Source: an uncultured Eubacteriales bacterium
GTDB taxonomy: Bacteria; Bacillota; Clostridia; Christensenellales; Aristaeellaceae
Assembly: GCA_900315675.1 (NCBI GenBank)
Contig: OMZY01000007.1
Span: 1 to 64,000, forward strand
DNA: 64,000 nt
Direction of reading: 5' to 3'
The translations under genes and the position numbers were made by a program. The notes below the pieces were generated by a model. The model was not told where the DNA came from. It searched no databases and saw only the letters and a list, made by a program, of their open reading frames with translations. Of this stretch, positions 1-64,000 are shown piece by piece (the stretch's first letter is position 1; every line of letters begins with the position of its first letter).

Positions 1-949
1 AGATGAGATTGCTCAGTTGTGGAACGCAGTCAACGCAATCCGGGTTGGTGAAAAGGTGAACGAGTCCATCACGGACTGGTACCCCCAAATTGTTTTCTGC
101 CTTACTGACGGAACACGTGGCGGTGTCCGTTTTGAAGCAAAGTGGCTGTGCATCGGCGGGATGGAGAATTACGAGATTAGCAATGCGGAAGGATTTTGGA
201 GCCTGACCGCATCGTTGGTCGAAAAGCATGAGGCTATGGCAGAAGGGGCTGTTCGCGTCGGTTGGAACGATGATTCTGATCTGATAATTGTCCCAAAGGA
301 AGTTGCCTGGGATGGATTACCGGATGGTGACTACTGCATCGGTGTCAAGGATGCGGGACATCTGGAGAGAGGATATTTCACATTATCTCTCTATGCGGAA
401 GACCTGTACAATCGGGAAACAATCGAAAACCTGAAGCAGGGGGACAGAATCCTCGTCCAGGGAGAAACCTACACTGTCGGATACATTCGGATTCATGGCT
501 GGTACGATTCTGACGGAGACGGAGAAGCAGATGAATCCGGTACATATGCAAAACATCCGGCACAGGAACTTGCGGACAGTCGGGAACTGGTGGACGACGG
601 TGATTTCAACGAAGCCCCTGACAGTTTTGAAATATCCGCATATGAGCTGATTATGCTGGAAGACTTTCCTGGATATATTGTCTTTGAGCCTGTTTCAGAT
701 ACTGAGTGCAGAAGCGTCGTCAACGATTGGTCACCCTGCAAATATCTTGGAGATGTAACAATTCAGCTTCCACTGCCTGATGACTTCGTTTTTCTGGACT
801 ACGCGGACAACGAAGGAAATGCTGATACCTTCCTGGACAATATCTCTGAGGGTTGGTATTCTCCCTACAACAGCCGCGCATGGTTCAAGAACGGTCAGCT
901 GTTCAAAGTGAGCCACTCGGATTATCCGTCTGGCCCAGAGGAAGATTGA
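1..949 (+). CDS. Hypothetical protein, 5' end outside window
   Basis: The reading frame is open to the left edge of the window, so the gene starts upstream and about 315 C-terminal residues are visible. The only in-window candidate start near the edge is a TTG without a ribosome binding site. The protein is acidic and rich in aromatic residues and contains a segment reading YDSDGDGEADESG that resembles a calcium-binding loop of the DxDxDG type. I see no membrane segment in the visible part. It ends 24 bases before the SIMPL-domain gene, so the two may be cotranscribed. I do not recognise the family. Confidence 0.75.
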   Translation, partial: DEIAQLWNAVNAIRVGEKVNESITDWYPQIVFCLTDGTRGGVRFEAKWLCIGGMENYEISNAEGFWSLTASLVEKHEAMAEGAVRVGWNDDSDLIIVPKEVAWDGLPDGDYCIGVKDAGHLERGYFTLSLYAEDLYNRETIENLKQGDRILVQGETYTVGYIRIHGWYDSDGDGEADESGTYAKHPAQELADSRELVDDGDFNEAPDSFEISAYELIMLEDFPGYIVFEPVSDTECRSVVNDWSPCKYLGDVTIQLPLPDDFVFLDYADNEGNADTFLDNISEGWYSPYNSRAWFKNGQLFKVSHSDYPSGPEED

Positions 950-973
950 TAGATGAGAAAGGAAGGAACCAAA

Positions 974-1678
974 ATGAAAAAACTGATTGCTATAATCGCG
1001 GCCCTGATACTAGCATTATCCGCCGCTACGGCGCTGGCTGATACAAAGATCACGGTCAACGGCACCGGCGAAGTCCGCGTCAGCGCAGATACCGCCATCA
1101 TCTCTCTGGGAGTGAATGCCCGGGATAAGGATGTTCTGAAAGCACAGCAGAAAGTGAATGAAACCATTGCTGCCATCCGGGCAGCCTTGATTGACAAGGA
1201 TGTGAAAGAAGAAAACATCAACACGGACTTTATCAACATCTATCCGTTGTATGACTATTCCGGCGACCAAGAGCAGCTGTCCGCCTATAACGCCAGCTCC
1301 ACACTGGCTATCAAGGTCACGGACATGGAAAGCGTCGGCGCTCTGATCGATGTTTGCTTTGCAGCTGGGGCGAATACTCTGAATGGTATCTCTTTCTCCG
1401 CGTCCGATACCGAGGAAGCGAAAACCGAAGCCATGAAGAAGGCTGTAGCAGATGCGAAGAATAAAGCAGAGATCCTTGCAGAAGCCTCAGGATTGAAAAT
1501 CACCAGGATTGAGAATATTACCGAGGGCGGCGTTTACAGCTACCAGAACAACATCGGAAATGTATACGCTAGAGGAATGGACGATGTTGTGGAGGAAGCT
1601 GATGATACCGGAACGGTAGTTCAGTCGGCAAAACTGATAGTAAGCGCAAGCGTAAGCATCACCTTTGAGGCAGAGTAA
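974..1678 (+). CDS. Secreted SIMPL-domain (DUF541) protein
   Basis: This 234-residue protein starts with a signal peptide (MKKLIAIIAALILALSAATA, cleavage probably after ALA near residue 22) and continues as a single SIMPL/DUF541 domain. Family marks are the opening TKITVNGTGEVRVSADTA strand, a central KVTDMESVGALID segment, and the helix EAKTEAMKKAVADAKNKAE followed by LAEASGL. SIMPL proteins are periplasmic or cell-surface proteins of uncertain function, in some cases linked to stress tolerance. I chose the ATG at 974 rather than the upstream one at 953 because AAGGAAGGA lies just before it and the signal peptide then begins at residue 1. It follows the preceding gene closely. Confidence 0.85.
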   Translation: MKKLIAIIAALILALSAATALADTKITVNGTGEVRVSADTAIISLGVNARDKDVLKAQQKVNETIAAIRAALIDKDVKEENINTDFINIYPLYDYSGDQEQLSAYNASSTLAIKVTDMESVGALIDVCFAAGANTLNGISFSASDTEEAKTEAMKKAVADAKNKAEILAEASGLKITRIENITEGGVYSYQNNIGNVYARGMDDVVEEADDTGTVVQSAKLIVSASVSITFEAE

Positions 1679-1904
1679 AAAACGTTTGCCCACGTTTCGC
1701 CCCACGTTGGCCCTGTTTCCGCGAGAGTCTGCTTGGTTGAGGAAACAGGCGGGACTAACACAACAAGGCTGTAAAGGGGCAAATTTAGGGAAGAATAAAA
1801 ACTCAGAAGATTGTCCGATATTTTCATCATCCTAAGGCAGAGGCTTTAATTCATATGTGAAGGATGATAAAATACTGTCAAAATCTTTTCAGGGAGGGGT
1901 TTGC

Positions 1905-2276
1905 ATGAAAAAGTTCCTTTATGTAATGGCGGGCATCTTTGGAGTTTTGACGATTATCTTCTATTTCACTTCGCTCAATCATCTTGACCGCGACGCAGCG
2001 CGGCTTCTCGGAACAAGCACGACCATAAACATTCAGGCAACTGTTTTCTGTGCTGCTTGTGCGGTCATTTGTGCCTTGAATGTAGTTGGCGCTATTATTT
2101 TGACATTCATCGAAAACAATGCTGTTGCTTCCAGCGCTCCATCTGTACCCATGGGGATTCAGACGGAAGATGGTGGAGTTCAGATGACTGCTACGAATTA
2201 CTGGGTCTGCCCGAACTGTAAAACACGTAACCCATTCAGCAAGATCGAATGCAAAGAATGTGGTCATGTTCGCTGA
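1905..2276 (+). CDS. Small membrane protein with C-terminal zinc ribbon
   Basis: The 123-residue product has two predicted transmembrane helices (about residues 3-22 and 38-62) and ends in a zinc ribbon, CPNC then CKECG separated by 13 residues, directly before the C-terminus. The start at 1905 follows an AGGGAGGGG ribosome binding site; an upstream in-frame start at 1857 lacks one. Such two-helix plus ribbon proteins are common, unassigned membrane proteins of Clostridia. The gene ends next to the tRNA-Val repeat block. Function unknown. Confidence 0.7.
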   Translation: MKKFLYVMAGIFGVLTIIFYFTSLNHLDRDAARLLGTSTTINIQATVFCAACAVICALNVVGAIILTFIENNAVASSAPSVPMGIQTEDGGVQMTATNYWVCPNCKTRNPFSKIECKECGHVR

Positions 2277-2304
2277 TCGGTGGATGTGAACGATTCGCCC
2301 GCAG

Positions 2305-2420
2305 GGGTACGCACTTTTTTGGCATTTGCGTACCCCATTTGCGTACCGGTACGCACCGATTTTTGCGTACCCTCTGCGTACCCCTCGTGCGTACCCTTAG
2401 GGGTACGCAAAAGGGTACGC
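2305..2420. repeat. GTACGC/GCGTAC array, left copy
   Basis: About 115 bases contain nine occurrences of GTACGC or its complement GCGTAC, mostly extended to GGGTACGCA or TGCGTACCC, in both orientations and including a TGCGTACCGGTACGCA palindrome. The array lies just beyond the terminator of the minus-strand tRNA-Val gene. No protein explains it; open frames through it are artefacts of the repeat. It could form alternative hairpins or be a dense protein-binding site. Confidence 0.85.
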
Positions 2421-2466
2421 AAAAAAAATCCGGCATGCGTTGATTCATAACGCCTACCGGATTTTT
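2421..2466 (-). terminator. Terminator of tRNA-Val copy 1
   Basis: Read on the minus strand, an AATCCGG...GCGTT arm pairs with CAACGC...CCGGATT and is followed by a run of T. It sits four bases downstream of the tRNA 3' end. Confidence 0.8.
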
Positions 2467-2469
2467 GAG

Positions 2470-2542
2470 TGGTGACAGTTGGACTCGAACCAACGACCCC
2501 TTCGATGTGAACGAAGTGCTCTACCGACTGAGCCATGCCACC
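2470..2542 (-). tRNA. tRNA-Val (anticodon CAC), copy 1
   Basis: Read on the minus strand the gene folds as a normal cloverleaf: acceptor arms GGTGGCA/TGTCACC, D-arm GCTCAGTCGGTAGAGC, anticodon loop TTCACAT giving anticodon CAC (plus-strand positions 2507-2509) on a CTTCG/CGAAG stem, and T-arm GTTGG-TTCGAGT-CCAAC. The discriminator base is A and no CCA is encoded. CAC reads the valine codon GUG. An identical gene lies at 3975-4047. Confidence 0.93.
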
Positions 2543-2904
2543 TTGTACATATTTTATGATGCTTATGCAACATTTAGTAGGACGATCAGGCCGAGGCAAT
2601 CAGGAGGTAGATGACAGCAGGCTGGACGTCATGTTTTCATGACGGAAAGCCGCTGGCATTCATCTGTTGATGAATGCCAGCGGCGAAAATTTTCCCCCCA
2701 AAAAGCGGAATTCCAAACAGTATGTTTCCAGCTAATAATTTAATGTGCGGCTGTAGAATTCGTGGAGGATAAGAATGCGGGGGAATTGTAACAGTTTGTC
2801 AACTGACAGGATTTTCAGCACCGATGAAAGAATATATCTACATGTATCGTCTATTTAATTGGTAGCCGATACATTTTTTCCCTGTTGAAAGAGGAGGATA
2901 GGTT
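2543..2904. other. Intergenic stretch with a perfect hairpin
   Basis: No gene seen. The stretch carries a perfect 16-bp hairpin (arms 2649-2664 and 2669-2684, loop TGTT). Just upstream of the next gene is an 8-bp inverted repeat ATGTATCG/CGATACAT (2842-2849 and 2867-2874) overlapping CGTCTATTTA, which resembles the ECF-type -10 elements found before the two sigma genes of this window. The last point is weak inference. Confidence 0.5.
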
Positions 2905-3744
2905 ATGTTCAAAAAAGGATTGTTTCTGTTTCTAACAGCTTTTCTGCTGATTTGCTCAGTCTCTCTGGCGTCCGCATCCGGTCTTTTTAGTGAATTGAAT
3001 GAGACTGATTACGCGGATGAGCGGTTGCCAGTGTTGGATGAGGTTGCTGATGTTGTTTCAGTGTCACAGACTATAGACTCTGTCACTGTTGAAGTGAGCC
3101 AGGCTTACTATGAAGGAAATCGTGTATATGTTTCCTACAAAGCAACCGAACAAATCTATGAACAGGACGGCCTTGAACTGGAAGATGGTTCCTATGCGGA
3201 TATCATTGCTGGCGGCAGTGTGCAGCAGGAGGATGGTTCAATCATCGGATGGAAAGAATGCATTGTTCCAGAGGATGCTCTTGCAGACGACCAGACATTC
3301 TGCTTGGTATACAGCACTCCAGAGAACAAAGACAAAAGAACGCTGAGTTTTACCCTGAAGCATCATAAATATGATCAGTTTCTGCAGGGGAATTCACCAG
3401 ATGCGCTTTATCAGGCACGTGCGATTTTGTATATAGGAAAGGTGGATCTTAAGGGCATTGTCATATTGACTTCGCCGGAACAAGCTGCAAGCTGGCTTGC
3501 CTGGCAGGAAGGAAAGGAAGGTACCGGTACAGATGTAATTTCCAGTTGGAACCTGTATCAGAACGGTGAACTTGTTTCCTACGATTTGTTTGGTGCATCT
3601 GAAGTGCATGAAGATGATGTGACTTTCTCTGTTATGTTTCCCTTTATGGAAGATCTCAGTGGGTTGTCTCTTGTTCCCGAATACAGTGGAGCTGGCGAAA
3701 AAACTGATGAAGCGATTATTCTTGAGCCGATGGACCAGGAATAA
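2905..3744 (+). CDS. Secreted protein, paralogue of the protein at 44277-45293
   Basis: The 279-residue product has a signal peptide (hydrophobic core FLFLTAFLLICSVSLASA, cleavage after ASA near residue 25) and no other membrane segment. Its core matches the protein encoded at 44277-45293: both contain an AYYEGxRVYVSY motif, then LEDGxYADI, then EDGSxxGWKxC, and WNLYQN near the C-terminus. The family is not known to me; the fold is probably a beta-sandwich. GAGGAGG precedes the ATG at good spacing. The gene is bracketed by the duplicated tRNA-Val blocks, so it could have been gained or moved together with them. Confidence 0.75.
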   Translation: MFKKGLFLFLTAFLLICSVSLASASGLFSELNETDYADERLPVLDEVADVVSVSQTIDSVTVEVSQAYYEGNRVYVSYKATEQIYEQDGLELEDGSYADIIAGGSVQQEDGSIIGWKECIVPEDALADDQTFCLVYSTPENKDKRTLSFTLKHHKYDQFLQGNSPDALYQARAILYIGKVDLKGIVILTSPEQAASWLAWQEGKEGTGTDVISSWNLYQNGELVSYDLFGASEVHEDDVTFSVMFPFMEDLSGLSLVPEYSGAGEKTDEAIILEPMDQE

Positions 3745-3810
3745 ATGCAATGATAACTCGGTAGTTATCCAGCCCAACGTTCCACGGTTGATGTGAACGA
3801 CTCACCCGCA

Positions 3811-3926
3811 GGGGTACGCACTTTTTTGGCATTTGCGTACCCCATTTGCGTACCGGTACGCACCGATTTTGCGTACCCTCGGCGTACCCCTCGTGCGTAC
3901 CCTTAGGGGTACGCAAAAGGGTACGC
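3811..3926. repeat. GTACGC/GCGTAC array, right copy
   Basis: This has the same nine-element arrangement as at 2305-2420, again downstream of the minus-strand tRNA-Val terminator. Confidence 0.85.
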
Positions 3927-3971
3927 AAAAAAATCCGGCAAGCGTTGATTTCTAACGCCTACCGGATTTTT
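3927..3971 (-). terminator. Terminator of tRNA-Val copy 2
   Basis: On the minus strand an AATCCGG...GCGTT arm pairs with CAACGC...CCGGATT and is followed by a T-run, matching the terminator of copy 1 apart from a few loop bases. Confidence 0.8.
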
Positions 3972-3974
3972 CAG

Positions 3975-4047
3975 TGGTGACAGTTGGACTCGAACCAACG
4001 ACCCCTTCGATGTGAACGAAGTGCTCTACCGACTGAGCCATGCCACC
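3975..4047 (-). tRNA. tRNA-Val (anticodon CAC), copy 2
   Basis: The sequence is identical to the tRNA at 2470-2542, with the same cloverleaf and CAC anticodon. Transcription on the minus strand would begin beyond 4047, in the region containing a tRNA-like fragment. Confidence 0.93.
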
Positions 4048-4050
4048 TTA

Positions 4051-4100
4051 CCGTTTGATGTTCCAACCACATTGGACTACCAACTGAGCCAACAGACCAT
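4051..4100 (-). pseudogene. Possible degenerate tRNA fragment
   Basis: On the minus strand, right before tRNA-Val copy 2, the bases GGTCTGTTGGCTCAGTTGGT look like the acceptor and D-arm of a tRNA. The rest of the cloverleaf is not there; the sequence runs through TGTGGTTGGAACATC straight into the tRNA-Val leader. I read it as a decayed or truncated tRNA. This is a weak call; it could be chance similarity to the common D-arm sequence. Confidence 0.35.
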
Positions 4101-4310
4101 ATATGTCAACCGACTTCTGGGCTTTGCGGTCCGTGTCACATCCACGAACACCCAACGCGTCGGAGAAGCGTTCCAACCGGGAACGAAAGGCATTATACCA
4201 TGACGTACGGATTCGGTCAAGGAAAAAATCCGTGGATCCCATTATTTTCCGTATCATTTTGCCGCGGCAGGAACACCTGTCCCTGCCGCGGCACATACTC
4301 CCCTGTTTTC
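4101..4310. other. Intergenic stretch with a strong hairpin
   Basis: No gene seen. A 12-bp GC-rich hairpin (arms TGCCGCGGCAGG at 4260-4271 and CCTGCCGCGGCA at 4282-4293) lies downstream of the minus-strand gene that ends at 4311. It lacks a clear T-run but may still end that transcript. Confidence 0.5.
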
Positions 4311-4733
4311 TTACCTCACAAACAGCTCTTCTGCTTCCGCCAGCTGCTCCAGCCGTTTCAGCACGCTGCCGCAGGCGTTGTACACCGTCATGTACAGGTC
4401 ATCCCTGTACAGGGTCACGAGCGTTTCCTCCTCTGGCAGCAGCACGCACAGGTCTGCGTTATCCAGGATCTTTCCCTCCAGCCATTCCGGATCGGGATTG
4501 TCGGTAAACACGTCCCCCTGCGCTTCGCATACGCTGAAGTTATAATAGCAGTTCAGCTTCAGCAGGATGTCCGCAAACTTCCTCCGAAACCCCTTCATCC
4601 TTTCCGGATTCATATAATACTTTTCCACCGCAAAGAACTGTCCCGCGCTGCCTTCTGGCACCTGCTCCGGCAGGAAGTCCACCACCCGGTAAGACTTCTC
4701 CAGCAGTTCCTCCACCATCTTTTCCTTATCCAT
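4311..4733 (-). CDS. Hypothetical protein, 140 aa
   Basis: This acidic soluble protein of 140 residues has no signal peptide or membrane helix. The sequence is mostly helical in character at both ends (MDKEKMVEELLEKS and SVLKRLEQLAEAEE). It includes a central QFFAVEKYYMNPERM segment. I do not recognise a domain. The start has AAAGGGAAAAGGAA just upstream. It lies 31 bases downstream of the ADP-ribosylglycohydrolase gene on the same strand, so the two form an operon, but this gives no function by itself. Confidence 0.7.
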   Translation of the reverse strand: MDKEKMVEELLEKSYRVVDFLPEQVPEGSAGQFFAVEKYYMNPERMKGFRRKFADILLKLNCYYNFSVCEAQGDVFTDNPDPEWLEGKILDNADLCVLLPEEETLVTLYRDDLYMTVYNACGSVLKRLEQLAEAEELFVR

Positions 4734-4764
4734 TTCCTTTTCCCTTTTTCCCCCCCCTCAATTG

Positions 4765-5568
4765 TTAATTATTCATTTGCTTTCTCGCTTCATCGAAGCG
4801 GGAAAGCACTTCCCACATCTCCAGCGTAATCCTTTTCCGGCATTCCTCTTTCAGCTCCTCCGGTACGCCGTAGAACGCTTCCGCCATGCTGCCCGCAATG
4901 CAGGTCAGCGTGTCGCAGTCCCCGCCCAGGGAAACCGCCGTCCGGATCACATCCTCAAAGCTTTCTCCTTCCAGGAACGCCGTAATGGCCTCCGGCACTG
5001 TCTCCTGGCAGCTCTCCACATGATGATACCCCGGCCGGATGTCATCGCAGGTCCTGCTCAGATCATACCCGAACACGTCCGTCACAAACTCCCGGATCTC
5101 CTGCTTGCTCTTTCCGTTCCGGGCCATCCAGATCACCGAGGCCACGCATTCCGCGCCTTTGATGCCTTCCGGATGGTCGTGCGTCACTTCCGCGGTCAGC
5201 CGGGCCTTCTCCCGGGTTTCCTCCAGGGTATCATACAGCCAGCCCGCGGAAGACACCCGCATGGCGGATCCGTTTCCGAAGCTTCCGTAGGGCTGCGGAT
5301 CCTCCTCGAACAGCCACCGGTAGAACATGCCCCCGTAGCCCGCGTCCGGATCCTCCCTTCCCCACTGCTGCATGGAATACACCAGATTCTTCTTCAGCTT
5401 TTCCGGATCCTTTTCCCCGGTCAGCAGGGCGTCCGCCACCGCGATGGTCATCACGCTGTCATCCGTGAACATGCTGTCCTCAATAAACAGCGGAAAATCC
5501 TTGGTCTTGTCACCCTGGTCAAATTCATACGGGCTTCCGATGATGTCGCCCAATATCGCTCCGTACAT
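4765..5568 (-). CDS. ADP-ribosylglycohydrolase family protein
   Basis: The 267-residue protein belongs to the ADP-ribosylglycohydrolase (DraG-like) family, which cleaves ADP-ribose from modified proteins or small molecules with two metal ions. The family signatures are all present: MYGAILGDIIGSPYEF at the N-terminus, the metal-binding FTDDSVMT near residue 35, and GGDCDT (the GGDxDT metal motif) in the C-terminal third. The ATG at 5568 is preferred because AAAGGAG lies just upstream and the family N-terminus then starts at residue 1; a longer frame up to 5631 adds an unrelated 21 residues. It is the first gene of a two-gene minus-strand operon. The natural substrate cannot be told from sequence. 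Confidence 0.88.
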   Translation of the reverse strand: MYGAILGDIIGSPYEFDQGDKTKDFPLFIEDSMFTDDSVMTIAVADALLTGEKDPEKLKKNLVYSMQQWGREDPDAGYGGMFYRWLFEEDPQPYGSFGNGSAMRVSSAGWLYDTLEETREKARLTAEVTHDHPEGIKGAECVASVIWMARNGKSKQEIREFVTDVFGYDLSRTCDDIRPGYHHVESCQETVPEAITAFLEGESFEDVIRTAVSLGGDCDTLTCIAGSMAEAFYGVPEELKEECRKRITLEMWEVLSRFDEARKQMNN

Positions 5569-5977
5569 ACCGCGCTCTCTCCTTTTCAACTCACCGCTCA
5601 ACTGCACAGCGATAAACTCTACACTCTTCACTCTTCACTCTAAACTCTTCACTAGTATCTCCCGGTTCACCCGGCATCCCCAGCATATCTCAAACTGCGT
5701 TCCTGCAGGTCGCTTTCCCGGCGACATCTGACTTTTCCGCCCGAATTATTCACTTGGCCTTCAGTCTTCATTCCATCCTGTTTTACGGATCTGTAATCCA
5801 AGTATGTCCTGAATTCCCCCATCTGTCAACTTCCCGCCTTTTTCTCAGTTTCCCGCCAGATATCCTCCTTTATTTTGCTCACCCGGTTCTTTTTTTCATC
5901 CTTCTTCTACCGTACAATCATCCCGTAAGCAGAAGCATATCCACACGAGACCGCCTGTGAAAGGATGGGCCGGCGTC
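5569..5977. other. Intergenic stretch with CTCTTCA heptamer repeats
   Basis: No gene seen. Positions 5617-5653 hold five heptamers of the form CTCTTCA or close variants in tandem (CTCTACA, CTCTTCA, CTCTTCA, CTCTAAA, CTCTTCA). The rest is CT-rich sequence without recognisable features. Confidence 0.6.
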
Positions 5978-6361
5978 ATGAACAACAACTGGCAGGAAAA
6001 CAAATGGCTCTATGACAAGACCTATACAAAGCGTCTCAAAGACTCCATGCTGCGGATGGCTCCGGTCCATGTCTATTCCCTGAAGAATCCCCAGGCAGTT
6101 CAGGGCGCTGTCAAAGCCCAGCCGGGCCCTGTCCGGGCGTCCGTGATCCTTCCCATTGCCGGGATTGCCCTGATCTGGGCACTCAATATCCTCTTTGGCT
6201 ATCTAATGTTCATTACCGGGGATTTGGTCACCGACAGCCTGATCTTCAGCGTCGTGATCGGAATCATCGGATTCCTGTTCTATCGCCGCACCCATGCCTA
6301 TGATGACATGGCCAGTGAAATCGAACGTAACGCTGCCGAGCGCAAAGCCAAAGGCCTGTAA
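5978..6361 (+). CDS. Small membrane protein, 127 aa
   Basis: The product has a ~55-residue hydrophilic N-terminus, two predicted transmembrane helices (about residues 58-80 and 86-101), and a charged C-terminus (MASEIERNAAERKAKG). The ATG at 5978 follows AAAGGATGG; an in-frame GTG at 5957 would overlap that site. Function unknown. A terminator follows at once. Confidence 0.7.
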   Translation: MNNNWQENKWLYDKTYTKRLKDSMLRMAPVHVYSLKNPQAVQGAVKAQPGPVRASVILPIAGIALIWALNILFGYLMFITGDLVTDSLIFSVVIGIIGFLFYRRTHAYDDMASEIERNAAERKAKGL

Positions 6362-6395
6362 CCTGTCCCCAACCGGCATTTCAGTCATCCATCCG

Positions 6396-6424
6396 CCCTG
6401 CTCCGATCCGGAGCAGGGTTTTTC
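6396..6424 (+). terminator. Rho-independent terminator
   Basis: A perfect 10-bp stem CCCTGCTCCG/CGGAGCAGGG with a 3-base loop is followed by TTTTT. It ends the plus-strand membrane-protein gene. Confidence 0.88.
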
Positions 6425-6425
6425 C

Positions 6426-6698
6426 TCATTCCCCGCCCAGCGCCACAATCCGGTCATGGATCCGCTTCTTCTCCGGACTGTTCCCGCACCACCGGTACAG
6501 GTGCTGCCAGTCCTGAAGCCCCAGTTCCTTTTCCGCCGCGGAGAGCGCTTCTTCCACTTCCTCCGTTTCCTCCTCGCTGTACAGGAACTCCAGCATGATC
6601 ACGTCCCTGCACTTTTCCGACGGCGCCTTCTCATAGTATTCCCGCCAATGGGGATTCTTCAGCCACTCCCGCAGGGTCTCCTCGTACTTCTCCTTCAC
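6426..6698 (-). CDS. Hypothetical protein, 90 aa
   Basis: This small acidic soluble protein is strongly helical (EEETEEVEEALSAAEKEL). It starts with GTG, supported by AAAGGAGG nine bases upstream. It has no recognisable domain; similar 90-residue proteins are widespread in Clostridia without assigned function. Its stop lies beside the terminator shared with the convergent gene. Confidence 0.65.
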   Translation of the reverse strand: MKEKYEETLREWLKNPHWREYYEKAPSEKCRDVIMLEFLYSEEETEEVEEALSAAEKELGLQDWQHLYRWCGNSPEKKRIHDRIVALGGE

Positions 6699-6927
6699 AT
6701 CCTTCTTCCTCCTTTACCCGCCCTGAAGAAGCACGAAAAAACCATCCCATCGTTTCCGACAGGATGGCATTCAGTCCATTCCGTTTTCTCATCCTATCGG
6801 TCAAGCTTTGGCACCTTACCGTTTCCGGCAGGTTGTCGTGCGGTCACAGGGCTTGTCCCTCGCGCACTCTTCATAGGCATTATTCAGTTGCATATATATG
6901 ATTCCACACAGATGCGTTTTTTCCTGC

Positions 6928-6964
6928 TGCCGCACTTTGCCGCAATCTGCCGCAGCCTGCCGCA
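6928..6964. repeat. Iteron-like TGCCGCA repeats, period 10
   Basis: TGCCGCA occurs at 6928, 6938, 6948 and 6958, each separated by three variable bases, so the period is exactly 10 bp or about one helical turn. An A+T-rich segment follows. Direct repeats phased like this are typical of initiator or repressor binding arrays. Confidence 0.75.
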
Positions 6965-7049
6965 TTATCCTAATAATATATATAAAGAATAATATATCCG
7001 TATAACGGATCCTATTCTTAATACTGCATGAAGCAAATCCCGTTTCCGG

Positions 7050-7078
7050 CCCTGCGGCAGTCTGCCGCGGGTCTTTTT
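7050..7078 (+). terminator. Hairpin with T-run
   Basis: CCCTGCGGCAG pairs with CTGCCGCGGG (one bulge) and is followed by TCTTTTTT. It could terminate a short leader transcript upstream of the DnaD-like gene. Confidence 0.5.
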
Positions 7079-7216
7079 TCAGCATACAATTTACGCAAAA
7101 AGAGACTTCCTGGAGAGTCCCCGGAGAAAAAATAAACAGTACCGCGCGACTTGAAAAACAGCCGAATCGCTTGTTACGCTTTAAATGGAAAGATGCGTAA
7201 AAAGGAGGTTCATCCC

Positions 7217-7906
7217 ATGTCCAGCAGGATCCTGAAGGATTCCATTCTGACCGACAAAGCATTCAACACCCTCTCCCTGCTCGAGGAGTCCATCTACCAC
7301 CGCCTGACCGTCAGCGCGGATGACTACGGGATCTTCTACGCGGATCCGGTGCTCCTCCTAAGAATCCTCTTTCCCCGGAAAAAGGATATCTCCGAGGAGG
7401 ACGTCCGGGAAGGCCTGGACCACCTGGAGGAAACAGGTCTCATCTTCCGCTACACCGCAGACGGGGAGGATTACCTGAAGCTCTCCTCTTGGGAAAATGA
7501 CCAGCGGCCAAGGAACACCCGCCATAAGTTTCCCTGTCCGGAAGCTGTCGAAGAAGCACCTGTCCTGCCCGCAGCAGAAGAGAAAGAAAAGGCTCCGGAG
7601 GAATGCAGTCCCGTCCGGGAGTCCCCAGCTGCGGATGAAATTGTCATCGAACTACCCCTCAACGACAACACCCTCTATAACGTCACCCAGGAAGAAATCT
7701 CTGAATTCTCCGCCCTGTATCCGGCTGTGGACGTGTTGCAGGAATACCGGGGGATGAAAGCCTGGTGCATGTCCAACACCCAGAAGCGAAAAACCAGGAA
7801 CGGCATCAAAAAGTTCATCAACAGCTGGCTCTCCAATGCCCAGAAGCAGAGCCAGAGCGCTTCCCAGCCTTCCCAAAGACAGCTGCCGGCAAACCCATTC
7901 CTGTAA
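7217..7906 (+). CDS. Phage-type replisome organiser (DnaD-like)
   Basis: The 229-residue protein has the layout of phage replication proteins of the replisome-organiser/DnaD type. An N-terminal winged-helix region (about residues 1-95) reads SSRILKDSILTDKAFNTLS, then YHRLTVSADDYG, then DVREGLDHLEETGLIFRY and WENDQ. A charged linker follows. The C-terminus holds the conserved RKTRNGIKKFINSWLSNA segment near residues 195-212. Such proteins bind origin DNA and help load the replicative helicase. The ATG at 7217 has a full AAAGGAGG site; the longer frame from 7151 does not. It lies 64 bases before the helicase-loader-like gene and just after an iteron-like array. No integrase or structural phage gene is near, so this looks like a remnant or a domesticated module. 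Confidence 0.72.
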   Translation: MSSRILKDSILTDKAFNTLSLLEESIYHRLTVSADDYGIFYADPVLLLRILFPRKKDISEEDVREGLDHLEETGLIFRYTADGEDYLKLSSWENDQRPRNTRHKFPCPEAVEEAPVLPAAEEKEKAPEECSPVRESPAADEIVIELPLNDNTLYNVTQEEISEFSALYPAVDVLQEYRGMKAWCMSNTQKRKTRNGIKKFINSWLSNAQKQSQSASQPSQRQLPANPFL

Positions 7907-7970
7907 AGGCACCCAGGCCAAGTCACAACACCAGGCATACCCGACGATCACAAAGGAGGCAGATTGCTCC

Positions 7971-8477
7971 ATGAACATGAAAGAAACCAAACGAATCCTG
8001 GCCGCCATTACCGCTATTTATCCGGCCTTTGTCAAGGACCGTGATCCGGAAGTCCTCTCCCGGATCTGGCAGCAGGTCTTTGCCAGCACTCCCTATCCCC
8101 TGGTCAACCAGGCGCTCACCGCTTTCCTTGCCACGGATGTCAAAGGCTTCCCGCCCACACCCGGCGCCCTGAACACCTTCATCCGGAAAACCCGGCAGCT
8201 CAAAGATCCTTCAGAGGATGACGCCTGGGTCAAAGTCTACAAAGCCATCTCCCGGGGCCTGTACAACAGCCGGGAGGAATTCGACAAGCTTCCCCCGGAC
8301 ATCCGCCAAATTGTCGGCAGCCCCCGCATGCTCTTCGAATGGGCCCAGATGGACAGAAGCGAAGTCAACAGCGTCATTGCCGCCTGCTTTAAACGCTCCT
8401 GGCGTGCCAGGCATGAACTGACCCAGGAACTCCTTCTGCTCCCGGAAGTCCCCGCGGAACCCTTGCTGAATCCATAA
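7971..8477 (+). CDS. Phage helicase loader/inhibitor-like protein
   Basis: The 168-residue protein has the opening seen in phage replicative helicase loader/inhibitor proteins of the G40P-loader type: a short helical N-terminus (KRILAAITAIYPAF) followed by WQQVFASTPYPLVNQALTAF and the FPPTPGALNTFIR segment. Members of this family regulate or load the phage DnaB-type helicase. AAAGGAGG precedes the chosen ATG by 11 bases. The gene is the second of a two-gene unit with the DnaD-like protein and is followed directly by a strong terminator. Confidence 0.7.
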   Translation: MNMKETKRILAAITAIYPAFVKDRDPEVLSRIWQQVFASTPYPLVNQALTAFLATDVKGFPPTPGALNTFIRKTRQLKDPSEDDAWVKVYKAISRGLYNSREEFDKLPPDIRQIVGSPRMLFEWAQMDRSEVNSVIAACFKRSWRARHELTQELLLLPEVPAEPLLNP

Positions 8478-8495
8478 ACACAATATAAACAAACG

Positions 8496-8527
8496 AACTC
8501 GCTTCCTGTCCAGGAAGCGAGTTTTTT
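8496..8527 (+). terminator. Rho-independent terminator
   Basis: A 13-bp perfect stem AACTCGCTTCCTG/CAGGAAGCGAGTT with a 2-base loop is followed by TTTTTT. It closes the phage-type replication unit. Confidence 0.9.
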
Positions 8528-8549
8528 CGTTATTATCAATTCTGAATTG

Positions 8550-9749
8550 TTATTCCTTTAAATTATTCCATTTTCGTTTCCGTATAATCCGTCTAATCTT
8601 CATGATCACCAGCACAATCACCACAATGATCAATACCAGTGCCGCCAGGATCATCAGCAGATATTTCCGGAACATCACACCCAGGGAGGATACAAAGAAT
8701 CCCGGTAGCGGTTCAGATACCAGATCCCGGTAATACAACATCTCCGTCTTATACTTCGCCGGATCCTCCGCGTTCAGTTCCAGGAGCCTGGTTCCGTGTT
8801 CGTCTCCCCGGCCGTACAGGTAGAACCCCAGCCCGGAAGTGGTGACCATATCAATGCCTTCCCAGGTTCCGCAGTAGTCGTTCATATGGTCATGACCAAA
8901 GAACGCAGCTCTGACGTTCATCTGCTTCCAGGCGTCAAATTCCCCGCTGTCATATTCAGAGGAACAGGGTCCTTCTCCCATATGTCCCGCCCAGATATAT
9001 TCCTCATCCAGCACGTACCATTTCCCGAAGTTATCCCCGTAACAAGTAACCGCTCCGGCTGTTCCGAAAGGCACCTCTTTGATCATGTTATACACCTGGG
9101 GAACCGGAATATGCTGGAATACATAGGATACAGGTGAACCGTACTTTCCGCACAGTTCTGCATACTCAGAAAGCATCCAGGCATTCTGTTCCTCAGTCAC
9201 ATATCCGTAGGTGCCTTTTCCTTCCTCCGCGTAACTGCCGCTGTCCATGAACCACAGCACCGCCGGCTGTTCCGGATGCACCGGATTCTCCACCACAATA
9301 TACGAATTCCCGCATCCCGGCAGGTCTTCCCCGTCCGCCGTCAGGCAGCCCGGGTAGGACTGATACATCTTAAGCTGTTCTTCCTTGGAGATCCCACATT
9401 CCTCATCATGATTCCCAAACACCAGCGCAAACGGGATCCCCCGCGAAACCACCGGGGACACCACCGCATCAATCGCCTTCCGCACCCGGTCTTCGCCCCG
9501 CAGATCCCGTCCATGGATCATATCTCCCAGGAACACCACCAGGTCCGGCTTGGCAGCATCCAGGGAAGCGTTCAACAGGGACAGCATAGCAGACTGAGGG
9601 GTGTCGATGTCCTGGGGATCGGCAATGATAAGGATGCGGAAGGTGTGATCTGAAGACATAGACAATTCTGCATTCTCGGCCCAAGCAATAACGAAAGCGG
9701 ATAATAAAAGCACAGTAAGTGCCAGAATAAAAGCACATATACGATGCAT
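8550..9749 (-). CDS. Secreted, membrane-anchored metallophosphoesterase
   Basis: This 399-residue calcineurin-like phosphoesterase has all five metal-site blocks: ADPQD near residue 45, FLGDM (GD), FGNHDEE (GNHD), a histidine block QHIPVP, and FGHDHMND (GHDH). It begins with a signal peptide and ends with a transmembrane helix (LLMILAALVLIIVVIVLVIM) followed by a lysine/arginine-rich tail, so the enzyme domain sits outside the cell attached to the membrane. The architecture resembles purple-acid-phosphatase-like or size1-type phosphoesterases. The ATG at 9749 has CAGGAG upstream; the frame extends upstream to 9875 without a signal peptide start. It is a single gene, divergent from the next. 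Confidence 0.88.
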   Translation of the reverse strand: MHRICAFILALTVLLLSAFVIAWAENAELSMSSDHTFRILIIADPQDIDTPQSAMLSLLNASLDAAKPDLVVFLGDMIHGRDLRGEDRVRKAIDAVVSPVVSRGIPFALVFGNHDEECGISKEEQLKMYQSYPGCLTADGEDLPGCGNSYIVVENPVHPEQPAVLWFMDSGSYAEEGKGTYGYVTEEQNAWMLSEYAELCGKYGSPVSYVFQHIPVPQVYNMIKEVPFGTAGAVTCYGDNFGKWYVLDEEYIWAGHMGEGPCSSEYDSGEFDAWKQMNVRAAFFGHDHMNDYCGTWEGIDMVTTSGLGFYLYGRGDEHGTRLLELNAEDPAKYKTEMLYYRDLVSEPLPGFFVSSLGVMFRKYLLMILAALVLIIVVIVLVIMKIRRIIRKRKWNNLKE

Positions 9750-9943
9750 TGTATCAGCTCCTGAGTAATTGAATTCTTTTTGCAAACAAGGCTTTGTGGA
9801 AAAACGATCTACATGTAGTATGGAAGATTTAGATACAAGCAGTAACTTACAACGCAGAAATATTCTAAAACTCATTGACTACCAGATCCTCTTCATATAT
9901 AATAGCGCAAATTGTATCAACAATCAAAGAAAGGGGAATTGCC

Positions 9944-10447
9944 ATGAAAAAACTTCTTGCCCTGGTTCTCGTATTATGCCTTTGCTTTGGTATCTGCCTC
10001 GAAGCTTTCGCAGCTACTTCTCAGTCATACACATTTAAAACAGAAGAAGGAAGCAGTAACTATGTACGCATTGTAACCGCAAAGAACAATGCTACATTCA
10101 CAATTTCCATTCCCAAAAGAACGCTGCAATATGCAAACAAGAATACAGGATGGCTGACCTCTTCAAGCTGCTACCCGCCTTTTGAAGTGAAAATCTGGAG
10201 CTCAGCCGGAACCATGATCTTGGATCAGGACATCTGGAAGTCTTCCAGCAAAACATTCACTTTACCCACAAAGGGAACATATAAGGTTCAGATCTATTCC
10301 TGGAGACCGATGACCACCGCCAAATCATATTTCAATAACGGAAGTGCTGTCATCGGCTTGGGTGACGTAAAGACTGATCTCTGGCTCTCTGCACCTAAAG
10401 TCACCGTAAGCAATAAGAGCGGCTGTTCCAGTATTGCTACCTGGTAA
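9944..10447 (+). CDS. Small secreted protein, 167 aa
   Basis: A signal peptide (LLALVLVLCLCFGICLEAFA) is followed by a ~145-residue domain rich in Ser, Thr and aromatic residues with alternating strands, such as SQSYTFKTEEGSSNYVRI and TFTLPTKGTYKVQIYSW. The second segment is typical of beta-sandwich, pre-peptidase-like or adhesin-like domains. The ATG at 9944 follows AAAGGGG. I cannot name a family. It is transcribed divergently from the phosphoesterase. Confidence 0.65.
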   Translation: MKKLLALVLVLCLCFGICLEAFAATSQSYTFKTEEGSSNYVRIVTAKNNATFTISIPKRTLQYANKNTGWLTSSSCYPPFEVKIWSSAGTMILDQDIWKSSSKTFTLPTKGTYKVQIYSWRPMTTAKSYFNNGSAVIGLGDVKTDLWLSAPKVTVSNKSGCSSIATW

Positions 10448-10648
10448 AAACCATTTCTTTCCTATAGTCCGCCACATAAAATAAAACACCCTGCCAGATG
10501 ATTCGTGTATTATCATAAGAAATCTGACGGGCACATATTTCTTTATTTTCAAATAAACACAAACAAAAACATATAATCATAGATTTCCTGCATAATGGAC
10601 ATAATCGTCGCATTTCCTACGTTAATATACACAAAAAGGAGTTAGATC

Positions 10649-10981
10649 ATGAACATCAAGTTTCAAAGCAATTCCATCTCCTTCAAAGAGTTTGCCGAAC
10701 AGCACCCTGATGATTCTATGTTAGTTCCGGATTCACACGGATTGGATGGAACTGTCTTATTCCAAATTCTTGTTCCCTTTGGACTTGAAGTTATAAAGGA
10801 TATAGTCGCATATATTGCAAAAAAACGTCTAGAAAGCAAAGAAGAAAAAAAAGCAAAGGCTGAGAGTATTATTGTCGTTCTCAAAGATGGTCATTCCGTG
10901 CAAATTCCCATAGTCGCATTTGCCGATACAGAAAGCATTATCAGGAGAATAGAAAATGAAGTTGGAAAAATCAACAATTGA
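10649..10981 (+). CDS. Small protein preceding metallopeptidase; possible conflict-system adaptor
   Basis: The 110-residue protein has an N-terminal hydrophilic part, a central hydrophobic helix (TVLFQILVPFGLEVIKDIVAYI) followed by KKRLESKEEKKAK, and a C-terminal alpha/beta part reading SIIVVLKDGHSVQIPIVAF. This helix-linker-strand layout recalls the small constant component (EACC1-like) that accompanies effectors in some bacterial conflict systems, but I cannot confirm homology. AAAAGGAG precedes the ATG. The gene overlaps the metallopeptidase gene by 26 bases, so translation is probably coupled. The whole operon is AT-rich compared with its neighbours. Confidence 0.6.
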   Translation: MNIKFQSNSISFKEFAEQHPDDSMLVPDSHGLDGTVLFQILVPFGLEVIKDIVAYIAKKRLESKEEKKAKAESIIVVLKDGHSVQIPIVAFADTESIIRRIENEVGKINN

Positions 10982-11975
10982 GGCTATGTTCCTTTCCGAA
11001 AGAAAGTTGTTGAAGGTCCCTGAGTATCTTGCTATTTCAATGAAAGAATACGCCAAAGTGGTTTATGATATTGCAAATGTTTGTATGCTTAAGAAAAATG
11101 CACCATATATCATAAGCTGTTATTCGCGTGAAGTTTTGCCTAGAATGTTTGAAGAAACCTGTCTAGTAGCTGATATCCATTATATTGAATTCCTGGCAGA
11201 TTTCGCACATTGGAAAAGGCTAAAAGAAAAAAGCGTAATAGAAGCTATCTTCTGTAAGTACCAAAGAAATCATTATCTCCATACGAATAATATTGTTAAC
11301 GCAACCTTTTACGAATGGCTTATCCGTGACAAGAATTATAACCTCCCCCACTTCTCAGCAGAAGACTACCAAGAGGGTTTTCTTATTAACTCCGTCGCAC
11401 TGATGCATGAAATCATGCATTTCGTAAAAGGTTTTGAAGAAAACTACGGCGCCTTATTCCGAGAACACAATATTGACAAGCACGTTCAAAACGCAGATGA
11501 ATCCATAGTAGAAGGCAACTGTGACTACATGGCTATACTCATCCTGCTGGAAAAGGGGATTGGTATAGAAATACCTCAAGAACAAATAGTGGATAAATAT
11601 TTCCAGATGATGGCTGCTAATTGTCTGTATAAAACCATCATAGAAAGCGACACAAAGGACAAAGGTGAGAAATCCGCTGTAAAAGACTTGATGGACCGTG
11701 TATTCGCAACAATTAGTTTCCTGTACGGGATGAAGAACCTCACTCCAAATCTAGATATGGATAAAATCAATCTTGATACGCTAGCAATATCAACTGAAGG
11801 GCTAATGAGCATCGCTCACTTTATAGACACGCAGATGCGAGATCTTGCAAAAGAGTTCAACAACTTACCCGAAGACTATAAGGATAGTATCTATAACAAT
11901 CTAAACAAGCAGGAAAAAAAACTTCAAACCCAAAAAGAATTTATTGTTTATCCTGAAATCATCATCCAAGCATAA
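10956..11975 (+). CDS. Putative zinc metallopeptidase (HExxH)
   Basis: The 339-residue protein carries a zincin motif: MHEIMHF at about residues 151-157 (HExxH), with an acidic ESIVEGNCDYMA helix about 30 residues later that can give the third metal ligand, as in gluzincin-type peptidases. No signal peptide or membrane segment is seen, so it likely acts in the cytoplasm. The rest is helical and matches no family I can name. It overlaps the small upstream gene by 26 bases and is followed 25 bases later by a membrane protein. A cytoplasmic protease between an adaptor-like and a membrane protein fits a stress or anti-phage effector, but this is inference. A, T-rich composition suggests acquired DNA. 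Confidence 0.65.
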   Translation: MKLEKSTIEAMFLSERKLLKVPEYLAISMKEYAKVVYDIANVCMLKKNAPYIISCYSREVLPRMFEETCLVADIHYIEFLADFAHWKRLKEKSVIEAIFCKYQRNHYLHTNNIVNATFYEWLIRDKNYNLPHFSAEDYQEGFLINSVALMHEIMHFVKGFEENYGALFREHNIDKHVQNADESIVEGNCDYMAILILLEKGIGIEIPQEQIVDKYFQMMAANCLYKTIIESDTKDKGEKSAVKDLMDRVFATISFLYGMKNLTPNLDMDKINLDTLAISTEGLMSIAHFIDTQMRDLAKEFNNLPEDYKDSIYNNLNKQEKKLQTQKEFIVYPEIIIQA

Positions 11976-12000
11976 CGATCAAAAACATGAGGGTAAAAAC

Positions 12001-12468
12001 ATGAAACATTTATCAGTAATCAAAGAGGCTACTTTTTATCAAAGGCATCCCATTTGGTCCACATTAATAATTGAGATCGTTTTTTATCTTCTAACCACAT
12101 TGCTTTTACCCGCAATCATTCCCGCCTTACGCAGCAATCCAGTATACATAACTAACTTTTATGCAGAACAGAAAACAGAAACCAGCACTACATCTGAAAG
12201 CCAAACAATCCAAATCCTTCAAAATAATGTGAATAATGAAAGGATAGCATTGGTACGCGTACTGATTTTTCTTTTAGCCATTATTGAAGCTATCATTATC
12301 TCATCTATAATTTATGTAAAATGTTTTAGTGACATTCCGCAAAAAGATGAAAATACTCTTACAATATTCCTGATGCTTTGTCTCATTTTATCATTCTGTC
12401 CATTACTTTATACCATTTTGGATTTATATGACAAAATACGAGCTTGGGCTCCAGCAATCGTTCCATAA
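12001..12468 (+). CDS. Membrane protein, third gene of the metallopeptidase operon
   Basis: The 155-residue product has three predicted transmembrane helices: about residues 22-42, 85-107 and 119-137. Between the first and second is a Thr/Ser/Gln-rich loop (TETSTTSESQTIQ). I chose the ATG at 12001 because GAGGG lies before it; a frame from 11944 would overlap the peptidase. I know no family. It could anchor or sense for the peptidase, or be a pore-forming effector. Confidence 0.6.
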   Translation: MKHLSVIKEATFYQRHPIWSTLIIEIVFYLLTTLLLPAIIPALRSNPVYITNFYAEQKTETSTTSESQTIQILQNNVNNERIALVRVLIFLLAIIEAIIISSIIYVKCFSDIPQKDENTLTIFLMLCLILSFCPLLYTILDLYDKIRAWAPAIVP

Positions 12469-12541
12469 CACACTCTTTTCTTCTATGTCATAGAACACAT
12501 ACATAGAATATTATATTATATAATCAGATACTTGAAATCGT

Positions 12542-13489
12542 TCAAAACATTTCCATCATATTTAGTGGCAAAGTAGTTCCTTGAAGATCAACGAGCTTTT
12601 TGTATCCCTTATCATAATCTGTACTTGGGAAGAAATTCTCTTGGCTCAACAAAGCCCCATTACCCAACATATGATCAATCAAATCAATCCTGATTCTCAG
12701 GATTCCTACTACATCTTTATCAAAAATGTGCTGGTCACTTGTATTGGTATTGCCTTCAAACATATCCAACATATCCACCTTGACATCCCGTTTTCTTACA
12801 ACCCATCCATGCTGTGATACAGGGCGGAGAAATGTCGGTGGTAATGCTTTTCTCAGATCAACGGTATAAGAATCCTTTCCCAAATATAATCCATTCACTT
12901 CTGGAACACCTGTATCAGCAAAATACAGAAAAATATATCCGTATTGATTCGCGTCATCTTTTTTCTTCGGATCTGTATATGTGATCCATTGTTCTTCTGT
13001 AACCGGGACTTCTGATATTACCCTTTTTGTATATGTCCCTGATTTATATTCGTTCAAAGCAAACCATAGTGCTGTCCAGTGATTATCTACAAAATCTACA
13101 CTTCTGGTCTTTGCCCCATAATGTTGCAACACAGCTTCATAAGTAGTCTTGATATACAATTTCCAACCACTTACCGTATTTCCCCAGTTGCAATATTCAG
13201 TCAATGATTTGTCGCCATACATTTTTTCCAGCGAGTCCTGCAAAACAGCAAGATTTCTGCTGAATGTAGTCATATTATGCATGATACTTGGAATAAGATG
13301 CTCATAGAGTTTACATTGTCCACGATATAAAACCGTGCCTTCGCTATTCCTATGTTTTGCTACACCAATTATAGCGTTCAACCCATTCGTATCCTTAACG
13401 TCAAATATATTTATTTTTGATCCATTATTCCATTTTCCGATATACTCAGCACCGGGTACGCTGTCCTGTATTCTTAAAATCTTAGGCAT
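12542..13489 (-). CDS. FRG-domain protein
   Basis: This 315-residue protein has an FRG domain, named for a conserved F-R-G-like motif that here reads VLYRGQ near residue 57. The hallmark second block, LQHYGAKTRSVDF followed by a tryptophan-rich TALWFAL helix, lies near residues 125-148. FRG proteins of this size are often found in defence islands, with unknown biochemical activity. The ATG at 13489 is preferred to a TTG at 13516. It lies 41 bases downstream of the PLD-helicase gene on the same strand, so the two are likely cotranscribed. The region is AT-rich. Confidence 0.82.
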   Translation of the reverse strand: MPKILRIQDSVPGAEYIGKWNNGSKINIFDVKDTNGLNAIIGVAKHRNSEGTVLYRGQCKLYEHLIPSIMHNMTTFSRNLAVLQDSLEKMYGDKSLTEYCNWGNTVSGWKLYIKTTYEAVLQHYGAKTRSVDFVDNHWTALWFALNEYKSGTYTKRVISEVPVTEEQWITYTDPKKKDDANQYGYIFLYFADTGVPEVNGLYLGKDSYTVDLRKALPPTFLRPVSQHGWVVRKRDVKVDMLDMFEGNTNTSDQHIFDKDVVGILRIRIDLIDHMLGNGALLSQENFFPSTDYDKGYKKLVDLQGTTLPLNMMEMF

Positions 13490-13530
13490 ATCTATCTTTC
13501 TCTCTTTCTTATACAACTGTGTTCATAAAT

Positions 13531-16323
13531 CTACTCCGGCAGTTTAAAATCAAAGAAGATATCTTCCGGTGCCACATCATCCATTGGAATTCGGAACAAA
13601 TGAGCACCATTTGCTTTCTTTGGTCCTTCCATATATTCCATTTTGCCTGATCCAATGTATGTGAATGGAAGTGTAATTCCGTCCTCTCCTTCTACTTTGC
13701 GAACAAAAAGCTCAGCTTTCTTACTGTTTTTGAGCTTTGTCAGTTCTGCTTCTGAGACATTAGCAACCGTTTCCCACTGGAAGGTCTTCGGATCAATGTA
13801 GCCGTCGGCATATTTCAGGTTTTCATTTGTGCCGGTTCCTTTGACAACTGTTACAAAAGCATATACTACCCCATCATAAATCTTTGTTCCCAACATGATA
13901 TCCTGAGGGTTATTTAACAACAGTTGCTGGATCTGACTCTTTCGGTATGCTCTCCAGAGATGGAAAGTCTTATTATGGTCTGCATCATAGAAATCCACAT
14001 CATATTTCCCCAGACCATACTCCAGCAAGTCATTCATATATTCACTGAATTCTACATCCAGGTCAATATCTTTAAGTGTATATTCATTCCCATCAAGGCT
14101 GAAGAAATCAGTTTTCAGCATATATTTGAGCGCATGCCTATAAGCCTCTTCTACAAAGAATAGATAATTGGTCTTGGTATGGTTGATAATTGTTTCTTCA
14201 TTCGCTTTTCCAGCATGCTGAATCAAGGCCTGAATTATCAGATACTCATAGGGTCTGACTATGGGAAGCATCTCTGAAACATATTTGATGAATTCTTCCT
14301 GGTGTTCACTGAAAGCCGGCAGATCTTCTTCGCCTATTGCCCGCAGGAAACCGTAATAAGAAGCATTCTTTTTGTTGTTGACTTTGGATTGCATGAACTT
14401 AATCAGATCCGGAGCATAGTCGTTATTCAGATAATCCACATGTTGCGGATATCTGGCCGCACTGATGTAGTTCTTGAAATTCCTGTAATCCTGTTCCAGG
14501 TATTTTCTCGTATTGAAATTCACTTCATCAATGAATGACAGGATCTCTTTTTTGCTCAAATCATCCAGATGAATTTCAACACCATATTCCGCCAATCCGA
14601 TACTCTGGAAATCTTCTTCAACCAGTGCCGCTACCAGCTTCTTTTCCAGCACAAAGTTTTCGCTTAATCCGCCCAATGCAAAGGCAATCTGTACACTTCT
14701 CTTATAATCATTCCCTATAAAATCAAGGACTGTGACATATTTCTTTCCTTCATAGTTGCGCAGTCCGCGTCCCAGCTGCTGGATAAAGATCGTCTGTGAA
14801 TCTGTAGGCCGAAGGAAAAGAACCATGTTCACACCCGGGATATCTACGCCTTCATTCAGAATATCCACAGTAAACAGTATTTGCAGATCCGCGTTATCAT
14901 CCTGCAAGTCCTTATATGCTCTTACCCGCTCTCCGACAGAGTTTTTACCGGTCAGATGTCTCGTTCCATTGGGATAGTATTCCTCCATAGCCTGCGCCAT
15001 ACGAATTGCATGAGCAATATCCCGGCAGAAAGCAAGCGCCTTCAGTTTCTGCCCCTCTTCCCGATGGGCTTCTATCTGCTTGTAGATAAAATCGCAATGG
15101 GCTTCTTCCGAGAACTGTTCCACAAAGTGATGTCCTTTGGTTGCCGCTATGCCATACTCAATCAACTCGTCGCGAATACCGTAATACTTAAACGGTACGA
15201 CAAGGCCATTGATTATTGCATCCCGTAAACGAAGCTCATAGGGTACATTTTCATCAAAGAGCGAAAACACATCATCCCCATCCATACGTTCCGGTGTAGC
15301 AGTAATACCCAGCAGAAACTGCGGATGGAAATAATTCAGGATATCCTGATAAGTTTTCGCCGTTGCATGATGACACTCATCAATAATGATATAGTCCCAG
15401 GTAAGCGGATCGAAAGAATCCAAATTGTTCGCCATGGTCACGTTAGTAGAGAAAACAAAATCCGCATCCGGTTCCTTGTATTCTCCATTATAGATACCAT
15501 AGCTCCGATCGTTCCCAAACACCTTCTGAAATGTCTCAAAGGATTTTGTCAGAATGGATCCTTCATGAACGATATACAGCAAACGTTTGGGATTAAAGTT
15601 CAGCGCATCAAAAGCAGCCAGGAAGGTTTTACCGGAGCCAGCAGACGCAACCACCAGCGCTTTTTCCGCCCCGATTGCACGGATCCTGTTCAGTTCCTTC
15701 AGAGCTTTGCGCTGCATATAATTGGGTTTGATTTCAGAATTAGCAATATCATAGTCCATATCCCATCTTTCAATGGAATAATACAGACGGGTACGGTATT
15801 CACTGATCAGTTCTTGTGTTAAAGGCAGTGTATTTGCCCAAAGAGATTCATATTCTTTTCTGGCAGATTCGAAAGTCAGGTTATCCCTGTCATCCACAAC
15901 AGAAACATCCCACTCTATGTTTTTCAACAGAGCATATATCGTAATATTAGAAGAACCTACCAGCAGTTCACAATGATCGTCAAATTCAAACAGATATCCT
16001 TTGGAATGGAAACCAATTGTATTTCCATTCAAATCATGGAAGCATTCTTTATCCAGATGACACGAGAATTTCTCATACTCATTTTGTAAGCGCAGGAAAT
16101 ACTGAAGCGAATCAATATCTGTGAAGTTCTGATAAGTTGAGGTAATTATTCTTCCGGACGCGCCGCGTGACAAAGCCGCTTCGATATTCGGAGCCAGCAA
16201 CTTCAAACCGGGCTTTTTGATAAAACTCACAGAAAAGGCAAAAGACCGGCACAGATCCAGGTTTTTCTTCAGCTTGTCTATGAATTTCACTTCACTGTAA
16301 TTGGTGAAAAATTCAGTCTGCAT
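13531..16323 (-). CDS. PLD-nuclease/superfamily 2 helicase fusion (DUF3427-type)
   Basis: The 930-residue protein combines an N-terminal phospholipase-D-like domain with a DEAD/DEAH helicase. The PLD part shows FHSKGYLF and VGSSNIT around residues 105-125 (HxK and GSxN). The helicase part shows motif I ASAGSGKT near residue 228, a DECH box (IIDECHHAT), SAT-like GITATPER, and motif VI QQLGRGLRN. The C-terminal third is the long DUF3427-like region that accompanies such helicases. Relatives are restriction-like or repair-like enzymes common in defence islands. AGAAAGGG precedes the ATG at 16323; a longer start at 16356 adds 11 residues. It heads an operon with the FRG gene. Confidence 0.87.
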   Translation of the reverse strand: MQTEFFTNYSEVKFIDKLKKNLDLCRSFAFSVSFIKKPGLKLLAPNIEAALSRGASGRIITSTYQNFTDIDSLQYFLRLQNEYEKFSCHLDKECFHDLNGNTIGFHSKGYLFEFDDHCELLVGSSNITIYALLKNIEWDVSVVDDRDNLTFESARKEYESLWANTLPLTQELISEYRTRLYYSIERWDMDYDIANSEIKPNYMQRKALKELNRIRAIGAEKALVVASAGSGKTFLAAFDALNFNPKRLLYIVHEGSILTKSFETFQKVFGNDRSYGIYNGEYKEPDADFVFSTNVTMANNLDSFDPLTWDYIIIDECHHATAKTYQDILNYFHPQFLLGITATPERMDGDDVFSLFDENVPYELRLRDAIINGLVVPFKYYGIRDELIEYGIAATKGHHFVEQFSEEAHCDFIYKQIEAHREEGQKLKALAFCRDIAHAIRMAQAMEEYYPNGTRHLTGKNSVGERVRAYKDLQDDNADLQILFTVDILNEGVDIPGVNMVLFLRPTDSQTIFIQQLGRGLRNYEGKKYVTVLDFIGNDYKRSVQIAFALGGLSENFVLEKKLVAALVEEDFQSIGLAEYGVEIHLDDLSKKEILSFIDEVNFNTRKYLEQDYRNFKNYISAARYPQHVDYLNNDYAPDLIKFMQSKVNNKKNASYYGFLRAIGEEDLPAFSEHQEEFIKYVSEMLPIVRPYEYLIIQALIQHAGKANEETIINHTKTNYLFFVEEAYRHALKYMLKTDFFSLDGNEYTLKDIDLDVEFSEYMNDLLEYGLGKYDVDFYDADHNKTFHLWRAYRKSQIQQLLLNNPQDIMLGTKIYDGVVYAFVTVVKGTGTNENLKYADGYIDPKTFQWETVANVSEAELTKLKNSKKAELFVRKVEGEDGITLPFTYIGSGKMEYMEGPKKANGAHLFRIPMDDVAPEDIFFDFKLPE

Positions 16324-16356
16324 AGATGAGCCCTTTCTCTGAAGTATATTTCCCAA

Positions 16357-16516
16357 CTGTTATATATAACACGTATCTTTCTTATAAAACATTACAATAA
16401 AATAATATCATTTTCAACACAGTGCTTGTATTTGTACCGTTTATCACCTTACATGAATTGCTTATTTATATTCCTTCCCTGTATAATACCCATATCATCC
16501 TTCAGGAGGCATTTTC
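16357..16516. other. Short AT-rich spacer
   Basis: This is the boundary of the AT-rich defence-like island. Beyond about 16510 the base composition returns to the GC-rich pattern of the rest of the window. I see a TATAAT-like element (TGTATAAT at 16480-16487) upstream of the next small gene. Confidence 0.5.
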
Positions 16517-16696
16517 GTGGTTCCTAACAACTCTGATTCTTCTACCCCTACTCGCGAGGACCAGCTTCGGAATCTCTACCTTTCCCAGAAGCAGACCCTG
16601 GACCTGTTTCTGAAGAACGGGGCGATAACCCAGGCCCAGTATGATAAATCCCTGGGAGACCTGACCCGGAAGATGGGAATGGAGAAGGAAAGATGA
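16517..16696 (+). CDS. Small SHOCT-like protein, 59 aa
   Basis: This short frame begins with GTG, with AGGAGG seven bases upstream, and encodes 59 residues. The C-terminal part, reading LDLFLKNGAITQAQYDKSLG then LTRKMGM, has the pattern of a SHOCT-type short C-terminal domain (hydrophobic helix, G-x-I-T/S-x-x-x-Y-x-x). The N-terminus is Ser/Thr-rich. Its stop overlaps the start of the acetyltransferase gene as ATGA, so the two are translationally coupled. Function unknown. Confidence 0.75.
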   Translation: MVPNNSDSSTPTREDQLRNLYLSQKQTLDLFLKNGAITQAQYDKSLGDLTRKMGMEKER

Positions 16697-17220
16697 TCCG
16701 GAAAGCGGTCATGGCTGACCTGGAAAAGGTCGTATGCCTGTATGGGGAACTGCATGACGCGCAGGAAGCCGGGAAGATCTGCACCAACTGGATCCGGGGG
16801 ATCTATCCGTCCCGGGAAACGGCACTGGCTGCCCTGAAACGGGATGATCTGTTCGTTATGGAAGAGAACGGCCGGATCATCGGCAGCGGAATCATCAACC
16901 AGGTGCAGCTGGGCATCTATGACGGCGCTGCCTGGGAGCATGAGGTGCCCGCGGATCAGGTGTGCGTGCTGCATACCATGATGATCTCCCCTTCAGAGTT
17001 CGGAAAGGGCCATGCCCGGGAGTTCCTTACCTTTTATGAAGACTACGCCCGGTCAATAGGTTGCTGTGAACTGCGGATGGACACCAGCGAGATCAACACC
17101 CCTGCCCGGACCATGTACAGGAAACATGGGTTTACCGAGATCGGCATCGCGAAATCTGCGTTAAGCGGCATTCCGGATGTGAGCCTGGTCATGCTGGAGA
17201 AGTATATCGGGAAACTGTAA
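16693..17220 (+). CDS. GNAT family N-acetyltransferase
   Basis: The 175-residue protein has a complete GNAT fold. IRKAVMADLEKVV is the N-terminal strand-helix, VMEENGRIIGSGII is the central hairpin, and HTMMISPSEFGKGHAREFL carries the acetyl-CoA pyrophosphate loop (Q/R-x-x-G-x-G/A variant FGKGHA). NTPARTMYRKHGFTEIG is the C-terminal motif B. It would move an acetyl group from acetyl-CoA to an amine of unknown identity. It is coupled to the 59-residue protein by an ATGA overlap. Its stop codon lies inside a tandem repeat. Confidence 0.87.
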   Translation: MIRKAVMADLEKVVCLYGELHDAQEAGKICTNWIRGIYPSRETALAALKRDDLFVMEENGRIIGSGIINQVQLGIYDGAAWEHEVPADQVCVLHTMMISPSEFGKGHAREFLTFYEDYARSIGCCELRMDTSEINTPARTMYRKHGFTEIGIAKSALSGIPDVSLVMLEKYIGKL

Positions 17221-17292
17221 AAGACTGTAAAGAACTGTAGAGAACTGTAAAAGATTTCGAAAACTGTAAAGAACTGTAGAGAACTGTAAAAG
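17212..17292 (+). repeat. Tandem ACTGTARAGA decamers
   Basis: The 30-base unit made of ACTGTAAAGA, ACTGTAGAGA and ACTGTAAAAG occurs twice, separated by about nine bases. The array starts at the stop codon of the acetyltransferase gene and ends at the terminator stem. Confidence 0.8.
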
Positions 17293-17328
17293 CAGCAGGG
17301 CGCCGGCGTTGCCGGGACCCTGCTGCTT
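17291..17328 (+). terminator. Terminator after acetyltransferase gene
   Basis: An outer stem AGCAGCAGGG/CCCTGCTGCT encloses an inner CCGGC/GCCGG hairpin. The downstream T content is moderate (TTCGTTCTGCTTT). Confidence 0.65.
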
Positions 17329-17399
17329 CGTTCTGCTTTATGGTTCTGTTTTCTTCTTTCTGTCTGCTTTCCTCTGTTGTGTTTTGCTTTCCTTTTGCC

Positions 17400-17792
17400 T
17401 TACTCTTCCGGTTTCTGCTCTTTCCTTTTCTTCAGCTTCGCTGCCGTCATGGTATAGCTCATGGCCAGGAGGGCGGAGATATCCTCATTGGGGGCGGAAC
17501 CGTCCAGGAGGAGGGTGATCCACTTGTCCTTGTTCATGTGGTAGGCCGGAAGGAAGCCGGGTTTGCCCCGGAGGGAGCCGATGACCATCGGGTCGCATTT
17601 GACATTCAGGATATCCACTGTGCCCTTCTTCCGGAGGCCGAGGGTTCGGTACGGGACGGTCATCACCAGAGCAAACCACTTGCGGTTGTCGATGTGGCGG
17701 AAGACGCAGGATGTATCGTCCCTTGGGAAGGGATAGTCCGGTTCCACGCTGTACTCATCGAAAATATAATCTGTCAGTTCCTGCCTGGTCAT
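17400..17792 (-). CDS. MmcQ/YjbR family protein
   Basis: The 130-residue protein matches the MmcQ/YjbR family: the N-terminal helix TRQELTDYIFDEYSVEPDYP, the strand block VFRHIDNRKWFALVMTV, VDILNVKCDP, then HMNKDKWITLLLDG and a C-terminal SYTMTAAKLKKRK helix. The fold is CyaY-like and often described as DNA-binding, though the role is not established. It lies seven bases downstream of the SDR gene and is cotranscribed with it. Confidence 0.85.
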   Translation of the reverse strand: MTRQELTDYIFDEYSVEPDYPFPRDDTSCVFRHIDNRKWFALVMTVPYRTLGLRKKGTVDILNVKCDPMVIGSLRGKPGFLPAYHMNKDKWITLLLDGSAPNEDISALLAMSYTMTAAKLKKRKEQKPEE

Positions 17793-17799
17793 TGATCCT

Positions 17800-18510
17800 T
17801 CATCCCCTGTATTCCCATCCGTGTTCCCCGTGGTAAATCATCTGGCGGGTCATGCCACCGTCGATGCAGATATTCTCCCCGGTAATAAAACCTGCTTTAT
17901 CGGAGGAAAGGAAGAGAATCATTTCCGCGATATCCTCCGGTTTGCCAACCCGGCCCACCGGCTGCTGCAGCGCGTCCGAACCGGTGATGTCGCTGCCGGT
18001 GGTATCAATCCATCCGGGGGAAATGCTGTTCACCCTCGCCTTCCCCGCCAGGCTGACCGCCAGGGCGTGGGTCAGGGCGGCAATGCCGCCCTTGGCGGCG
18101 GTATAGCTTTCGGTCTGGGGCTGGCTCATCCGGTCCCGGGAAGAAGCGATGTTGATGACCGACGCGCCTTCGGAAAAGGACGGGACCAGGAGCTTGGTCA
18201 GGTAAAAGGGTGCGGTGACGCCCACCGCTAGGGCGTAGGAGAATTCCTCCCAGGTGCATTCATCGATGCCCTTCATCACCGGAAGGGCGTTGTTTACCAG
18301 CACGTCCACCTGTTCGCTTTGGGCTTTGACATATGCTGCGAACTTCTCCAGGGTATCCCTGTCGGATACATCGCCCACAAACCAGTCTCCCGGCTGCTTG
18401 TCAATGATATACACCCGGGCGCCTTCCCGGATAAACGCGTCCGCCGTCGCCCGGCCGATACCGTGGGCGCCGCCGGTAATCACTACGGTTTTGCCGTCAA
18501 ATGTTCCCAT
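17800..18510 (-). CDS. SDR family NAD(P)-dependent oxidoreductase
   Basis: This 236-residue classical short-chain dehydrogenase has the TGGAHGIG cofactor loop at residues 12-19, a VNNA motif near residue 73, the catalytic serine in INIASS, YTAAK as the catalytic YxxxK, and SPGWIDT after it. Asp/Lys at the end of the second strand (IIDKQPG) suggests NAD preference. It reduces or oxidises a small alcohol/ketone of unknown identity. It is the first gene of a pair with the YjbR-like protein. A good ribosome binding site (GGGAGG) precedes the ATG. Confidence 0.9.
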   Translation of the reverse strand: MGTFDGKTVVITGGAHGIGRATADAFIREGARVYIIDKQPGDWFVGDVSDRDTLEKFAAYVKAQSEQVDVLVNNALPVMKGIDECTWEEFSYALAVGVTAPFYLTKLLVPSFSEGASVINIASSRDRMSQPQTESYTAAKGGIAALTHALAVSLAGKARVNSISPGWIDTTGSDITGSDALQQPVGRVGKPEDIAEMILFLSSDKAGFITGENICIDGGMTRQMIYHGEHGWEYRG

Positions 18511-18720
18511 CTGTATCCTCCCTGGCTTTCCTGTTTGCTGTGCTGTTTTTCCTTCATAGGGATTATATCATATTCCCCATTGGGACGGGGACAATTTGGG
18601 GAATATGAAAAATCTTTACTTTTCTTCCCTATTTCTGTCTGAAAAGTAAAGATTTTGGAAAGGGTTATTGGTTCTCTCTTTTGCCTGTCCGGGGTTTCGT
18701 TTTCCTGTACCAGGTTCCCA
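18511..18720. other. Intergenic spacer
   Basis: No gene seen. It holds the inverted pair TTTCATATTCCCC and GGGGAATATGAAA around GGGACGGGGACAATTT (about 18570-18610), and AAATCTTTACTTTTC against GAAAAGTAAAGATTT (about 18610-18655). Both are palindromes able to form strong hairpins. Confidence 0.6.
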
Positions 18721-18810
18721 TCACGACAAGAAAACGATCAGGGCAAGGAGAATCAGATTCCCAATGGTTGAAAGCGAAGCCAGGAAAGACACGGTAGTCG
18801 GATCTGTCAT
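18721..18810 (-). CDS. 29-residue single-helix membrane peptide, possible holin-like toxin
   Basis: A 29-codon frame encodes MTDPTTVSFLASLSTIGNLI followed by LLALIVFLS. It is a short polar start followed by one transmembrane helix that runs to the C-terminus. GAAAGGGGGAA lies about nine bases before the ATG. The size and layout fit small membrane peptides such as holin-like toxins of type I systems, but no antitoxin RNA can be shown here. It lies between two hairpins. Confidence 0.5.
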   Translation of the reverse strand: MTDPTTVSFLASLSTIGNLILLALIVFLS

Positions 18811-18874
18811 AGGCGCAGTTCCCCCTTTCGTTTCTGATCTATATAACGAATGATCTTTCCTTTTTGTTCCGCCA

Positions 18875-18906
18875 AGAAAACAGGCCAGCCGTTTGGCTGG
18901 CCTGTA
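18875..18906 (-). terminator. Terminator of the permease-like gene
   Basis: A perfect 11-bp stem ACAGGCCAGCC/GGCTGGCCTGT with a 4-base loop is followed on the minus strand by TTTTCTT. It starts five bases beyond the stop codon of the gene at 18911. Confidence 0.85.
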
Positions 18907-18910
18907 GTGT

Positions 18911-20473
18911 TCAGTTTTCAGGCTCCGGGATCGGCTGCGCCTCCTCCGGAGCGGGAACGGGTTCTTCCTTCTCTTTCCGGAAAGCCCGGTACATGGCCAG
19001 GGCGGCACCCGCGCCCAGGAGCAGCGGCGGAACAAACATGACCAGGTTCAGCAGCAGGTCCGGATTCCCTCCGAAGCCAAATTGCTGCCCAAAATGCATC
19101 TTTGCAGTCGGGCTCGTGTTATACATCTCCACCAGATAATAGATTGTCCCTGACGTCATGTCCAGATTACTGATATGATACGTGGGAAGCACAATATTTC
19201 CCCAGGTGCAGGCCCCCGCCAGCAGGCCAAGGGACAGCCGCAGGAAACCGGGCCTGGCCGCGGAACAGAAACGGAGCACAAAGGCCAGCGCCACCGTCAG
19301 CAGGATCACCCGCCAGTCAAAGGCGGCCAGCAAGGCCAGCCGCAGCCCGTCCTCCCGCATTCCCAGCAGCCTGCTGAACAGCAGATACTGCGATGATATA
19401 AAGCACATCGCGGCGGACAGGACCAGGGCCGCTGCCCCGAACAGCCTGTCGGACACGGATGTCAGCAGGCGCACAAAGCTCCAGGCAATCAGTCCGCCGG
19501 CGGCGGCACCGCCCAGCGCCACCAGCAGGCTGCAGGCCAGCGTTACGGGCACTGAAACAGGTCCTTTGTTCACCAGCTGATACAGCAGCACTGAGACAGC
19601 CACATACACCGCGGCAACGGGAATCATGCAGTATTCCGCGCGGGTCGTTTTTTCCTCTATGCCCGCCCGCCGGGTCTTTTTGCCCAGCCGGTGCGCCGCC
19701 ACCCCGCCGACGATCCCCTGCAGCAGCAGCTTGATCACGGCAAGGGCGAACAGGCTGGACAGCAAATATCTTGAGGTCATGAAAGCGATCCGGTCGTCCG
19801 AAAGCAGCGGCACCTTTACCCGAGTATGGATTCCGGCGTCCATGGTCATCAGGGTCAGGCACTGCATCAGCCACACCAGCACCGCCGCCAGCAGGCCGTG
19901 GAAGGGATCCTTACCCTGCCAGCGGAAAAGCCCGGCAATAAAGCAGAAGATCCCGACGGTCTGCAGGCCGGTGCCCGCCAGGTACACCAGGCCGTTTCCG
20001 GTCAAATCCAATGGCGTAATCGCGCACCACAGCGGGAAGCCCAGGGCCACCGACGGAAGCACCGCGGGAACCAGCCACAGGCAGGCCGCGGCCAGGATCT
20101 TCCCGGGATTTTTCATTTTCCGGTATCCCGCGCACATCAAAGCGGACAGACCGGCGCAGATCACCAGGTTTGTCAGCCGCATGAGAATCGTATTTCCCAG
20201 GGCGGGCATCATCCAGTTGTCGTACAGGACTTCGAGATAATGCTCCATCCCGACAAACCGACTGCCCAGGCCGTCCCTGACGTTGTAGTCCAGCAGGGAA
20301 GCGTACAGGGACCACCCGATGATATACAGGATAAACACCAGCGCGATCACAGCCGGGATTGCGATCACCGGCAGGTGGTTTTTCCGTGCAGACGGGGGCT
20401 TTTGCGGATCCCCGCTGACCCGGACTGCTTCACTGACCATTTCCCGATCCTGGTTATACCGCGTCTCATCCAT
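18911..20473 (-). CDS. Multi-pass membrane protein, sugar ABC permease-like
   Basis: The 520-residue protein has a charged N-terminus of about 55 residues and 12 or so hydrophobic helices. Its first half resembles MalF/UgpA-type permeases of binding-protein-dependent sugar transporters: a long first helix, then SLLDYNVRDGLGSRFVGMEH, which corresponds to the SF..W.....FVGLxNY signature, and a helix cluster after it. I do not see a clean EAA loop, and the second half has additional helices (PVTLACSLLVALGGAAAGGL). No ATPase or solute-binding gene is next to it. It could be a fused or degenerate permease. A perfect 15-bp palindrome (20602-20632) lies in its promoter region. GGAGGG precedes the ATG. 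Confidence 0.6.
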   Translation of the reverse strand: MDETRYNQDREMVSEAVRVSGDPQKPPSARKNHLPVIAIPAVIALVFILYIIGWSLYASLLDYNVRDGLGSRFVGMEHYLEVLYDNWMMPALGNTILMRLTNLVICAGLSALMCAGYRKMKNPGKILAAACLWLVPAVLPSVALGFPLWCAITPLDLTGNGLVYLAGTGLQTVGIFCFIAGLFRWQGKDPFHGLLAAVLVWLMQCLTLMTMDAGIHTRVKVPLLSDDRIAFMTSRYLLSSLFALAVIKLLLQGIVGGVAAHRLGKKTRRAGIEEKTTRAEYCMIPVAAVYVAVSVLLYQLVNKGPVSVPVTLACSLLVALGGAAAGGLIAWSFVRLLTSVSDRLFGAAALVLSAAMCFISSQYLLFSRLLGMREDGLRLALLAAFDWRVILLTVALAFVLRFCSAARPGFLRLSLGLLAGACTWGNIVLPTYHISNLDMTSGTIYYLVEMYNTSPTAKMHFGQQFGFGGNPDLLLNLVMFVPPLLLGAGAALAMYRAFRKEKEEPVPAPEEAQPIPEPEN

Positions 20474-20601
20474 TGTCTTTTCATCCCTCCGCCGGTTCTC
20501 GGAGATTATCTTATCACAGGATCGGGCGTCGCGGTGTAACATCTGTGTAAATTGTCAGCGGTTCGTCTCCTCCTTTCCTGATGATCAGATCGCAGCAATA
20601 T

Positions 20602-20632
20602 AACTTGTTTGTACAGGCTGTACAAACAAGTT
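20602..20632. promoter_or_regulatory. Perfect 15-bp inverted repeat, probable operator
   Basis: AACTTGTTTGTACAG and CTGTACAAACAAGTT are separated by one base. The TTTGTACA half-site resembles operators of GntR/LacI-type sugar regulators (AraR boxes are ATTTGTACGTACAAAT). It sits between the divergent permease-like gene and HAD hydrolase gene. No regulator gene is adjacent. Confidence 0.7.
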
Positions 20633-20728
20633 TGTGCTTCAAACAGCAATATAACCGTCTCCTGACTTGCCCTGTCCCGCCCGTCCCGGTATAATGCGGT
20701 TATTCCGGAAGCATACGGGAGGTGCGCC

Positions 20729-21421
20729 ATGCGGATCCGTGCGGTTGTTTTTGATATCGGCCAGACCCTGTGTTACTATCCCCTGCCGCTGAACTGGTCC
20801 GGGCTGTACCGCCCCGCCTTTGAGGAAATTGAAAAGAGACACGGCCTCCGCCTGACGGAAGATGCGTATGAGCATATCGGCCGGGTGCTGACAAAATACA
20901 ACACCCGGATCACGCCCCGGGACCGGGAGGTCTCATCAAGCGTGATCTTCTCCGAAATCCTTGCGGGCACCGGTATTCCCGAAGAACTGAAGGAGACCGT
21001 GAAGGAGGAATTCTACGGCTACTTCCGCCGGGACGCCCATGTATACCCGGAAGCGGAGGAAGCCCTGAAGCGCCTGAAGGAAAGGCATATCGTCACCGCG
21101 ACCCTGTCCGACGTGGCCTACGGCATGGACAACGAATATGCTCTGGAGGATATCCGGCCGCTGCTGCCCTATATCGATTACCCCTGCACCTCCAACGACA
21201 CCGCCTGGCGGAAAAGCAGCAGCCGGAGCCTGCTCGTCCTGGCGGAAAAGATGGGGATCCCGGCGGAAGAGACCGCCTTTGTGGGGGATGAAATCAAGGA
21301 CATGCAGTGCGCGAAGGGCGCCGGGGCAAAAGCGGTGCTCATCAACCGCACCGGGGAAAGAAAGGACTACGGGCAGGACGGGGAGATCACCGACCTGCGG
21401 GAGATCAGCCGCATGATCTGA
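20729..21421 (+). CDS. HAD superfamily hydrolase
   Basis: The 230-residue protein is a haloacid-dehalogenase-like hydrolase with a helical cap. Motif I reads VFDIGQTL (first Asp present, the usual second Asp replaced by Gly as in some DxGxT members), motif II is in TATLSD, motif III is a lysine in WRKSSSR, and motif IV is FVGDEIKDMQ. The last part (GAGAKAVLINRTGER) is typical. It is probably a phosphatase for a small phosphorylated metabolite. GGGAGG precedes the ATG. It is divergent from the permease-like gene. Confidence 0.87.
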   Translation: MRIRAVVFDIGQTLCYYPLPLNWSGLYRPAFEEIEKRHGLRLTEDAYEHIGRVLTKYNTRITPRDREVSSSVIFSEILAGTGIPEELKETVKEEFYGYFRRDAHVYPEAEEALKRLKERHIVTATLSDVAYGMDNEYALEDIRPLLPYIDYPCTSNDTAWRKSSSRSLLVLAEKMGIPAEETAFVGDEIKDMQCAKGAGAKAVLINRTGERKDYGQDGEITDLREISRMI

Positions 21422-21423
21422 CA

Positions 21424-21463
21424 GAAAAACCGTGCCGGAAGAAGAACCTTCCGGCACGTTTTC
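21424..21463. terminator. Bidirectional terminator
   Basis: The stem CGTGCCGGAA/TTCCGGCACG is flanked by AAAA on the left and TTTT on the right. It serves both the plus-strand HAD gene and the convergent minus-strand exporter gene. Confidence 0.85.
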
Positions 21464-21499
21464 ATTGACACAGGGACGGGGCATTGTCAGCTTTTTCCG

Positions 21500-23239
21500 T
21501 CAGCCCTTGTTCACCAGTTTCTGCAGGGCGGGGCAGGTTTTCAGCAGCTCCGAGTATTTCCCCTGTCCGGCAATCTGTCCGTCCTTGAGGACGATGATCC
21601 GGTCAAAGTTATCCATCAGCTCGGGATAAACGTCATGGGTCACGGCAATCCGGGTTTTGCCCTCCATCTGCTGCACGGTGCGGATCAGCCGGCTGCCGGT
21701 GCGGATATCCAGGGCGGAAGTGGCCTCGTCCAGCAGCAGCACTTTGGCGCCCAGGAGAATGCTCCGGGCAATGCCTACCCGCTGCTTCTCCCCGCCGGAG
21801 AGGTTGGCCCCGTTCTCGCCGCAGGCATAGTCCAGGCCTTTTTCCTTCACCAGTTCCTCCAGGCCCGCCTTCTTCACCGCGTCCTCCAGCACCGCCCTGT
21901 CCACGGGCCGGAAGAGGGTGATGTTTTCCTCAATGGTCGCGTCAAACAGGAAGGTCTCCTGGTGGATGACCGAAATCAGTTCAAACAGCCGCTCCCCGGA
22001 AATATCCCGGATATCCTGCCCGTCGTACCGGACGGAACCGGTATAGTCCCGCTTGGCGCCGGACAGCAGGTTCAGCAGCGTGGTCTTGCCGCTGCCGCTC
22101 TCCCCCAGGATGGCGTAGCAGCCGCCCGCAGGCAGGGACAGGGAGAGGCTGCGCAGGACCTCCTGCCCTTCGCCGTAGGAAACGGAGACATTGTCCGCCT
22201 CCACCTTTTTCCCGCAGGAAACGGCCCTGTCCTCCCCTTCCGCCTGGGAAAGGGCCAGCATGCCGTCGTGGCGCTCCATCAGCTTATCCGCGGCCTTTAC
22301 GTTCGCCAGCAGTTCCGGCACGGTCACCGCCAGCTGCACGATGTTGGACATCAGCTGGGTAAAGGCAATGATCACACCCACGGTCACCGCCGGATCATTC
22401 TTTGACAGAAGCAGGCTGATAAAGAAGAAGGCGATCCGGGCGATGTGCCCCGACAGGGACGCGATATACGCCACGGAGATCTCCGTATGCTCCCGGTCCG
22501 CGAAGGTATCGGAAGCTTTCCGGTTCACCTTCAGCAGCCGCGCGGCCACAGACCCCTCCGCCCGCATGCTTTTGACCGCCCGGAAGCCGGTCAGCATTTC
22601 CGTAAAGGCGCTGAGGAAGCCGCCGTTGGCCTCCGCCAGCTGCTCCTCGCACTCCGCCACCTGGTTCACCCGGAAGGAGGACAGGAGAATCGGCAGCAGG
22701 GAAACGCCGAAGGCGATCAGCGCCAGCCGCACGTCGTAGGCGAGCATCAGCACAACGGTGCCTGCGAAGTTCAGCACCAGCTCCGCCAGGTAAGGCAGGG
22801 ATTCCAGATAACTCGTCCGGATGGTGTTCAGGTCGTTGGACACCGCCGAGGCATAGGCGCCGGTGTTCTCCCGGCCGAAGGCGGAAATGTCCTTGCTCAG
22901 CACCTTCCGGCAGAAATAAGCCCGGTAGCGGGTCAGCGCCTGCCGCCGGAACGCGGTCCAGCAGAAATACTCCAGCGCCGCGCTGATCAGCAGGCACAGG
23001 AAGCAGCTCACCGCGAAAAGGATCAGGTAGGGAATCGAGCTGGGCTGATCCCCGGAAACCGTGTCCAGGATCTTCTGGGTAAAGGCGGAAAAGCCCAGCA
23101 CGGACAGCGTCTTGAAAACGCAGCCCAGCAGGGACAGGGCCAGGTTCTTCCGGTTCTTCAGGAAAAGGGAATCCCTGCATTTCCGAATCCCGCCGATCTC
23201 CTCCGGGGTGATTTCGGTTCCCTTTACTGCTTCGCTCAT
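21500..23239 (-). CDS. ABC exporter of the radical SAM peptide cluster
   Basis: This 579-residue half-transporter fuses a six-helix export domain (about residues 30-310) to an ATPase domain. ATPase motifs are GESGSGKTT (Walker A, near 385), a Q-loop IHQETFLF, the signature LSGGEKQR, VLLLDEATSALD (Walker B) and an H-loop VTHD. There is no N-terminal C39 peptidase domain, so it would export without cleaving a leader. Its start overlaps the stop of the radical SAM maturase by 4 bases (ATGA), so the two are made together. The likely cargo is the modified peptide encoded at 24732-24845. Confidence 0.9.
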   Translation of the reverse strand: MSEAVKGTEITPEEIGGIRKCRDSLFLKNRKNLALSLLGCVFKTLSVLGFSAFTQKILDTVSGDQPSSIPYLILFAVSCFLCLLISAALEYFCWTAFRRQALTRYRAYFCRKVLSKDISAFGRENTGAYASAVSNDLNTIRTSYLESLPYLAELVLNFAGTVVLMLAYDVRLALIAFGVSLLPILLSSFRVNQVAECEEQLAEANGGFLSAFTEMLTGFRAVKSMRAEGSVAARLLKVNRKASDTFADREHTEISVAYIASLSGHIARIAFFFISLLLSKNDPAVTVGVIIAFTQLMSNIVQLAVTVPELLANVKAADKLMERHDGMLALSQAEGEDRAVSCGKKVEADNVSVSYGEGQEVLRSLSLSLPAGGCYAILGESGSGKTTLLNLLSGAKRDYTGSVRYDGQDIRDISGERLFELISVIHQETFLFDATIEENITLFRPVDRAVLEDAVKKAGLEELVKEKGLDYACGENGANLSGGEKQRVGIARSILLGAKVLLLDEATSALDIRTGSRLIRTVQQMEGKTRIAVTHDVYPELMDNFDRIIVLKDGQIAGQGKYSELLKTCPALQKLVNKG

Positions 23240-24657
23240 GATACCAGTTCCTTCTGTTCAGTCGTATTATCCTGCAGGTATGATACCATCATTTCGCGCA
23301 CTTGTGGATAATAAATTGTATCCAGGAAACTGCGGAAATCATCCTTTTCCGCTTCACACATCCTGTTAAAGTCAATTTCCGCCGACAGGGCACACCCACC
23401 GGAGCAGAAGCCTCCGATCGGGCAGTCCTTGCATTTTTCATAATCCAGATAGGTACGGTTCGGCGCCTTGTACTTCTCCAGGTTTTCAAGCGAGAACTTG
23501 AACTGTGAGTAGTTCTTCCTTCCCACGGTGAATGTACACCTGAACACATCCAGGGCAGCATCGATATAGTATACGTCATCAACCGGTGAAGAAGCCCAGC
23601 AGTAGTTGGAGATATATTTCCTTTCTCTCTGTTTGAACGCCGGATCCAGTTTCCTGCACAGGGAAAGAGTCGACTTCACAAAAGCATAATAGACATGAGG
23701 ATGGGTGATATTCAGTTCATTCAGCTTACTGATCAGCTGTGTATCGGTGACCATCTTGTCATACCCGGTTTCAAACCGGCGATCATCCACCCGGGCAATC
23801 CCAAACCTGAAATTCGGATTGTCCAGGAATCCATGATCCCTGTAAAACCGGATCATATCACCAATCTGGTCTATATTATGCTGATCTATATTGGCTTCCA
23901 CCTGTACGATAATGTCATAGTTGATCAAAGTATAGATGGATTTCAGCAGGCTGCTTCCCTTTGAGTCCACACCATCGTCAGAGCTGAAACGTGTTTTCTC
24001 GTTTTCGGACAGACTGTCAATGGTTGTATTGACCGTGATTCCCAAGCCGCTGTAGATTACCAGGTCCTTCAGATAATAGGGAATATTCACTCCGTTTGTC
24101 GTTATTCCGACAGAGCATCCATGATCCACGCAGTAATCAAAGATACGGATAACGTCATCATGGTTTTCCTTCAGCAGCGGTTCGCCGCCAAAGAGCTCAA
24201 TATATACTTCCTTTTCCGGATACTTCGCCTGATAAGCTGTAATGGTATCAAGAACAAAGGTAAGATTCTCCGCAGTCATCTTTCTCCGGTCAAGATCCGG
24301 ATTGCACTGCTGATAGCAGTACTTGCACCTGAGATTACAGTCGTAACTCAGCGCAATAACAAAGGTTGTTGTCTTGTTTGCTGCCTCAATGAAATTTTCC
24401 GGCAGGTCAATCTCCTGAAGCGGCTGGGACGGATAGCCGATGAACTGCTCAAATTCAGCAGGATATGCTCCGTTTTCATCCCAGTCCTTCTTTGCCATGA
24501 CAAAGCTTTTATTCAGATAGGAATTTGTGATGCACAGAAAATCCTCCGAAAGGGGCTCAATCAGCAGATGGGAGGTTTTTTCCGGCTTGTATTCCCGAAC
24601 ACCGTTCAGTATTTGTTCGTTCAGTTTACCGTTTGCGATTTCAAGAATCCTGATCAT
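23236..24657 (-). CDS. Radical SAM/SPASM peptide maturase
   Basis: The 473-residue enzyme has the radical SAM cluster motif CNLRCKYC (CxxxCxxC) near residue 112, the GGEP motif (LFGGEPLL) near 154, and a C-terminal SPASM-type cysteine region: CTFTVGR, then CKDCPIGGFCSGGC, then a final MCEAE. About 95 residues before the core read like a peptide-recognition region. Enzymes of this layout install crosslinks (thioether, C-C or others) in ribosomal peptides using S-adenosylmethionine. The ATG at 24657 has AGAGGTGA upstream; a longer start at 24714 would run through the attenuator. It follows a 37-residue precursor gene and overlaps the exporter gene, which gives a complete minimal RiPP operon. 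Confidence 0.9.
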   Translation of the reverse strand: MIRILEIANGKLNEQILNGVREYKPEKTSHLLIEPLSEDFLCITNSYLNKSFVMAKKDWDENGAYPAEFEQFIGYPSQPLQEIDLPENFIEAANKTTTFVIALSYDCNLRCKYCYQQCNPDLDRRKMTAENLTFVLDTITAYQAKYPEKEVYIELFGGEPLLKENHDDVIRIFDYCVDHGCSVGITTNGVNIPYYLKDLVIYSGLGITVNTTIDSLSENEKTRFSSDDGVDSKGSSLLKSIYTLINYDIIVQVEANIDQHNIDQIGDMIRFYRDHGFLDNPNFRFGIARVDDRRFETGYDKMVTDTQLISKLNELNITHPHVYYAFVKSTLSLCRKLDPAFKQRERKYISNYCWASSPVDDVYYIDAALDVFRCTFTVGRKNYSQFKFSLENLEKYKAPNRTYLDYEKCKDCPIGGFCSGGCALSAEIDFNRMCEAEKDDFRSFLDTIYYPQVREMMVSYLQDNTTEQKELVS

Positions 24658-24674
24658 GACTGTCACCTCTAGCA

Positions 24675-24717
24675 GAAAAATGAGGTGCACCCAAAGATGA
24701 ATCTGTGGATGCACCTG
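24675..24717 (-). terminator. Attenuator between precursor and maturase genes
   Basis: On the minus strand AGGTGCATCC pairs with GGGTGCACCT and is followed by CATTTTTCT. A partial terminator here would let the short precursor message exceed the enzyme message, as is common in peptide-maturation operons. Confidence 0.75.
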
Positions 24718-24731
24718 TGGGACCGGAAAGC

Positions 24732-24845
24732 TTAGGAAAGCGCCGTTACACTATAGCGGCGATGGCCAACACCGCAGTTCACGCGGCGTTTTGCGATCTT
24801 AGCCTTCTTGGCCTGTTCTTCCTTGGTCAGGGTTACTGTCAGCAT
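24732..24845 (-). CDS. RiPP precursor peptide, 37 aa
   Basis: The frame encodes 37 residues. The first ~18 form a charged leader, MLTVTLTKEEQAKKAKIA, and the rest a basic core, KRRVNCGVGHRRYSVTALS, with one Cys, one His, four Arg and one Tyr. AAAGGAGGAA lies at ideal spacing before the ATG. The gene sits directly before the radical SAM enzyme with an attenuator between. The single Cys rules out a multi-Cys SCIFF-type peptide. Tyr preceded by Arg-Arg recalls the streptococcal RRR family where an Arg-Tyr crosslink is formed; a Cys-based thioether is the other option. The link to that family is inference from a short motif. Confidence 0.8.
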   Translation of the reverse strand: MLTVTLTKEEQAKKAKIAKRRVNCGVGHRRYSVTALS

Positions 24846-25045
24846 GATTATTTCCTCCTTTCCACAATCTGCACAAAAGGATCTGCCGATGCTGCACACC
24901 GGTTTTCCCCTGTTGCGTGCCCATTGTAGTTGCGAAGGAAGCACTGTGCCTGTTTTTGACATCATCCAATGTTTTATTGCCATGATCCAAAGAAAGCCGC
25001 CAAAAGTTGACAGAAGGACGGGGTATTTGTCCACTTTAAGAGCAT
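24846..25045. other. Upstream region of the peptide operon
   Basis: No gene seen. On the minus strand it is the leader and promoter region of the precursor gene. It also contains AAGTTGACAGAAGGACGGGG, one of several related GGGAC/GTCCC phrases scattered in this window. Confidence 0.5.
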
Positions 25046-25086
25046 CAAAAAAAGGAAGCTGTTGAAAAATCAACAGTTTCCTTTTT
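25046..25086. terminator. Bidirectional terminator
   Basis: AAAAAAGGAAGCTGTTG and CAACAGTTTCCTTTTT pair around AAAAAT. It ends the minus-strand monooxygenase transcript before the peptide operon. Confidence 0.8.
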
Positions 25087-25150
25087 AACCGATTGAGGAT
25101 TTATCGCTGCGGTGACTCCGAAAAAAGTTGACAAAAACCCCGTCCCTCTG

Positions 25151-25483
25151 TCATCTCTTGTCTCCCCAACGGATGAACTTGCTGTCATCCCCGATGTCCA
25201 CGCTCACATACTTTTCCGCGGTCATCTTCAGGTCAAATATTTCCCGCAGCTCGGCCAGCCGCTTCATCATCGGGGAAGCATGGTGGGCGTCCAGCGCCGC
25301 CTGGTCCTTCCAGGTATCCAGCAGCAGGATCGTGCCCGGCTCATTCAGGGGCTGGAAATACTCATAGCGCACGCAGCCCGGCTCCCGCCGGATATCTCCC
25401 GCGATGCCTTCCGCTTCCATCTGCGTCACAAACGATCCGGCGGCTCCCTGCGTCCCCCGGTAATAAATCAGCATTGTTATCAT
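25151..25483 (-). CDS. Antibiotic biosynthesis monooxygenase (ABM)-domain protein
   Basis: The 110-residue protein is a single ABM domain with a ferredoxin-like fold: MLIYYRG first strand, then GIAGDIRREPGCVRYEYFQP, ILLLDTWKDQAALDAHHASPMM, and a final strand-helix. Members include quinol monooxygenases and heme-degrading enzymes, often of unknown substrate. GGAGGG precedes the ATG at 25483 by nine bases. It is a single gene. Despite the family name there is no reason to link it to the neighbouring peptide operon. Confidence 0.85.
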   Translation of the reverse strand: MITMLIYYRGTQGAAGSFVTQMEAEGIAGDIRREPGCVRYEYFQPLNEPGTILLLDTWKDQAALDAHHASPMMKRLAELREIFDLKMTAEKYVSVDIGDDSKFIRWGDKR

Positions 25484-25646
25484 TTGGGCAACCCTCCTGC
25501 CATCTTTTTCGGTATGCGGTTGTCGTCCTTTGTCCCTTACATCTTACCTGTAATCCGGCCGGAATGCAAGAGAAAGGCGAATGTAACCATCGTGTCGTCG
25601 CTGAAGCGATGACGGATCTGCCTTAAGCGTGGATGCTTCCTCAACA

Positions 25647-25903
25647 ATTAAGAATTATTGCGGCTGTGGCCGCGAAGGAGATTTCTCCGCGCAGAATCCT
25701 TCGGATTCTTTGGTCGAAATGACACATGGAGGCAGCGGAATTCGTGTTAGGTTCCCGAATGTGAACGGGTGAGGAGATCCTTCACTGCGTTCAGGATGAC
25801 AATTGAAGGCGATGGAAAACGGGAACGTGACAGAGGGGACAGAACAAATGTCACACTTCGCATTACATTTGGTGCTGTCCCTTATCTCACATTCCCGCAT
25901 TAC
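25647..25903. repeat. ~250-bp composite repeat, copy A
   Basis: It is nearly identical to 28438-28685. It begins GAATTATTGCGGCTGTGGCC, then a GAATCC-TTC-GGATTC hairpin, a GTCGAAATGACACATGGAGG segment, and ends in CAAATGTCACACTTCGC...CACATTCCCGCAT. It is built from several small inverted repeats and encodes no protein. Confidence 0.88.
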
Positions 25904-25922
25904 GCGTCGATTGTTTGAATTA

Positions 25923-25953
25923 GGGAACGATAGGGACTGTCCCTATCGTTCCC
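25923..25953. repeat. Perfect 15-bp palindrome
   Basis: GGGAACGATAGGGAC and GTCCCTATCGTTCCC are separated by one base. It lies just downstream of the anti-sigma gene on the minus strand and may serve as its terminator, although no T-run follows. Confidence 0.7.
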
Positions 25954-25961
25954 CCACTGGA

Positions 25962-27785
25962 TCAGTATAATTCCAGATCTGCTCCGGGCATTTTGTCCGG
26001 CGGCAATTCCTCCGTACCGCTGGAGGGCAGTTCCACCGCTTCCGTGGGGATGCCGTCCGCGTCCACCGTCACCCGGTAGTCCGGCAGGTTGGACCAGCGG
26101 CAGCGGAAGGTGACCGTATGCCCGTCAATTTCCGGTTTCCAGAAGGTTTCGTTGAAGATGGGAATGCTCCACTCTTCCGGCAGGTCCAGGCCCAGGTCAG
26201 CAAAGTTGTGGAGCACCGCCACCTGCGCCAGGTACAGCGGGCCGTTCTCCTCCAGTTCCATCCGTGCCCAGGTACGGTGCAGCGTATAGGTGTGGTAATA
26301 GGGTTCCCAGTCAGACTGGGTTTTGAACCGATCCAGGTCCGTGAGTTCTCCTGTCACCGCGTCGACTTCCACCACCAGGTCCCTGTAATCACCGCTGTAT
26401 TCCATAATCCAGATTTTCCACACCGGATTGGGCTGGGAATCAATCAGGCAGGCGACGTAGTGACTGCCTGTGCGCACTCCGGTTCCCCGGAAGGCCTTTT
26501 CCTCCGCTTCCTCCATGGTCAGCAGGCCTTCCCGCCAGGCAATCCACGGCGTGGCCTTCACCACTTTGCCTTCCATGGTTTCCGCTTCAAGATACGGGGT
26601 CATGGTTCCGACCTCCGCCCAGACGTCATTGGTCCAGTCGCACTGGGGACCCTTGTCTGCTTCCATCCGGTCCATCACATTGTCCGCGGTGATTGATCCC
26701 ACGTCAGACATAAGAACCTTCACCTGGTTGTCTGCCTCGCTGACCTCCGCGCGGCAGTAACCCCATTCCCTGGTTTTGCTTCCGAAACTGATTTCCCAGA
26801 CAGCCCCGTTTTCCTCCTGCCGGATCGCGTTCGCGTGCCAGTCAAACTTTTCCGGATCCTCCAGCGGTATATCCTTTTGCAGCTTTTCCCGGATGCCTTC
26901 CGCAGCGATCCGCATCATTTCCTCTTTTTCACGGGTCGGCTTCGGCCGCTGCTCCTCCGCCTCTGCCGGAGCTTTCCGGCTCCTGGCGATAGCGGCCAGC
27001 ACGTTCCCGTCCCGGTCCAGCGCCGCGGTATAGTAGTCCTCCCGTTCCTCGCCCTGCGGCCAGGCTTCCAGGTGCCAGACGGTTCCGTCCTTCAGGGCTT
27101 CCGGATAATAATCCAGGGCCAGACGGAATTTTTCCCTGTCCGCCAGGTTCATTTCCTCGCCGTAATCCAACTGGTACATGTCATCGTTGAATTCCTCCTG
27201 AAGGGCCGCGATCATTTTCGCCTTTGCCTCTTCCTCGGTCAGGTCTCCTTCGCCAGGCATCTCCCACATGGGCCCGTCCGCAAAGCCGATGGCGACCATC
27301 ATCTCATCAAACCAGTGTTTCTGTTCCAGGGTCCAGAAGGAATAGCTTCCGCCGAAGGCCTGCCGGCAGACCTCCATGATGGTCTCTTCCTCGTCAAAGC
27401 CCTCGCCGTTTTTCAGGGCCTGCATAATAGCGTTGTTCTCATCAATGGTAATGCCGCTCTCATTGGCGGATCGGATAAACTCCGCCAGTTCCTCCGGCGA
27501 GAATTCCGTGTTCACCTTCCAGTCCGGATCGTTTTCCTGCGCCATGGGCACCGCCACCTGCTCCACCACTTCCTTCGGGGAAAGCAGCGCCACCGCCACC
27601 GCGGTCGCCGCCGCCAGCAGCAGGACAATTGCCAGTACCAGGCCGTATGTCAGTTTCCGTTTCACTTTATACCCTCCTGTCGCGTTTTCAAAGTATTTAT
27701 CACGCTGCCAGGACGTTGTCTTCAGCCCGGAAAGCTCCGCGTTCAGCGCGTGCTGAATCCGCTGTTCCAGTTCTTTATCCTTCAT
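25962..27785 (-). CDS. Membrane anti-sigma factor with large extracellular domain
   Basis: The 607-residue protein has about 45 cytoplasmic residues, one transmembrane helix (LVLAIVLLLAAATAVAVAL, near 50-70) and a ~535-residue outside domain. The outside part is acidic and repetitive in design, with several segments like WHLEAWPQGEEREDYYTAAL and VDAVTGELTDLDRF that look like PepSY-type modules. The start overlaps the end of the ECF sigma gene by 11 bases, the classic arrangement for a sigma/anti-sigma pair, so the cytoplasmic part should bind that sigma factor. An in-frame GTG at 27794 is less likely. Confidence 0.75.
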   Translation of the reverse strand: MKDKELEQRIQHALNAELSGLKTTSWQRDKYFENATGGYKVKRKLTYGLVLAIVLLLAAATAVAVALLSPKEVVEQVAVPMAQENDPDWKVNTEFSPEELAEFIRSANESGITIDENNAIMQALKNGEGFDEEETIMEVCRQAFGGSYSFWTLEQKHWFDEMMVAIGFADGPMWEMPGEGDLTEEEAKAKMIAALQEEFNDDMYQLDYGEEMNLADREKFRLALDYYPEALKDGTVWHLEAWPQGEEREDYYTAALDRDGNVLAAIARSRKAPAEAEEQRPKPTREKEEMMRIAAEGIREKLQKDIPLEDPEKFDWHANAIRQEENGAVWEISFGSKTREWGYCRAEVSEADNQVKVLMSDVGSITADNVMDRMEADKGPQCDWTNDVWAEVGTMTPYLEAETMEGKVVKATPWIAWREGLLTMEEAEEKAFRGTGVRTGSHYVACLIDSQPNPVWKIWIMEYSGDYRDLVVEVDAVTGELTDLDRFKTQSDWEPYYHTYTLHRTWARMELEENGPLYLAQVAVLHNFADLGLDLPEEWSIPIFNETFWKPEIDGHTVTFRCRWSNLPDYRVTVDADGIPTEAVELPSSGTEELPPDKMPGADLELY

Positions 27786-28302
27786 ATGCCGCACCTCCCG
27801 TCAGCGATCCCTTCAGGAGCTCTTTTGCCTTTTCCAGCCGGCGGGACACGGTAGCCTGGGAGGTTCCCAGCGCGTCGGCTGTTTCCTGCATGGTCAGCCC
27901 CTGGAAGAAATAGAGAAGAATAATCTGTTTATACCTGTCCGGCAGCTCCATGACCGTCAGAGTCAGGGAACGGTCTTCGGGTTCCGCGGCGGCCAGCTGC
28001 GGCGGCAGCTCATCCAGCGCCTTGCTCCGGTCGATATGCCGGAACCAGGCGGAGCGCCTGTAATCCTTGCAGGTGTTGACCGCTATGCGTAAAAGCCAGG
28101 CTTTATCATTGGCTATATTGTTTTTTTCGTATTCGTCCATGTGTTTCCAGGCCTTGATCCAGGTATCCTGGAGCGCGTCCTCCGCCTGTCCCCTGTCGGA
28201 CAGGTACAAAAAGCAGGTGCGCAGGATCGGATCTGAATAGGCTTCAATCCATTCATTCAGCCTCTGTTCACGGACCATGCCGGGTACCGCAGCATGTTCC
28301 AT
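27775..28302 (-). CDS. ECF-type RNA polymerase sigma factor (first pair)
   Basis: The 175-residue protein has sigma region 2 (FLYLSDRGQAEDALQDTWIK, then AWLLRIAVNTCKDYRR) and region 4 (LPDRYKQIILLYFFQGLTMQ and an HTH ending in ATVSRRLEKAKELL). The link between them is short, with no region 3, as in ECF sigma factors. GAAGGAGGTGATC precedes the ATG. The anti-sigma gene overlaps its 3' end. A CGTCTTTATA element 18 bases upstream probably is its own -10, which suggests autoregulation. Confidence 0.92.
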   Translation of the reverse strand: MEHAAVPGMVREQRLNEWIEAYSDPILRTCFLYLSDRGQAEDALQDTWIKAWKHMDEYEKNNIANDKAWLLRIAVNTCKDYRRSAWFRHIDRSKALDELPPQLAAAEPEDRSLTLTVMELPDRYKQIILLYFFQGLTMQETADALGTSQATVSRRLEKAKELLKGSLTGGAAYEG

Positions 28303-28320
28303 CGCCGATCACCTCCTTCA

Positions 28321-28332
28321 CCTATAAAGACG
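28321..28332 (-). promoter_or_regulatory. ECF-type -10 element
   Basis: On the minus strand CGTCTTTATAGG lies 18 bases before the sigma gene. The second sigma gene has CGTCTATATAGA at the same distance. CGTC is a common -10 core of ECF promoters. I cannot fix the -35. Confidence 0.55.
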
Positions 28333-28372
28333 AGAGGGAGAGGGAGTTTTATGCAGGAGGGAGAAAAAAAGA

Positions 28373-28410
28373 TAAAAAAAATGTCATCGCCGGGGGCGAG
28401 GACATTTTTT
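28373..28410. terminator. Hairpin upstream of sigma gene, AAAAAATGTC...GACATTTTTT
   Basis: AAAAAATGTC and GACATTTTTT flank a CGCC/GGCG stem. A related AAAAATGTCG...CGACATTTTT hairpin lies upstream of the second sigma gene at 36869-36916. Confidence 0.65.
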
Positions 28411-28443
28411 AATTCATAATTCATAATTCAGAATTCAGAATTA
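28411..28443. repeat. ATTCANA heptamer array
   Basis: Four heptamers in tandem (ATTCATA, ATTCATA, ATTCAGA, ATTCAGA), ending in ATTATT at the start of repeat copy B. Confidence 0.85.
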
Positions 28444-28685
28444 TTGCGCCTGCGGGCGCGAAGGAGATTTCTCCGCGCAGAATCCTTCGGATTCTTTGGT
28501 CGAAATGACACATGGAGGCAGCGGAATTCGTGTCAGGTTCCCGAATGTGAACGGGCGAGGAGATCCTTCACTGCGTTCAGGATGACAATTGAAGGCGATG
28601 GAAAACGGGAACATGACAGAGGAGACAGACCAAATGTCACACTTCGCGTTACATTTGGTGCTGTCCCCCGGTCACATTCCCGCAT
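28438..28685. repeat. ~250-bp composite repeat, copy B
   Basis: This is the second copy of 25647-25903, in the same orientation. It starts GAATTATTGCGCCTGCGGGC, so the first small hairpin differs in sequence but keeps its palindromic form, while the rest is nearly identical. It fills most of the gap between the sigma gene (28302) and the HTH gene (28749). Confidence 0.88.
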
Positions 28686-28748
28686 GGCGTTGTAGGTAAT
28701 TGATTCTATTTTCTGCATTGCACAACGGAGGAGAATCCTCTGTTGTGC

Positions 28749-28985
28749 TTACGCTCCGCGGCATTCCACTGCGAGGATTTCCTCCATCGGCACGCAGAGG
28801 ATGCAGGCCAGGGCGGCCAGGTTCTCGATGGTGGGAAGGGTTTCCCCGCGCTGCCACTTGTAGATGGCCTGCGGCGTGGTGAAACCGAGCAGACGCTGAA
28901 TATCGCGGACCGTCAGGCCCTTCCGGCGCCGCAGGGATACAATGTTCTCTCCGGTGTGCTTCATGTCAACCATTGGAATCAGCAT
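28749..28985 (-). CDS. XRE-type helix-turn-helix regulator, 78 aa
   Basis: The 78-residue protein is a single HTH domain: NIVSLRRRKGLTVRDIQRLL, GFTTPQAIYKWQRGETLPTI and ENLAALACILCVPMEEILAV, which are the five helices of the Cro/CI fold. AAAGGAGG lies before the ATG at 28985; the frame runs upstream to 29069 but would cross a terminator. It lies downstream of a small basic-protein gene on the same strand. The target is unknown. Confidence 0.85.
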   Translation of the reverse strand: MLIPMVDMKHTGENIVSLRRRKGLTVRDIQRLLGFTTPQAIYKWQRGETLPTIENLAALACILCVPMEEILAVECRGA

Positions 28986-29018
28986 AGGGAAATCCTCCTT
29001 TGGATTATAGTTTATAAA

Positions 29019-29053
29019 ATGAAAACCGCCCGTTCGCGTCGGAACGGGCGGCT
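29019..29053 (-). terminator. Terminator after small basic gene
   Basis: A perfect 10-bp stem CCGCCCGTTC/GAACGGGCGG is followed on the minus strand by TTTTCATTTT. It separates the 39-residue gene from the HTH gene. Confidence 0.85.
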
Positions 29054-29068
29054 TCATGGGGTACCCCA

Positions 29069-29188
29069 TTATCGGTTGAAAGCCTGGCCGGTTGTCCTGC
29101 CGTTCCGTACGCCAAAAGATGCACCGTTCTTTTTGGAACGTGCATTACGCTTCAGGTTTGCCAGTTTCTTCAGGTACAGCGCAGTCAT
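29069..29188 (-). CDS. Small basic protein, 39 aa
   Basis: A 39-codon frame with AAAGGAG eight bases upstream encodes MTALYLKKLANLKRNARSKK followed by a Gly/Asn/Arg-rich tail ending in TTGQAFNR. It has 10 Lys or Arg residues and no acidic residue. It could bind nucleic acid or be a secreted or processed peptide. Its own terminator follows directly. It is too short to assign. Confidence 0.6.
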   Translation of the reverse strand: MTALYLKKLANLKRNARSKKNGASFGVRNGRTTGQAFNR

Positions 29189-29276
29189 GGTCCAGGCTCC
29201 TTTCCTTCAGTATTTGCATGGGATTGTACCACAAGGCTACGGGTTTGTCATTAGCCTGTCGGTATAAAATCAGATA

Positions 29277-29313
29277 AAAAACCAGACAAAAGAACCGTCC
29301 CCTTGTCTGGTTT
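29277..29313 (-). terminator. Terminator of WG-repeat-like gene
   Basis: On the minus strand AAACCAGACAA pairs with TTGTCTGGTTT, followed by a T-run (TTTTTTAT). Confidence 0.85.
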
Positions 29314-29323
29314 GGGGTTGGGA

Positions 29324-30658
29324 TTATTTTGCCGGATCGTAGCTGACGGTGTAGAGGGTGTAGGAATTTCCCTCGCCGGGCAGCAGGATCAGGGTGCCGT
29401 CATCGGAGATCTTCGCGTCATAGATGCCGCTGAAGGTGACGCCGGGCAGCACTTCCTCGCCCAGCTGGCCCACGACGCGGCAGGTATCGTCCATTTCCTT
29501 GACCACGGCGTAGGGGTTGCCGTCCGCCTGGTTCTGGAAAGCCGCGTTGGTTTCCTTATACCGTCCGGGCAGCTCGCCGGCCATGGCGCTGACCAGGATC
29601 TTGCCCTCCCGGGCGTCGCTGACCAGGATGAAGTTTGCCCGCTGGTCGCCGGCGTCCTTCATGAAGGTGAAGCCTGTCTCCTCGCCGGTGGCCAGGTTCA
29701 CAAAGCCGTTCTTGCCGTCCTTTTCCACATACAGGTAGCCGGTCTGCAGGGCGCCCGCCAGGGCGTAGGTCATCTTGTCATACACGCAGGGAACAAGTTC
29801 CTTGCCGGTGCTGTCCGCCAGGCCGACCTTGCCGTCCCCGTTCTCCAGCTTGACCAGGTTGGAATCCGCGTCCACCTGCGCCCGCTTGTAGGCGGACAGG
29901 TCCGCGATCACATTGCCCTGCAGGTCGATCAGCTGGTCGTTCCGGTTGACCCACACGGACTGCTGCACCTCTTCGGGCGTCAGCGTGCAGCCTTCGGTGA
30001 AGGCCGCCTGGCCGCTGCCCAGATGGGTGATGGTGTTCGCGGAGGAGTTGTTGTCATATTCATAGGCGTACTTCGCGCCGGCCGGGGATTTCACAAAGTC
30101 CTTGTTGTAGAAATCCTGGGTGCCTTCCCGGTTCTGGATGGACAGGTAGTCCCCGAAGGCTTTGGCGTTCTTCCATTCGGCCCGGGTGACGGTTCCCTTC
30201 TTCTCGCCCAGGTAGTACAGGTCCACGGTGTCCACCATGTAGGCCTTGCCGCCGAACAGGGCGCGGTAATCCGGGTTCTCCTCGCTGTCCGTGGTTTCCA
30301 CCAGCCGGATGCCGGCGACCCACTTATCGCTGATGGGATCGATCTCGCCGTATTCCAGCGGCAGGATCAGCTTGCCGGTTTTATCCGCCAGGCCCATCTT
30401 CAGGTCCTCGTTCGCCACGGTAAAAAATCCCTCGTTGGAGGAAACATAGGCGTATCCCTCGCTGACCTTGTTGCCTTTCGTGTCAGCGACGTACTTCAGG
30501 CCCGTTTCCCGGTCCGTGAGGATCAGCATATCCGCCTTCGTGTTCAGCTCCAGGTTATAGGCCTCGATCACCTTTTCCTGCACCGTGGTTTCCGCGCAGG
30601 CCACGGCCGCGCACACGCACAGGACCAGCGCCAGCGCCAGTGCCATCAATTTCTTCAT
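29324..30658 (-). CDS. Secreted WG-repeat-like protein
   Basis: The 444-residue product has a signal peptide (LMALALALVLCVCAAVACA; a cysteine lies near the cleavage site, but the lipobox is poor). It then carries repeats of WG/KWG type, each with a KxGLADxTGKxxxPxxY core: DLKMGLADKTGKLILPLEY, GDGKVGLADSTGKELVPCVY, and DGKNGFVNLATGE. Such repeats form beta-propeller-like surface proteins of unknown role. AAGGAGG lies nine bases before the ATG at 30658; a longer frame starts at 30691. It is a single gene with terminators on both sides. Confidence 0.75.
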   Translation of the reverse strand: MKKLMALALALVLCVCAAVACAETTVQEKVIEAYNLELNTKADMLILTDRETGLKYVADTKGNKVSEGYAYVSSNEGFFTVANEDLKMGLADKTGKLILPLEYGEIDPISDKWVAGIRLVETTDSEENPDYRALFGGKAYMVDTVDLYYLGEKKGTVTRAEWKNAKAFGDYLSIQNREGTQDFYNKDFVKSPAGAKYAYEYDNNSSANTITHLGSGQAAFTEGCTLTPEEVQQSVWVNRNDQLIDLQGNVIADLSAYKRAQVDADSNLVKLENGDGKVGLADSTGKELVPCVYDKMTYALAGALQTGYLYVEKDGKNGFVNLATGEETGFTFMKDAGDQRANFILVSDAREGKILVSAMAGELPGRYKETNAAFQNQADGNPYAVVKEMDDTCRVVGQLGEEVLPGVTFSGIYDAKISDDGTLILLPGEGNSYTLYTVSYDPAK

Positions 30659-30856
30659 TGCAGAGTACCTCCTTACTGCTTTCTCATACAAAACGACTTA
30701 CAGATTTTACCACCATTCTGCCCCGCCGCGTGTATTTTCCCTGTCCTCCCGGGCGTATTTGTCTGATGCGGTCTGAATCCGGCCGGACAGGACCGGTACC
30801 GGTCAGGATTCGTCACCCCTTTCCGCGTTTTTTGCCTTCCTCGGAGAAGAAAAAGG

Positions 30857-30893
30857 CATAAAAAGAGCCCGGATACGCCGAATGTATCCGGGC
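30857..30893 (-). terminator. Terminator of flavoprotein gene
   Basis: A perfect 10-bp stem GCCCGGATAC/GTATCCGGGC is followed on the minus strand by CTTTTTATG. Confidence 0.88.
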
Positions 30894-30928
30894 CGGTTTG
30901 GGGGATTGGGGGGTTACCGGGGAAAAGC

Positions 30929-33268
30929 TTATTCAGCCAGGATGGTTTCCGCCAGCTTCTCGCCGGCCAGATAGCCGGAAGTAAACGCCCAGCCCTGGTC
31001 CGCGCCGCCGTAGGTCACATATTCCTTCTTCTCGGTGAAGAGGATGCCCAGGCAGTCGGTGCCGACCGCGTACAGGCCTTCCAGGGGCTTGCCGTTCGCC
31101 TTCAGCACGCGGAACTGCTCGTCCACGTCCAGGGCGCCGGTGGTGGAATAGATCCACGGCGCGCCCTTCACGGCGTAGTACGGTCCGTTGCCCTCCACCT
31201 TTTCATACACGTTGTAGTCACCCTCCATGGGGCGGCCGCTCAGGTCATAGATGACCGGCGCCTTTTCGATGCCCTGGGGCGGGTTTTCCTTCGTGTCGCA
31301 GTAGCTGTTGTAGTCCGCCACGGTCTTCGCCAGCGTCGCGGCGTCCACGCCGATCTTTCCGGCCAGTTCTTCAAGGGTGTCGGCTTTGAAGATGATGTCC
31401 AGCTCCTCGCCCTTTGCCAGCACGTCATACAGTTCCGGAATGGGGGTGTTCACGGGCCAGCCGCCCTGGTTGATGAAGATGCCGATGTTGCTGAACTTCA
31501 GGCCGTTGTCCCGGATGGACTGCATCTGCTCGTCAGACCAGATGGTGTAGAAGTAGGCGCCCGCCGCCCAGTTGCCGTAGGCGGTCAGCGTTGTTTCATC
31601 CTTGAAGCGCACGCCCTGGCGGTTCACGGCCAGGCTGTTGGGGGCCACGGCCAGCATCATGGGAATATCGTTCAGGGAGATGGTGGCGGGCTTTCCGGTG
31701 AAGAAGTCCGGATACTCCATCTGGATGATCGGGAACTCATGCATGACCTTGTAGGCGCCGCCGATGTGGCTGACCGGGGGCATGCCGATATTGCAGGTCG
31801 CCGCGCCGCTGTCGATGGCGGACTGGATGATCTTGCCGTCGTTCTGGGTCATGCCGTAGGCATTCCAGCGTCCGCCGCCGGACAGGTTGTAGTATTCGTC
31901 GGAGAAGTATTTGTCCTCCATTTCTCCGTTGCCGGCAAAGCCGCCGGTGGCGGAGATCACGTAATCCGCGTTGATGACGTATTGGGTTCCGTCCGCGCCC
32001 ACCGCGTTCACGCCGGTCACCCGGCCGGTTTCGTCTGTGATCAGGGACGTGGCCTCGGTCTGCAGCATGTAGCGGCCGCCCTTGGCAGTGTAGTTGGCCA
32101 TGAACTTGTCAAAGAAGACCTGCACGATGGACTTGTCCACCATGAAGCCGTCGCCGTAGTTGCAGCAGATGAGGTAGGGATCGGACAGGCCCTGCACCGG
32201 CGCGCCGAACACAAAGCCGTTGTCGATCAGGTAGTCCACCGCGTCGCCGGAGGATTCCATCATCATGTCGATGGCCCATTCCTTGGCGTCGCCTTCGGTG
32301 TATTCCATCCAGGCCTTTTTCAGGGCCGCGGCGTCCACATATTCCTTGCCGTCGTTCTTCTCCACAAATGACTTGGGGTTGATGGCCATGGGAGAGGACG
32401 TGGTCACGGAAGTGCCGCCGTACTTGGCGGTCTTGTCGATCATCAGGACGTCAATCTTTGAGGTATCGCCGTTATAGGCTTCATAGAGCTTATCCACAAT
32501 GCGGTTGCCGGTGGTGATGCCCGCGCCGCCCATACCGATCACCAGCACCTTTGTGTTGATGGTCTCGGAGGCCGTTTTCTTCTCCGGCACGGTGTAGAAC
32601 GCGCTCACAGCGGAGGCGTCGCCGCCCGCCGCCGTAATGGCCTGCACCAGGCAGTCCTCCACCGCCGTCTTGATCGCGCCGCTGGACGCGGTAGCGCCGG
32701 TCACGGAGTCCACCTTCACGGACTGGTGCTCGATCATCGCGGGAATCAGGTGCTCAATCGCGGTGTTCAGGATGATCGCGGTATCGCCGTTGTCACCCAC
32801 TTCGATGGAGGCGATTTTGCCGCCCTCGATCACCGTTTTCACGTTCATCTGGTAGTTCAGGGAGAAGCCCCAGGCCTGGGCTTCATAGGTGCCGTCGGCA
32901 ATCTTCAGCTCGGCAGCGCCCTTTCCGGACGCCTCGGCCAGGATCTCCGTCACGGCCGCCTTCACGGCGCCGGACGTCAGGGTCGCGCCGGAAACACCGT
33001 CGATCGCGGCGGACTGAGCTTCCTTCACCTGCTCCGCCAGGGGCTCCAGCGCCGCGGCGCCGATGCCTTCGGTTTCGCTGTCGCCGGTCACCGCCACAGC
33101 GGTGATTTTGCCGCCTTCAACGGTGATGTCCACCTTTACAGGGCCGCCGAAGCCCTGCTGCTCGGCGCTGTAGGCACCGTCGTTCAGCGCGGCCTCCGCA
33201 CCGGCCATGCCGAAAGGCAGGGACAGCAGCAGCACGGCAGCCATCAGGACAGCCAGAATCTTCTTCAT
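30929..33268 (-). CDS. Secreted FMN-binding/FAD-dependent reductase (fumarate/urocanate reductase-like)
   Basis: The 779-residue protein has a signal peptide, two FMN-binding domains in tandem and a flavocytochrome-type FAD domain. The FMN domains end in DGVSGATLTSGA (near 95) and DSVTGATASSGA (near 195), which carry the threonine used for covalent FMN attachment. The FAD domain starts at VLVIGMGGAGIT near 245 and includes the ATGGFAGN and GLYAVGTDCLG blocks. Relatives reduce fumarate, urocanate or other unsaturated acids outside the membrane in anaerobic respiration; two FMN domains instead of one is notable. AAAGGAGG precedes the ATG. It is divergent from a MerR regulator, and its promoter has the MerR-type 19-bp spacer. 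Confidence 0.88.
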   Translation of the reverse strand: MKKILAVLMAAVLLLSLPFGMAGAEAALNDGAYSAEQQGFGGPVKVDITVEGGKITAVAVTGDSETEGIGAAALEPLAEQVKEAQSAAIDGVSGATLTSGAVKAAVTEILAEASGKGAAELKIADGTYEAQAWGFSLNYQMNVKTVIEGGKIASIEVGDNGDTAIILNTAIEHLIPAMIEHQSVKVDSVTGATASSGAIKTAVEDCLVQAITAAGGDASAVSAFYTVPEKKTASETINTKVLVIGMGGAGITTGNRIVDKLYEAYNGDTSKIDVLMIDKTAKYGGTSVTTSSPMAINPKSFVEKNDGKEYVDAAALKKAWMEYTEGDAKEWAIDMMMESSGDAVDYLIDNGFVFGAPVQGLSDPYLICCNYGDGFMVDKSIVQVFFDKFMANYTAKGGRYMLQTEATSLITDETGRVTGVNAVGADGTQYVINADYVISATGGFAGNGEMEDKYFSDEYYNLSGGGRWNAYGMTQNDGKIIQSAIDSGAATCNIGMPPVSHIGGAYKVMHEFPIIQMEYPDFFTGKPATISLNDIPMMLAVAPNSLAVNRQGVRFKDETTLTAYGNWAAGAYFYTIWSDEQMQSIRDNGLKFSNIGIFINQGGWPVNTPIPELYDVLAKGEELDIIFKADTLEELAGKIGVDAATLAKTVADYNSYCDTKENPPQGIEKAPVIYDLSGRPMEGDYNVYEKVEGNGPYYAVKGAPWIYSTTGALDVDEQFRVLKANGKPLEGLYAVGTDCLGILFTEKKEYVTYGGADQGWAFTSGYLAGEKLAETILAE

Positions 33269-33322
33269 GTTTTTTTCCTCCTTTGCTCCGGCCCGTCTCC
33301 ACGGGCTTTCTTCTTATTTTTC

Positions 33323-33353
33323 ATTCTAAACGTTGGAACAGTTCCAATGTCAA
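33323..33353 (-). promoter_or_regulatory. MerR-type promoter of the flavoprotein gene
   Basis: On the minus strand TTGACA (33348-33353) and TAGAAT (33323-33328) are 19 bases apart, two longer than normal. The spacer holds the perfect palindrome TTGGAAC-N-GTTCCAA (33333-33347). This is the exact geometry that MerR-family activators untwist. The MerR gene is adjacent and divergent. Confidence 0.87.
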
Positions 33354-33364
33354 GCCGACCGTGC

Positions 33365-33370
33365 TATAAT
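33365..33370 (+). promoter_or_regulatory. -10 element of the MerR regulator gene
   Basis: TATAAT lies 40 bases before the merR-like start. With a 17-bp spacer the -35 would fall on TTCCAA, inside the palindrome, so MerR binding would also block its own transcription. Confidence 0.5.
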
Positions 33371-33409
33371 CTGGCTGGATCCAGATGATTCCCCGACCGG
33401 AGGAAAACC

Positions 33410-34207
33410 ATGAAAATCAACGACGCCTCCCGCTCCACCGGCATCTCCCGGGACATGATCCGGTATTATGAAAAACTGGGCCTGGTCACCCCCGTCCACC
33501 TGCCCAACGGCTACCGGGACTATTCGGACGACGACCTGTACCTGCTCACCGTGATCCGGTACCTGTCCAACCTGGGCGTGCCGCTGAAGGTGATCTCCCG
33601 CGCCTTTGAGAGCGGGGAAACGGAGCTTGTGGTGGGCAACCTGCAGGATGAAATCGGCCGCCTGAACCTGCTCAAGGCCCAGATCGATATCCGCATCGCC
33701 GCCGCCAAAGAATCCATTGCCTGCTTCAACATGCTGTCCTCCGGCACTTCCGGGGAGATTTACAACGCCCCGGAGCGGTACCTGCTCTCCTTCGGCAGCC
33801 TTCCCTATCCGGAATACCGGTCCGGTCCGGAAGCCGGCGGCTTCTTCAGCTTTTACTACCGCCAGGCCTACCGGGCGGAAGGCCGGAATATCCCGCAGGG
33901 CGAAGCTGACCGGGGTCTCCTGCTGTACAGTCCCCTGCCCGGCGCGGAGCGCGTTCCGCCCCAGCCCTGCCTGCGGACGGTCATTGCCTATCCGTCCGAA
34001 AGCCGGCGCCTGCTGGGCGCCCGGGAGCTGTCGGAACCCCTGCGGCAGGCCCGCACCCTGACAGGCCGAACCGAATTCACGGTGCTCATCCGCCAATTCT
34101 TCCGCCGGAAGCACAGCCCGGACGCAGCATTCCTCTGCGCGGAAATTCTGCTGGGAGGAGGAGTAAACAGTTCAGAATTCATAATTCAGAATTCAGAATT
34201 CAAATGA
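33410..34207 (+). CDS. MerR family transcriptional regulator
   Basis: The 265-residue protein begins with the MerR HTH: MKINDASRSTGISRDMIRYY, EKLGLVTPVHLPNGYRDYSD and DDLYLLTVIRYLSNLGVPLK. A dimerisation helix and a ~150-residue C-terminal effector domain follow. Cys at 105 in ACFNMLSSG is the only clear conserved-type cysteine there, so metal sensing is not obvious. The gene is divergent from the flavoprotein gene, whose promoter has the MerR geometry. The last ten residues (SEFIIQNSEF K) are written by an ATTCANA repeat into which the frame runs. Confidence 0.9.
   Translation: MKINDASRSTGISRDMIRYYEKLGLVTPVHLPNGYRDYSDDDLYLLTVIRYLSNLGVPLKVISRAFESGETELVVGNLQDEIGRLNLLKAQIDIRIAAAKESIACFNMLSSGTSGEIYNAPERYLLSFGSLPYPEYRSGPEAGGFFSFYYRQAYRAEGRNIPQGEADRGLLLYSPLPGAERVPPQPCLRTVIAYPSESRRLLGARELSEPLRQARTLTGRTEFTVLIRQFFRRKHSPDAAFLCAEILLGGGVNSSEFIIQNSEFK
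34171..34203. repeat. ATTCANA heptamer array inside the 3' end of the MerR gene
   Basis: The array is TTCAGAATTCATAATTCAGA and so on, with four to five heptamers. It encodes the last residues of the MerR protein and ends at its stop codon. Confidence 0.85.
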
Positions 34208-34523
34208 TCTCTTTACAGAAGGTGTTCCTTTAAGCAGAAGGTTTACATCTCCGGAGGAGATCTTTCGACGCGGCCTTCGGCCTTGCTCAAGATGACAACG
34301 TGGACGCTGCGAGTCATTCTTTACATAAGAGTCTGACACTCCCAGCAAAAGACGCAGCGCTCTGCAGGATGTGATCAGAAGACAGGTTCACTGTCTTTTC
34401 ATACAAAAACAGGACCACCGGCAATTCTGCCGGTGGTCCTGTTCCGTATGATTACAGTTCCTTTTCCATGCTGTCCATCAGATCCGGAATGTCCTGCCGA
34501 TATACCAGGCATCATTTTTAACA
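34208..34523. other. Intergenic stretch with repeat fragments and terminator
   Basis: No gene seen. From 34206 to 34262 a ~50-base segment (CTCTTTACAGAAGGTGTTCC onward) is related to 36955-37005. It continues into a GATCTTTCGACGCGGCCTTC hairpin-rich part similar to the composite repeats. The terminator at 34405-34442 follows. Confidence 0.6.
34405..34442 (-). terminator. Terminator of HTH-nucleotidyltransferase gene
   Basis: A perfect 15-bp stem ACAGGACCACCGGCA/TGCCGGTGGTCCTGT is followed on the minus strand by TTTTTG. Confidence 0.85.
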
Positions 34524-34997
34524 TTATCCATAAATCCTGATCCCGTCCTTCAGCACTTCATTCAGCAATTCACTGTTTCCGGCCAGTTGTTTCACGTCCA
34601 GCAAGTCAATTTTCTTTCGCAGTTTTTCCCGTAATTTTTCCGCCAGTTCATAGAACCGGAGTCCTGTGGTTTCAGAAGAGACCAGCAGATCAACGTCGCT
34701 TCTTTCAGTCGCCTTTCCCTTGGCATAGGAGCCAAAGAGATAGCAATACTGCACTGCATAGTCCTTCATGATTTCCCCGCATGCCTCCCTGATCTCCTCC
34801 ATTGTCAGGATTCCATGCTCTTCATCCAAACGTCCAAGCTCGCTCATCTCCGCAAGCAGGAGGCGGTACATCGGCGTTCCTTTTTTATCTTCCTGATTTT
34901 CATAGGAAATATAGGAACGCAGCGAAATACCGGCTTTCTCCGCCGCTTCCCGTTGAGTCATACGATTTTTAAGCCGTTGCTCTTTCAGCTCAGTCAT
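34524..34997 (-). CDS. HTH-minimal nucleotidyltransferase fusion protein
   Basis: The 157-residue protein joins an N-terminal XRE-type HTH (residues 1-45: RLKNRMTQREAAEKAGISLR) to a MNT-type nucleotidyltransferase domain. The latter has YLFGSYAKGKATERSDVDLL (GSYxxG...SDxDL, the metal and nucleotide site) near residue 88. MNT proteins usually pair with HEPN toxins and can neutralise them by nucleotidylation; no HEPN partner is present here. Three phased 13-bp palindromes lie directly upstream, so the protein probably represses its own gene. GGAGG precedes the ATG. Confidence 0.87.
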   Translation of the reverse strand: MTELKEQRLKNRMTQREAAEKAGISLRSYISYENQEDKKGTPMYRLLLAEMSELGRLDEEHGILTMEEIREACGEIMKDYAVQYCYLFGSYAKGKATERSDVDLLVSSETTGLRFYELAEKLREKLRKKIDLLDVKQLAGNSELLNEVLKDGIRIYG

Positions 34998-35028
34998 TCG
35001 CTTTGCACCTCCTTCCAGTGATTATTAT

Positions 35029-35106
35029 GCAATATTTGCACTTTGTTGTCAATTCCATATGCAATTTTTGCATCTTCCATCTTTACAATATATGCAGATT
35101 TTGCAC
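35029..35106. promoter_or_regulatory. Three phased TGCANATTTTGCA-type operators
   Basis: TGCAATATTTGCA (35029-35041), TGCAATTTTTGCA (35061-35073) and TGCAGATTTTGCA (35094-35106) lie 32 and 33 bases apart, about three helical turns each. They begin 32 bases upstream of the HTH-nucleotidyltransferase start and cover its promoter. Confidence 0.82.
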
Positions 35107-35169
35107 ATCTTCGTTCATTTCAATGTGCAAACAAAAGGAGAGGGTTCGTTCACCCTCTCCCGCGTATCG

Positions 35170-35271
35170 CTTTGCTTTTTCTTTTTCTCCGCCGAAGATC
35201 TTCAGTACATCCTCCAGCTCCCTGTCTCCGCCCTTCCAGATACAGATATGTTCATCAGTGAATTCCTTCAC
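35170..35271 (-). pseudogene. Possible remnant of the anti-sigma C-terminus
   Basis: On the minus strand a frame begins MKEFTDEHICIWKGGDRELE followed by DVLKIFGGE. This aligns with the C-terminal end of the neighbouring anti-sigma protein (MKFYEERIWIWGFGNYDPAE, then LLKMFNGD). It looks like a decayed tandem copy of the 3' end of that gene. The frame continues to 35083, but I see no ribosome binding site. Confidence 0.45.
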
Positions 35272-35328
35272 GTCGTTTTCCTGCGGTCCGGGGAACGGAG
35301 GGACTGTTCTTTTATCGTTCCTTCCGCA

Positions 35329-36306
35329 TCAATCCCCGTTAAACATCTTCAGGAGTTCCGCCGGGTCATAGTTTCCAAAACCCCAGATCCATATACGTTC
35401 TTCATAAAACTTCATGGTTGCTTCTTCGTACGGATCCAGGCTGATAAGCCCCTTACAGGCAACCGGCTCCTTCAGCTTTCTGACCATGACCACATCCCGG
35501 TCACTGTCGTTCAGGTGGTTGCGGATCAGCAGGGCGCCGTCCATGCCCCGGGCTTCCGCCTGTTCCACGGTTTCCCCTTCATTCAGGCCTGTCGCGTCAG
35601 GCAGTTCCTCATACCACAGCAGGCTCTGGATACTATAATTCCTTCCATCCTTCATCCCTATATTGACATTATACTGGAGCGGTAAGGCGTCCGCCTCATC
35701 CATACGGTAACGGATGTAATGGATCGGACCTGCGTCACCGCTCGCGACCACTTCCAGCTTCCCGGTATCCTTGCAGACCAGGGTCACCACCGCGTCGAAA
35801 TATTCATACTCGCCTTCCGGGAAACGTGCTGGTGCCGTCAGCGTCGTAACGCCGGACATGTAATCCAGGAAATCCTCTGCGCAGCGGAAATGCTTTTCCG
35901 CCTGTTTATCCGTACTGTTTTCACCGTTTGGATAATCCTCGGAATCGAACCATGCCCTGACCATCTCATCATCCGGCACGGTATCCTTATAGCGTAAAAG
36001 GCTGCCAATCAACGGCTCTTCATTTTCAGATACTCCCTGCGGTTCCTCCGGCGCCACAGTGCTGGTCACCTCGCCCTGCCAGTTCACGATCCGGAACATG
36101 GAGGTCACACCGTATGCCACGGTGCCCAGGGTCAGGATCATCGCCAGGGCCAGCACCAGGCTCTTTATCCACTTTCTCTTCATTTTTCCTTCTCCTTCCG
36201 CTTCAGAAGCAATGATGCTCTGAGCCAGCAGGAGATTGGCCTTCAGGTCGGAAGCATAACGATCCAGTGATTCGCGGAACTCGTCCGCGCTGATCTTCTT
36301 ATTCAT
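35329..36306 (-). CDS. Membrane anti-sigma factor (second pair)
   Basis: The 325-residue protein has about 45 cytoplasmic residues, one transmembrane helix (LVLALAMILTLGTVAYGV) and a ~255-residue outside domain that ends in IWIWGFGNYDPAELLKMFNG. Its ATG overlaps the end of the sigma gene by 8 bases. The layout matches the first pair, although the outside domain is shorter and unrelated in sequence as far as I can see. It should hold the sigma factor inactive until an outside signal arrives; the signal is unknown. Confidence 0.75.
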   Translation of the reverse strand: MNKKISADEFRESLDRYASDLKANLLLAQSIIASEAEGEGKMKRKWIKSLVLALAMILTLGTVAYGVTSMFRIVNWQGEVTSTVAPEEPQGVSENEEPLIGSLLRYKDTVPDDEMVRAWFDSEDYPNGENSTDKQAEKHFRCAEDFLDYMSGVTTLTAPARFPEGEYEYFDAVVTLVCKDTGKLEVVASGDAGPIHYIRYRMDEADALPLQYNVNIGMKDGRNYSIQSLLWYEELPDATGLNEGETVEQAEARGMDGALLIRNHLNDSDRDVVMVRKLKEPVACKGLISLDPYEEATMKFYEERIWIWGFGNYDPAELLKMFNGD

Positions 36307-36823
36307 CCAGTTCTCTCCCTTCCAGCATTTTCTTCAGTTTCTCCCTTCCCCGTTTCAGCCTGCCCGAAACCGAGGAATGGGAAAGGTTCAGCGCATCCGC
36401 AATTTCGTTCACATTCATTCCCTGATAGTAGTACAGGAGGATCACTTCCCGCAGCTTATAGGGCAGCTTCATCACCGCCTCCGCCAGTTCCGCGTCGTTC
36501 CTTTTTTCCGGTTCTTCCTCCGCTGGCAGCATTTCCGGCGTCACATGACGGTTCATAAAGCGGAACCAGCCTGAATGGTTCATGTCATAGCACACCCGGG
36601 TTGCGATCTTCATGATCCAGGTTTTCTCGCTGCAGTCACCCCGGTAATTGTCCAGCGTCCGGTACAGTTTCAGGAAGGTTTCCTGGGCGGCGTCCTCCGC
36701 CTGCGTCTTGTCGCACAGGCAGTAGTAACACATCCGTAAAACCGGTTCCTGATACCGGTCCACCAGCTGTTCAAAAAGCCGGTTGCGATCCTGAGCAGTG
36801 CCCGGGCCCGTAACATTGCTCAT
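36299..36823 (-). CDS. ECF-type RNA polymerase sigma factor (second pair)
   Basis: The 174-residue protein has region 2 (CDKTQAEDAAQETFLKLYRT, then KTWIMKIATRVCYDMNHS) and region 4 (LPYKLREVILLYYYQGMNVN, then LNLSHSSVSGRLKRGREKL). It is close in layout to the sigma at 27775-28302. CAGGAGGTGAACGGTGA precedes the ATG. CGTCTATATA 20 bases upstream is the probable -10. Confidence 0.92.
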   Translation of the reverse strand: MSNVTGPGTAQDRNRLFEQLVDRYQEPVLRMCYYCLCDKTQAEDAAQETFLKLYRTLDNYRGDCSEKTWIMKIATRVCYDMNHSGWFRFMNRHVTPEMLPAEEEPEKRNDAELAEAVMKLPYKLREVILLYYYQGMNVNEIADALNLSHSSVSGRLKRGREKLKKMLEGRELDE

Positions 36824-36842
36824 TCACCGTTCACCTCCTGAC

Positions 36843-36855
36843 ATCTATATAGACG
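36843..36855 (-). promoter_or_regulatory. ECF-type -10 element
   Basis: CGTCTATATAGAT on the minus strand lies 20 bases before the sigma start, matching CGTCTTTATA before the first sigma gene. Confidence 0.55.
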
Positions 36856-36868
36856 GATGAAAAAGGAA

Positions 36869-36916
36869 AAATGTCGTATTCGGGGAAAAATCTTTTTCCC
36901 CGAACGCGACATTTTT
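36869..36916. terminator. Hairpin AAAAATGTCG...CGACATTTTT
   Basis: A long nested hairpin has outer arms AAAAATGTCG/CGACATTTTT and an inner TTCGGGGAAAAA/TTTTTCCCCGAA stem. It ends on both sides in A or T runs. Confidence 0.75.
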
Positions 36917-36950
36917 AATTATGAATTCAGAATTCAGAATTCAGAATTAG
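36917..36950. repeat. ATTCANA heptamer array
   Basis: About four heptamers, mostly ATTCAGA, directly after the hairpin upstream of the second sigma gene. The first sigma gene has the same hairpin-then-array order. Confidence 0.85.
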
Positions 36951-37022
36951 TATGCTCTCTTTACAAAAGAAGTTCCTTTGAGCAGAAGATTTACATCTCC
37001 GGAGAAAGCAGTGAACGAAACT

Positions 37023-37057
37023 CAATTCTGAATTCTGAATTCATAATTCTTAATTGT
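37023..37057. repeat. ATTCANA heptamer array, inverted
   Basis: AATTCTGAATTCTGAATTCA and what follows is the reverse-strand form of the array. It lies right at the 3' end of the minus-strand membrane-protein gene and encodes part of its stop region. Confidence 0.8.
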
Positions 37058-37445
37058 CTTCCTCTTCCATTTCTATCTTCCGCAGCTTCGACAGCTGACG
37101 AAGCCGGACAATGATCAGCCAGACAAAGGCCAAAGGCGCAAGCATAATCATCAACGCATAACTGGTTGTAAAAGGGAAAGGCACTTTGGGCGCGGTTCCT
37201 TTATATACCTTTTCCCCCACAAACTGGATAACCATATACATACCGCCCACAAAGGTCCCCAGCAGCAGATAAGCCGGAATGCGGCCCAAAGCAGGAGGAC
37301 AGATATCATGAAGGAATTTGTCTCCCCAGTAGGAGAACGCCAGCATCGCAATCAGGATCCCGATGGTGAACGCAATCAGCGCCCGCCAGAGCACCTTCCG
37401 GATTTCCGCCGCCTCGCGCCGGGCCTTTACCGCCTTGCTTCCCAT
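37050..37445 (-). CDS. Small membrane protein, 131 aa
   Basis: The product has three predicted transmembrane helices (about residues 19-38, 57-77 and 95-115) between a basic N-terminus (SKAVKARREAAEIRK) and an acidic C-terminal tail (KIEMEEEDN). I chose the ATG at 37445 because GGAGG lies eight bases upstream. An upstream ATG at 37478 is possible. Function unknown. Confidence 0.65.
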   Translation of the reverse strand: MGSKAVKARREAAEIRKVLWRALIAFTIGILIAMLAFSYWGDKFLHDICPPALGRIPAYLLLGTFVGGMYMVIQFVGEKVYKGTAPKVPFPFTTSYALMIMLAPLAFVWLIIVRLRQLSKLRKIEMEEEDN

Positions 37446-37639
37446 ATTGTCTGCCTCCGATCTTTCCAAATCATTCACATCCTATCACAGATTGCTTCTC
37501 CGCGGTGTAAAAACTCTGTAAACAATGGAGATCGGAGAAATAACCCCCTGTATTTTCCCCTTTCCGCCCTGTTTTCCTGCCTTTCCTGTGAATATACTTG
37601 TCCCATACCGGGAGTTCCCCGGACGAAAGGAGAAGTATC

Positions 37640-38380
37640 ATGCCCACCTGGCTGGGAATTCTGCTGCTTGGAAGTCTTTTCGGCGGACGCCGCCGTAATC
37701 TCGGCAGGAGCCTGCTCTTCGGCGGTCTTCTGGGCTGGCTCTTTCACCGGAACTTTGACACGGATGAAATGGGAAAAGACCTGCACCGGGCCGGCCGCAA
37801 AGTCCGCAAGGTAGTCCGGAACGTGAAGCATGAGTTCCGGGATTTGGGCAGAGCCGTGCGGGAACAGGCCCGGCAGAAAGCGGACGAACAGGTTGACGCC
37901 GCCCTGGAAAGGGTCGAAGCTTCCCAGGCCCGCGATGAAGAACGCCGCCGGAACACGGAGGAAAAAATCGCCGCTGCCCATGAAGCACTCCGCCGCCGGG
38001 AAGAGCTGAAAGCCCAGCGGCTGAACAGCACCCTTGAGAAACTGGAAGCCGTCCGCGCCCGCCGGGTGGAACGGCAGCAGGAAATCGCGGAGCACCTTGC
38101 CGCCGTCCGCGCGGAGATCGCGGAACGCAAAGCGGAACGGGAGCAGCGCAAAGCCGTCCCGGAAACAGCCGCGGTTCCTGGGCGGGAAACCGTTCCCGCC
38201 GCTGAAAAGGAAGTGCACGCGGCGCCCGTGCTCGATTACAATCCCAACGAGGAGCTGGTGGCCGAGCTGGAGCGCAACGCCCGCACCGCCGCCATGGCCG
38301 CGGATGTGCCCACCATTCACTTCCCGGAAGAGGACGGGAAATACAACGCGAGCGATAAATACCTGTATCACTGTGACTGA
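37640..38380 (+). CDS. Membrane-associated coiled-coil protein
   Basis: The 246-residue protein begins with a hydrophobic, glycine-rich hairpin (WLGILLLGSLFGG, then SLLFGGLLGWLF) that may enter the membrane. It continues as a long, highly charged coiled coil rich in Arg, Glu and Ala from about residue 55 to 185, and ends in a linker plus the segment VPTIHFPEEDGKYNASDKYL. AAAGGAG precedes the ATG. No family is recognised. It may be a scaffold or envelope protein. A terminator follows. Confidence 0.65.
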   Translation: MPTWLGILLLGSLFGGRRRNLGRSLLFGGLLGWLFHRNFDTDEMGKDLHRAGRKVRKVVRNVKHEFRDLGRAVREQARQKADEQVDAALERVEASQARDEERRRNTEEKIAAAHEALRRREELKAQRLNSTLEKLEAVRARRVERQQEIAEHLAAVRAEIAERKAEREQRKAVPETAAVPGRETVPAAEKEVHAAPVLDYNPNEELVAELERNARTAAMAADVPTIHFPEEDGKYNASDKYLYHCD

Positions 38381-38416
38381 TGGATCCGTCATCAAGGATT
38401 CAAAAACATCCTCCCA

Positions 38417-38446
38417 GGGAGGCTGCAGGGCAGTCTCCCTTTTTTC
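38417..38446 (+). terminator. Rho-independent terminator
   Basis: GGGAGGCTGC/GCAGTCTCCC with a 3-base loop is followed by TTTTTT. Confidence 0.87.
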
Positions 38447-38551
38447 ATGCATCCCGGAGTAACGCGGTCCTTAGTTAATCCGCTGTTTTCTGTAACGTTT
38501 GTTCCTCTTTTTCGCCCGGAGTTGTCCGTAAAAGTCCATACACAAGCGCCC

Positions 38552-38616
38552 CACTGTTTACACCGTTGTTACATCGCTGTGAATACTCGGTAACATCATG
38601 TATGTTACCTTTATAC
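38552..38616 (+). promoter_or_regulatory. Shared upstream control sequence of DUF4214 genes, copy 1
   Basis: CACTGTTTACACCGTTGTTA, then CATCGCTGTGAATACTCGGT, then AACATCATGTATGTTACCTT. It ends 80 bases before the gene. Close relatives lie before the other two DUF4214 genes. It includes GTTAC/GTAAC half-sites and a possible -10. Confidence 0.8.
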
Positions 38617-38695
38617 TGTCAACAGGACCCCGGGCGGTCATTTCCCCGTGCCGGAGAACAGATCCCGTGACAGGAACAGAAAGGAATGGAACAAC

Positions 38696-40207
38696 ATGAA
38701 AAAACAGACCCTGTGTAAACTCTTTGCCCTGATCGCCAGCCTGCTGCTGGTATGCGGAATGTGCCTCACCGCTTCCGCAGCGGAAACGGGAAAAGGCTTT
38801 TTCGAAGTTGACGGCACCACCCTGATGAAATACAACGGCCCCGGCGGGGAAGTGACCGTGCCCGACGGCATTGAAGTGCTGGGCGAATCGGCGTTTGAAT
38901 TCACCAACGTCACCAAGGTCAACCTGCCCGAAACCCTGAAGGAAATCAAAAACTACTGCTTTCATTCATGCTATGATCTGACAGAGATCACCCTGCCCGC
39001 CTCCCTGAAGACCATCAGCGAAGCGCAGGCCTTCGCCTACAACACCAGTCTCCAGGCCATCAATGTGGCGGAAGGCAATCAGTACTTCACCTCTGTGGAC
39101 GGCGTGCTGTTCGACAAGTCACTGACGACTCTGCTCTTCTATCCGTCCGGCAGGAACCGGGGCGGAGAATACGCCATCCCGGAAGGAACCAAGGCGCTCG
39201 GCTATACTGCGTTTTCAGAGAACGGCCTGACTGCAATTGAGATCCCCTCCACACTCTCAGGTCTGGGCTTCAACCCTGATTTTACAAGCTGTACCAAGCT
39301 GAAGGAATTCAAGGTTTCCGAAAAAAACCCCTACTACCGTGCTGTCGACGGTATGCTGTTTGATCAATACGGCAAGCTGATCTGCTATCCGGCGGGACGG
39401 GAGCAGGAAACGATGACGGCGAAGGATTTCCCGGCGGAGATGAGAGAGATCGGTTCCTGGTCCTTCCAGTTTGCACAGAATCTGAAAAACGTTACGCTCC
39501 CGGACGGAATCACTTCCATTCCCTGGATGTGCTTCACCTTCTCACCCTCCCTGGAAAGCATCACCCTTCCGGCATCCGTGAACTATATCGATGGATATGC
39601 TTTCGCGGACAACGACAGGCTGAAGCAGGTCGTTATCCTGAACCCGGAGGCGAAGATCGTGGCAAAAGACGACCGGTACCCGGACCGGGACAACTACAAC
39701 ATCCTCGATTACTCTCCCCACGCTGTCCTTTACGGACATGAAGGCAGCACCGCCCAGGCCTATGCCAAGGAGTACAACCTGCCCTTCCAGGTCATCAGCC
39801 CTGAGCAGGATCCGACCCGTAACCAGATGATCGACGCCTTCATCGCCCGCTGCTACCAGAACATCCTGGGCCGTGAAGCCACCGCCGATGAACAGAACAC
39901 CTGGTACAAGGACCTTTCTGCCGGCACGAAGACCGCCGCAGAAATCGCCGACCAGCTGGCCACCGGCAACGAATTCAAGCGCAGGCACCTGAGCTTCGCC
40001 GACATGGTGGAAAACCTCTTCCAGGCCATGCTGAACAGGTCCGCCGAAGCGGCCGAGAAGACCGACCTGGTCAATATGCTGAAAAACGGCCAGCGCCTGA
40101 AGTCTGTCCTCAACGCCATCAGCAGTTCCGACGAGTATATCAGCCTCTGCAAAAACTGCGGCCTCACCCCCGGCATCGTCAAGGTTCCGGTGATCATCAA
40201 GAAGTAA
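38696..40207 (+). CDS. Secreted BspA-like leucine-rich repeat protein with C-terminal DUF4214 domain
   Basis: The 503-residue protein has a signal peptide, a BspA-type (LRR_5) leucine-rich repeat region from about residue 45 to 350, and one DUF4214 domain from about 375 to 490. Repeat units read VTVPDGIEVLGESAFEF, KVNLPETLKEIKNYCFHSC and NVTLPDGITSIPWMCF. The DUF4214 part starts at IDAFIARCYQNILGREATAD. BspA-like repeats mediate adhesion or surface display; DUF4214 is a surface-protein module of unknown exact role. The last ~180 bases are almost identical to the end of the gene at 45620-46777. The start at 38696 gives the signal peptide and follows AGAAAGGAA. Confidence 0.87.
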   Translation: MKKQTLCKLFALIASLLLVCGMCLTASAAETGKGFFEVDGTTLMKYNGPGGEVTVPDGIEVLGESAFEFTNVTKVNLPETLKEIKNYCFHSCYDLTEITLPASLKTISEAQAFAYNTSLQAINVAEGNQYFTSVDGVLFDKSLTTLLFYPSGRNRGGEYAIPEGTKALGYTAFSENGLTAIEIPSTLSGLGFNPDFTSCTKLKEFKVSEKNPYYRAVDGMLFDQYGKLICYPAGREQETMTAKDFPAEMREIGSWSFQFAQNLKNVTLPDGITSIPWMCFTFSPSLESITLPASVNYIDGYAFADNDRLKQVVILNPEAKIVAKDDRYPDRDNYNILDYSPHAVLYGHEGSTAQAYAKEYNLPFQVISPEQDPTRNQMIDAFIARCYQNILGREATADEQNTWYKDLSAGTKTAAEIADQLATGNEFKRRHLSFADMVENLFQAMLNRSAEAAEKTDLVNMLKNGQRLKSVLNAISSSDEYISLCKNCGLTPGIVKVPVIIKK

Positions 40208-40287
40208 AACACAGGTTCTGATTCATCCAGGTTGAAAAATCATACAGCCTTTCCCGTCCTCCGGAAGTCATGTGACTGAAAAGAACA

Positions 40288-40345
40288 GGGAAAGAATCGG
40301 GGACAGATTCCCGCGCAGCGCGGTGTCTGTCCCCTCTTTCTTTCC
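40288..40345. terminator. Hairpin with GGGGACAGA arms
   Basis: GGAAAGAATCGGGGACAGA pairs with TCTGTCCCCTCTTTCTTTCC around a GC-rich centre (CGCGCAGCGCG). It lies after the BspA-like gene and belongs to the GGGAC/GTCCC palindromic phrases of this window. Confidence 0.65.
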
Positions 40346-40390
40346 CCGCGCCGTCCAGCTTGTCCGCACGCATGCGTACACATTCTTTGC

Positions 40391-40452
40391 GCAGTTTACA
40401 CGATTGTTACACCGCTGTGATGACACGGTAATCTCATGTATGTTATCTTTGA
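40391..40452 (+). promoter_or_regulatory. Shared upstream control sequence of DUF4214 genes, copy 2
   Basis: GCAGTTTACACGATTGTTAC, then ACCGCTGTGATGACACGGTA, then ATCTCATGTATGTTATCTTT. It ends 79 bases before the gene at 40531. Confidence 0.8.
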
Positions 40453-40530
40453 TTCCGGAAACAGAAACCGGACGGATCTGTCGGCTGCTCCGGGAAACAA
40501 ATGTCACATGAAAAGGAAGGAATCGAACCA

Positions 40531-43014
40531 ATGAAGAAACTGCTGGTCTTCGCCGCCGCGCTGCTGCTGTGCGCCGCAATCATGTGCCCCGCCCTGGCCG
40601 AGTACGGATACACCAGAGTATCCGACATTCCCATGGCTGTGGACTTCACCTTCCGCGTGGATTTTGACGCCAAGGGTGAGCCGCATATTGTTACGGACTA
40701 TCCCTACAAAGCCACCGGCGCGGAAGAATTGAACCTGGCCTATGACAAGGACGGAAAATTTCGAGTCATGACCCTGAACTATACATTTGCTACCAATGAA
40801 ACCCGTATCCTGTCGTTTAACAGCCGCGTCTATCCTTATGAAGGTATTGATTGGAAAACCTGGGAAGCCAACGTCTACAAAGACCTCCGTGAAGGCGCAG
40901 TCACTTTGAATAATTATATAAATATCAATACGGCAAAGGAAAAGCTGACTGCCACAGACTGGTTTCTGGCTTATTCCATCCGCGATAAAGCCTATACCAC
41001 ATATGAGGAAGTAACCAACTCCCAGGGCGTCCATGCCGTAGGCGACGGTGGTGTCGTGAAAGCCATTGAATATAATAAAAATGGCACAATCGACAGTTCA
41101 TATGTCATGAAACGCCAAAGCGACGGAGATCTGTACTTGTTTTATAACCAGAACGGAGACATCAAAAACGCCCAGGTTCAAATGTACGACGGACCAAATA
41201 AAGGTTACTACTATTACCAAAAATCCACCGGCCTTTTCAGCGGCAAAAAGCTCAGCGAACTGGGATTCAGTGACGACGACATTAACACCCCCGCCCCCGC
41301 CGCCCTGGGCAGCAAGCGGGATCCGAGCGCCAATCAGAAGATCGAAGCCTACGTCACCCGCTGCTACCAGATCATCCTGGGCCGGGATCCTGACGAAGGC
41401 GGACTGAAGACCTGGTACGAGGAGCTGAACTCCGGCCGGAAGGCTGCCGCGGAGATCATTGACCAGTTCGTCAGCAGCGCCGAATTCACAAACAAGAAGG
41501 TCAGCAACGCCGACGCGGTGGAAATCCTCTACAAGGCCATGCTGGACCGTCCTTCCGATCCGGCCGGCAGGGCAGACTGGGTAGCTAAACTGAATGCGGG
41601 CCAGCCCCTGCAGGCGGTCATCAACGGCTTCTGCGGTTCCGGCGAATTCGGCAATCTCTGCAAATCCTACGGCATCAAGCCCGGCACAGTGAACGTTCCG
41701 GATGTGCAGCCCGAACAGCCCCAGCCCTCGGATGAAAAAATCCAGGCCTATGTAGCCCGCTGCTACAAGATCATCCTGGGCCGTGACGCGGACGAGGGCG
41801 GCATGCAGACCTGGGTCAACGAACTGAACTCCGGCCGGAAGGCTGCCGCGGAAATCATCGACTCCTTTGTGAAGAGCGCTGAATTCCAGAACAAGAAGCA
41901 CAGCAGCGCCGACGCGGTGGAAATCCTCTACAAGGCCATGCTGGACCGTCCTTCCGATCCGGCCGGCAAGAGCAGCTGGGTCAGCCAGCTGGAAGGCGGC
42001 AAACCCCTGCAGGCGGTGATCAACGGCTTCTGCGGATCCGCTGAATTCGGAAACCTCTGCAAGACCTACGGCATCAACCCCGGCACCGTTACGGTTCCGG
42101 ACGCCCAGCCCGAAGCGCCCGCGGCTTCCGATGAAAAAATCCGGGCCTTTGTGTCCCGCTGCTACAAGATTATCCTGGGCCGTGACGCGGATGAAGGCGG
42201 TATGAACACCTGGTCCGCCGAACTGGCCTCCGGCCGGAAGGCTGCCGCGGAAATCATCGAGCAGTTCGTGGCCAGCGCGGAATTCCAGAACAAGAAGCAC
42301 AGCAATCCCGACGCGGTGGAAATCCTTTACAAGGCCATGCTGGGCCGCGGCTCCGACGCCGCCGGCAAGGCCAGCTGGGTCAGCCAGCTGGAAAACGGTC
42401 AGCCCCTGACCGCGGTCATCAACGGCTTCTGCGCCTCCGCGGAATTCAAGGGCATCTGCAATTCCTACGGCATCACCCCCGGCACCGTCAAGGTCCAGGC
42501 CCTGAGCACCCAGGCGGACGAAACCCTGAGCGGCCGGAACGCGGCGCAGGAAACGCCGGTAATGAAGAAGACCGAAAACAACAACGTCACCAAGGTTGAA
42601 ATCGTCAACGCCGGCGGCGCCGAGAACGAAAACCTGGGCACCGCGGTGCAGGCCGTCTATGTGAACGAGGAAAAGGCAAAGGAATTCATCAGCCGGTGCT
42701 ACCGGAGCATCCTGGGCCGTGAAGCCAGCCAGGCCGAACTGGACAGCTGGATCGGCCAGATGCTGAACGGCTCGAAGACGCCGGACCAGATCGCCCGCGG
42801 GTTCCTCTTCTCCGGCGAGTTTGAAAGCCGGAACATCGGCGGGGAGGAACTGGTGAGGATCCTGTACCGGGTCTACCTGAACCGGGAAGCGGACGCGGAA
42901 GGCTTCGCCACCTGGACACAGAAGCTGAATGAAGGCACCTCCCTGCAGGAGCTGCTGAACACCTTCTCCCGGACCAGCGAGTTCAAAGCCGTTGTGAAGG
43001 GCATGGCAAACTAA
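40531..43014 (+). CDS. Secreted protein with four DUF4214 repeats
   Basis: The 827-residue product has a signal peptide, a ~250-residue N-terminal domain shared with the protein at 45620-46777 (both start EYGYTxxSxIPxAVDFTF and end GLFSGKKLSELGFxDxDIN), and four DUF4214 domains. Domains begin at about residues 270, 400, 535 and 715, each opening with the pattern RCYxxILGRxAxxxxxxxW. The first three are almost identical in DNA (for example GACGCGGTGGAAATCCT), so they arose by recent internal duplication; the fourth is diverged and follows a linker rich in Asn, Lys and Val. AAAAGGAAGG precedes the ATG. It is a likely cell-surface protein. Confidence 0.87.
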   Translation: MKKLLVFAAALLLCAAIMCPALAEYGYTRVSDIPMAVDFTFRVDFDAKGEPHIVTDYPYKATGAEELNLAYDKDGKFRVMTLNYTFATNETRILSFNSRVYPYEGIDWKTWEANVYKDLREGAVTLNNYININTAKEKLTATDWFLAYSIRDKAYTTYEEVTNSQGVHAVGDGGVVKAIEYNKNGTIDSSYVMKRQSDGDLYLFYNQNGDIKNAQVQMYDGPNKGYYYYQKSTGLFSGKKLSELGFSDDDINTPAPAALGSKRDPSANQKIEAYVTRCYQIILGRDPDEGGLKTWYEELNSGRKAAAEIIDQFVSSAEFTNKKVSNADAVEILYKAMLDRPSDPAGRADWVAKLNAGQPLQAVINGFCGSGEFGNLCKSYGIKPGTVNVPDVQPEQPQPSDEKIQAYVARCYKIILGRDADEGGMQTWVNELNSGRKAAAEIIDSFVKSAEFQNKKHSSADAVEILYKAMLDRPSDPAGKSSWVSQLEGGKPLQAVINGFCGSAEFGNLCKTYGINPGTVTVPDAQPEAPAASDEKIRAFVSRCYKIILGRDADEGGMNTWSAELASGRKAAAEIIEQFVASAEFQNKKHSNPDAVEILYKAMLGRGSDAAGKASWVSQLENGQPLTAVINGFCASAEFKGICNSYGITPGTVKVQALSTQADETLSGRNAAQETPVMKKTENNNVTKVEIVNAGGAENENLGTAVQAVYVNEEKAKEFISRCYRSILGREASQAELDSWIGQMLNGSKTPDQIARGFLFSGEFESRNIGGEELVRILYRVYLNREADAEGFATWTQKLNEGTSLQELLNTFSRTSEFKAVVKGMAN
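41336..42490 (+). repeat. Three in-frame ~395-bp repeats in the DUF4214 gene
   Basis: The segments starting near 41336, 41730 and 42130 are highly similar over about 360 bases each, including long identical runs. They encode DUF4214 domains 1 to 3. Such in-frame repeats can expand or contract by recombination. Confidence 0.85.
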
Positions 43015-43021
43015 AAAGAAA

Positions 43022-43082
43022 AAGCGCCCGGTTTTCCGGGCAGCAAAGCGGGTTCCGCAGAAAGCGGAACCCGCTGTTTTTC
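43022..43082 (+). terminator. Double hairpin terminator
   Basis: GCCCGG-TTTT-CCGGGC is followed by AGCGGGTTCCGC/GCGGAACCCGCT and GTTTTTC. It separates convergent genes. Confidence 0.85.
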
Positions 43083-43092
43083 TGTGTTCCTG

Positions 43093-44238
43093 TCAGAGTA
43101 CAGGAATCCGGAACAGCATCCGCCGTACAATGCTGTAAACTGTACTGCTATTCGGATGCGAATCCCATGCGGTGAAAACCTGCCACAGGTTCCCTCCGGC
43201 GGAGAACAGTTCCTCTCCCATATAGTCTACGTCTCTTTGGTCTTCCAGGTCCGGGAAATCCACCTGGCGGATGCTCTGCCGGACGGTTCCCAGTTCATTT
43301 CCGTCCGCGTCCAGCCACAGGTAGGTCTGCGTGGCGGAATGGAGGCCCTGCTTCTCCAGCCCGCAGGTGATCACATACTTCCCGTCGTATTCCGCCACAT
43401 CTGTGAATTCCCTGCCCTTTTCCCCGTCCAGGACCGCTTCCTTTGTCCAGAGAATCTCCGTGTCCGCGCCAATCTTGATCAGCTGCGTATAACTCTTTCT
43501 CTCCGGGAAGGAGTAAATTTCCTGGGTATACAGCACAAGGATGCCTCCGTCGCTTGTCACCTTTGCCCGTCTCAGGTAATTCCAGTCATAGTTTTTCCAC
43601 CGCGGCAGCGGCCTTTCCCACAGGATCTTCCCCTGCCAGTCAACCCTGACAACCTTTATTGCTTCATCCCAGTCTGCCCCCTGGGCGTGACCCATCATCA
43701 GCAGTCCGTCCTGATCCGCAATCATTCCTTCTCCCCTGACAACCCGGCCGGGATCAAGGCTGAACAGGGTCTGTCCTTCCCAGTCAATGAATTCCACGCT
43801 TTTGATTGTATCCTCCGCCCGGCAGTATTTCATCATCCCGCGGGAGGTCAGCTCATACCATATTCCCTCGTCCGTTGCAAGCGGGATTTCCTTTCCGGTC
43901 TCTTTCCCTTCCGGAGACAAAAACACAATCTTATCCTTTTTTTGTATGGCTATGGTTCCGTCCTCTGTGATCACCGCCGGAGTATAATTGCGAGTATAAT
44001 CCGACAGAGCCCAGGCAACCGTTCCCTCCGGCTCCAGGCACTGCAGCCTGGACATCCCGCTTTCCAACACATTATCTGCGCTGAAAACCATTCGCCCGTT
44101 TGGCAGTTCACCGATAAATTCGGAACCGAACAACAGCATGCCCCCGATTTTTGCCACCGGTTCCGCACCGGCAAAAGAGCCGGCCAGGACCATCAGGGCA
44201 AAAGCCAGGGCCGCCAGCGCCTTCATTTTCCTGAACAT
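43093..44238 (-). CDS. Secreted beta-propeller-like (PQQ-like) protein
   Basis: The 381-residue product has a signal peptide (KALAALAFALMVLAGSFAGA). It then shows repeated strands with WxG/DxxG pattern such as VFLSPEGKETGKEIPL, VEFIDWEGQTLFSLDPGR, VVRVDWQGKILWERPL and LIKIGADTEILWTKEA. This is the rhythm of PQQ-like or related beta-propellers. GGGAGG precedes the ATG at 44238. It lies 38 bases downstream of the gene at 44277-45293 and is probably cotranscribed. The role is unknown; surface localisation is likely. Confidence 0.7.
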   Translation of the reverse strand: MFRKMKALAALAFALMVLAGSFAGAEPVAKIGGMLLFGSEFIGELPNGRMVFSADNVLESGMSRLQCLEPEGTVAWALSDYTRNYTPAVITEDGTIAIQKKDKIVFLSPEGKETGKEIPLATDEGIWYELTSRGMMKYCRAEDTIKSVEFIDWEGQTLFSLDPGRVVRGEGMIADQDGLLMMGHAQGADWDEAIKVVRVDWQGKILWERPLPRWKNYDWNYLRRAKVTSDGGILVLYTQEIYSFPERKSYTQLIKIGADTEILWTKEAVLDGEKGREFTDVAEYDGKYVITCGLEKQGLHSATQTYLWLDADGNELGTVRQSIRQVDFPDLEDQRDVDYMGEELFSAGGNLWQVFTAWDSHPNSSTVYSIVRRMLFRIPVL

Positions 44239-44276
44239 GGTCATCCTCCCTTTCAAAATCCGGACAAAGGGCATCC

Positions 44277-45293
44277 TTATTTCTTCAGCACCTTTTTCAG
44301 CCAGATGGTTTCCTTCGCGTGCTCGCCGCTGGTCTCATACACAGGCACCAGTTTCAGGTCGTTCCCGTTGTCCTTGCCGGGAACAACAATCTCATAGGTC
44401 ACTTCGTCCTCGCCGGTGGTATACATGACCGCGTCTTCCGTATTGAACCAGTTATCGTTCTGGTACAGGTTCCAGCCGGTGATGATATCCGGCATCTCCA
44501 TTTCGGTAAACGCCTCGCTGTTCCAGGTATCCACAGCCTTCACCCATTCCCCGTCCAGGCCGGTAAGGGTAATGGAGCACCGCAGCTCATCCCTGCCGGA
44601 GATAATTTCCGCCTTCGCGTCATATGCGTCCGTATGCAGAGTACCCGTCTGGCACATGACCCGCTCGTCCTTCTTCAGGGTAAAGCAGATTTCGGTTTTT
44701 TCACCACGCTCGCCGATTCGATGGTAGGTGGTGTAATCCTGGAAGAAGATGGTATGGCTTCGGGAAAGGATCAGCTTGAAGGTCAGGGTATCCTTTTTGC
44801 TTTCCGGCGGAATCTTGCACTTTTTCCAGCCCACAAGGCTGCCGTCTTCCTTATACTCACTCTCTCCGTCGACGATATCGGCGTAGTTTCCGTCCTCCAG
44901 GTCCAGACCGTCCATCACGCCGGCGGACCAGAGTTCTGTCCAGCGCTGTCCCTTGCCATCCAGCCACTCAAAACCTTTCTGCTCTTCCGGGTTGTCCGAG
45001 GATATCTGTTCCGCAACGATTACATCCTCCTTGGTGTATTTCCACTCGGTAATTCCCTCGGGAGCACCTTCGTGAAGCTCTACCTTCACCAGGTCTCCGG
45101 TCACCCGGTAGGAAACATAGACCCGGTCGCCTTCATAGTAAGCCTCACCGATTTCCACGGTGATTCCGTCCTCTGTGGTCAGGGAAAACGTCATAGGGGC
45201 GGAGTCGTCTTCCTCCTCCGCCAGCGCCGGCAGCGCCGCAAACACAGTCAGCGCCAGAATCAAAGCCAGTAAAGCAGACAGTTTTCTGTACAT
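44277..45293 (-). CDS. Secreted protein, paralogue of the protein at 2905-3744
   Basis: The 338-residue product has a signal peptide (LSALLALILALTVFAALPALA) and a beta-rich domain. It shares with the protein at 2905-3744 the motifs AYYEGDRVYVSY, LEDGNYADI, EDGSLVGWKKC and GWNLYQND. It has an insertion of about 50 residues (VELHEGAPEGITEWKYTKED and following) that the other lacks. The start at 45293 follows TTGGGGGATTGG; the frame upstream runs through an ATTCANA repeat and is not real. It is the first gene of a two-gene minus-strand unit with the beta-propeller-like protein. Confidence 0.75.
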   Translation of the reverse strand: MYRKLSALLALILALTVFAALPALAEEEDDSAPMTFSLTTEDGITVEIGEAYYEGDRVYVSYRVTGDLVKVELHEGAPEGITEWKYTKEDVIVAEQISSDNPEEQKGFEWLDGKGQRWTELWSAGVMDGLDLEDGNYADIVDGESEYKEDGSLVGWKKCKIPPESKKDTLTFKLILSRSHTIFFQDYTTYHRIGERGEKTEICFTLKKDERVMCQTGTLHTDAYDAKAEIISGRDELRCSITLTGLDGEWVKAVDTWNSEAFTEMEMPDIITGWNLYQNDNWFNTEDAVMYTTGEDEVTYEIVVPGKDNGNDLKLVPVYETSGEHAKETIWLKKVLKK

Positions 45294-45316
45294 TTTCCAA
45301 TCCCCCAATTTTACCA

Positions 45317-45348
45317 AATTCAGAATTATGAATTCAGAATTCAGAATG
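45317..45348. repeat. ATTCANA heptamer array
   Basis: About four heptamers (ATTCAGA, ATTATGA, ATTCAGA, ATTCAGA) just upstream of the minus-strand gene at 45293. Confidence 0.8.
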
Positions 45349-45487
45349 ATTTGTGCTGTGATCAGACAGTTCTGTGAAAGAAGTGTTTCTTTCCGTGTCC
45401 AGTTATATGACGGGAGAGGCGGGGGAATTCTTCCCTCAAGCTGCACAAAGCCGTGACTTGTTCGCATGCTTCCATACTTCTGGCCGC

Positions 45488-45552
45488 ACTGTTTACACCA
45501 TTGTTACTTCGCTGTGAATACTTGGTAACAGCGGGCATGGTACCTTTATTAC
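45488..45552 (+). promoter_or_regulatory. Shared upstream control sequence of DUF4214 genes, copy 3
   Basis: CACTGTTTACACCATTGTTA, then CTTCGCTGTGAATACTTGGT, then AACAGCGGGCATGGTACCTT. It ends 68 bases before the gene at 45620 and is nearly identical to copy 1 in its first 45 bases. Confidence 0.8.
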
Positions 45553-45619
45553 GGAAACAGGAACCGGACCGAATCACCGGCCGGTACAGATCATAAAAAC
45601 GAAAAGGAGAAATGAAAAA

Positions 45620-46777
45620 ATGAAGAAGCTGCTGACCTTCGCCCTCGCGATGCTGATGTGCGTCGTGATCGTCGGAACCTCCCTGGCCGAGTACGGCTAC
45701 ACCAAACTGTCCCAGATTCCCGCGGCCGTGGATTTCACCTTCGACGTCACCTTTGATGAGAAAGGCCTTCCGCACATTGTCACGGACTATCCCTACAAAG
45801 AAACCGGCGCGGAGGAGCTGAACCTGACCTATAACAAGGACGATATCCGGGAAGCCGCCGTGCTGAATTACAACTTCATAACAGGCGAAACCTGCATCAA
45901 TTGCTATAACGGCAATCTCTACTCCTACGATAATATGAGCGCAGCCTATGATGACATCCGGAACGGCGTCCTGACGCTGGACGATGAGGTATGCATCAAC
46001 ACCACCAACAACAGCCTGTCCCAGACTGACTGGATCCTCACTTATTCGATCCTCAGGAAAGCCTACATCGATTATGAGGAAAAGACCAACTCCCAGGGAC
46101 ATAACGCTATGGGCGTCGGCGGTGAACGGAAGATGGTTTCCTTCCGCAACGGCATCCTGGACAGCTCCTATTACCAGAAACGGATCGATGACGGCGATCT
46201 GTGCATTGTCTATAATACGAACGGAAGCATACAGTTTGCCTACATCTACCTGTACAAAGGCGAAAACAAAGGTTCCTATGACTACGACGAATCCACAGGT
46301 CTGTTCAGCGGCAAAAAGCTGAGCGAGCTGGGCTTTGACGACAGCGACATCAACCAGCCCGCTCCCGCCGCCCTGGGCGACAGCAAGGATCCGAGCGCGA
46401 TCAAGGCGTACGTCGCCCGCTGCTACCAGAACATCCTGGGCCGCGAAGCCGCCGCGGAAGAGCTGAACACCTGGTTTGAAGACCTGTCCGCCGGCAAAAA
46501 GACCGCCGCCGAAATCGCCGACCAGCTGGCCACCAGTGCTGAATTCAAGCGCAGGCACCTGAGCTTCGCCGACATGGTGGATAACCTCTGCAAGGCCATG
46601 CTGAACAGGTCCGCCGAAGCAGCTGAGAAGACCGACCTGGTCAATATGCTGAAAAACGGCCAGCGCCTGAAGTCTGTCCTCAACGCCATCAGCAGTTCCG
46701 ACGAGTATATCAGCCTCTGCAAGAACTGCGGCCTCACCCCCGGCATCGTCAAGGTTCCGGTGATCATCAAGAAGTAA
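45620..46777 (+). CDS. Secreted protein with one DUF4214 domain
   Basis: The 385-residue product has a signal peptide, the same ~250-residue N-terminal domain as the four-repeat protein at 40531-43014, and one DUF4214 domain (about residues 265-380, beginning IKAYVARCYQNILGREAAAE). Its last ~180 bases match the end of the BspA-like gene at 38696-40207 almost perfectly. The gene is thus a mosaic of its two neighbours. AAAAGGAG precedes the ATG. It is probably displayed on the cell surface. Confidence 0.87.
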   Translation: MKKLLTFALAMLMCVVIVGTSLAEYGYTKLSQIPAAVDFTFDVTFDEKGLPHIVTDYPYKETGAEELNLTYNKDDIREAAVLNYNFITGETCINCYNGNLYSYDNMSAAYDDIRNGVLTLDDEVCINTTNNSLSQTDWILTYSILRKAYIDYEEKTNSQGHNAMGVGGERKMVSFRNGILDSSYYQKRIDDGDLCIVYNTNGSIQFAYIYLYKGENKGSYDYDESTGLFSGKKLSELGFDDSDINQPAPAALGDSKDPSAIKAYVARCYQNILGREAAAEELNTWFEDLSAGKKTAAEIADQLATSAEFKRRHLSFADMVDNLCKAMLNRSAEAAEKTDLVNMLKNGQRLKSVLNAISSSDEYISLCKNCGLTPGIVKVPVIIKK

Positions 46778-46866
46778 GACACAGGTCCTGCGGCCAGCGC
46801 ATACTGCCGGCTGTCCAACAGTTCAAAGCCGTTGCGAAGAGCATGGCAGGCGAATCAAACCAACCC

Positions 46867-46905
46867 AAAGGGATGCCGGAGCAATCCGGCATCCCTTTTT
46901 TTGAC
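46867..46905 (+). terminator. Rho-independent terminator
   Basis: A perfect stem AAAGGGATGCCGGA/TCCGGCATCCCTTT with a 4-base loop is followed by further T. Confidence 0.9.
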
Positions 46906-47021
46906 TGAATGAACGCTGAATGCGCGACCGCAGGCTTCCCGCTTCATTGCGCTGGTATTTCCGGCGGTTTTGTGATATCTTTGGGGACAGGGAAAACAAT
47001 CTGAAAAGCGGAGTTGATCGT

Positions 47022-47939
47022 ATGTATTACCTGATCAAAGAGTCCCTGTCCCCCTGCGCGCCCGAAGATCTCACCAAAGGCGGCGCCCAGTATGTGGCCG
47101 TGCTGACCACGGAGGAATGGCAGCAGCGCCGGGACTGCTTTGACATGCTCATCGATATGGACATGGAAACCGTTCCGCCGCAGGAAACAAAAGCCATCGT
47201 GAACCAGGATTCCCTCACGGGAACCTTCTCCATTCCGGACCGGACGGACATCAGCGGAACGCCCCGGGCCTTTTCCTTCGCCCTGGATGAAAAGGGAATT
47301 GTCCTGGTGGATGACAGCGGATACGCGGAGCAGCTGGTCCAGGCCATCGCCCGCACGAAGAAGTGGAAGCTGCCCGGGCTGGAGCGCTTCCTGTACGACC
47401 TGCTGGAGACCACCATCGGACAGGACCTTGCCCTGCTGGAAAAGTCGGAGCATCGGCTGAACCAGCTGGAAGAAGCCATCCTGCGGGGCGAAATCGAAAG
47501 CTATCCCGCGGAGATGAACGACATCCGGGGCAATCTCCTGGACCTGCGGATCCACTATGAGCAGCTGATCGACTTCAGCCAGGAGCTGGAAGAAAACGAG
47601 AACGACTTCTTCCGGGAAGAAAACCTCCGCTATTTCCATATGTTCACCGAGCGGGTCATCCGCCTGCAGGATATGGTTTCCGGCCAACGGGAATATGTGA
47701 CCCAGCTGCGGGACCTGATCCAGAGCCACCTGGACGTGAAGCAGAACCGGATCATGACCGTGCTCACGGTCATCACCTCCATCTTCCTGCCCCTGACCCT
47801 CATTGCGGGCTGGTACGGCATGAATTTCCGCTACATGCCCGAGCTAGAATGGCGCTTCGGTTACCCGCTCATTATCGTGATCTCCATCCTGATCGTAATC
47901 CTGTGCCTGTTCTGGTTCAAAAAGAAAAAGTGGATGTAA
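47022..47939 (+). CDS. corA: CorA family divalent cation transporter
   Basis: The 305-residue protein has a cytoplasmic N-terminal domain with a long helical stalk (HRLNQLEEAILRGEIESYPA and following helices). Two C-terminal transmembrane helices follow, with the YGMNF signature (GMN, the pore entry motif of CorA Mg2+ channels) between them, and a lysine-rich tail (FKKKKWM). It is expected to transport Mg2+ or related ions into the cell as a pentamer. The ATG at 47022 follows GGAG; an upstream frame from 46920 has no binding site. It is a single gene. Confidence 0.92.
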   Translation: MYYLIKESLSPCAPEDLTKGGAQYVAVLTTEEWQQRRDCFDMLIDMDMETVPPQETKAIVNQDSLTGTFSIPDRTDISGTPRAFSFALDEKGIVLVDDSGYAEQLVQAIARTKKWKLPGLERFLYDLLETTIGQDLALLEKSEHRLNQLEEAILRGEIESYPAEMNDIRGNLLDLRIHYEQLIDFSQELEENENDFFREENLRYFHMFTERVIRLQDMVSGQREYVTQLRDLIQSHLDVKQNRIMTVLTVITSIFLPLTLIAGWYGMNFRYMPELEWRFGYPLIIVISILIVILCLFWFKKKKWM

Positions 47940-47944
47940 GAACC

Positions 47945-47973
47945 AATTCAGAATTCAGAATTCAGAATTATTA
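47945..47973. repeat. ATTCANA heptamer array
   Basis: Three to four ATTCAGA heptamers directly after the stop codon of the CorA gene. Confidence 0.85.
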
Positions 47974-48027
47974 TTTTGTATTTGATCCTGTTCGACAAAT
48001 CACAACAATATATCTGCCTGCAATAAA

Positions 48028-48059
48028 CGGGTCCTGCGATGCAGGGCCCGTGCTGTTTA
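48028..48059 (+). terminator. Probable terminator of the CorA gene
   Basis: A stem CGGGTCCTGC/GCAGGGCCCG with a 3-base loop (one G-T pair) is followed by TGCTGTTTAT. Confidence 0.6.
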
Positions 48060-48109
48060 TACTCCGGGGATTATTCCGCGCCAGGCTCTTGCCCGGATTG
48101 ATTCAGGTT

Positions 48110-48424
48110 TTATCTGTTCATATACCTGCTCTCCGGGAAGAATTCCTCTTCCTCCGGGAGGCTGTATTCTTCCTTTGCCGCACGGGCTTTCTGCCTGGCC
48201 CGGCGGATGAAAACCCCCAGGCCGATGAAAAAACCGGCAATCAGGCCGTCCCGGAGGGGATGATCCGTCAAAGGGAACCGCGTCTGTCCGGGAAAACCGG
48301 CGGCCACCAGCAGCGCCGCGAAAATGACGCAGACCGCGCGTTCCGCGTAAAGCCCCGTCAGGGGCCTTTCCTCCTGATTCCCCGCCAGCTCGTTTCTCAC
48401 ATATTCAAAAAAGCAGTTGCTCAT
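48110..48424 (-). CDS. Small membrane protein, 104 aa
   Basis: The product has two predicted transmembrane helices (about residues 27-45 and 58-74), a basic stretch after the second (RRARQKARAAKEE) and an acidic end (PEEEEFFPESRYMNR). AAGGAG precedes the ATG. I recognise no family. Confidence 0.65.
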   Translation of the reverse strand: MSNCFFEYVRNELAGNQEERPLTGLYAERAVCVIFAALLVAAGFPGQTRFPLTDHPLRDGLIAGFFIGLGVFIRRARQKARAAKEEYSLPEEEEFFPESRYMNR

Positions 48425-48549
48425 TTTCTTCTCCTTCCTGCCGGGCCAAACGGCGTTCCTTATCGTGATTCCAGCTTATCACGGAACCCGGCGGCAAAAC
48501 AGGACAGGATCGGAAGGATACCCCTGTTTATCCCTTTTCCGGAAGAAAG

Positions 48550-49314
48550 TTACGGTTCGTTTCCGGCTGCGTTCAGCAGTTTTTCCGCGTTGCGCACGAT
48601 CACATCCAGGGCATACTCCTCCTCCACGTTGTCAAACAGCCAGCGGACGCCTTCCTTCATCACCGGGCGGCGGGCGCCGGGACGCATGCCGTGCATATCG
48701 CTGCCGATGAAGGAGATCAGCTTTTCCCGGGCCATCCACTGGGCCAGTTCCCGGGTGACCGGATTGAGGTTCCGCTCCAGGTCAAAGGCGTTCACCTGCA
48801 TCAGGACGCCGCTGTCCGCCAGTTCCCGGACCAGGTCCCGGTCATCCTGCAGCGCGCGATAGCGCTCCGGATGCGCCAGGATGGGCTTCAGTCCCCGCTT
48901 CTGCAGCTGCGCCAGGTTTGTGCGGATTTTTTCCGGCCGTTCATGGCGGGACCCATACTCCAGGAACTCCGCCAGCACATAACTGGTGCCGTTCATCCGG
49001 AAGGCGTCCATGCGGAAAACCCGGTCCGCCAGGTCCCAGGCGCAGTACCACTCCGTGCCCAGGTACAGCCGGATTTCCGGCACTTCCTCCGTGGCCCGCT
49101 CCTTCAGCAGCTCAAACTTTTCCCGCACGCCGGCCGCCTTCGGCAGGTAGTTGTTGTTTTCCCGGCCGTAATGGGGCGTGGCAAACACGGCTACGGCGCC
49201 CTGGTCCCGGTCCGCCTGCAGCATCCGGATGGCTTCCGTCATGCTCTGGGCACCGTCATCCGCGCCGTAGATGATATGGCTGTGGATATCGATGAATGGG
49301 ATGGGAGTTGTCAT
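48550..49314 (-). CDS. PHP-domain protein, CpsB/CapC-type tyrosine phosphatase
   Basis: The 254-residue protein is a PHP-fold metal enzyme of the CpsB/CapC/YwqE type: DIHSHIIYGADDGAQSM at residues 9-25 (HxH and DDG), an ATPHYG block near 46, an EW block near 90, LAHPERY near 147, and IGSDMHG near 205. CpsB-type enzymes remove phosphate from tyrosine residues of capsule-synthesis kinases. No capsule genes are next to it, so its partner must be elsewhere. GGAGG precedes the ATG at 49314; a longer frame to 49341 lacks support. Confidence 0.88.
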   Translation of the reverse strand: MTTPIPFIDIHSHIIYGADDGAQSMTEAIRMLQADRDQGAVAVFATPHYGRENNNYLPKAAGVREKFELLKERATEEVPEIRLYLGTEWYCAWDLADRVFRMDAFRMNGTSYVLAEFLEYGSRHERPEKIRTNLAQLQKRGLKPILAHPERYRALQDDRDLVRELADSGVLMQVNAFDLERNLNPVTRELAQWMAREKLISFIGSDMHGMRPGARRPVMKEGVRWLFDNVEEEYALDVIVRNAEKLLNAAGNEP

Positions 49315-49332
49315 GGGAGCCTCCAGTCTGGT

Positions 49333-49367
49333 TAAATTCACAATTCATAATTCATAATTCATAATTT
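49333..49367. repeat. ATTCANA heptamer array
   Basis: Four to five heptamers (ATTCACA, ATTCATA, ATTCATA, ATTCATA) directly upstream of the PHP phosphatase gene. Confidence 0.85.
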
Positions 49368-49406
49368 ATATACAGTTGCCAGCACCTGGGAAAGCCGGTT
49401 GTCTTT

Positions 49407-49841
49407 TTATGTAAGCGTTAACTCATCAACATCTTCTATATCTATTATCCTGAAGCCGACCTTTGCCGCCGCGGCCGCGGAGAGCCCCTGGCCGGGGATT
49501 TTCCTTCCGGAGAAGGTACCGTCATAGATCTGCTTCACCCCGCATGAAGGGCTGCGGGACTGGAGCACAATCAGGTCCGGCCGTTCCCGCACCGCCAGGG
49601 CCAAGGCCTTTTCCGCCCCCAGCCGGAACGCGGCGTCCACATTTTCCCCCGCCGTGTTCATCACGGTACCGTTCACGATCTCTGCGGACGGCCGGGGAAC
49701 TGGCAGGCCGCCCAGCACCTCCGGGCAGACCGGAATCACCGTGTGTCCCTCCAGCAGGCGCAGCAGCTTCTCGTTCCGGTTGTTTCCGCCGTTATATTTG
49801 CAGTTCAACCCGATCAGGCAGCTGCTCACCATGATTTTCAT
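49407..49841 (-). CDS. DUF523 family protein
   Basis: The 144-residue protein matches DUF523: VSSCLIGLNCKYNGGNN near the N-terminus, CPEVLGGLPVPRPSAEI near residue 45, and LQSRSPSCGVKQIYDGTFSG near residue 100. Cysteines in SCL, NC, CPE and SCG are the conserved ones and suggest a metal or redox role; the biochemical function is not known. The ATG at 49841 has AAGGAGG upstream; the frame extends much further upstream without a start signal. Confidence 0.88.
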   Translation of the reverse strand: MKIMVSSCLIGLNCKYNGGNNRNEKLLRLLEGHTVIPVCPEVLGGLPVPRPSAEIVNGTVMNTAGENVDAAFRLGAEKALALAVRERPDLIVLQSRSPSCGVKQIYDGTFSGRKIPGQGLSAAAAAKVGFRIIDIEDVDELTLT

Positions 49842-49955
49842 GCCGGTTCCTCCTTCGCGGGCATTCCGGGAATCCCTTTCCCGGTTCTTTTCCCGCGCTC
49901 CGGAAAAATGATACCATCTCCGCTTCCCTCCCCGCAAGAGTGCGGGCAAAAGGAA

Positions 49956-49979
49956 AGCGCGGACCCCGCGGTCCGCGCT
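49956..49979 (-). terminator. Terminator of the small membrane-protein gene
   Basis: A stem AGCGCGGACC/GGTCCGCGCT with a 4-base loop is followed on the minus strand by TTCCTTTTG. Confidence 0.75.
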
Positions 49980-49990
49980 GATTCGCCTGG

Positions 49991-50302
49991 TCACATTTCG
50001 TTCGGCATATATACCCGGGACACCCGGGCGGGTTCCTCTTTCCGGTCCCGCCGGCGGCTCCCCGTCTGCTTCCGTTCTTCCACCATGATCCCGTAACCGT
50101 ACACGCACAGGGAAACCAGCCAGGAAAGCGCCGCGCCGAGGATGATGATCAGCAAACCGCAGAACATGATCTGCGCCCAGCTGGCCGTGGCGTCATCCCT
50201 CAGACCGATATAAATCAGCCCGATGATAACGCTTAAGGCAATCCCAAGCCCGCCGATAATCAGCGCCCGCCTTTTCAGCCGTGCGCTCCTGTGATGATCC
50301 AT
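49991..50302 (-). CDS. Small membrane protein, 103 aa
   Basis: The product has two predicted transmembrane helices (about residues 13-32 and 45-68) between basic ends (DHHRSARLKRRA and EERKQTGSRRRDRKEE). The ATG at 50302 has AGGGGAC upstream, which is weak. Function unknown. Confidence 0.6.
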   Translation of the reverse strand: MDHHRSARLKRRALIIGGLGIALSVIIGLIYIGLRDDATASWAQIMFCGLLIIILGAALSWLVSLCVYGYGIMVEERKQTGSRRRDRKEEPARVSRVYMPNEM

Positions 50303-50539
50303 ACACCCGTCCCCTGTCACTGTTATGATAGGATCCAAACCGTGTCTGTTCAGTTGAATACGCGTAATGCAAAAAGCGAAACACAATGATGTGATTTTAT
50401 TTTACACCATTTCTCCGAATTTGTATTGTGTTTTTTCTGATTTTGCACATTTTGCGCAAAATCCGGCAAAAAACGGACAAATAATGGGGCCGCTCCAAAG
50501 GACGGCCCCGCATTTCTATTTTATATGAATATTGAAAAC

Positions 50540-51016
50540 TCAGGCTTTCCTGTACTCGTTTTCGGTGAACAGCGGAAGGCGGATTCCGCTGCGCCAGGCC
50601 TCCAGGGCGGCGATATGGTCCTCCGCGAACAGCTCCGGAAATTCATCCTTTCCGAAGAAGCGGAGCTCAAAGGATTCCTCGTCAATCCGGGGTTCACCGC
50701 TGACGATCTCCGCGGTATACATGGCGGAAATCACATGCGCCGCGTCCCCGTTGGCCCAGACCATATCATGGTTGTGAAAGATTCCCAGGAAGCCGGTCAG
50801 TTTCACTTCCAGCCCGGTTTCCTCCCGGGCTTCCCGCACGGCGGCCTGGGCGTAGGTCTCGTTCATTTCCACCAGCCCGCCGATCAGGCCCCACTTGCCG
50901 TTATCCGCGCGGCGCTGGAACAGGACCTTGCCGTCCTTTTCAATCACCACGCCCCCGCAGTTCAGGATCAGCTTCCGGGGGCCGGTCAGTTTCCGAAGTT
51001 CGTGAATGTAATCCAT
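50540..51016 (-). CDS. NUDIX hydrolase
   Basis: The 158-residue protein has a complete Nudix box, GGLVEMNETYAQAAVREARE followed by ETGLEV (GX5EX7REUXEEXGU), at about residues 48-73. It would hydrolyse a nucleoside diphosphate linked to another group; the substrate is not evident. AAAAGGAG precedes the ATG. A GC-rich hairpin (50486-50509) lies beyond its stop codon and may end its transcript. Confidence 0.92.
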   Translation of the reverse strand: MDYIHELRKLTGPRKLILNCGGVVIEKDGKVLFQRRADNGKWGLIGGLVEMNETYAQAAVREAREETGLEVKLTGFLGIFHNHDMVWANGDAAHVISAMYTAEIVSGEPRIDEESFELRFFGKDEFPELFAEDHIAALEAWRSGIRLPLFTENEYRKA

Positions 51017-51039
51017 AAGACGCTCCTTTTAGTCGCTTA

Positions 51040-51132
51040 ATGAATTATTCGGCTGCGCCGAATATGAATTATGCTTCGCATATGAATTATTTGACTTCGT
51101 CAAATATGAATTATTCTGCTTCGCAGAATATG
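51040..51132. repeat. Hairpin array with invariant ATGAATTAT spacers
   Basis: Four copies of ATGAATTAT alternate with four different perfect small palindromes: TTCGGC-TGC-GCCGAA, ATGC-TTC-GCAT, TTTGAC-TTC-GTCAAA and TTCTGC-TTC-GCAGAA. The stems differ in sequence while the spacer stays fixed. A second array of the same design is at 62112-62232. It lies between the convergent-free NUDIX start and the AraC stop. Confidence 0.88.
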
Positions 51133-51150
51133 GTACCGGGTTCATTCCGG

Positions 51151-52011
51151 TTATTTGACCGACAGCGCCCTGTATTCCCCGGGTGCCATGCCCTTTTCCG
51201 CGCGGAAGACCCGGTTGAAGCTGGAGATACTCTGGAAACCGGAGCGCATGGCCACCTCCGTCAGGGTCATCTTCTCATCCGCCAGCAGCTCCGTGGCCTT
51301 TTCCATACGGATCATGTTCAGCCACCGGCTGTAGTTGGTGCCGGTAATGCTGTGGAAAATGCGGGAGAAATAATCCTTGCTGATGCCCGCCCGCTCCGCC
51401 ATGGCGGCCTGGGACAGATCGTCCGCCGTCAGGTTGTTCTTGATATAGTCCGTGACCGTCATCATCCGGCGCATGACCGTATCGGTATAGCTATAGGTAT
51501 CCCCGCCGCGCAGCTCCGGCACAAACTCATCCCGGTAGCGGTCCAGGGTCAGCATAAACTCCATCAGCAGCATGCAGCAGCGCAGTTCCCGGTCCGCTTC
51601 CGCCTCAAACCAGATCTCCTTCATTTTATCCGCGATCACCCGCAGCCTGCCCACCATCTCCGGGTGGGCATTGATGCACAGCACATGCAGGTTCCGGTAA
51701 AAATGCATGATCCGCTGCAGGTCGAACAGGGAATTGATGAAGGTATTGCTGAACTGGATCACCAGCGACTCCTTCCGGTCCGCGTCAATGATCTCATGCA
51801 CCTCCATGGGCCACATGAGCAGGAAATCGCCCTCCACCAGTTCATAGGTGCTCTGGTTCACCCGGAAGACGTTGGTCTTTCCCGGGCCCACCAGCAGGAT
51901 TTCGCCATAGGAATGCCAGTGCGCCTGATAGCTCCGCGCCTCATAGCCCGTGGACAGGTTGAAGGCGCTCACCCGGTCGAACCCGTAGTTTTCATATTGG
52001 CTGTAATCCAT
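51151..52011 (-). CDS. AraC family transcriptional regulator
   Basis: The 286-residue protein has an N-terminal cupin sensor domain (QAHWHSYGEILLVGPG and VEGDFLLMWPMEVHEI). The C-terminal double HTH of AraC type reads DDLSQAAMAERAGISKDYFS, RIFHSITGTNYSRWLNMIRM and TLTEVAMRSGFQSISSFNRV then FRAEKGMAPGEYR. It is divergent from the GH10 xylanase gene with 162 bases between the starts, so it most likely activates that gene in response to a xylan-derived sugar. This link is inference from position. Confidence 0.92.
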   Translation of the reverse strand: MDYSQYENYGFDRVSAFNLSTGYEARSYQAHWHSYGEILLVGPGKTNVFRVNQSTYELVEGDFLLMWPMEVHEIIDADRKESLVIQFSNTFINSLFDLQRIMHFYRNLHVLCINAHPEMVGRLRVIADKMKEIWFEAEADRELRCCMLLMEFMLTLDRYRDEFVPELRGGDTYSYTDTVMRRMMTVTDYIKNNLTADDLSQAAMAERAGISKDYFSRIFHSITGTNYSRWLNMIRMEKATELLADEKMTLTEVAMRSGFQSISSFNRVFRAEKGMAPGEYRALSVK

Positions 52012-52173
52012 GGTGTTTTCCTCCGTTCCCTTCCATTAAACCGCCGCAGGGGCCGGAAGTCAAGGCAGACGCCTGTACAAAAAGTGGAAAGCGGCAGGTC
52101 AAAAAATGGGAAGTTTTTTCCGGAAGCCCGGTTTTACAATAAAGCTGAAATTATGAAACCGGAGGGATCGCCT

Positions 52174-53406
52174 ATGAACCAGAATCAGTTTGCCCACCGC
52201 CGGGCTGCCGCGCGCATCCGGCTCCTCAACCCGGACGGAACCCCCGCAGCCTGCCAGCAGGTTCGTGCGGACCAGGTATCCCATCAGTTTCTTTTCGGCT
52301 GCGGCGCCTTTGACGCCGTTGCCCTGATGAAAACCCAGGATGAAAAAGAACAGGCTTTCCTGAGCCAGCGAATGGAAAAATGGCTGAAGCTTTTCAACTA
52401 CGGCACACTGCCCTTCTACTGGGGCCGATATGAGCCGGAGGAAGGCAAGACCGCCTATCCGGAAACCATGGCCGCGGCAAAGTGGCTGCGGGACAACGGC
52501 GTACAGGTGAAGGGCCATCCCCTGTGCTGGCACACCGCCTGCGCGCCCTGGCTGCTGAAGTATTCCAACGAGGAAATCCTCCGCCGCCAGCTGGAGCGGA
52601 TCCACCGGGACGTGAGCGCCTACAAGGGCGTGATCAACCTGTGGGACGTGATCAACGAGGTGGTCATCATGCCCGTGTTCGACCGGTATGACAACGCCAT
52701 CACCCGCATCTGCATTGAAAAGGGCCGCATCGGCCTGGTCCGGAAAGTCTTTGCCGCGGCAAAGGAAACAAATCCGGACGCGGTGCTGCTGATCAACGAC
52801 TTCAACACCAGCAAAGAATATGCCCAGCTGATTGAGGACCTGCTGGAGGCGGATGTGCCGATCAGCGCCATCGGCATCCAGAGCCACCAGCACCAGGGAT
52901 ACTGGGGACTGGAAAAGCTGAACACCGTGCTGGAGCGTTTCTCCCGCTTTGACCTGCCGATCCACTTTACGGAGAACACCCTGATCTCCGGCGAGATCAT
53001 GCCGCCCCACATCGTGGACCTGAACGACTGGCAGGTGGACGAGTGGCCCAGCACCCCGGAAGGCGAAGAACGCCAGGCTCGGGAAATCAGCGAGATGTAC
53101 ACCGTGCTCTTCTCCCATCCGCTGGTGGAAGCCATCACCACCTGGGACTTCAACGACGGCTGCTGGCTGAAGGCGCCCTCCGGCTTTGTGCATGAGGACA
53201 ACACCGAAAAGCCTTCCTACCACGCCCTGATGAACCTGATCCACGGCGACTGGGAGACCCACGAAACCCTGACCACCGACGCAGACGGCTACCTGACCCT
53301 CGCCGGATTCAAGGGAGAGTATGAGCTGCGTACCCAAAGCGGGAGTGTTTCACTCACGCTGGACGGAAAAAACAGCAATTCACAATTCACAATTCATAAT
53401 TCATAA
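52174..53406 (+). CDS. Endo-1,4-beta-xylanase, GH10, intracellular
   Basis: The 410-residue enzyme is a glycoside hydrolase family 10 protein. The signature blocks are FNYGTLPFYWGRYEPEEGK, VKGHPLCWHT, the acid/base block INLWDVINE near residue 162, LLINDFN, IGIQSHQHQGYW, and the nucleophile strand IHFTENTL near 272 (usual form TELD). TTWDFNDGCWL follows near 330. There is no signal peptide, so it should act inside the cell on imported xylo-oligosaccharides. GGAGGG precedes the ATG at 52174; the frame upstream is open through the AraC gene and the hairpin array and is not real. The last ~10 residues (NSNSQFTIHNS) are encoded by an ATTCANA repeat. Confidence 0.9.
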   Translation: MNQNQFAHRRAAARIRLLNPDGTPAACQQVRADQVSHQFLFGCGAFDAVALMKTQDEKEQAFLSQRMEKWLKLFNYGTLPFYWGRYEPEEGKTAYPETMAAAKWLRDNGVQVKGHPLCWHTACAPWLLKYSNEEILRRQLERIHRDVSAYKGVINLWDVINEVVIMPVFDRYDNAITRICIEKGRIGLVRKVFAAAKETNPDAVLLINDFNTSKEYAQLIEDLLEADVPISAIGIQSHQHQGYWGLEKLNTVLERFSRFDLPIHFTENTLISGEIMPPHIVDLNDWQVDEWPSTPEGEERQAREISEMYTVLFSHPLVEAITTWDFNDGCWLKAPSGFVHEDNTEKPSYHALMNLIHGDWETHETLTTDADGYLTLAGFKGEYELRTQSGSVSLTLDGKNSNSQFTIHNS

Positions 53407-53407
53407 T
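53376..53407. repeat. ATTCANA heptamer array inside the 3' end of the xylanase gene
   Basis: Four heptamers (ATTCACA, ATTCACA, ATTCATA, ATTCATA) encode the tail QFTIHNS and the stop codon of the xylanase. Confidence 0.85.
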
Positions 53408-53664
53408 GTGAGTTTGTGACACGATAAAGAATGATGTTCCTGTCAGATTCCCGAACGTGGGCGGGTGGGGAGATTTCTCCATTCCGCTGCGCTCCAGTCG
53501 AAATGACAACGTTGGCGCTATGAATAATCCATTGACTGCACATTACTACTAATTCTGAATTGTTGAGCATCTGTCCAAATCTATGATTTGGGTAACAGAT
53601 GCCATGCTACAGCCGTCAAAGTGCCAAGGGCACTTTGGTAACGGCGATCGCAGAATTCTGAATT
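53408..53664. other. Intergenic repeat fragments
   Basis: No gene seen. Positions 53445-53515 hold a fragment related to the composite repeats (GATTCCCGAACGTGGGCGGG, GGAGATTTCTCC, GTCGAAATGACAACG). Positions 53618-53642 contain the palindrome AAAGTGCCAAGGGCACTTT. Confidence 0.6.
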
Positions 53665-53687
53665 AAAAAACTCCAAAGGAGTTTTTT
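53665..53687 (+). promoter_or_regulatory. Inverted repeat that covers the ribosome binding site of the MATE gene
   Basis: AAAAAACTCC-AAA-GGAGTTTTTT is a perfect 10-bp palindrome ending three bases before the ATG. Its right arm contains the GGAG used for ribosome binding. It resembles a short terminator as well. It could limit translation or transcription of the exporter gene. Confidence 0.65.
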
Positions 53688-53689
53688 CT

Positions 53690-55090
53690 ATGTCCCGTTT
53701 ACACCACCGCGCACCGCGCAGCATGACCATGAACATGACAGAAGGCAAGCCGCTTGCGCTGCTTTCTGTTTTTGCGCTGCCGCTGCTGATCGGCAACCTG
53801 TTCCAGCAGGCCTATAACCTGGCGGACTCCATGATCGTCGGTCAGCTGCTGGGCGCGGACGCCCTGGCGGCCGTGGGTGCTACCGGTTCCATCTCCTTCC
53901 TGTTCTTTTCCATCTTCAACGGCATCAGCGGCGGCTGCGGCATCATCACGGCCAAGTTTTTCGGCGCCCGGGATGATAAAATGGTCTGCAAAGCCATCGC
54001 CAACTCCGCCTACATCACCCTGGTCACCTCCCTGCTGACCGGCACGCTAGCCTTCCTGATGGTGCCCACAGTGCTGACCTGGATGGGCACCCCGGCGGAA
54101 ATCCTGCCGGACGCCATTACCTACATGCGCATGACTTCGGCCTCCGTGCCGCTGATCGCCATCTACAACTACGCCTCCTCCATGCAGCGGGCCCTGGGAG
54201 ACTCCCGTACGCCGCTGTATTTCCTGGTGTTTTCCTGCCTGCTGAACGTGGGCCTGGACCTGCTGTTTGTAGGCGTGTTCCGGCTGGGTGTGTTCGGCGC
54301 CGCCTTCGCCACCATGCTGTCCCAGCTGCTGGCCGGTTTCGGCTCCCTGCTGTACGCCTTCCGCCGGAATCCCTATTTCCGGGTGAACAAACAGTCCCTG
54401 GCCTTTGACAGGGATATCACCAAACAGGCGGTGCGCCTGGGCCTGCCCCTGGCGCTGCAGTGGAGCCTGATCGCCATTTCCACCACGGCGCTGCAGTCCG
54501 TGGTCAACACCTTCGGTCCCACCGCCATGGCGGCCTATACCGCCACCAACCGCCTGGAACAGCTGGTGCAGCAGCCCTTCGGCTCCATGAGCATGGCACT
54601 GTCCACCTACACCAGCCAGAACATGGGCGCCGGGAAGAACAAGCGCATCCGGGAAGGCTTCCGGGACAGCCTGCTGGCCATGCTGGCCGTGGCCGGGCTG
54701 ATGCTGGCGGTGATGCAGCTGTGGGGCGGCTCCCTGGTGGGCATGTTCGTCAAGGAAACGGACGTCATCGCCCTGGGTGAACAAGCCCTGCGGATCACCA
54801 GCTGCTTCTATGCCTTCCTGGGCATCATTTACGTAGCCCGTGGCGTGCTGAACGGCGTGGGCGACGCCATCTTCTCCTTCATCAACGGCATTGTGGAAAT
54901 CGCCGGCCGCGTCGGCCTGCCCCTGCTGCTCCTGCACCTGACCACCGCGGGCGTCTGGTCCATCTGGATCACTGCGGGCGTCACCTGGATGCTGGCGGGA
55001 ATATCGTGCGTGATAAGATATATAACGTGGCGGAGAAAACTGGAGAAGAAGGAAAACATTAATTCACAATTCATAATTCACAATTCATAA
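53690..55090 (+). CDS. MATE family efflux transporter
   Basis: The 466-residue protein has twelve predicted membrane helices in two related halves typical of MATE exporters: MTEGKPLALLSVFALPLLIG, then NLFQQAYNLADSMIVGQLLG and DALAAVGATGSISFLF in the first half, and QWSLIAISTTALQSVVNTFG and MAAYTATNRLEQLVQQPFGS in the second. MATE proteins expel drugs or metabolites with Na+ or H+ gradient. The start follows AAAGGAG, which lies in a palindrome. The C-terminal KENINSQFIIHNS is written by an ATTCANA repeat. Confidence 0.93.
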   Translation: MSRLHHRAPRSMTMNMTEGKPLALLSVFALPLLIGNLFQQAYNLADSMIVGQLLGADALAAVGATGSISFLFFSIFNGISGGCGIITAKFFGARDDKMVCKAIANSAYITLVTSLLTGTLAFLMVPTVLTWMGTPAEILPDAITYMRMTSASVPLIAIYNYASSMQRALGDSRTPLYFLVFSCLLNVGLDLLFVGVFRLGVFGAAFATMLSQLLAGFGSLLYAFRRNPYFRVNKQSLAFDRDITKQAVRLGLPLALQWSLIAISTTALQSVVNTFGPTAMAAYTATNRLEQLVQQPFGSMSMALSTYTSQNMGAGKNKRIREGFRDSLLAMLAVAGLMLAVMQLWGGSLVGMFVKETDVIALGEQALRITSCFYAFLGIIYVARGVLNGVGDAIFSFINGIVEIAGRVGLPLLLLHLTTAGVWSIWITAGVTWMLAGISCVIRYITWRRKLEKKENINSQFIIHNS

Positions 55091-55099
55091 TTCATAATG
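55060..55099. repeat. ATTCANA heptamer array inside the 3' end of the MATE gene
   Basis: About five heptamers (ATTCACA, ATTCATA, ATTCACA, ATTCATA, ATTCATA) encode the last residues and the stop codon of the MATE protein. Confidence 0.87.
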
Positions 55100-55118
55100 A
55101 TATAGTGTTTGCCTTATC

Positions 55119-55150
55119 CAGCATGTTGAAAAATCAACATGCTGTTTTTT
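55119..55150 (+). terminator. Terminator of the MATE gene
   Basis: A perfect stem CAGCATGTTG/CAACATGCTG with a 6-base loop is followed by TTTTTT. Confidence 0.9.
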
Positions 55151-55182
55151 GATGCTGCATCAAGTGGCCACCGCCGCCAGGC

Positions 55183-55261
55183 GGAATGTGACAGAGGGAC
55201 AGACCAACTGTCATCATTCCAGAGGAACGTGACAGTTGGTCTGTCCCTACTGTCACGTTCC
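55183..55261. repeat. Long imperfect inverted repeat (~31-base arms)
   Basis: The arms GGAATGTGACAGAGGGACAG + ACCAACTGTCA and TGACAGTTGGTCTGTCCC + TACTGTCACGTTCC pair over about 31 positions with two or three mismatches. It contains the GGGACAGA/TCTGTCCC phrase found at several other places here. No gene. Confidence 0.85.
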
Positions 55262-55300
55262 TTTTCTGCACCGCCGCAGACACTATAATTGTGCATTTGT

Positions 55301-55323
55301 AAAAAGGCCTTTCAGGCCTTTTT
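55301..55323 (-). terminator. Terminator of the 91-aa gene
   Basis: A perfect stem AAAAAGGCCT/AGGCCTTTTT with a 3-base loop; on the minus strand it follows the stop codon directly. Confidence 0.85.
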
Positions 55324-55597
55324 ACACTATTTCCCAGAACATGGTGGCGATTTCGAACTCCAGGTCCGCTTTGGCGCAGGCCATGATTGCCTCCTCGCTG
55401 GGGCCGGCAGTCTCTTTGCTGCAGCAGCTCCCGCCGTAGGGATTCCACAGATCCTGCTCCTGCTTCCACTCCTTCCGGAAGCCATTGATCTTTTCCCGGA
55501 CGTTTGCGATCTTCCGCTCCGCCATATTCAGCATGCTCCTCATATTTCCCGTTCTTCCCGTGATCCTGTATTCCATGACTGCCACCTGTCCTTTCAT
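55322..55597 (-). CDS. Hypothetical protein, 91 aa
   Basis: This small soluble protein has a helical first half (NMRSMLNMAERKIANVREKI) and a Cys-containing loop (NPYGGSCCSKETAG), and ends in LEFEIATMFWEIV. I recognise no domain. GAGGGG precedes the ATG at 55597; an internal ATG at 55576 is an alternative. About 40 bases upstream of its start lies one copy of the 26-bp element also found before the WYL regulator gene. Confidence 0.6.
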   Translation of the reverse strand: MKGQVAVMEYRITGRTGNMRSMLNMAERKIANVREKINGFRKEWKQEQDLWNPYGGSCCSKETAGPSEEAIMACAKADLEFEIATMFWEIV

Positions 55598-55636
55598 TTT
55601 TTGTTTCCCCTCGGTTCATGTACATCATATCGGATT

Positions 55637-55662
55637 AAATGTTGCAAATTTGCCCCATTTTC
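55637..55662. promoter_or_regulatory. 26-bp element, left copy
   Basis: AAATGTTGCAAATTTGCCCC + ATTTTC is nearly the same as AAATGTTGTAAATATGCCCC + ATTCTT at 60964-60989, with TACAATTT following in both. It lies between the 91-residue gene and the peptide operon. It may be an operator for the WYL regulator. Confidence 0.6.
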
Positions 55663-55782
55663 TGAGTTTTTACAATTTTCTTAAAATTTTTGTAATTTTT
55701 TTGTTGGGAAAGCAAAAGGTTACATGGCGTTTTGACTGTTTTTTGTATGTATCCGGTATACACGTAAAGAACCGTATTTGTA

Positions 55783-55811
55783 TTGACATCTTTACAACAG
55801 GTGTAAATAAT
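55783..55811 (+). promoter_or_regulatory. Promoter of the kinase/PqqD peptide operon, with operator-like repeat
   Basis: TTGACA (55783-55788), a 17-base spacer and AATAAT (55806-55811) form a near-consensus sigma-A promoter 52 bases before the peptide start. The inverted repeat TTTACA-N5-TGTAAA (55791-55807) lies inside the spacer, in position to block RNA polymerase. Confidence 0.7.
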
Positions 55812-55862
55812 GGTAAACGGCAAAGAAAATGTACAGACTAATGCGAAAAGGAGGACACAATC

Positions 55863-55952
55863 ATGGAAAAGTATGAAACTCTTGAAATGGAAGTGGTCCG
55901 CTTTGAAGCGGAAGATGTTATTTGCGAGAGCCAGCAGTGGCCCACTAAGTAA
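55863..55952 (+). CDS. Precursor-like peptide, 29 aa
   Basis: The frame encodes MEKYETLEMEVVRFEAEDVI + CESQQWPTK. AAAGGAGG at ideal spacing precedes the ATG, a good promoter lies upstream, and a hairpin that could attenuate follows. The first ~20 residues (YETLEMEVVRFEAEDVI) look like a leader bound by PqqD-type proteins, with alternating hydrophobic residues able to add a strand. The likely core is CESQQWPTK, with one Cys, one Ser and one Thr as sites for modification. It precedes a kinase, PqqD-like protein, S24/S26 protease-like protein and exporter, so a ribosomal peptide product is the best reading. Confidence 0.78.
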   Translation: MEKYETLEMEVVRFEAEDVICESQQWPTK

Positions 55953-55963
55953 GTAGCATCCCC

Positions 55964-55992
55964 GGCTGCACGGTTTGCCCGTACAGCCTTTC
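55964..55992 (+). terminator. Attenuator after the precursor gene
   Basis: GGCTGCACGG pairs with CCGTACAGCC (one mismatch) around TTTGC and is followed by TTTCTG. It would raise the level of precursor message over that of the enzyme genes, as in the other peptide operon. Confidence 0.65.
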
Positions 55993-56077
55993 TGACCCAT
56001 CCCCGGCATGTCTGCTGTTTATAATAGAAAATCACCCTGTTCCGCGCGACCGTTAATGCGAAAGGAGCCCCTCCATC

Positions 56078-56821
56078 ATGACAGGAACCTACCTGATCGG
56101 AGATCAGATGATCGGAATCAGTTCCCTGTATTCCGCTGTACATGATTACTGCCGGGATTACCAGGCAGTGGGAGCGCCCGTTTTTTATGTGGAAACAACT
56201 CCGGCAGACCTGGTTTTTGAGCGTGAACGCTCCGAACAGATCGGCGGGGCGCTCCCTGTACAGTCTGAAGAGAACCGGAACAAAGAGCTTGAACTGCTGG
56301 CGGTTTACCGAAGGATTGCGGAACAGATGCCCTTCCGGGATACATTCCTGTTTCACGGCTCCGCCGTTGCGGTGGACGGCGCCGCTTACCTGTTTACCGC
56401 CAGAAGCGGAACCGGCAAAAGCACCCACACCCGCCTGTGGCGGGAGATGCTTGGGGACCGCGCCGTGATGGTGAACGACGACAAGCCCCTGATCCGCCTT
56501 ACCGAAGACGGCGCGGTTGTTTACGGCACGCCCTGGAACGGAAAGCACCGCCTGGGCACAAACATCTCGGTTCCGCTGAAGGCCGTCTGCATCCTCGAGC
56601 GCGCGAAGCAGAACACGATCCGTGCCATCACCCGTGAGGAAGCGTTCCCCATGCTGATTCAGCAAAGCTACCGTCCCCTGGATCCGGCGGCACTGGCAAA
56701 GACCCTGTCCCTGGTGGACCGGCTGAGCCGAACCGTTTCCCTGTACCGGCTGGGATGCAATATGGATCCGGAAGCAGCGGAACTGTCCTACAACATCATG
56801 AAGGAGGCCACCCGGCAATGA
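56078..56821 (+). CDS. HprK-like kinase of the peptide cluster
   Basis: The 247-residue protein has the P-loop LFTARSGTGKSTHTRLW at about residues 107-123. The HPr-kinase-like layout around it includes FHGSAVAVDGAAYLF before and MVNDDKPLIRL, VYGTPWNGKHRLG after. Small HprK-type proteins of this kind occur in some lasso and other peptide clusters, where they phosphorylate the precursor on a C-terminal serine. The core here ends in SQQWPTK, which offers Ser and Thr. AAAGGAG precedes the ATG. Its last bases overlap the PqqD gene as ATGA. Confidence 0.82.
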   Translation: MTGTYLIGDQMIGISSLYSAVHDYCRDYQAVGAPVFYVETTPADLVFERERSEQIGGALPVQSEENRNKELELLAVYRRIAEQMPFRDTFLFHGSAVAVDGAAYLFTARSGTGKSTHTRLWREMLGDRAVMVNDDKPLIRLTEDGAVVYGTPWNGKHRLGTNISVPLKAVCILERAKQNTIRAITREEAFPMLIQQSYRPLDPAALAKTLSLVDRLSRTVSLYRLGCNMDPEAAELSYNIMKEATRQ

Positions 56822-57078
56822 AACTGAAAAAAGAATTCCTGTGCCACACGACCGACCAGGAGGCCATGCTGGTTCCTACCGGACGGGCCGGGTTTGCCGG
56901 CCTGGTGAGGGGCAACAAGACCCTGGGCATCATCCTGAACCTGCTGGAAAAAGAAACCACAGAGGCGGAAATCATCGCCGCGATGAAGGCGCGTTTTGAC
57001 GCGCCGGAAGAAGTGCTGGCCCGGGACGTCCGGACCGCGCTGCAGAACCTGCGGGACGTCGGCGCGCTGGCTGAATAA
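56818..57078 (+). CDS. PqqD-like peptide chaperone
   Basis: The 86-residue protein is a single PqqD-type domain: a first strand pair (KEFLCHTTDQEAMLVPTGRA), GLVRGNKTLGIILNLLEKET, a helix with TEAEIIAAMKARFDAPEEVL, and VRTALQNLRDVGAL. PqqD domains (RiPP recognition elements) bind the leader of a precursor and present it to the modifying enzymes. It overlaps the kinase gene (ATGA) and is followed by the protease-like gene after four bases. This strongly supports a ribosomal peptide role for the cluster. Confidence 0.87.
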   Translation: MKLKKEFLCHTTDQEAMLVPTGRAGFAGLVRGNKTLGIILNLLEKETTEAEIIAAMKARFDAPEEVLARDVRTALQNLRDVGALAE

Positions 57079-57082
57079 GAAA

Positions 57083-57523
57083 ATGGATTATGAATCATAC
57101 CTGGCGGAGCACGACAGCCTGACCTACCGGATGACAGGCGTGAGCATGCTGCCGCTGCTGCGGGAAGGCCGGGATCTGTTTACCGTACGCCGGAAAGAGC
57201 CCGGGGAGAAGTGCCGGCCCGGGGATGTGGTGCTGTACCGCAGGCCGCCGAGTCACTATGTGCTGCACCGGGTCATGCAGGTCCGGAACGAGGATTACGT
57301 TATCCTGGGGGACAACTGCATCGCGCGGGAATACGGCATCCGGGACGAAGATATCCTCGGCGTGATGACGGGCTACGTGCGGAAAGGCAAAGCCCACAGT
57401 ACGAAAGAACTTCCCTGCCGGCTGTATACCTTCCTGATGCTGCACGCAGCCAGCCTCCGGATCTTCCTGAAACGCTGCGGGGGCAAAATCCGGAAGATCG
57501 CCGGGAGGATCGTCCATGCGTAA
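57083..57523 (+). CDS. S24/S26 signal-peptidase-like protein
   Basis: The 146-residue protein has the S24/S26 pattern: TGVSMLPLLREGRD near residue 15 (SM with the catalytic serine), PGDVVLYRRPPSHYVLHRVM near 47 (VLHRV is the usual box after the lysine-type region), and VILGDNCIAREYGIRDEDIL with GDN near 75. The general-base lysine of signal peptidases is not obvious; the RR of YRRPP takes its place, so activity needs proof. A hydrophobic C-terminal segment (LYTFLMLHAASLRIFLKR) may contact the membrane. It has no own ribosome binding site and depends on PqqD translation. It may cut the leader, replacing the transglutaminase-like protease of lasso clusters. Confidence 0.8.
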   Translation: MDYESYLAEHDSLTYRMTGVSMLPLLREGRDLFTVRRKEPGEKCRPGDVVLYRRPPSHYVLHRVMQVRNEDYVILGDNCIAREYGIRDEDILGVMTGYVRKGKAHSTKELPCRLYTFLMLHAASLRIFLKRCGGKIRKIAGRIVHA

Positions 57524-59183
57524 TCATACCGTTGCCTGGCTCTGGCGGACGCCGGGGCGGAAAAAAGGATATGTCGCGGCGCTGACGGCGGTACAGGTCC
57601 TGATCGGATTTCTCAACGTCGGTTTCGCGCTGCTGTTGCGGAATGTGATCAACAGCGCCGTCAGCCGGGACCAGGAGTCGTTCCGGTATTACGCGCTGCT
57701 TCTCCTGATCCTGACGGCGGGCTCCCTCCTGCTGCACATGGTCAACCGGTGGCTGACAGAGCTTTCCAAAGCGCAGCTTGAAAACCTGTTCAAGCAGCGG
57801 CTGACTGCGGTCATCCTGCGGAAAGAGTACGCGGCCGTGAGCGCCGTTCACTCCGGGGAATGGATGAACCGGCTGACAAACGATACGCGCATTGTTGCGG
57901 AAAACTATACAGAGCTGATTCCGGGCCTCTCCGGCATGGGGGTCCGGCTTGTTGCTGCCGTCACGATGCTGATTGTGCTGGACCGCCATTTTGCCGCGAT
58001 CCTGCTGCCCGGCGGCGCGGCAATGATCGCACTGTCCGTTTTGCTGCGGGGAGTGCTCAAACGCCTGCACACGCGGATGCAGGAATCGGACGGGAAACTG
58101 CGGATTTTCCTGCAGGAATGCATCGGAAACCTGATGATCGTCAAATCCTACGCGGCGGAAGAACACGCAGAACAGGAAGCCGCAAACCGGATGCACACCC
58201 ACCTGCGGGACCGGATGCGGAAAAACAACCTGGCTAACCTGGGCACCTCCGGCGTGGCCGTGGCGATCAACGCGATGTATGTATACGGCATTATCTACTG
58301 CGCCCGGGGCATTATGACCGGCTCCGTTTCCTACGGCACGCTGACCGCCGTGATGCAGCTGATCGCCCAGATCCAGGGCCCCATTACCAGCATCAGCGGA
58401 TACCTGCCGCGGTGGTTTGCCATGCTGGCCAGCGCCGAGCGCCTGATGGAAGCGGAGCAGCTCGAAGATGAACAGACGGAAGAGAGAATGACGCCCGCAC
58501 AGATCCGGGACTTTTATGACAGCCGTTTCCGGGCCCTCCGCCTCCGGGACGTCTGTTTCACCTATGCCGGGGAAGACCGGCAGGAGATCCTGAAGGACCT
58601 CAGCCTGGAAATCCGGAAGGGCGAAACTGTCGCCTTCTGCGGGCACAGCGGCTGCGGGAAATCCACCGTGCTGAAGCTGCTGCTGGGCATGTACTCGCCG
58701 GACAGCGGGGAAATCACCGTGGACGGACAGCCGCTGACCGCGGCCTGGCGCGGGTTGTTTGCCTATGTACCCCAGGGAAACGCCCTGCTGCACGGAACCA
58801 TCCGGGACATTGTCTCCTTCGCGGATCCGGCGCATGCCGGGGATGAAGAACGCCTGGGGCGGGCGCTGCGAACCGCCTGCGCGGAGGAATTCGTTTCCGG
58901 GCTGGAACAGGGCGCGGATACGGAGCTGGGCGAACGCGGCGCGGGCCTGTCCGAAGGCCAAACGCAGCGGCTGGCCATTGCGAGGGCCATCTTTTCCGGA
59001 CGGCCGGTGCTGCTGCTGGATGAATCCACCAGCGCCCTGGACGCGGAAACAGAAGAACAGCTGCTGAAGAACCTGCGCGGCCTGACAGACAGGACCGTGA
59101 TCATCGTGACGCACCGGCCGGCGGCGCTGGCCATCTGCGACCGGGTACTGCGGTTTACCGAAGAAGGAGGATGCGAAGCATGA
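57516..59183 (+). CDS. ABC exporter of the peptide cluster
   Basis: This 555-residue half-transporter has about six helices (residues 15-310) and an ATPase domain with CGHSGCGKST (Walker A, near 372), a Q-loop VPQGNALL, the signature variant LSEGQTQR, VLLLDESTSALD (Walker B) and VTHRPAA (H-loop). There is no peptidase domain. The start overlaps the protease-like gene by 8 bases and the end overlaps the nucleotidyltransferase gene by 4. It likely exports the mature peptide. Confidence 0.9.
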   Translation: MRNHTVAWLWRTPGRKKGYVAALTAVQVLIGFLNVGFALLLRNVINSAVSRDQESFRYYALLLLILTAGSLLLHMVNRWLTELSKAQLENLFKQRLTAVILRKEYAAVSAVHSGEWMNRLTNDTRIVAENYTELIPGLSGMGVRLVAAVTMLIVLDRHFAAILLPGGAAMIALSVLLRGVLKRLHTRMQESDGKLRIFLQECIGNLMIVKSYAAEEHAEQEAANRMHTHLRDRMRKNNLANLGTSGVAVAINAMYVYGIIYCARGIMTGSVSYGTLTAVMQLIAQIQGPITSISGYLPRWFAMLASAERLMEAEQLEDEQTEERMTPAQIRDFYDSRFRALRLRDVCFTYAGEDRQEILKDLSLEIRKGETVAFCGHSGCGKSTVLKLLLGMYSPDSGEITVDGQPLTAAWRGLFAYVPQGNALLHGTIRDIVSFADPAHAGDEERLGRALRTACAEEFVSGLEQGADTELGERGAGLSEGQTQRLAIARAIFSGRPVLLLDESTSALDAETEEQLLKNLRGLTDRTVIIVTHRPAALAICDRVLRFTEEGGCEA

Positions 59184-60301
59184 TGACGGAGGAAAACAAA
59201 AAGGTGCTGGACGACCTGGTTTATCTCGCGGCCTGCGCGGTAAACGGGCAGGTTCCGGAGAAAAGCCGGACGGACGGAATGGATCTTTCCCTCGTATATG
59301 AAGCCGCGCAGAATCATAAGCTGGCGGCGGCCGCCGGAATGGCGCTGGAATCCGCCGGCATCCGGAACGAGGCTTTTGTGCAGGCCGTTGCCAAGGCTAT
59401 GCGGAAAAACGCCCTGCTGGACGCGGACCGGGCGGAGCTGACCCGGAAGCTGGAGGAAGCAGGCATCTGGTACATGCCGCTGAAGGGCGCCATCCTCAAG
59501 GATCTGTATCCCCGCTTCGGCATGCGCGAAATGGCGGACAACGATATCCTGGTGGACGCCGCCCGGGCGCAGGACGTCGGCCGGATCATGCAGGAACTGG
59601 GGTTTGAAGTGAAAGAGGCCGGAAAAGGCCACCATGACGAGTATACAAAACCGCCGGTCAGCAATTTTGAAATCCACCGGATGCTGTTCAGCGGCCTGGA
59701 CAGCGAACCCTGCCACCTGTATTACAGGGAGATGGAGAAGCGCCTGATCCCGGACGAAGATGGTTCTTTCGGACGGCACTTCTCAACAGACGACCTTTAC
59801 CTGTACCTGACCGCCCATGAATACAAGCATTACCGGCACGGCGGTACCGGGATTCGTTCCCTGCTGGACACCTATGTGTTCCTCCGGAAATACGGAGAAG
59901 CGCTGGATATGGACTATGTGGCAGCGGAAGCGGAAAAAATGGGAACCGCTGATTATGAAAAGAAGAGCCGGGAGCTGGCCCTCCGGCTGTTCAGCGGAGA
60001 GGTGCTGACAGAGGCGGAACAGGAGATGCTGGCCTATTATGCCTCCTGCGGCACCTACGGTTCTTATGAACAGAAGATCGTGAACGAAGTCCATTCCTTC
60101 GGCGGCGGACTCAGTGGAAAGCTCCGCTTCTTCCTCTCCCGCCTGTTTATGCCCATGGATAAAATCAAATATGCCTATCCGTTAGTCTACCGGCATAAAA
60201 TCCTGCTGCCCTTCCTGTATGTCTACCGGATCATCAAGGGGCTGACGTTCCGCAGGGGCGTTACCATGGCCGACCTGAAGGCGCTGAAAAAACCGATGTG
60301 A
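59180..60301 (+). CDS. Nucleotidyltransferase family protein of the peptide cluster
   Basis: The 373-residue protein belongs to the NTP_transf_5-like family: YMPLKGAILKDLYPRFGMRE near residue 98 (LKG-x-x-L...Y...R) followed by MADNDILVD (D-x-D-x-L-V, the metal site). An FEIHRML block and a helical C-terminal domain with LYLTAHEYKHYRHGG follow. In kinase-containing lasso clusters a similar protein is found next to the exporter, with unproved function. AAGGAGG precedes the ATG at 59180, and the start overlaps the exporter stop as ATGA. Confidence 0.82.
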   Translation: MMTEENKKVLDDLVYLAACAVNGQVPEKSRTDGMDLSLVYEAAQNHKLAAAAGMALESAGIRNEAFVQAVAKAMRKNALLDADRAELTRKLEEAGIWYMPLKGAILKDLYPRFGMREMADNDILVDAARAQDVGRIMQELGFEVKEAGKGHHDEYTKPPVSNFEIHRMLFSGLDSEPCHLYYREMEKRLIPDEDGSFGRHFSTDDLYLYLTAHEYKHYRHGGTGIRSLLDTYVFLRKYGEALDMDYVAAEAEKMGTADYEKKSRELALRLFSGEVLTEAEQEMLAYYASCGTYGSYEQKIVNEVHSFGGGLSGKLRFFLSRLFMPMDKIKYAYPLVYRHKILLPFLYVYRIIKGLTFRRGVTMADLKALKKPM

Positions 60302-60312
60302 GGAAAAAGCAG

Positions 60313-60963
60313 ATGATCATCAGAGAAACGAACCCGGGAGACCTGAAACGGGTCAGCGAAATGGCCCGGCTGCACCTCAGCACCTTTCCGGACTACTTCC
60401 TTTCCATGCTGGGGCTCCCTTTCATGAAGGCCGTTTACCGGGAGTATATTGAAGATCCGAACGCCGGTATCGTCATCGCGGAAGAAGACGGAAACCTGGT
60501 AGGGCTTCTTTCCTACATGGACGGCACCTCCCAGGTGCCGGTCAACGTGATCAACAGCCACCCGCTCCTGTTCCTGTACAGCGCCGCCCGCCTGATCCTG
60601 CGCAAACCGTCCCTGTACCGGAATGTGAAAAAGCTTTATGAATCCTGCAAAAAGGCAAAAACAAAGGTTCCTTCCCGGAAGTTTATCGAGCTGGGTTCCT
60701 TTGCCCTGTATCCGCACCTGAGGGGAAACGGAACCGGAACAAAAATGCTGGATTACATCAAGGCCATGCCGGACTACAATACCTGCGACTGCGTCAGCCT
60801 GACCACCGCCTCGGATGACAACGACCGGGTCAACCTCTTTTACCTGAAGCGCGGATTTGTTCCCGTCGGCATGGTTACCATGCCCGAAGGAAAGTGTATG
60901 ACCATATACCAGTACAGCCCGAATCCCACAAAGTACCGGTCCGCCGGCGTGATCACGCAATAA
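60313..60963 (+). CDS. GNAT family N-acetyltransferase of the peptide cluster
   Basis: The 216-residue protein has GNAT features: IIRETNPGDLKRVSEMARLH, IVIAEEDGNLVGLLSYM, SFALYPHLRGNGTGTKMLDY (the R/Q-x-x-G-x-G/A acetyl-CoA loop as RGNGTG), and RVNLFYLKRGFVPVG. A ~45-residue insertion with LLFLYSAARLILRKPSLYRN makes it longer than usual. The ATG at 60313 follows GAGG; an in-frame GTG at 60298 overlaps the previous gene. As last gene of the operon it may acetylate the peptide (leading amino group or lysine), or have a separate role. Confidence 0.8.
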   Translation: MIIRETNPGDLKRVSEMARLHLSTFPDYFLSMLGLPFMKAVYREYIEDPNAGIVIAEEDGNLVGLLSYMDGTSQVPVNVINSHPLLFLYSAARLILRKPSLYRNVKKLYESCKKAKTKVPSRKFIELGSFALYPHLRGNGTGTKMLDYIKAMPDYNTCDCVSLTTASDDNDRVNLFYLKRGFVPVGMVTMPEGKCMTIYQYSPNPTKYRSAGVITQ

Positions 60964-60989
60964 AAATGTTGTAAATATGCCCCATTCTT
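60964..60989. promoter_or_regulatory. 26-bp element, right copy
   Basis: AAATGTTGTAAATATGCCCC + ATTCTT matches the left copy at 55637-55662 at 22 or 23 of 26 positions. It begins one base after the stop of the acetyltransferase gene and lies about 70 bases before the WYL gene. Confidence 0.6.
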
Positions 60990-61059
60990 GCTACAATTTA
61001 ACCAAAGCAAACCGGTTGACCTGTGTGTTTTCTTTTGGGAAAAAGAGGGGAAAAGGGAC

Positions 61060-62085
61060 ATGAACAACCAGAAGAAATACATCCATTTCCAGCTGCTTCA
61101 GATCCTGAAAGAGGAAACGGACAGCGAGCATCCCATGCGGCAGAAGGACCTGGTGCAGCGCCTGGGCGTAGACCGGGGCACGGTCAGCCGCGCCCTGGGA
61201 GACCTGCTGGACGACCCGCTGAACAGCCGGGTCCGCTCCGTCAACCTGGAAAGGGAAACGGAGGACGGGGACGAGGACAAGCGGTCCTACCACTCCAACG
61301 TCTACTATGACCATGAGTTTTCCACCGCGGAGCTGCGCTGGCTGATTGACGGCATCCTCTTCAGCCGCAATGTGCCCCACACCCAGCGGGACGAGCTGAT
61401 CGGCAAGCTGGTTACCCTCGGCGGCAAGCAGCTGCGCCGGACCGGCTCGCTGGCCAAGGTGCGCCGCCTTTCCGGGAACGAGCCCGGGAATCCGGAGCTG
61501 TTCAGCAACATTGAACTGATCAACAAGGCCATTGAAGAGCAAAAGAAAATCTCCACCGTTTACTGCTACCTGGGGCCGGACTTCACCCTGGAGCCCTCCG
61601 CCGCTTCCTCCGCCGGTCCCCAGATCCTGAACCCCTACGCCATGGTGGTACGCAACGGATTCTATTTCCTGATCTGCAGCAACAACAAATACAACAGCCT
61701 GACCAACTACCGCATTGACCGGATGACGGAAGTGAAGATCCGGAAGGAAGCGGTGAAGCCCGTCCGGGAGCTGGAAGGCTTCCGGGCCGGCTTTGATATC
61801 CAGGAATACATGAGCCACAACATCAACATGGCCTTCGGCACGCCGGAGCGGATCACCTTTATCGCCAAGCCTCGGGCGGTGCGGGAAATCATCGACGCCT
61901 TCGGCCGGGGCGTGACCTTTGCCCGCCGGAAGGACGGGGACCTGGACTGCGTGGTGTATGTACCGGAATACGATATGGAGCGCTGGGTGCTCCAGTTCGG
62001 CGACCTTGTCACCGTCACCGGGCCGGACACGCTGCTGGAGAAGCTGAGGAAATACTCCCTGATTCTTGCGGAGAAGTACACCTGA
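61060..62085 (+). CDS. WYL-domain transcriptional regulator
   Basis: The 341-residue protein has an N-terminal winged HTH (RQKDLVQRLGVDRGTVSRAL) and a C-terminal WYL domain: ILNPYAMVVRNGFYFLICSN followed by YRIDRMTEVKI near 215-240, and the WCX-type tail ERITFIAKPRAVREIIDAFG to the end. WYL proteins sense nucleotide or other ligands and often control defence or stress genes. It follows the peptide cluster by 96 bases, with the 26-bp element between. It is a good candidate regulator of that cluster. AAAAGGGAC precedes the ATG. Confidence 0.87.
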   Translation: MNNQKKYIHFQLLQILKEETDSEHPMRQKDLVQRLGVDRGTVSRALGDLLDDPLNSRVRSVNLERETEDGDEDKRSYHSNVYYDHEFSTAELRWLIDGILFSRNVPHTQRDELIGKLVTLGGKQLRRTGSLAKVRRLSGNEPGNPELFSNIELINKAIEEQKKISTVYCYLGPDFTLEPSAASSAGPQILNPYAMVVRNGFYFLICSNNKYNSLTNYRIDRMTEVKIRKEAVKPVRELEGFRAGFDIQEYMSHNINMAFGTPERITFIAKPRAVREIIDAFGRGVTFARRKDGDLDCVVYVPEYDMERWVLQFGDLVTVTGPDTLLEKLRKYSLILAEKYT

Positions 62086-62110
62086 CAGAACCGCAGTTCT
62101 GTCAGGTGTA
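62079..62110 (+). terminator. Hairpin at the end of the WYL gene
   Basis: CACCTGACAGAA/TTCTGTCAGGTG is a perfect 12-bp stem that overlaps the stop codon. No T-run follows, so termination is uncertain. Confidence 0.6.
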
Positions 62111-62111
62111 A

Positions 62112-62232
62112 ATGAATTATTGGCCTGAAGGTATCACCCTTCAGGCCAATGTGAATTATTCTGCTTCGCAGAATATGAATTATCCCTGCTGGCGCAGGGA
62201 TATGAATGATTCGCCGCAAAGCGCCGAATATG
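62112..62232. repeat. Second hairpin array with ATGAATTAT-type spacers
   Basis: ATGAATTAT-type spacers (ATGAATTAT, GTGAATTAT, ATGAATTAT, ATGAATGAT) alternate with palindromes TTGGCCTGAAGG.../...CCTTCAGGCCAA, TTCTGC-TTC-GCAGAA, ATCCCTGC.../...GCAGGGAT and TTCGGCGC-type arms. One hairpin (TTCTGC-TTC-GCAGAA) is shared with the array at 51040-51132; the others are new. Confidence 0.85.
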
Positions 62233-62298
62233 ACAGATACTGGGATCAGTATTCCCGTCAGGCTTATTCCATGTCCTTCAGGATTCTGTGATGAATGA

Positions 62299-63219
62299 TT
62301 ACTTCTTTTTATAGTTCTTTGAATATGTGCATACCATCACGATGAGGCTCACGGTGAGGATGGCCAGGACGAAGGTGATCATGGCGGTGGTGTTCAGGCT
62401 GCTGCCGAACATGTCCGCCTTGAAGGTGAAGATTTCCCTCAGGGTCTGCACGAAGCCGCCATTGTCCAGGCCGCCGATGCCGCTGTCAACATGGCCCAGC
62501 AGGCCGTTCAGCAGCACATTGCGCAGGAGGATGGTGATATGGCTGGCCGGGAACAGGTTGCACACGGTCCGGACGCCGCCGGAGAACTGGGAAACCGGAA
62601 TATAGGCGCCGATCACAAAGCCGGACACGGCGGACAGGATGCCGAAGAAAGCGGAGGAAGCGGAACCGGAGCGGAAGAACAGCACAACGTTCATGAACAG
62701 GGCAGTGGCGGAAACGCAGCCCAGGGCGGTCACCCCGTAGGCGCGCAGCAGGCCGCCCACGCCCAGGTACAGGCTGCCCTGCAGCTGGAGAATCACAAGG
62801 CCCGCAGTCAGGATCACGGAGGTCATCAGGATGGCGGACAGGGCGGAAGCGGTGAAGTAAGCCAGCACGATCTGGCCCCGGCTCACCGGGGTTGCCAGGA
62901 TATCCTGGTCCACCCGGCTTTCCCGGTCAGCCGTCACGGTACGCAGGCAGCTGAAGGGAACGGTGATCGCGGCGGAGCCGATGATGCCCACCAGGAGCTT
63001 GATGTTTGTGAACATCTCCAGGTCCTCATCCCGGACCAGTTCCCGGATCATCGGCATGGAAGCCAGCGCCTGGTTGATCGCGTCCACAAAGGTGCCCCGG
63101 AGGAACAGCAGGTACAGCACAAACAGGATAATGGAAGTCAGCAGGGAAAACAGGATCGCCTGCCTGTCCTTGAAATACACCAGCATGTTGCGCTTTGTCA
63201 GTCCCAGATACATCTTCAT
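62299..63219 (-). CDS. ABC-2 type transporter permease
   Basis: The 306-residue protein has six predicted membrane helices and the ABC-2 permease layout: MYLGLTKRNMLVYFKDRQAI with a first helix, a long outside loop, then VTADRESRVDQDILATPVSR (the cytoplasmic coupling region) and four more helices. It overlaps the ATPase gene by 4 bases (ATGA) and forms an exporter with it. The substrate is unknown; drug or peptide self-resistance is possible. Confidence 0.88.
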   Translation of the reverse strand: MKMYLGLTKRNMLVYFKDRQAILFSLLTSIILFVLYLLFLRGTFVDAINQALASMPMIRELVRDEDLEMFTNIKLLVGIIGSAAITVPFSCLRTVTADRESRVDQDILATPVSRGQIVLAYFTASALSAILMTSVILTAGLVILQLQGSLYLGVGGLLRAYGVTALGCVSATALFMNVVLFFRSGSASSAFFGILSAVSGFVIGAYIPVSQFSGGVRTVCNLFPASHITILLRNVLLNGLLGHVDSGIGGLDNGGFVQTLREIFTFKADMFGSSLNTTAMITFVLAILTVSLIVMVCTYSKNYKKK

Positions 63220-64000
63220 ACTGCCATCTCCCTTCCGGTCAGGTTCAGGAATACATCGTCCATGGAACCTTTGATCACTTCATAATCCTTAATGTCCGCC
63301 CGGTTCCTGTAAAGGAAGTCCGTCACGGAATCCGTGTAGTAAACATTATAGTGGTCCGCCTCGTAGGTCCACCGGCATCCGTCCAGCAGGCTGTCCCGCG
63401 CTTCATTCTGTTCCGCGTACCAGACCAGCTTCGGCGAGGTGTACCGGCTTTTCAGCTCGGAGGGAGAACCGGTGGCAATCACCCGGCCTTTGTCCAGGAT
63501 GACCACCCGGTCAGCCTCCGCGGTTTCCTCCATGTAATGGGTGGTAAGGAAGATGGTCAGGTTCTGCTCCTCCCGCAGCTTCCGGATGTGGTCCCAGATC
63601 ATCCGGCGGGATTTGGGATCCAGGCCGGTGGTGGGCTCATCCAGGAAGAGGATCTTCGGCTCGTTGATCAGGGCCCGGACAATGTCCACCCTGCGCCGCT
63701 GGCCGCCGGAGAGCCGGTCATACTTCCGGTTCCAGATCTCCTTCAGCTCAAAGCCGTCCATGAAGGGCTCGATGCGCTGCAGGATCTGCTTCCGGTTCAG
63801 GCCGTAGTAGCTGCCCCGGGTGAAGAGGTTTTCCTTCACGGTCAGTTCCCGGTCCAGCACCGAGTTCTGGAACACGATGCCGATCAGGTTCCGGATCGCG
63901 TCATCATCCACCCCCAGCTCGTGGTTGTAAATGTTCACCCTGCCGGCGGTCTTGTCCAGGATCGTGCAGAGGATGTTGATCGTAGTTGTTTTTCCCGCGC
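63216..64000 (-). CDS. ABC transporter ATP-binding protein, 5' end outside window
   Basis: The visible ~261 residues start inside the Walker A motif (AGKTTTINIL at the window edge), so the first ~40 residues are missing. A Q-loop IGIVFQNSVLDREL, the signature LSGGQRRRVDI, Walker B ILFLDEPTTGLD, and an H-loop LTTHYMEE follow. The C-terminus has the extra ~70-residue domain typical of DrrA/ABC-2 ATPases. It pairs with the permease by a 4-base overlap. Confidence 0.92.
   Translation of the reverse strand, partial: AGKTTTINILCTILDKTAGRVNIYNHELGVDDDAIRNLIGIVFQNSVLDRELTVKENLFTRGSYYGLNRKQILQRIEPFMDGFELKEIWNRKYDRLSGGQRRRVDIVRALINEPKILFLDEPTTGLDPKSRRMIWDHIRKLREEQNLTIFLTTHYMEETAEADRVVILDKGRVIATGSPSELKSRYTSPKLVWYAEQNEARDSLLDGCRWTYEADHYNVYYTDSVTDFLYRNRADIKDYEVIKGSMDDVFLNLTGREMAV

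Follow-up and report, generated by a model that had tools for sequence, protein, structure and literature searches.

The seven open reading frames (ORFs) at 55863-60963 on the + strand of the window (the whole 64,000-nucleotide stretch analysed) form a cluster that we read, with moderate confidence, as a cyclase-less, linear, phosphorylated relative of the lasso peptide systems, with an S26 protease in place of the B2 leader peptidase. Nearly all of the ORFs abut or overlap, and the whole gene set named in the original prediction was found: a 29-residue precursor peptide preceded by a strong RBS (55863..55952), an HprK-like kinase (56078..56821), a PqqD-like protein that would serve as the leader-binding (RRE) protein (56818..57078; PF05402, 6e-11), an S26 protease of the archaeal/ER signal-peptidase type and probable leader peptidase (57083..57523), an ABC exporter with membrane and ATPase parts on a single chain (57516..59183; ABC_tran/ABC_membrane), an NTP_transf_5 nucleotidyltransferase-fold protein (59180..60301; PF14907, 4e-41) and a GNAT acetyltransferase (60313..60963; Acetyltransf_1); a WYL regulator follows at 61060-62085. 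With a conserved leader, a variable core, an RRE protein, a candidate modification enzyme and an exporter, the locus has, as judged from its sequence, the parts expected of a RiPP cluster. No description of this gene set was found by title or abstract opening in the open-licence literature.

Among 44 genomes of the same genus that were searched, four (G001, G002, G005 and G022) encode kinase orthologues at 91-98% identity, and the 29-residue peptide recurs in these four sister genomes, with three tandem copies in G022 (ending CESFWAA, CTSSGLPQK and CESQQWPTK) and two in G005 (ending CESSWSWQQ and CASQQWPTK). This recurrence and the tandem arrangement indicate that the frame does not stand there by chance. 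Across the eight window-clade copies, only residues 6, 12 and 22 vary within codons 1-23, whereas all six of codons 24-29 vary in amino acid, which is the leader/core pattern of a precursor. The window-clade cores carry a single Cys and no ring acceptor, and the window core has no Asp or Glu at positions 7-9. When the window's own genome (G000) was searched with a leader profile, the window peptide was the sole match. We also looked for other proteins sharing the tail of the window peptide, using QWPTK in G000 and [YWC]PTK-stop in G000, G001, G002, G005 and G022; beyond the peptides, this returned two frames, both taken as chance: one of 26 residues in G002, which ends in YPTK, and one of 11 residues in G000.

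Upstream of the peptide gene lies the near-consensus, sigma-70-like promoter sequence that had been predicted (TTGACA-17-AATAAT, 55783..55811, + strand), but shuffled sequences average 1.1 such hits, and the motif match is weak alone. A hairpin directly 3' of the gene (55964..55988, + strand) is for the most part preserved behind the tandem copies of the sister genomes: 92.6% of cells pair across six copies, the covariation score is matched by 4 of 500 shuffles and the fold z-score is -1.81, while three of nine pairs carry changes in both arms, a count that 147 of 500 shuffles also attain, and one pair is lost from three of the six rows. Thus, the hairpin of the attenuator originally proposed stands, but its attenuation role is unsupported, the hairpin being absent from the list returned by a terminator scan of the window. 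That the 29-residue ORF is a mere regulatory leader ORF attenuating the enzyme operon would suit both the hairpin and the Trp codon within the tail; we consider this very unlikely, since the leader motif is conserved at the amino-acid level across loci of unrelated flanks, the tandem copies differ in their tails, and stretches that lack the enzymes carry further copies in trans (see below).

To place the peptide in a wider family, 65 distinct precursors were gathered by regular expression and profile, with D-[VI]-[ILV] built into the search and the Tyr spacing only loosely selected. Some starts were shifted by eye to an inner Met, near-identical copies (G001, the third G022 copy and G005b) were left out, and regex matches that lay within large ORFs or were clearly non-leader, a peptide of L108 that lacks EDVI and a frame of L230 that is truncated were excluded before counting. 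The prediction of a leader ending in EDVI is supported; in the family, this part of the motif was selected by the search itself. With a cut after EDVI assumed, position -17 is Tyr or Phe in 64/65 precursors, -14 is Pro in 37/65, -12 is Leu, Met, Ile or Val in 64/65 and -2 is Val or Ile in 65/65 (part of the search pattern), Val being the rule; core position 3 is Ser in 61/65, and four lack it. The window leader (proposed residues 1-20, core CESQQWPTK) shows YxxLxM, a variant of the YxxPxL motif of lasso leaders, Leu replacing Pro and Met replacing Leu, and keeps the lasso register (Tyr-17, Pro/Leu-14, Met-12) next to a PqqD-like B1 protein. The lasso precursor BsfA likewise carries Tyr-17, Pro-14, Leu-12 and Ile-2, and its kinase BsfK, which is stimulated by a PqqD-like B1, places a phosphate on Ser3 of the core (PMC10368454). 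If the cut falls after EDVI, the lasso register would be kept and the near-invariant Ser would sit at core position 3, the residue that BsfK phosphorylates. The register favours the core near CESQQWPTK that had been proposed, short of proof. Against our preferred reading, changes of the Tyr/Pro/Leu residues of the BsfA leader (Ala at -17, Ala at -12 and the double and triple changes) left phosphorylation unaffected, and Ile(-2)Val barely allowed leader removal by the BsfA B2 (PMC10368454), yet Val is the rule here.

A cut elsewhere is less likely but kept as a second model: the S26 protein may cleave after the conserved Ser (the signal-peptidase -3/-1 rule, with the cut directly after T/C-x-S), freeing window-clade peptides of 4-6 residues such as QQWPTK or FWAA, with phosphorylation either falling in the leader or gating cleavage. 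S26/S24 enzymes normally prefer a small residue before the cut, and with cleavage after EDVI that residue would be Ile, which counts against the reading we prefer. Hypervariability starts exactly past Ser23, the S26 box residues are present in the protease, and +1 is Thr or Cys in 29/34 and +3 is Ser in 30/34 precursors of a list that predates L124, L129, L132, L133 and the trans peptides and likewise leaves out the near-identical copies. However, cleavage after Ser would shift the leader register off that of lasso precursors (to -20/-17/-15), discard any Ser3 phosphate and leave 17/65 cores without any Ser or Thr. In those 17, which have no Ser or Thr beyond core position 3, a core Ser/Thr kinase must use the T/C-x-S segment.

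We then consider the enzymes. The NCBIfam matches of the kinase are all HprK-related and all below cut-off (ScmC 1.3e-5, HprK_rel_B 2e-4), and no Pfam family matched. The window kinase has the His-Lys-Asp-Asp set of an HPr-like peptide kinase: among 81 aligned sequences (the window's and those of the 80 loci listed), H93, K114 and D135 are each present in 81/81 and D134 in 79/81; in a wider alignment, Asp134 is replaced by Gly in 8/18 sequences. The S26 protein matches TIGR02228 (archaeal-type signal peptidase I, 3.1e-10) and the NiSOD protease model (6e-7), both below cut-off. It has the boxes GVSMLP, LHRV and GDN, and Ser21 (55/55), His62 (55/55) and D77 (54/54) are invariant in the aligned sequences of the loci listed, so that the predicted S24/S26-type protease has its S26 catalytic Ser/His dyad intact. 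These Ser-His boxes are shared with the NiSOD maturation protease and archaeal-type signal peptidases, from which the window protein differs in its place in a peptide cluster with a kinase and PqqD. NiSOD proteases are not known to have a transmembrane anchor, and the window protein likewise shows no strong transmembrane segment, falling below the hydropathy threshold passed by only 2/55 S26 proteins. In the NTP_transf_5 protein, D120 and D122 are present in 32/32 sequences with letters there (33 aligned). At the thresholds used, no solved-structure relatives were found for the kinase, S26 protein or nucleotidyltransferase. Relatives of the GNAT were seen only in the window's clade (three loci, L032-L034) and in 0/80 kinase loci listed. 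HprK-related and PqqD-family proteins are also contained in the SynChlorMet / HPr-rel-A cassettes (NCBIfam ScmC, HprK_rel, PqqD_rel_X), but the window's matches to these models lie far under cut-off (E 1e-5 to 0.02). The window's genome encodes a second HprK-like kinase (G000:C10:94802-95452), and no PqqD was called on the surrounding 19-kb stretch.

As predicted, neither a lasso cyclase nor a B2 protease was found in the cluster. The window shares a His-Lys-Asp kinase, a PqqD-type RRE, an ABC exporter and a nucleotidyltransferase accessory with the paeninodin, pseudomycoidin and BsfA lasso systems, and differs from such phosphorylated systems in that no cyclase or B2 was found and an S26 protease stands in place, and in that the precursors have no fixed ring acceptor and a C-terminal Ser in only 2/65. 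The asparagine-synthetase motif SGGxDS was present in 0/401 ORFs of at least 300 residues across the 80 loci listed, with a pattern that finds AsnB in 4/4 genomes tried, and the Asn_synthase matches in the window's genome are a 538-residue AsnB-like ORF and a 329-residue ORF on another contig. Matches to the B2 family PF13471 in the window's genome stay below threshold; Transglut_core3 was above cut-off in 0/25 genomes with such loci (three sub-threshold; MAG completeness not given), and the window's genome and those of five relatives all match B2 weakly, the match of G002 alone narrowly exceeding the cut-off (26.2 bits) at a distance of ~800 kb from the cluster of that genome. A lasso cluster served by a cyclase and a B2 encoded elsewhere would account for the lasso-like leader register, for the kinase, PqqD and PF14907 accessories and for the Asp or Glu at core position 7, 8 or 9 in 41/65 precursors; given these negative searches over the own genome, relatives and the 80 loci, and window-clade cores that offer no ring acceptor, we rejected it as very improbable. 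Neither of the outcomes that the original prediction had named as counting against it, a cyclase and B2 elsewhere or an unconserved frame, was observed.

Some relative of the kinase is present in 30 of 100 related genomes, and at E 1e-20 it was found in 10 of 398 genomes drawn across the phylum (the window's own included), so it is not general in the phylum. A genome scan with the kinase alignment confirmed at least 315 relatives, from which 80 named loci were taken; most of those listed are labelled rumen or gut Clostridia MAGs, with some Bacteroidales, Synergistaceae and Atopobiaceae and a few isolates, e.g., Ruminococcus flavefaciens Y1 and Kandleria vitulina DSM 20405. Near the kinase, these 80 loci contain PqqD in 59 cases, S26 in 55, ABC in 39, NTase in 32 and a radical-SAM-like ORF in seven; S26 was not seen in 25/80 and PqqD in 21/80, contig ends cutting some. 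Within a subset of 50 loci with sufficient flanks (1.5 kb or more upstream of the kinase and 4.5 kb or more downstream), kinase, PqqD and S26 occur together in 32 and the full five-gene set in 13; the gene order proposed as a check does recur in other genomes. The peptide is not invariably found ahead of the enzymes: 30/80 stretches listed bear a leader-type peptide, including 25/55 with S26, none was seen on the other 30/55, and other genomes carry peptides in trans. That S26, PqqD, Ser3, Asp134 or an adjacent peptide is absent in part of the family counts against our preferred reading.

No SGGxDS cyclase appeared in these relatives, but an ORF with a C...C..C motif was found in 7/80 kinase loci listed and in several sister-genome loci, and in a Pfam scan that covered 78 of the 116 cyclase-sized ORFs nearby the commonest of the families listed (25 of 120) was radical SAM, with seven members (Bac_transf, Glycos_transf_1 and D-Ala ligase had two each). 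The window itself has a radical-SAM-like ORF at 23236-24714. These observations would fit a radical-SAM RiPP cluster whose radical SAM enzyme was lost, leaving a remnant, or is used in trans. We regard this as quite unlikely: the window's enzyme, at 31 kb the nearest C...C..C ORF to the cluster, has its own candidate peptide and ABC gene; 27 of the 32 kinase-PqqD-S26 loci with sufficient flanks lack such an ORF within 6 kb; window-clade cores have one Cys; and the genes of the cluster are intact and conserved among the sister genomes. Since most loci have neither a lasso cyclase nor a radical-SAM-like ORF, the absence of a cyclase is the rule in the family. Taken together, the predicted peptide-maturation module without cyclase or B2 holds up, with the changes that its peptide is not always adjacent, that it also occurs beside radical-SAM-like ORFs and that relatives of the GNAT were found only in the window's clade. 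Same-genus radical-SAM RiPP-like clusters (L040, L042, L049 and L054) share a related kinase and leader and, in part, PqqD, S26 and ABC, and differ from the window in longer Cys-bearing cores and a C...C..C ORF. Arrays of multiple HprK-like kinases, in part with radical-SAM-like ORFs and Cys-bearing peptides of related leader, were noted at G022:C1:3306000-3342000, G035:C1:1232000-1266000 and G001:C35:60000-92000. The second RiPP-like set of the window (21500-24845, - strand) comprises a candidate 37-residue peptide (start 24845; MLTVTLTKEEQ...NCGVGHRRYS), the radical-SAM-like ORF (492 residues, CNLRCKYC) and an ABC transporter ORF.

The leader profile was also run on 18 genomes, made up of three positive controls, four genomes from the window clade and 11 whose loci had shown no adjacent peptide (that of L133 among them was later found with some). 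Matches at E 0.05 or better occurred in 18/18 genomes, a few weak ones inside longer frames, and at 1e-5 in 10 of those 11; the R. flavefaciens Y1 genome has eight, G108 seven, and G105 and G119 six each. Around such matches 20 stretches were taken, of which 18 have no kinase set (L226-L243, 25 peptides). In these 18, a same-strand ORF of at least 130 residues ends just 5' of 23/25 peptides, compared with 75/122 larger genes and 1098/3600 random points, and one of at least 240 residues with a hydrophobic N-terminus precedes 15/25 peptides, compared with 26/122 and 330/3600. A profile of a C-terminal domain of secreted surface proteins (CTD) matches 12/25 of the proteins upstream at a whole-protein E of 1e-3, some perhaps only internally, and the CTD is also found upstream in 17/80 kinase loci listed. 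The CTD spans 110-130 residues of the ALSY...VKALYxYxxAAxAY type and is carried by large secreted proteins directly 5' of peptides (L084, L088, L093, L101, L114, L119, L134 and others). No Pfam family matched more than 1/16 members (best E 0.0098), solved-structure relatives came only at E 0.089 or worse, and the CTD occurs in 1/61 genomes of the window's genus and order.

A stalked lipoprotein or similar membrane-anchored protein is encoded in 14/80 kinase loci listed, the candidates of L103 and L108 being left uncounted, and an LPF[VI]P-type C-terminus, defined post hoc, is found in 10/648 non-enzyme genes, all encoding stalked or membrane-anchored proteins of these loci. In L115 and L122, neither PqqD nor S26 was found near the kinase, and a lipoprotein with this tail lies immediately 5' of it. 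The C-terminal tail of the lipoprotein repeats that of the same-locus peptide in L114 (ELPFVPA), L109 (GGAGNED/GGAGTED), L131 (EDELPW[VI]PA), L226 (IELPLVPLR) and L228 (DGLNWSPLTPI/DGLEWSPLTPIN). Over 15 loci, gathered after some matches had been seen, none of 200,000 re-pairings scores as high as the own lipoprotein-peptide pairing; once the six strongest loci are removed, 2,160/200,000 re-pairings reach the own score, and an earlier test on 10 loci gave 8/100,000. The own lipoprotein ranks first in 7/15 loci (at least one tied) and fourth or worse in L093, L116, L134, L227 and L229. No lipoprotein or CTD partner was seen in the window clade. It is tempting to speculate that one cytoplasmic set (kinase, PqqD, S26, ABC and PF14907) makes many linear phospho- or phosphoglyco-peptides genome-wide, most encoded behind a secreted surface protein, and that the peptide C-terminus copies the same-locus lipoprotein tail as a free-/tethered-ligand pair competing for one extracellular partner, in a surface attachment switch, a signal or self-immunity. 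The branch carried by the window would then be minimal and self-contained: its tails mostly bear Trp, and no surface partner was seen for it.

Under the cyclase-less, linear reading that we prefer, the product of the cluster would be a short linear ribosomal peptide. By homology, the PqqD protein would bind the leader via YxxLxM and present it to two enzymes: the HprK-like kinase, predicted to place a phosphate on core Ser3 (CES...), and the S26 Ser/His protease, a soluble protein that would cut after EDVI; the ABC protein would then export the product. PsmN, annotated as a nucleotidyltransferase, is required for a hexose on phospho-Ser of pseudomycoidin (PMC9266682); we can only guess that the PF14907 protein may attach a sugar or nucleotide to the phosphate, just as the GNAT may acetylate the peptide, and its function is a matter of similar conjecture. 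If this reading is true, the cluster represents a kind of linear phosphorylated RiPP with a lasso leader register, a swapped peptidase and no cyclase, in a system that occurs in bacteria of the rumen and gut, the isolate Ruminococcus flavefaciens Y1 among them. The purpose of these HprK-like kinases and PF14907 enzymes thereby becomes testable, and the peptide-lipoprotein tail pairs point towards an unexplained cell-surface system.
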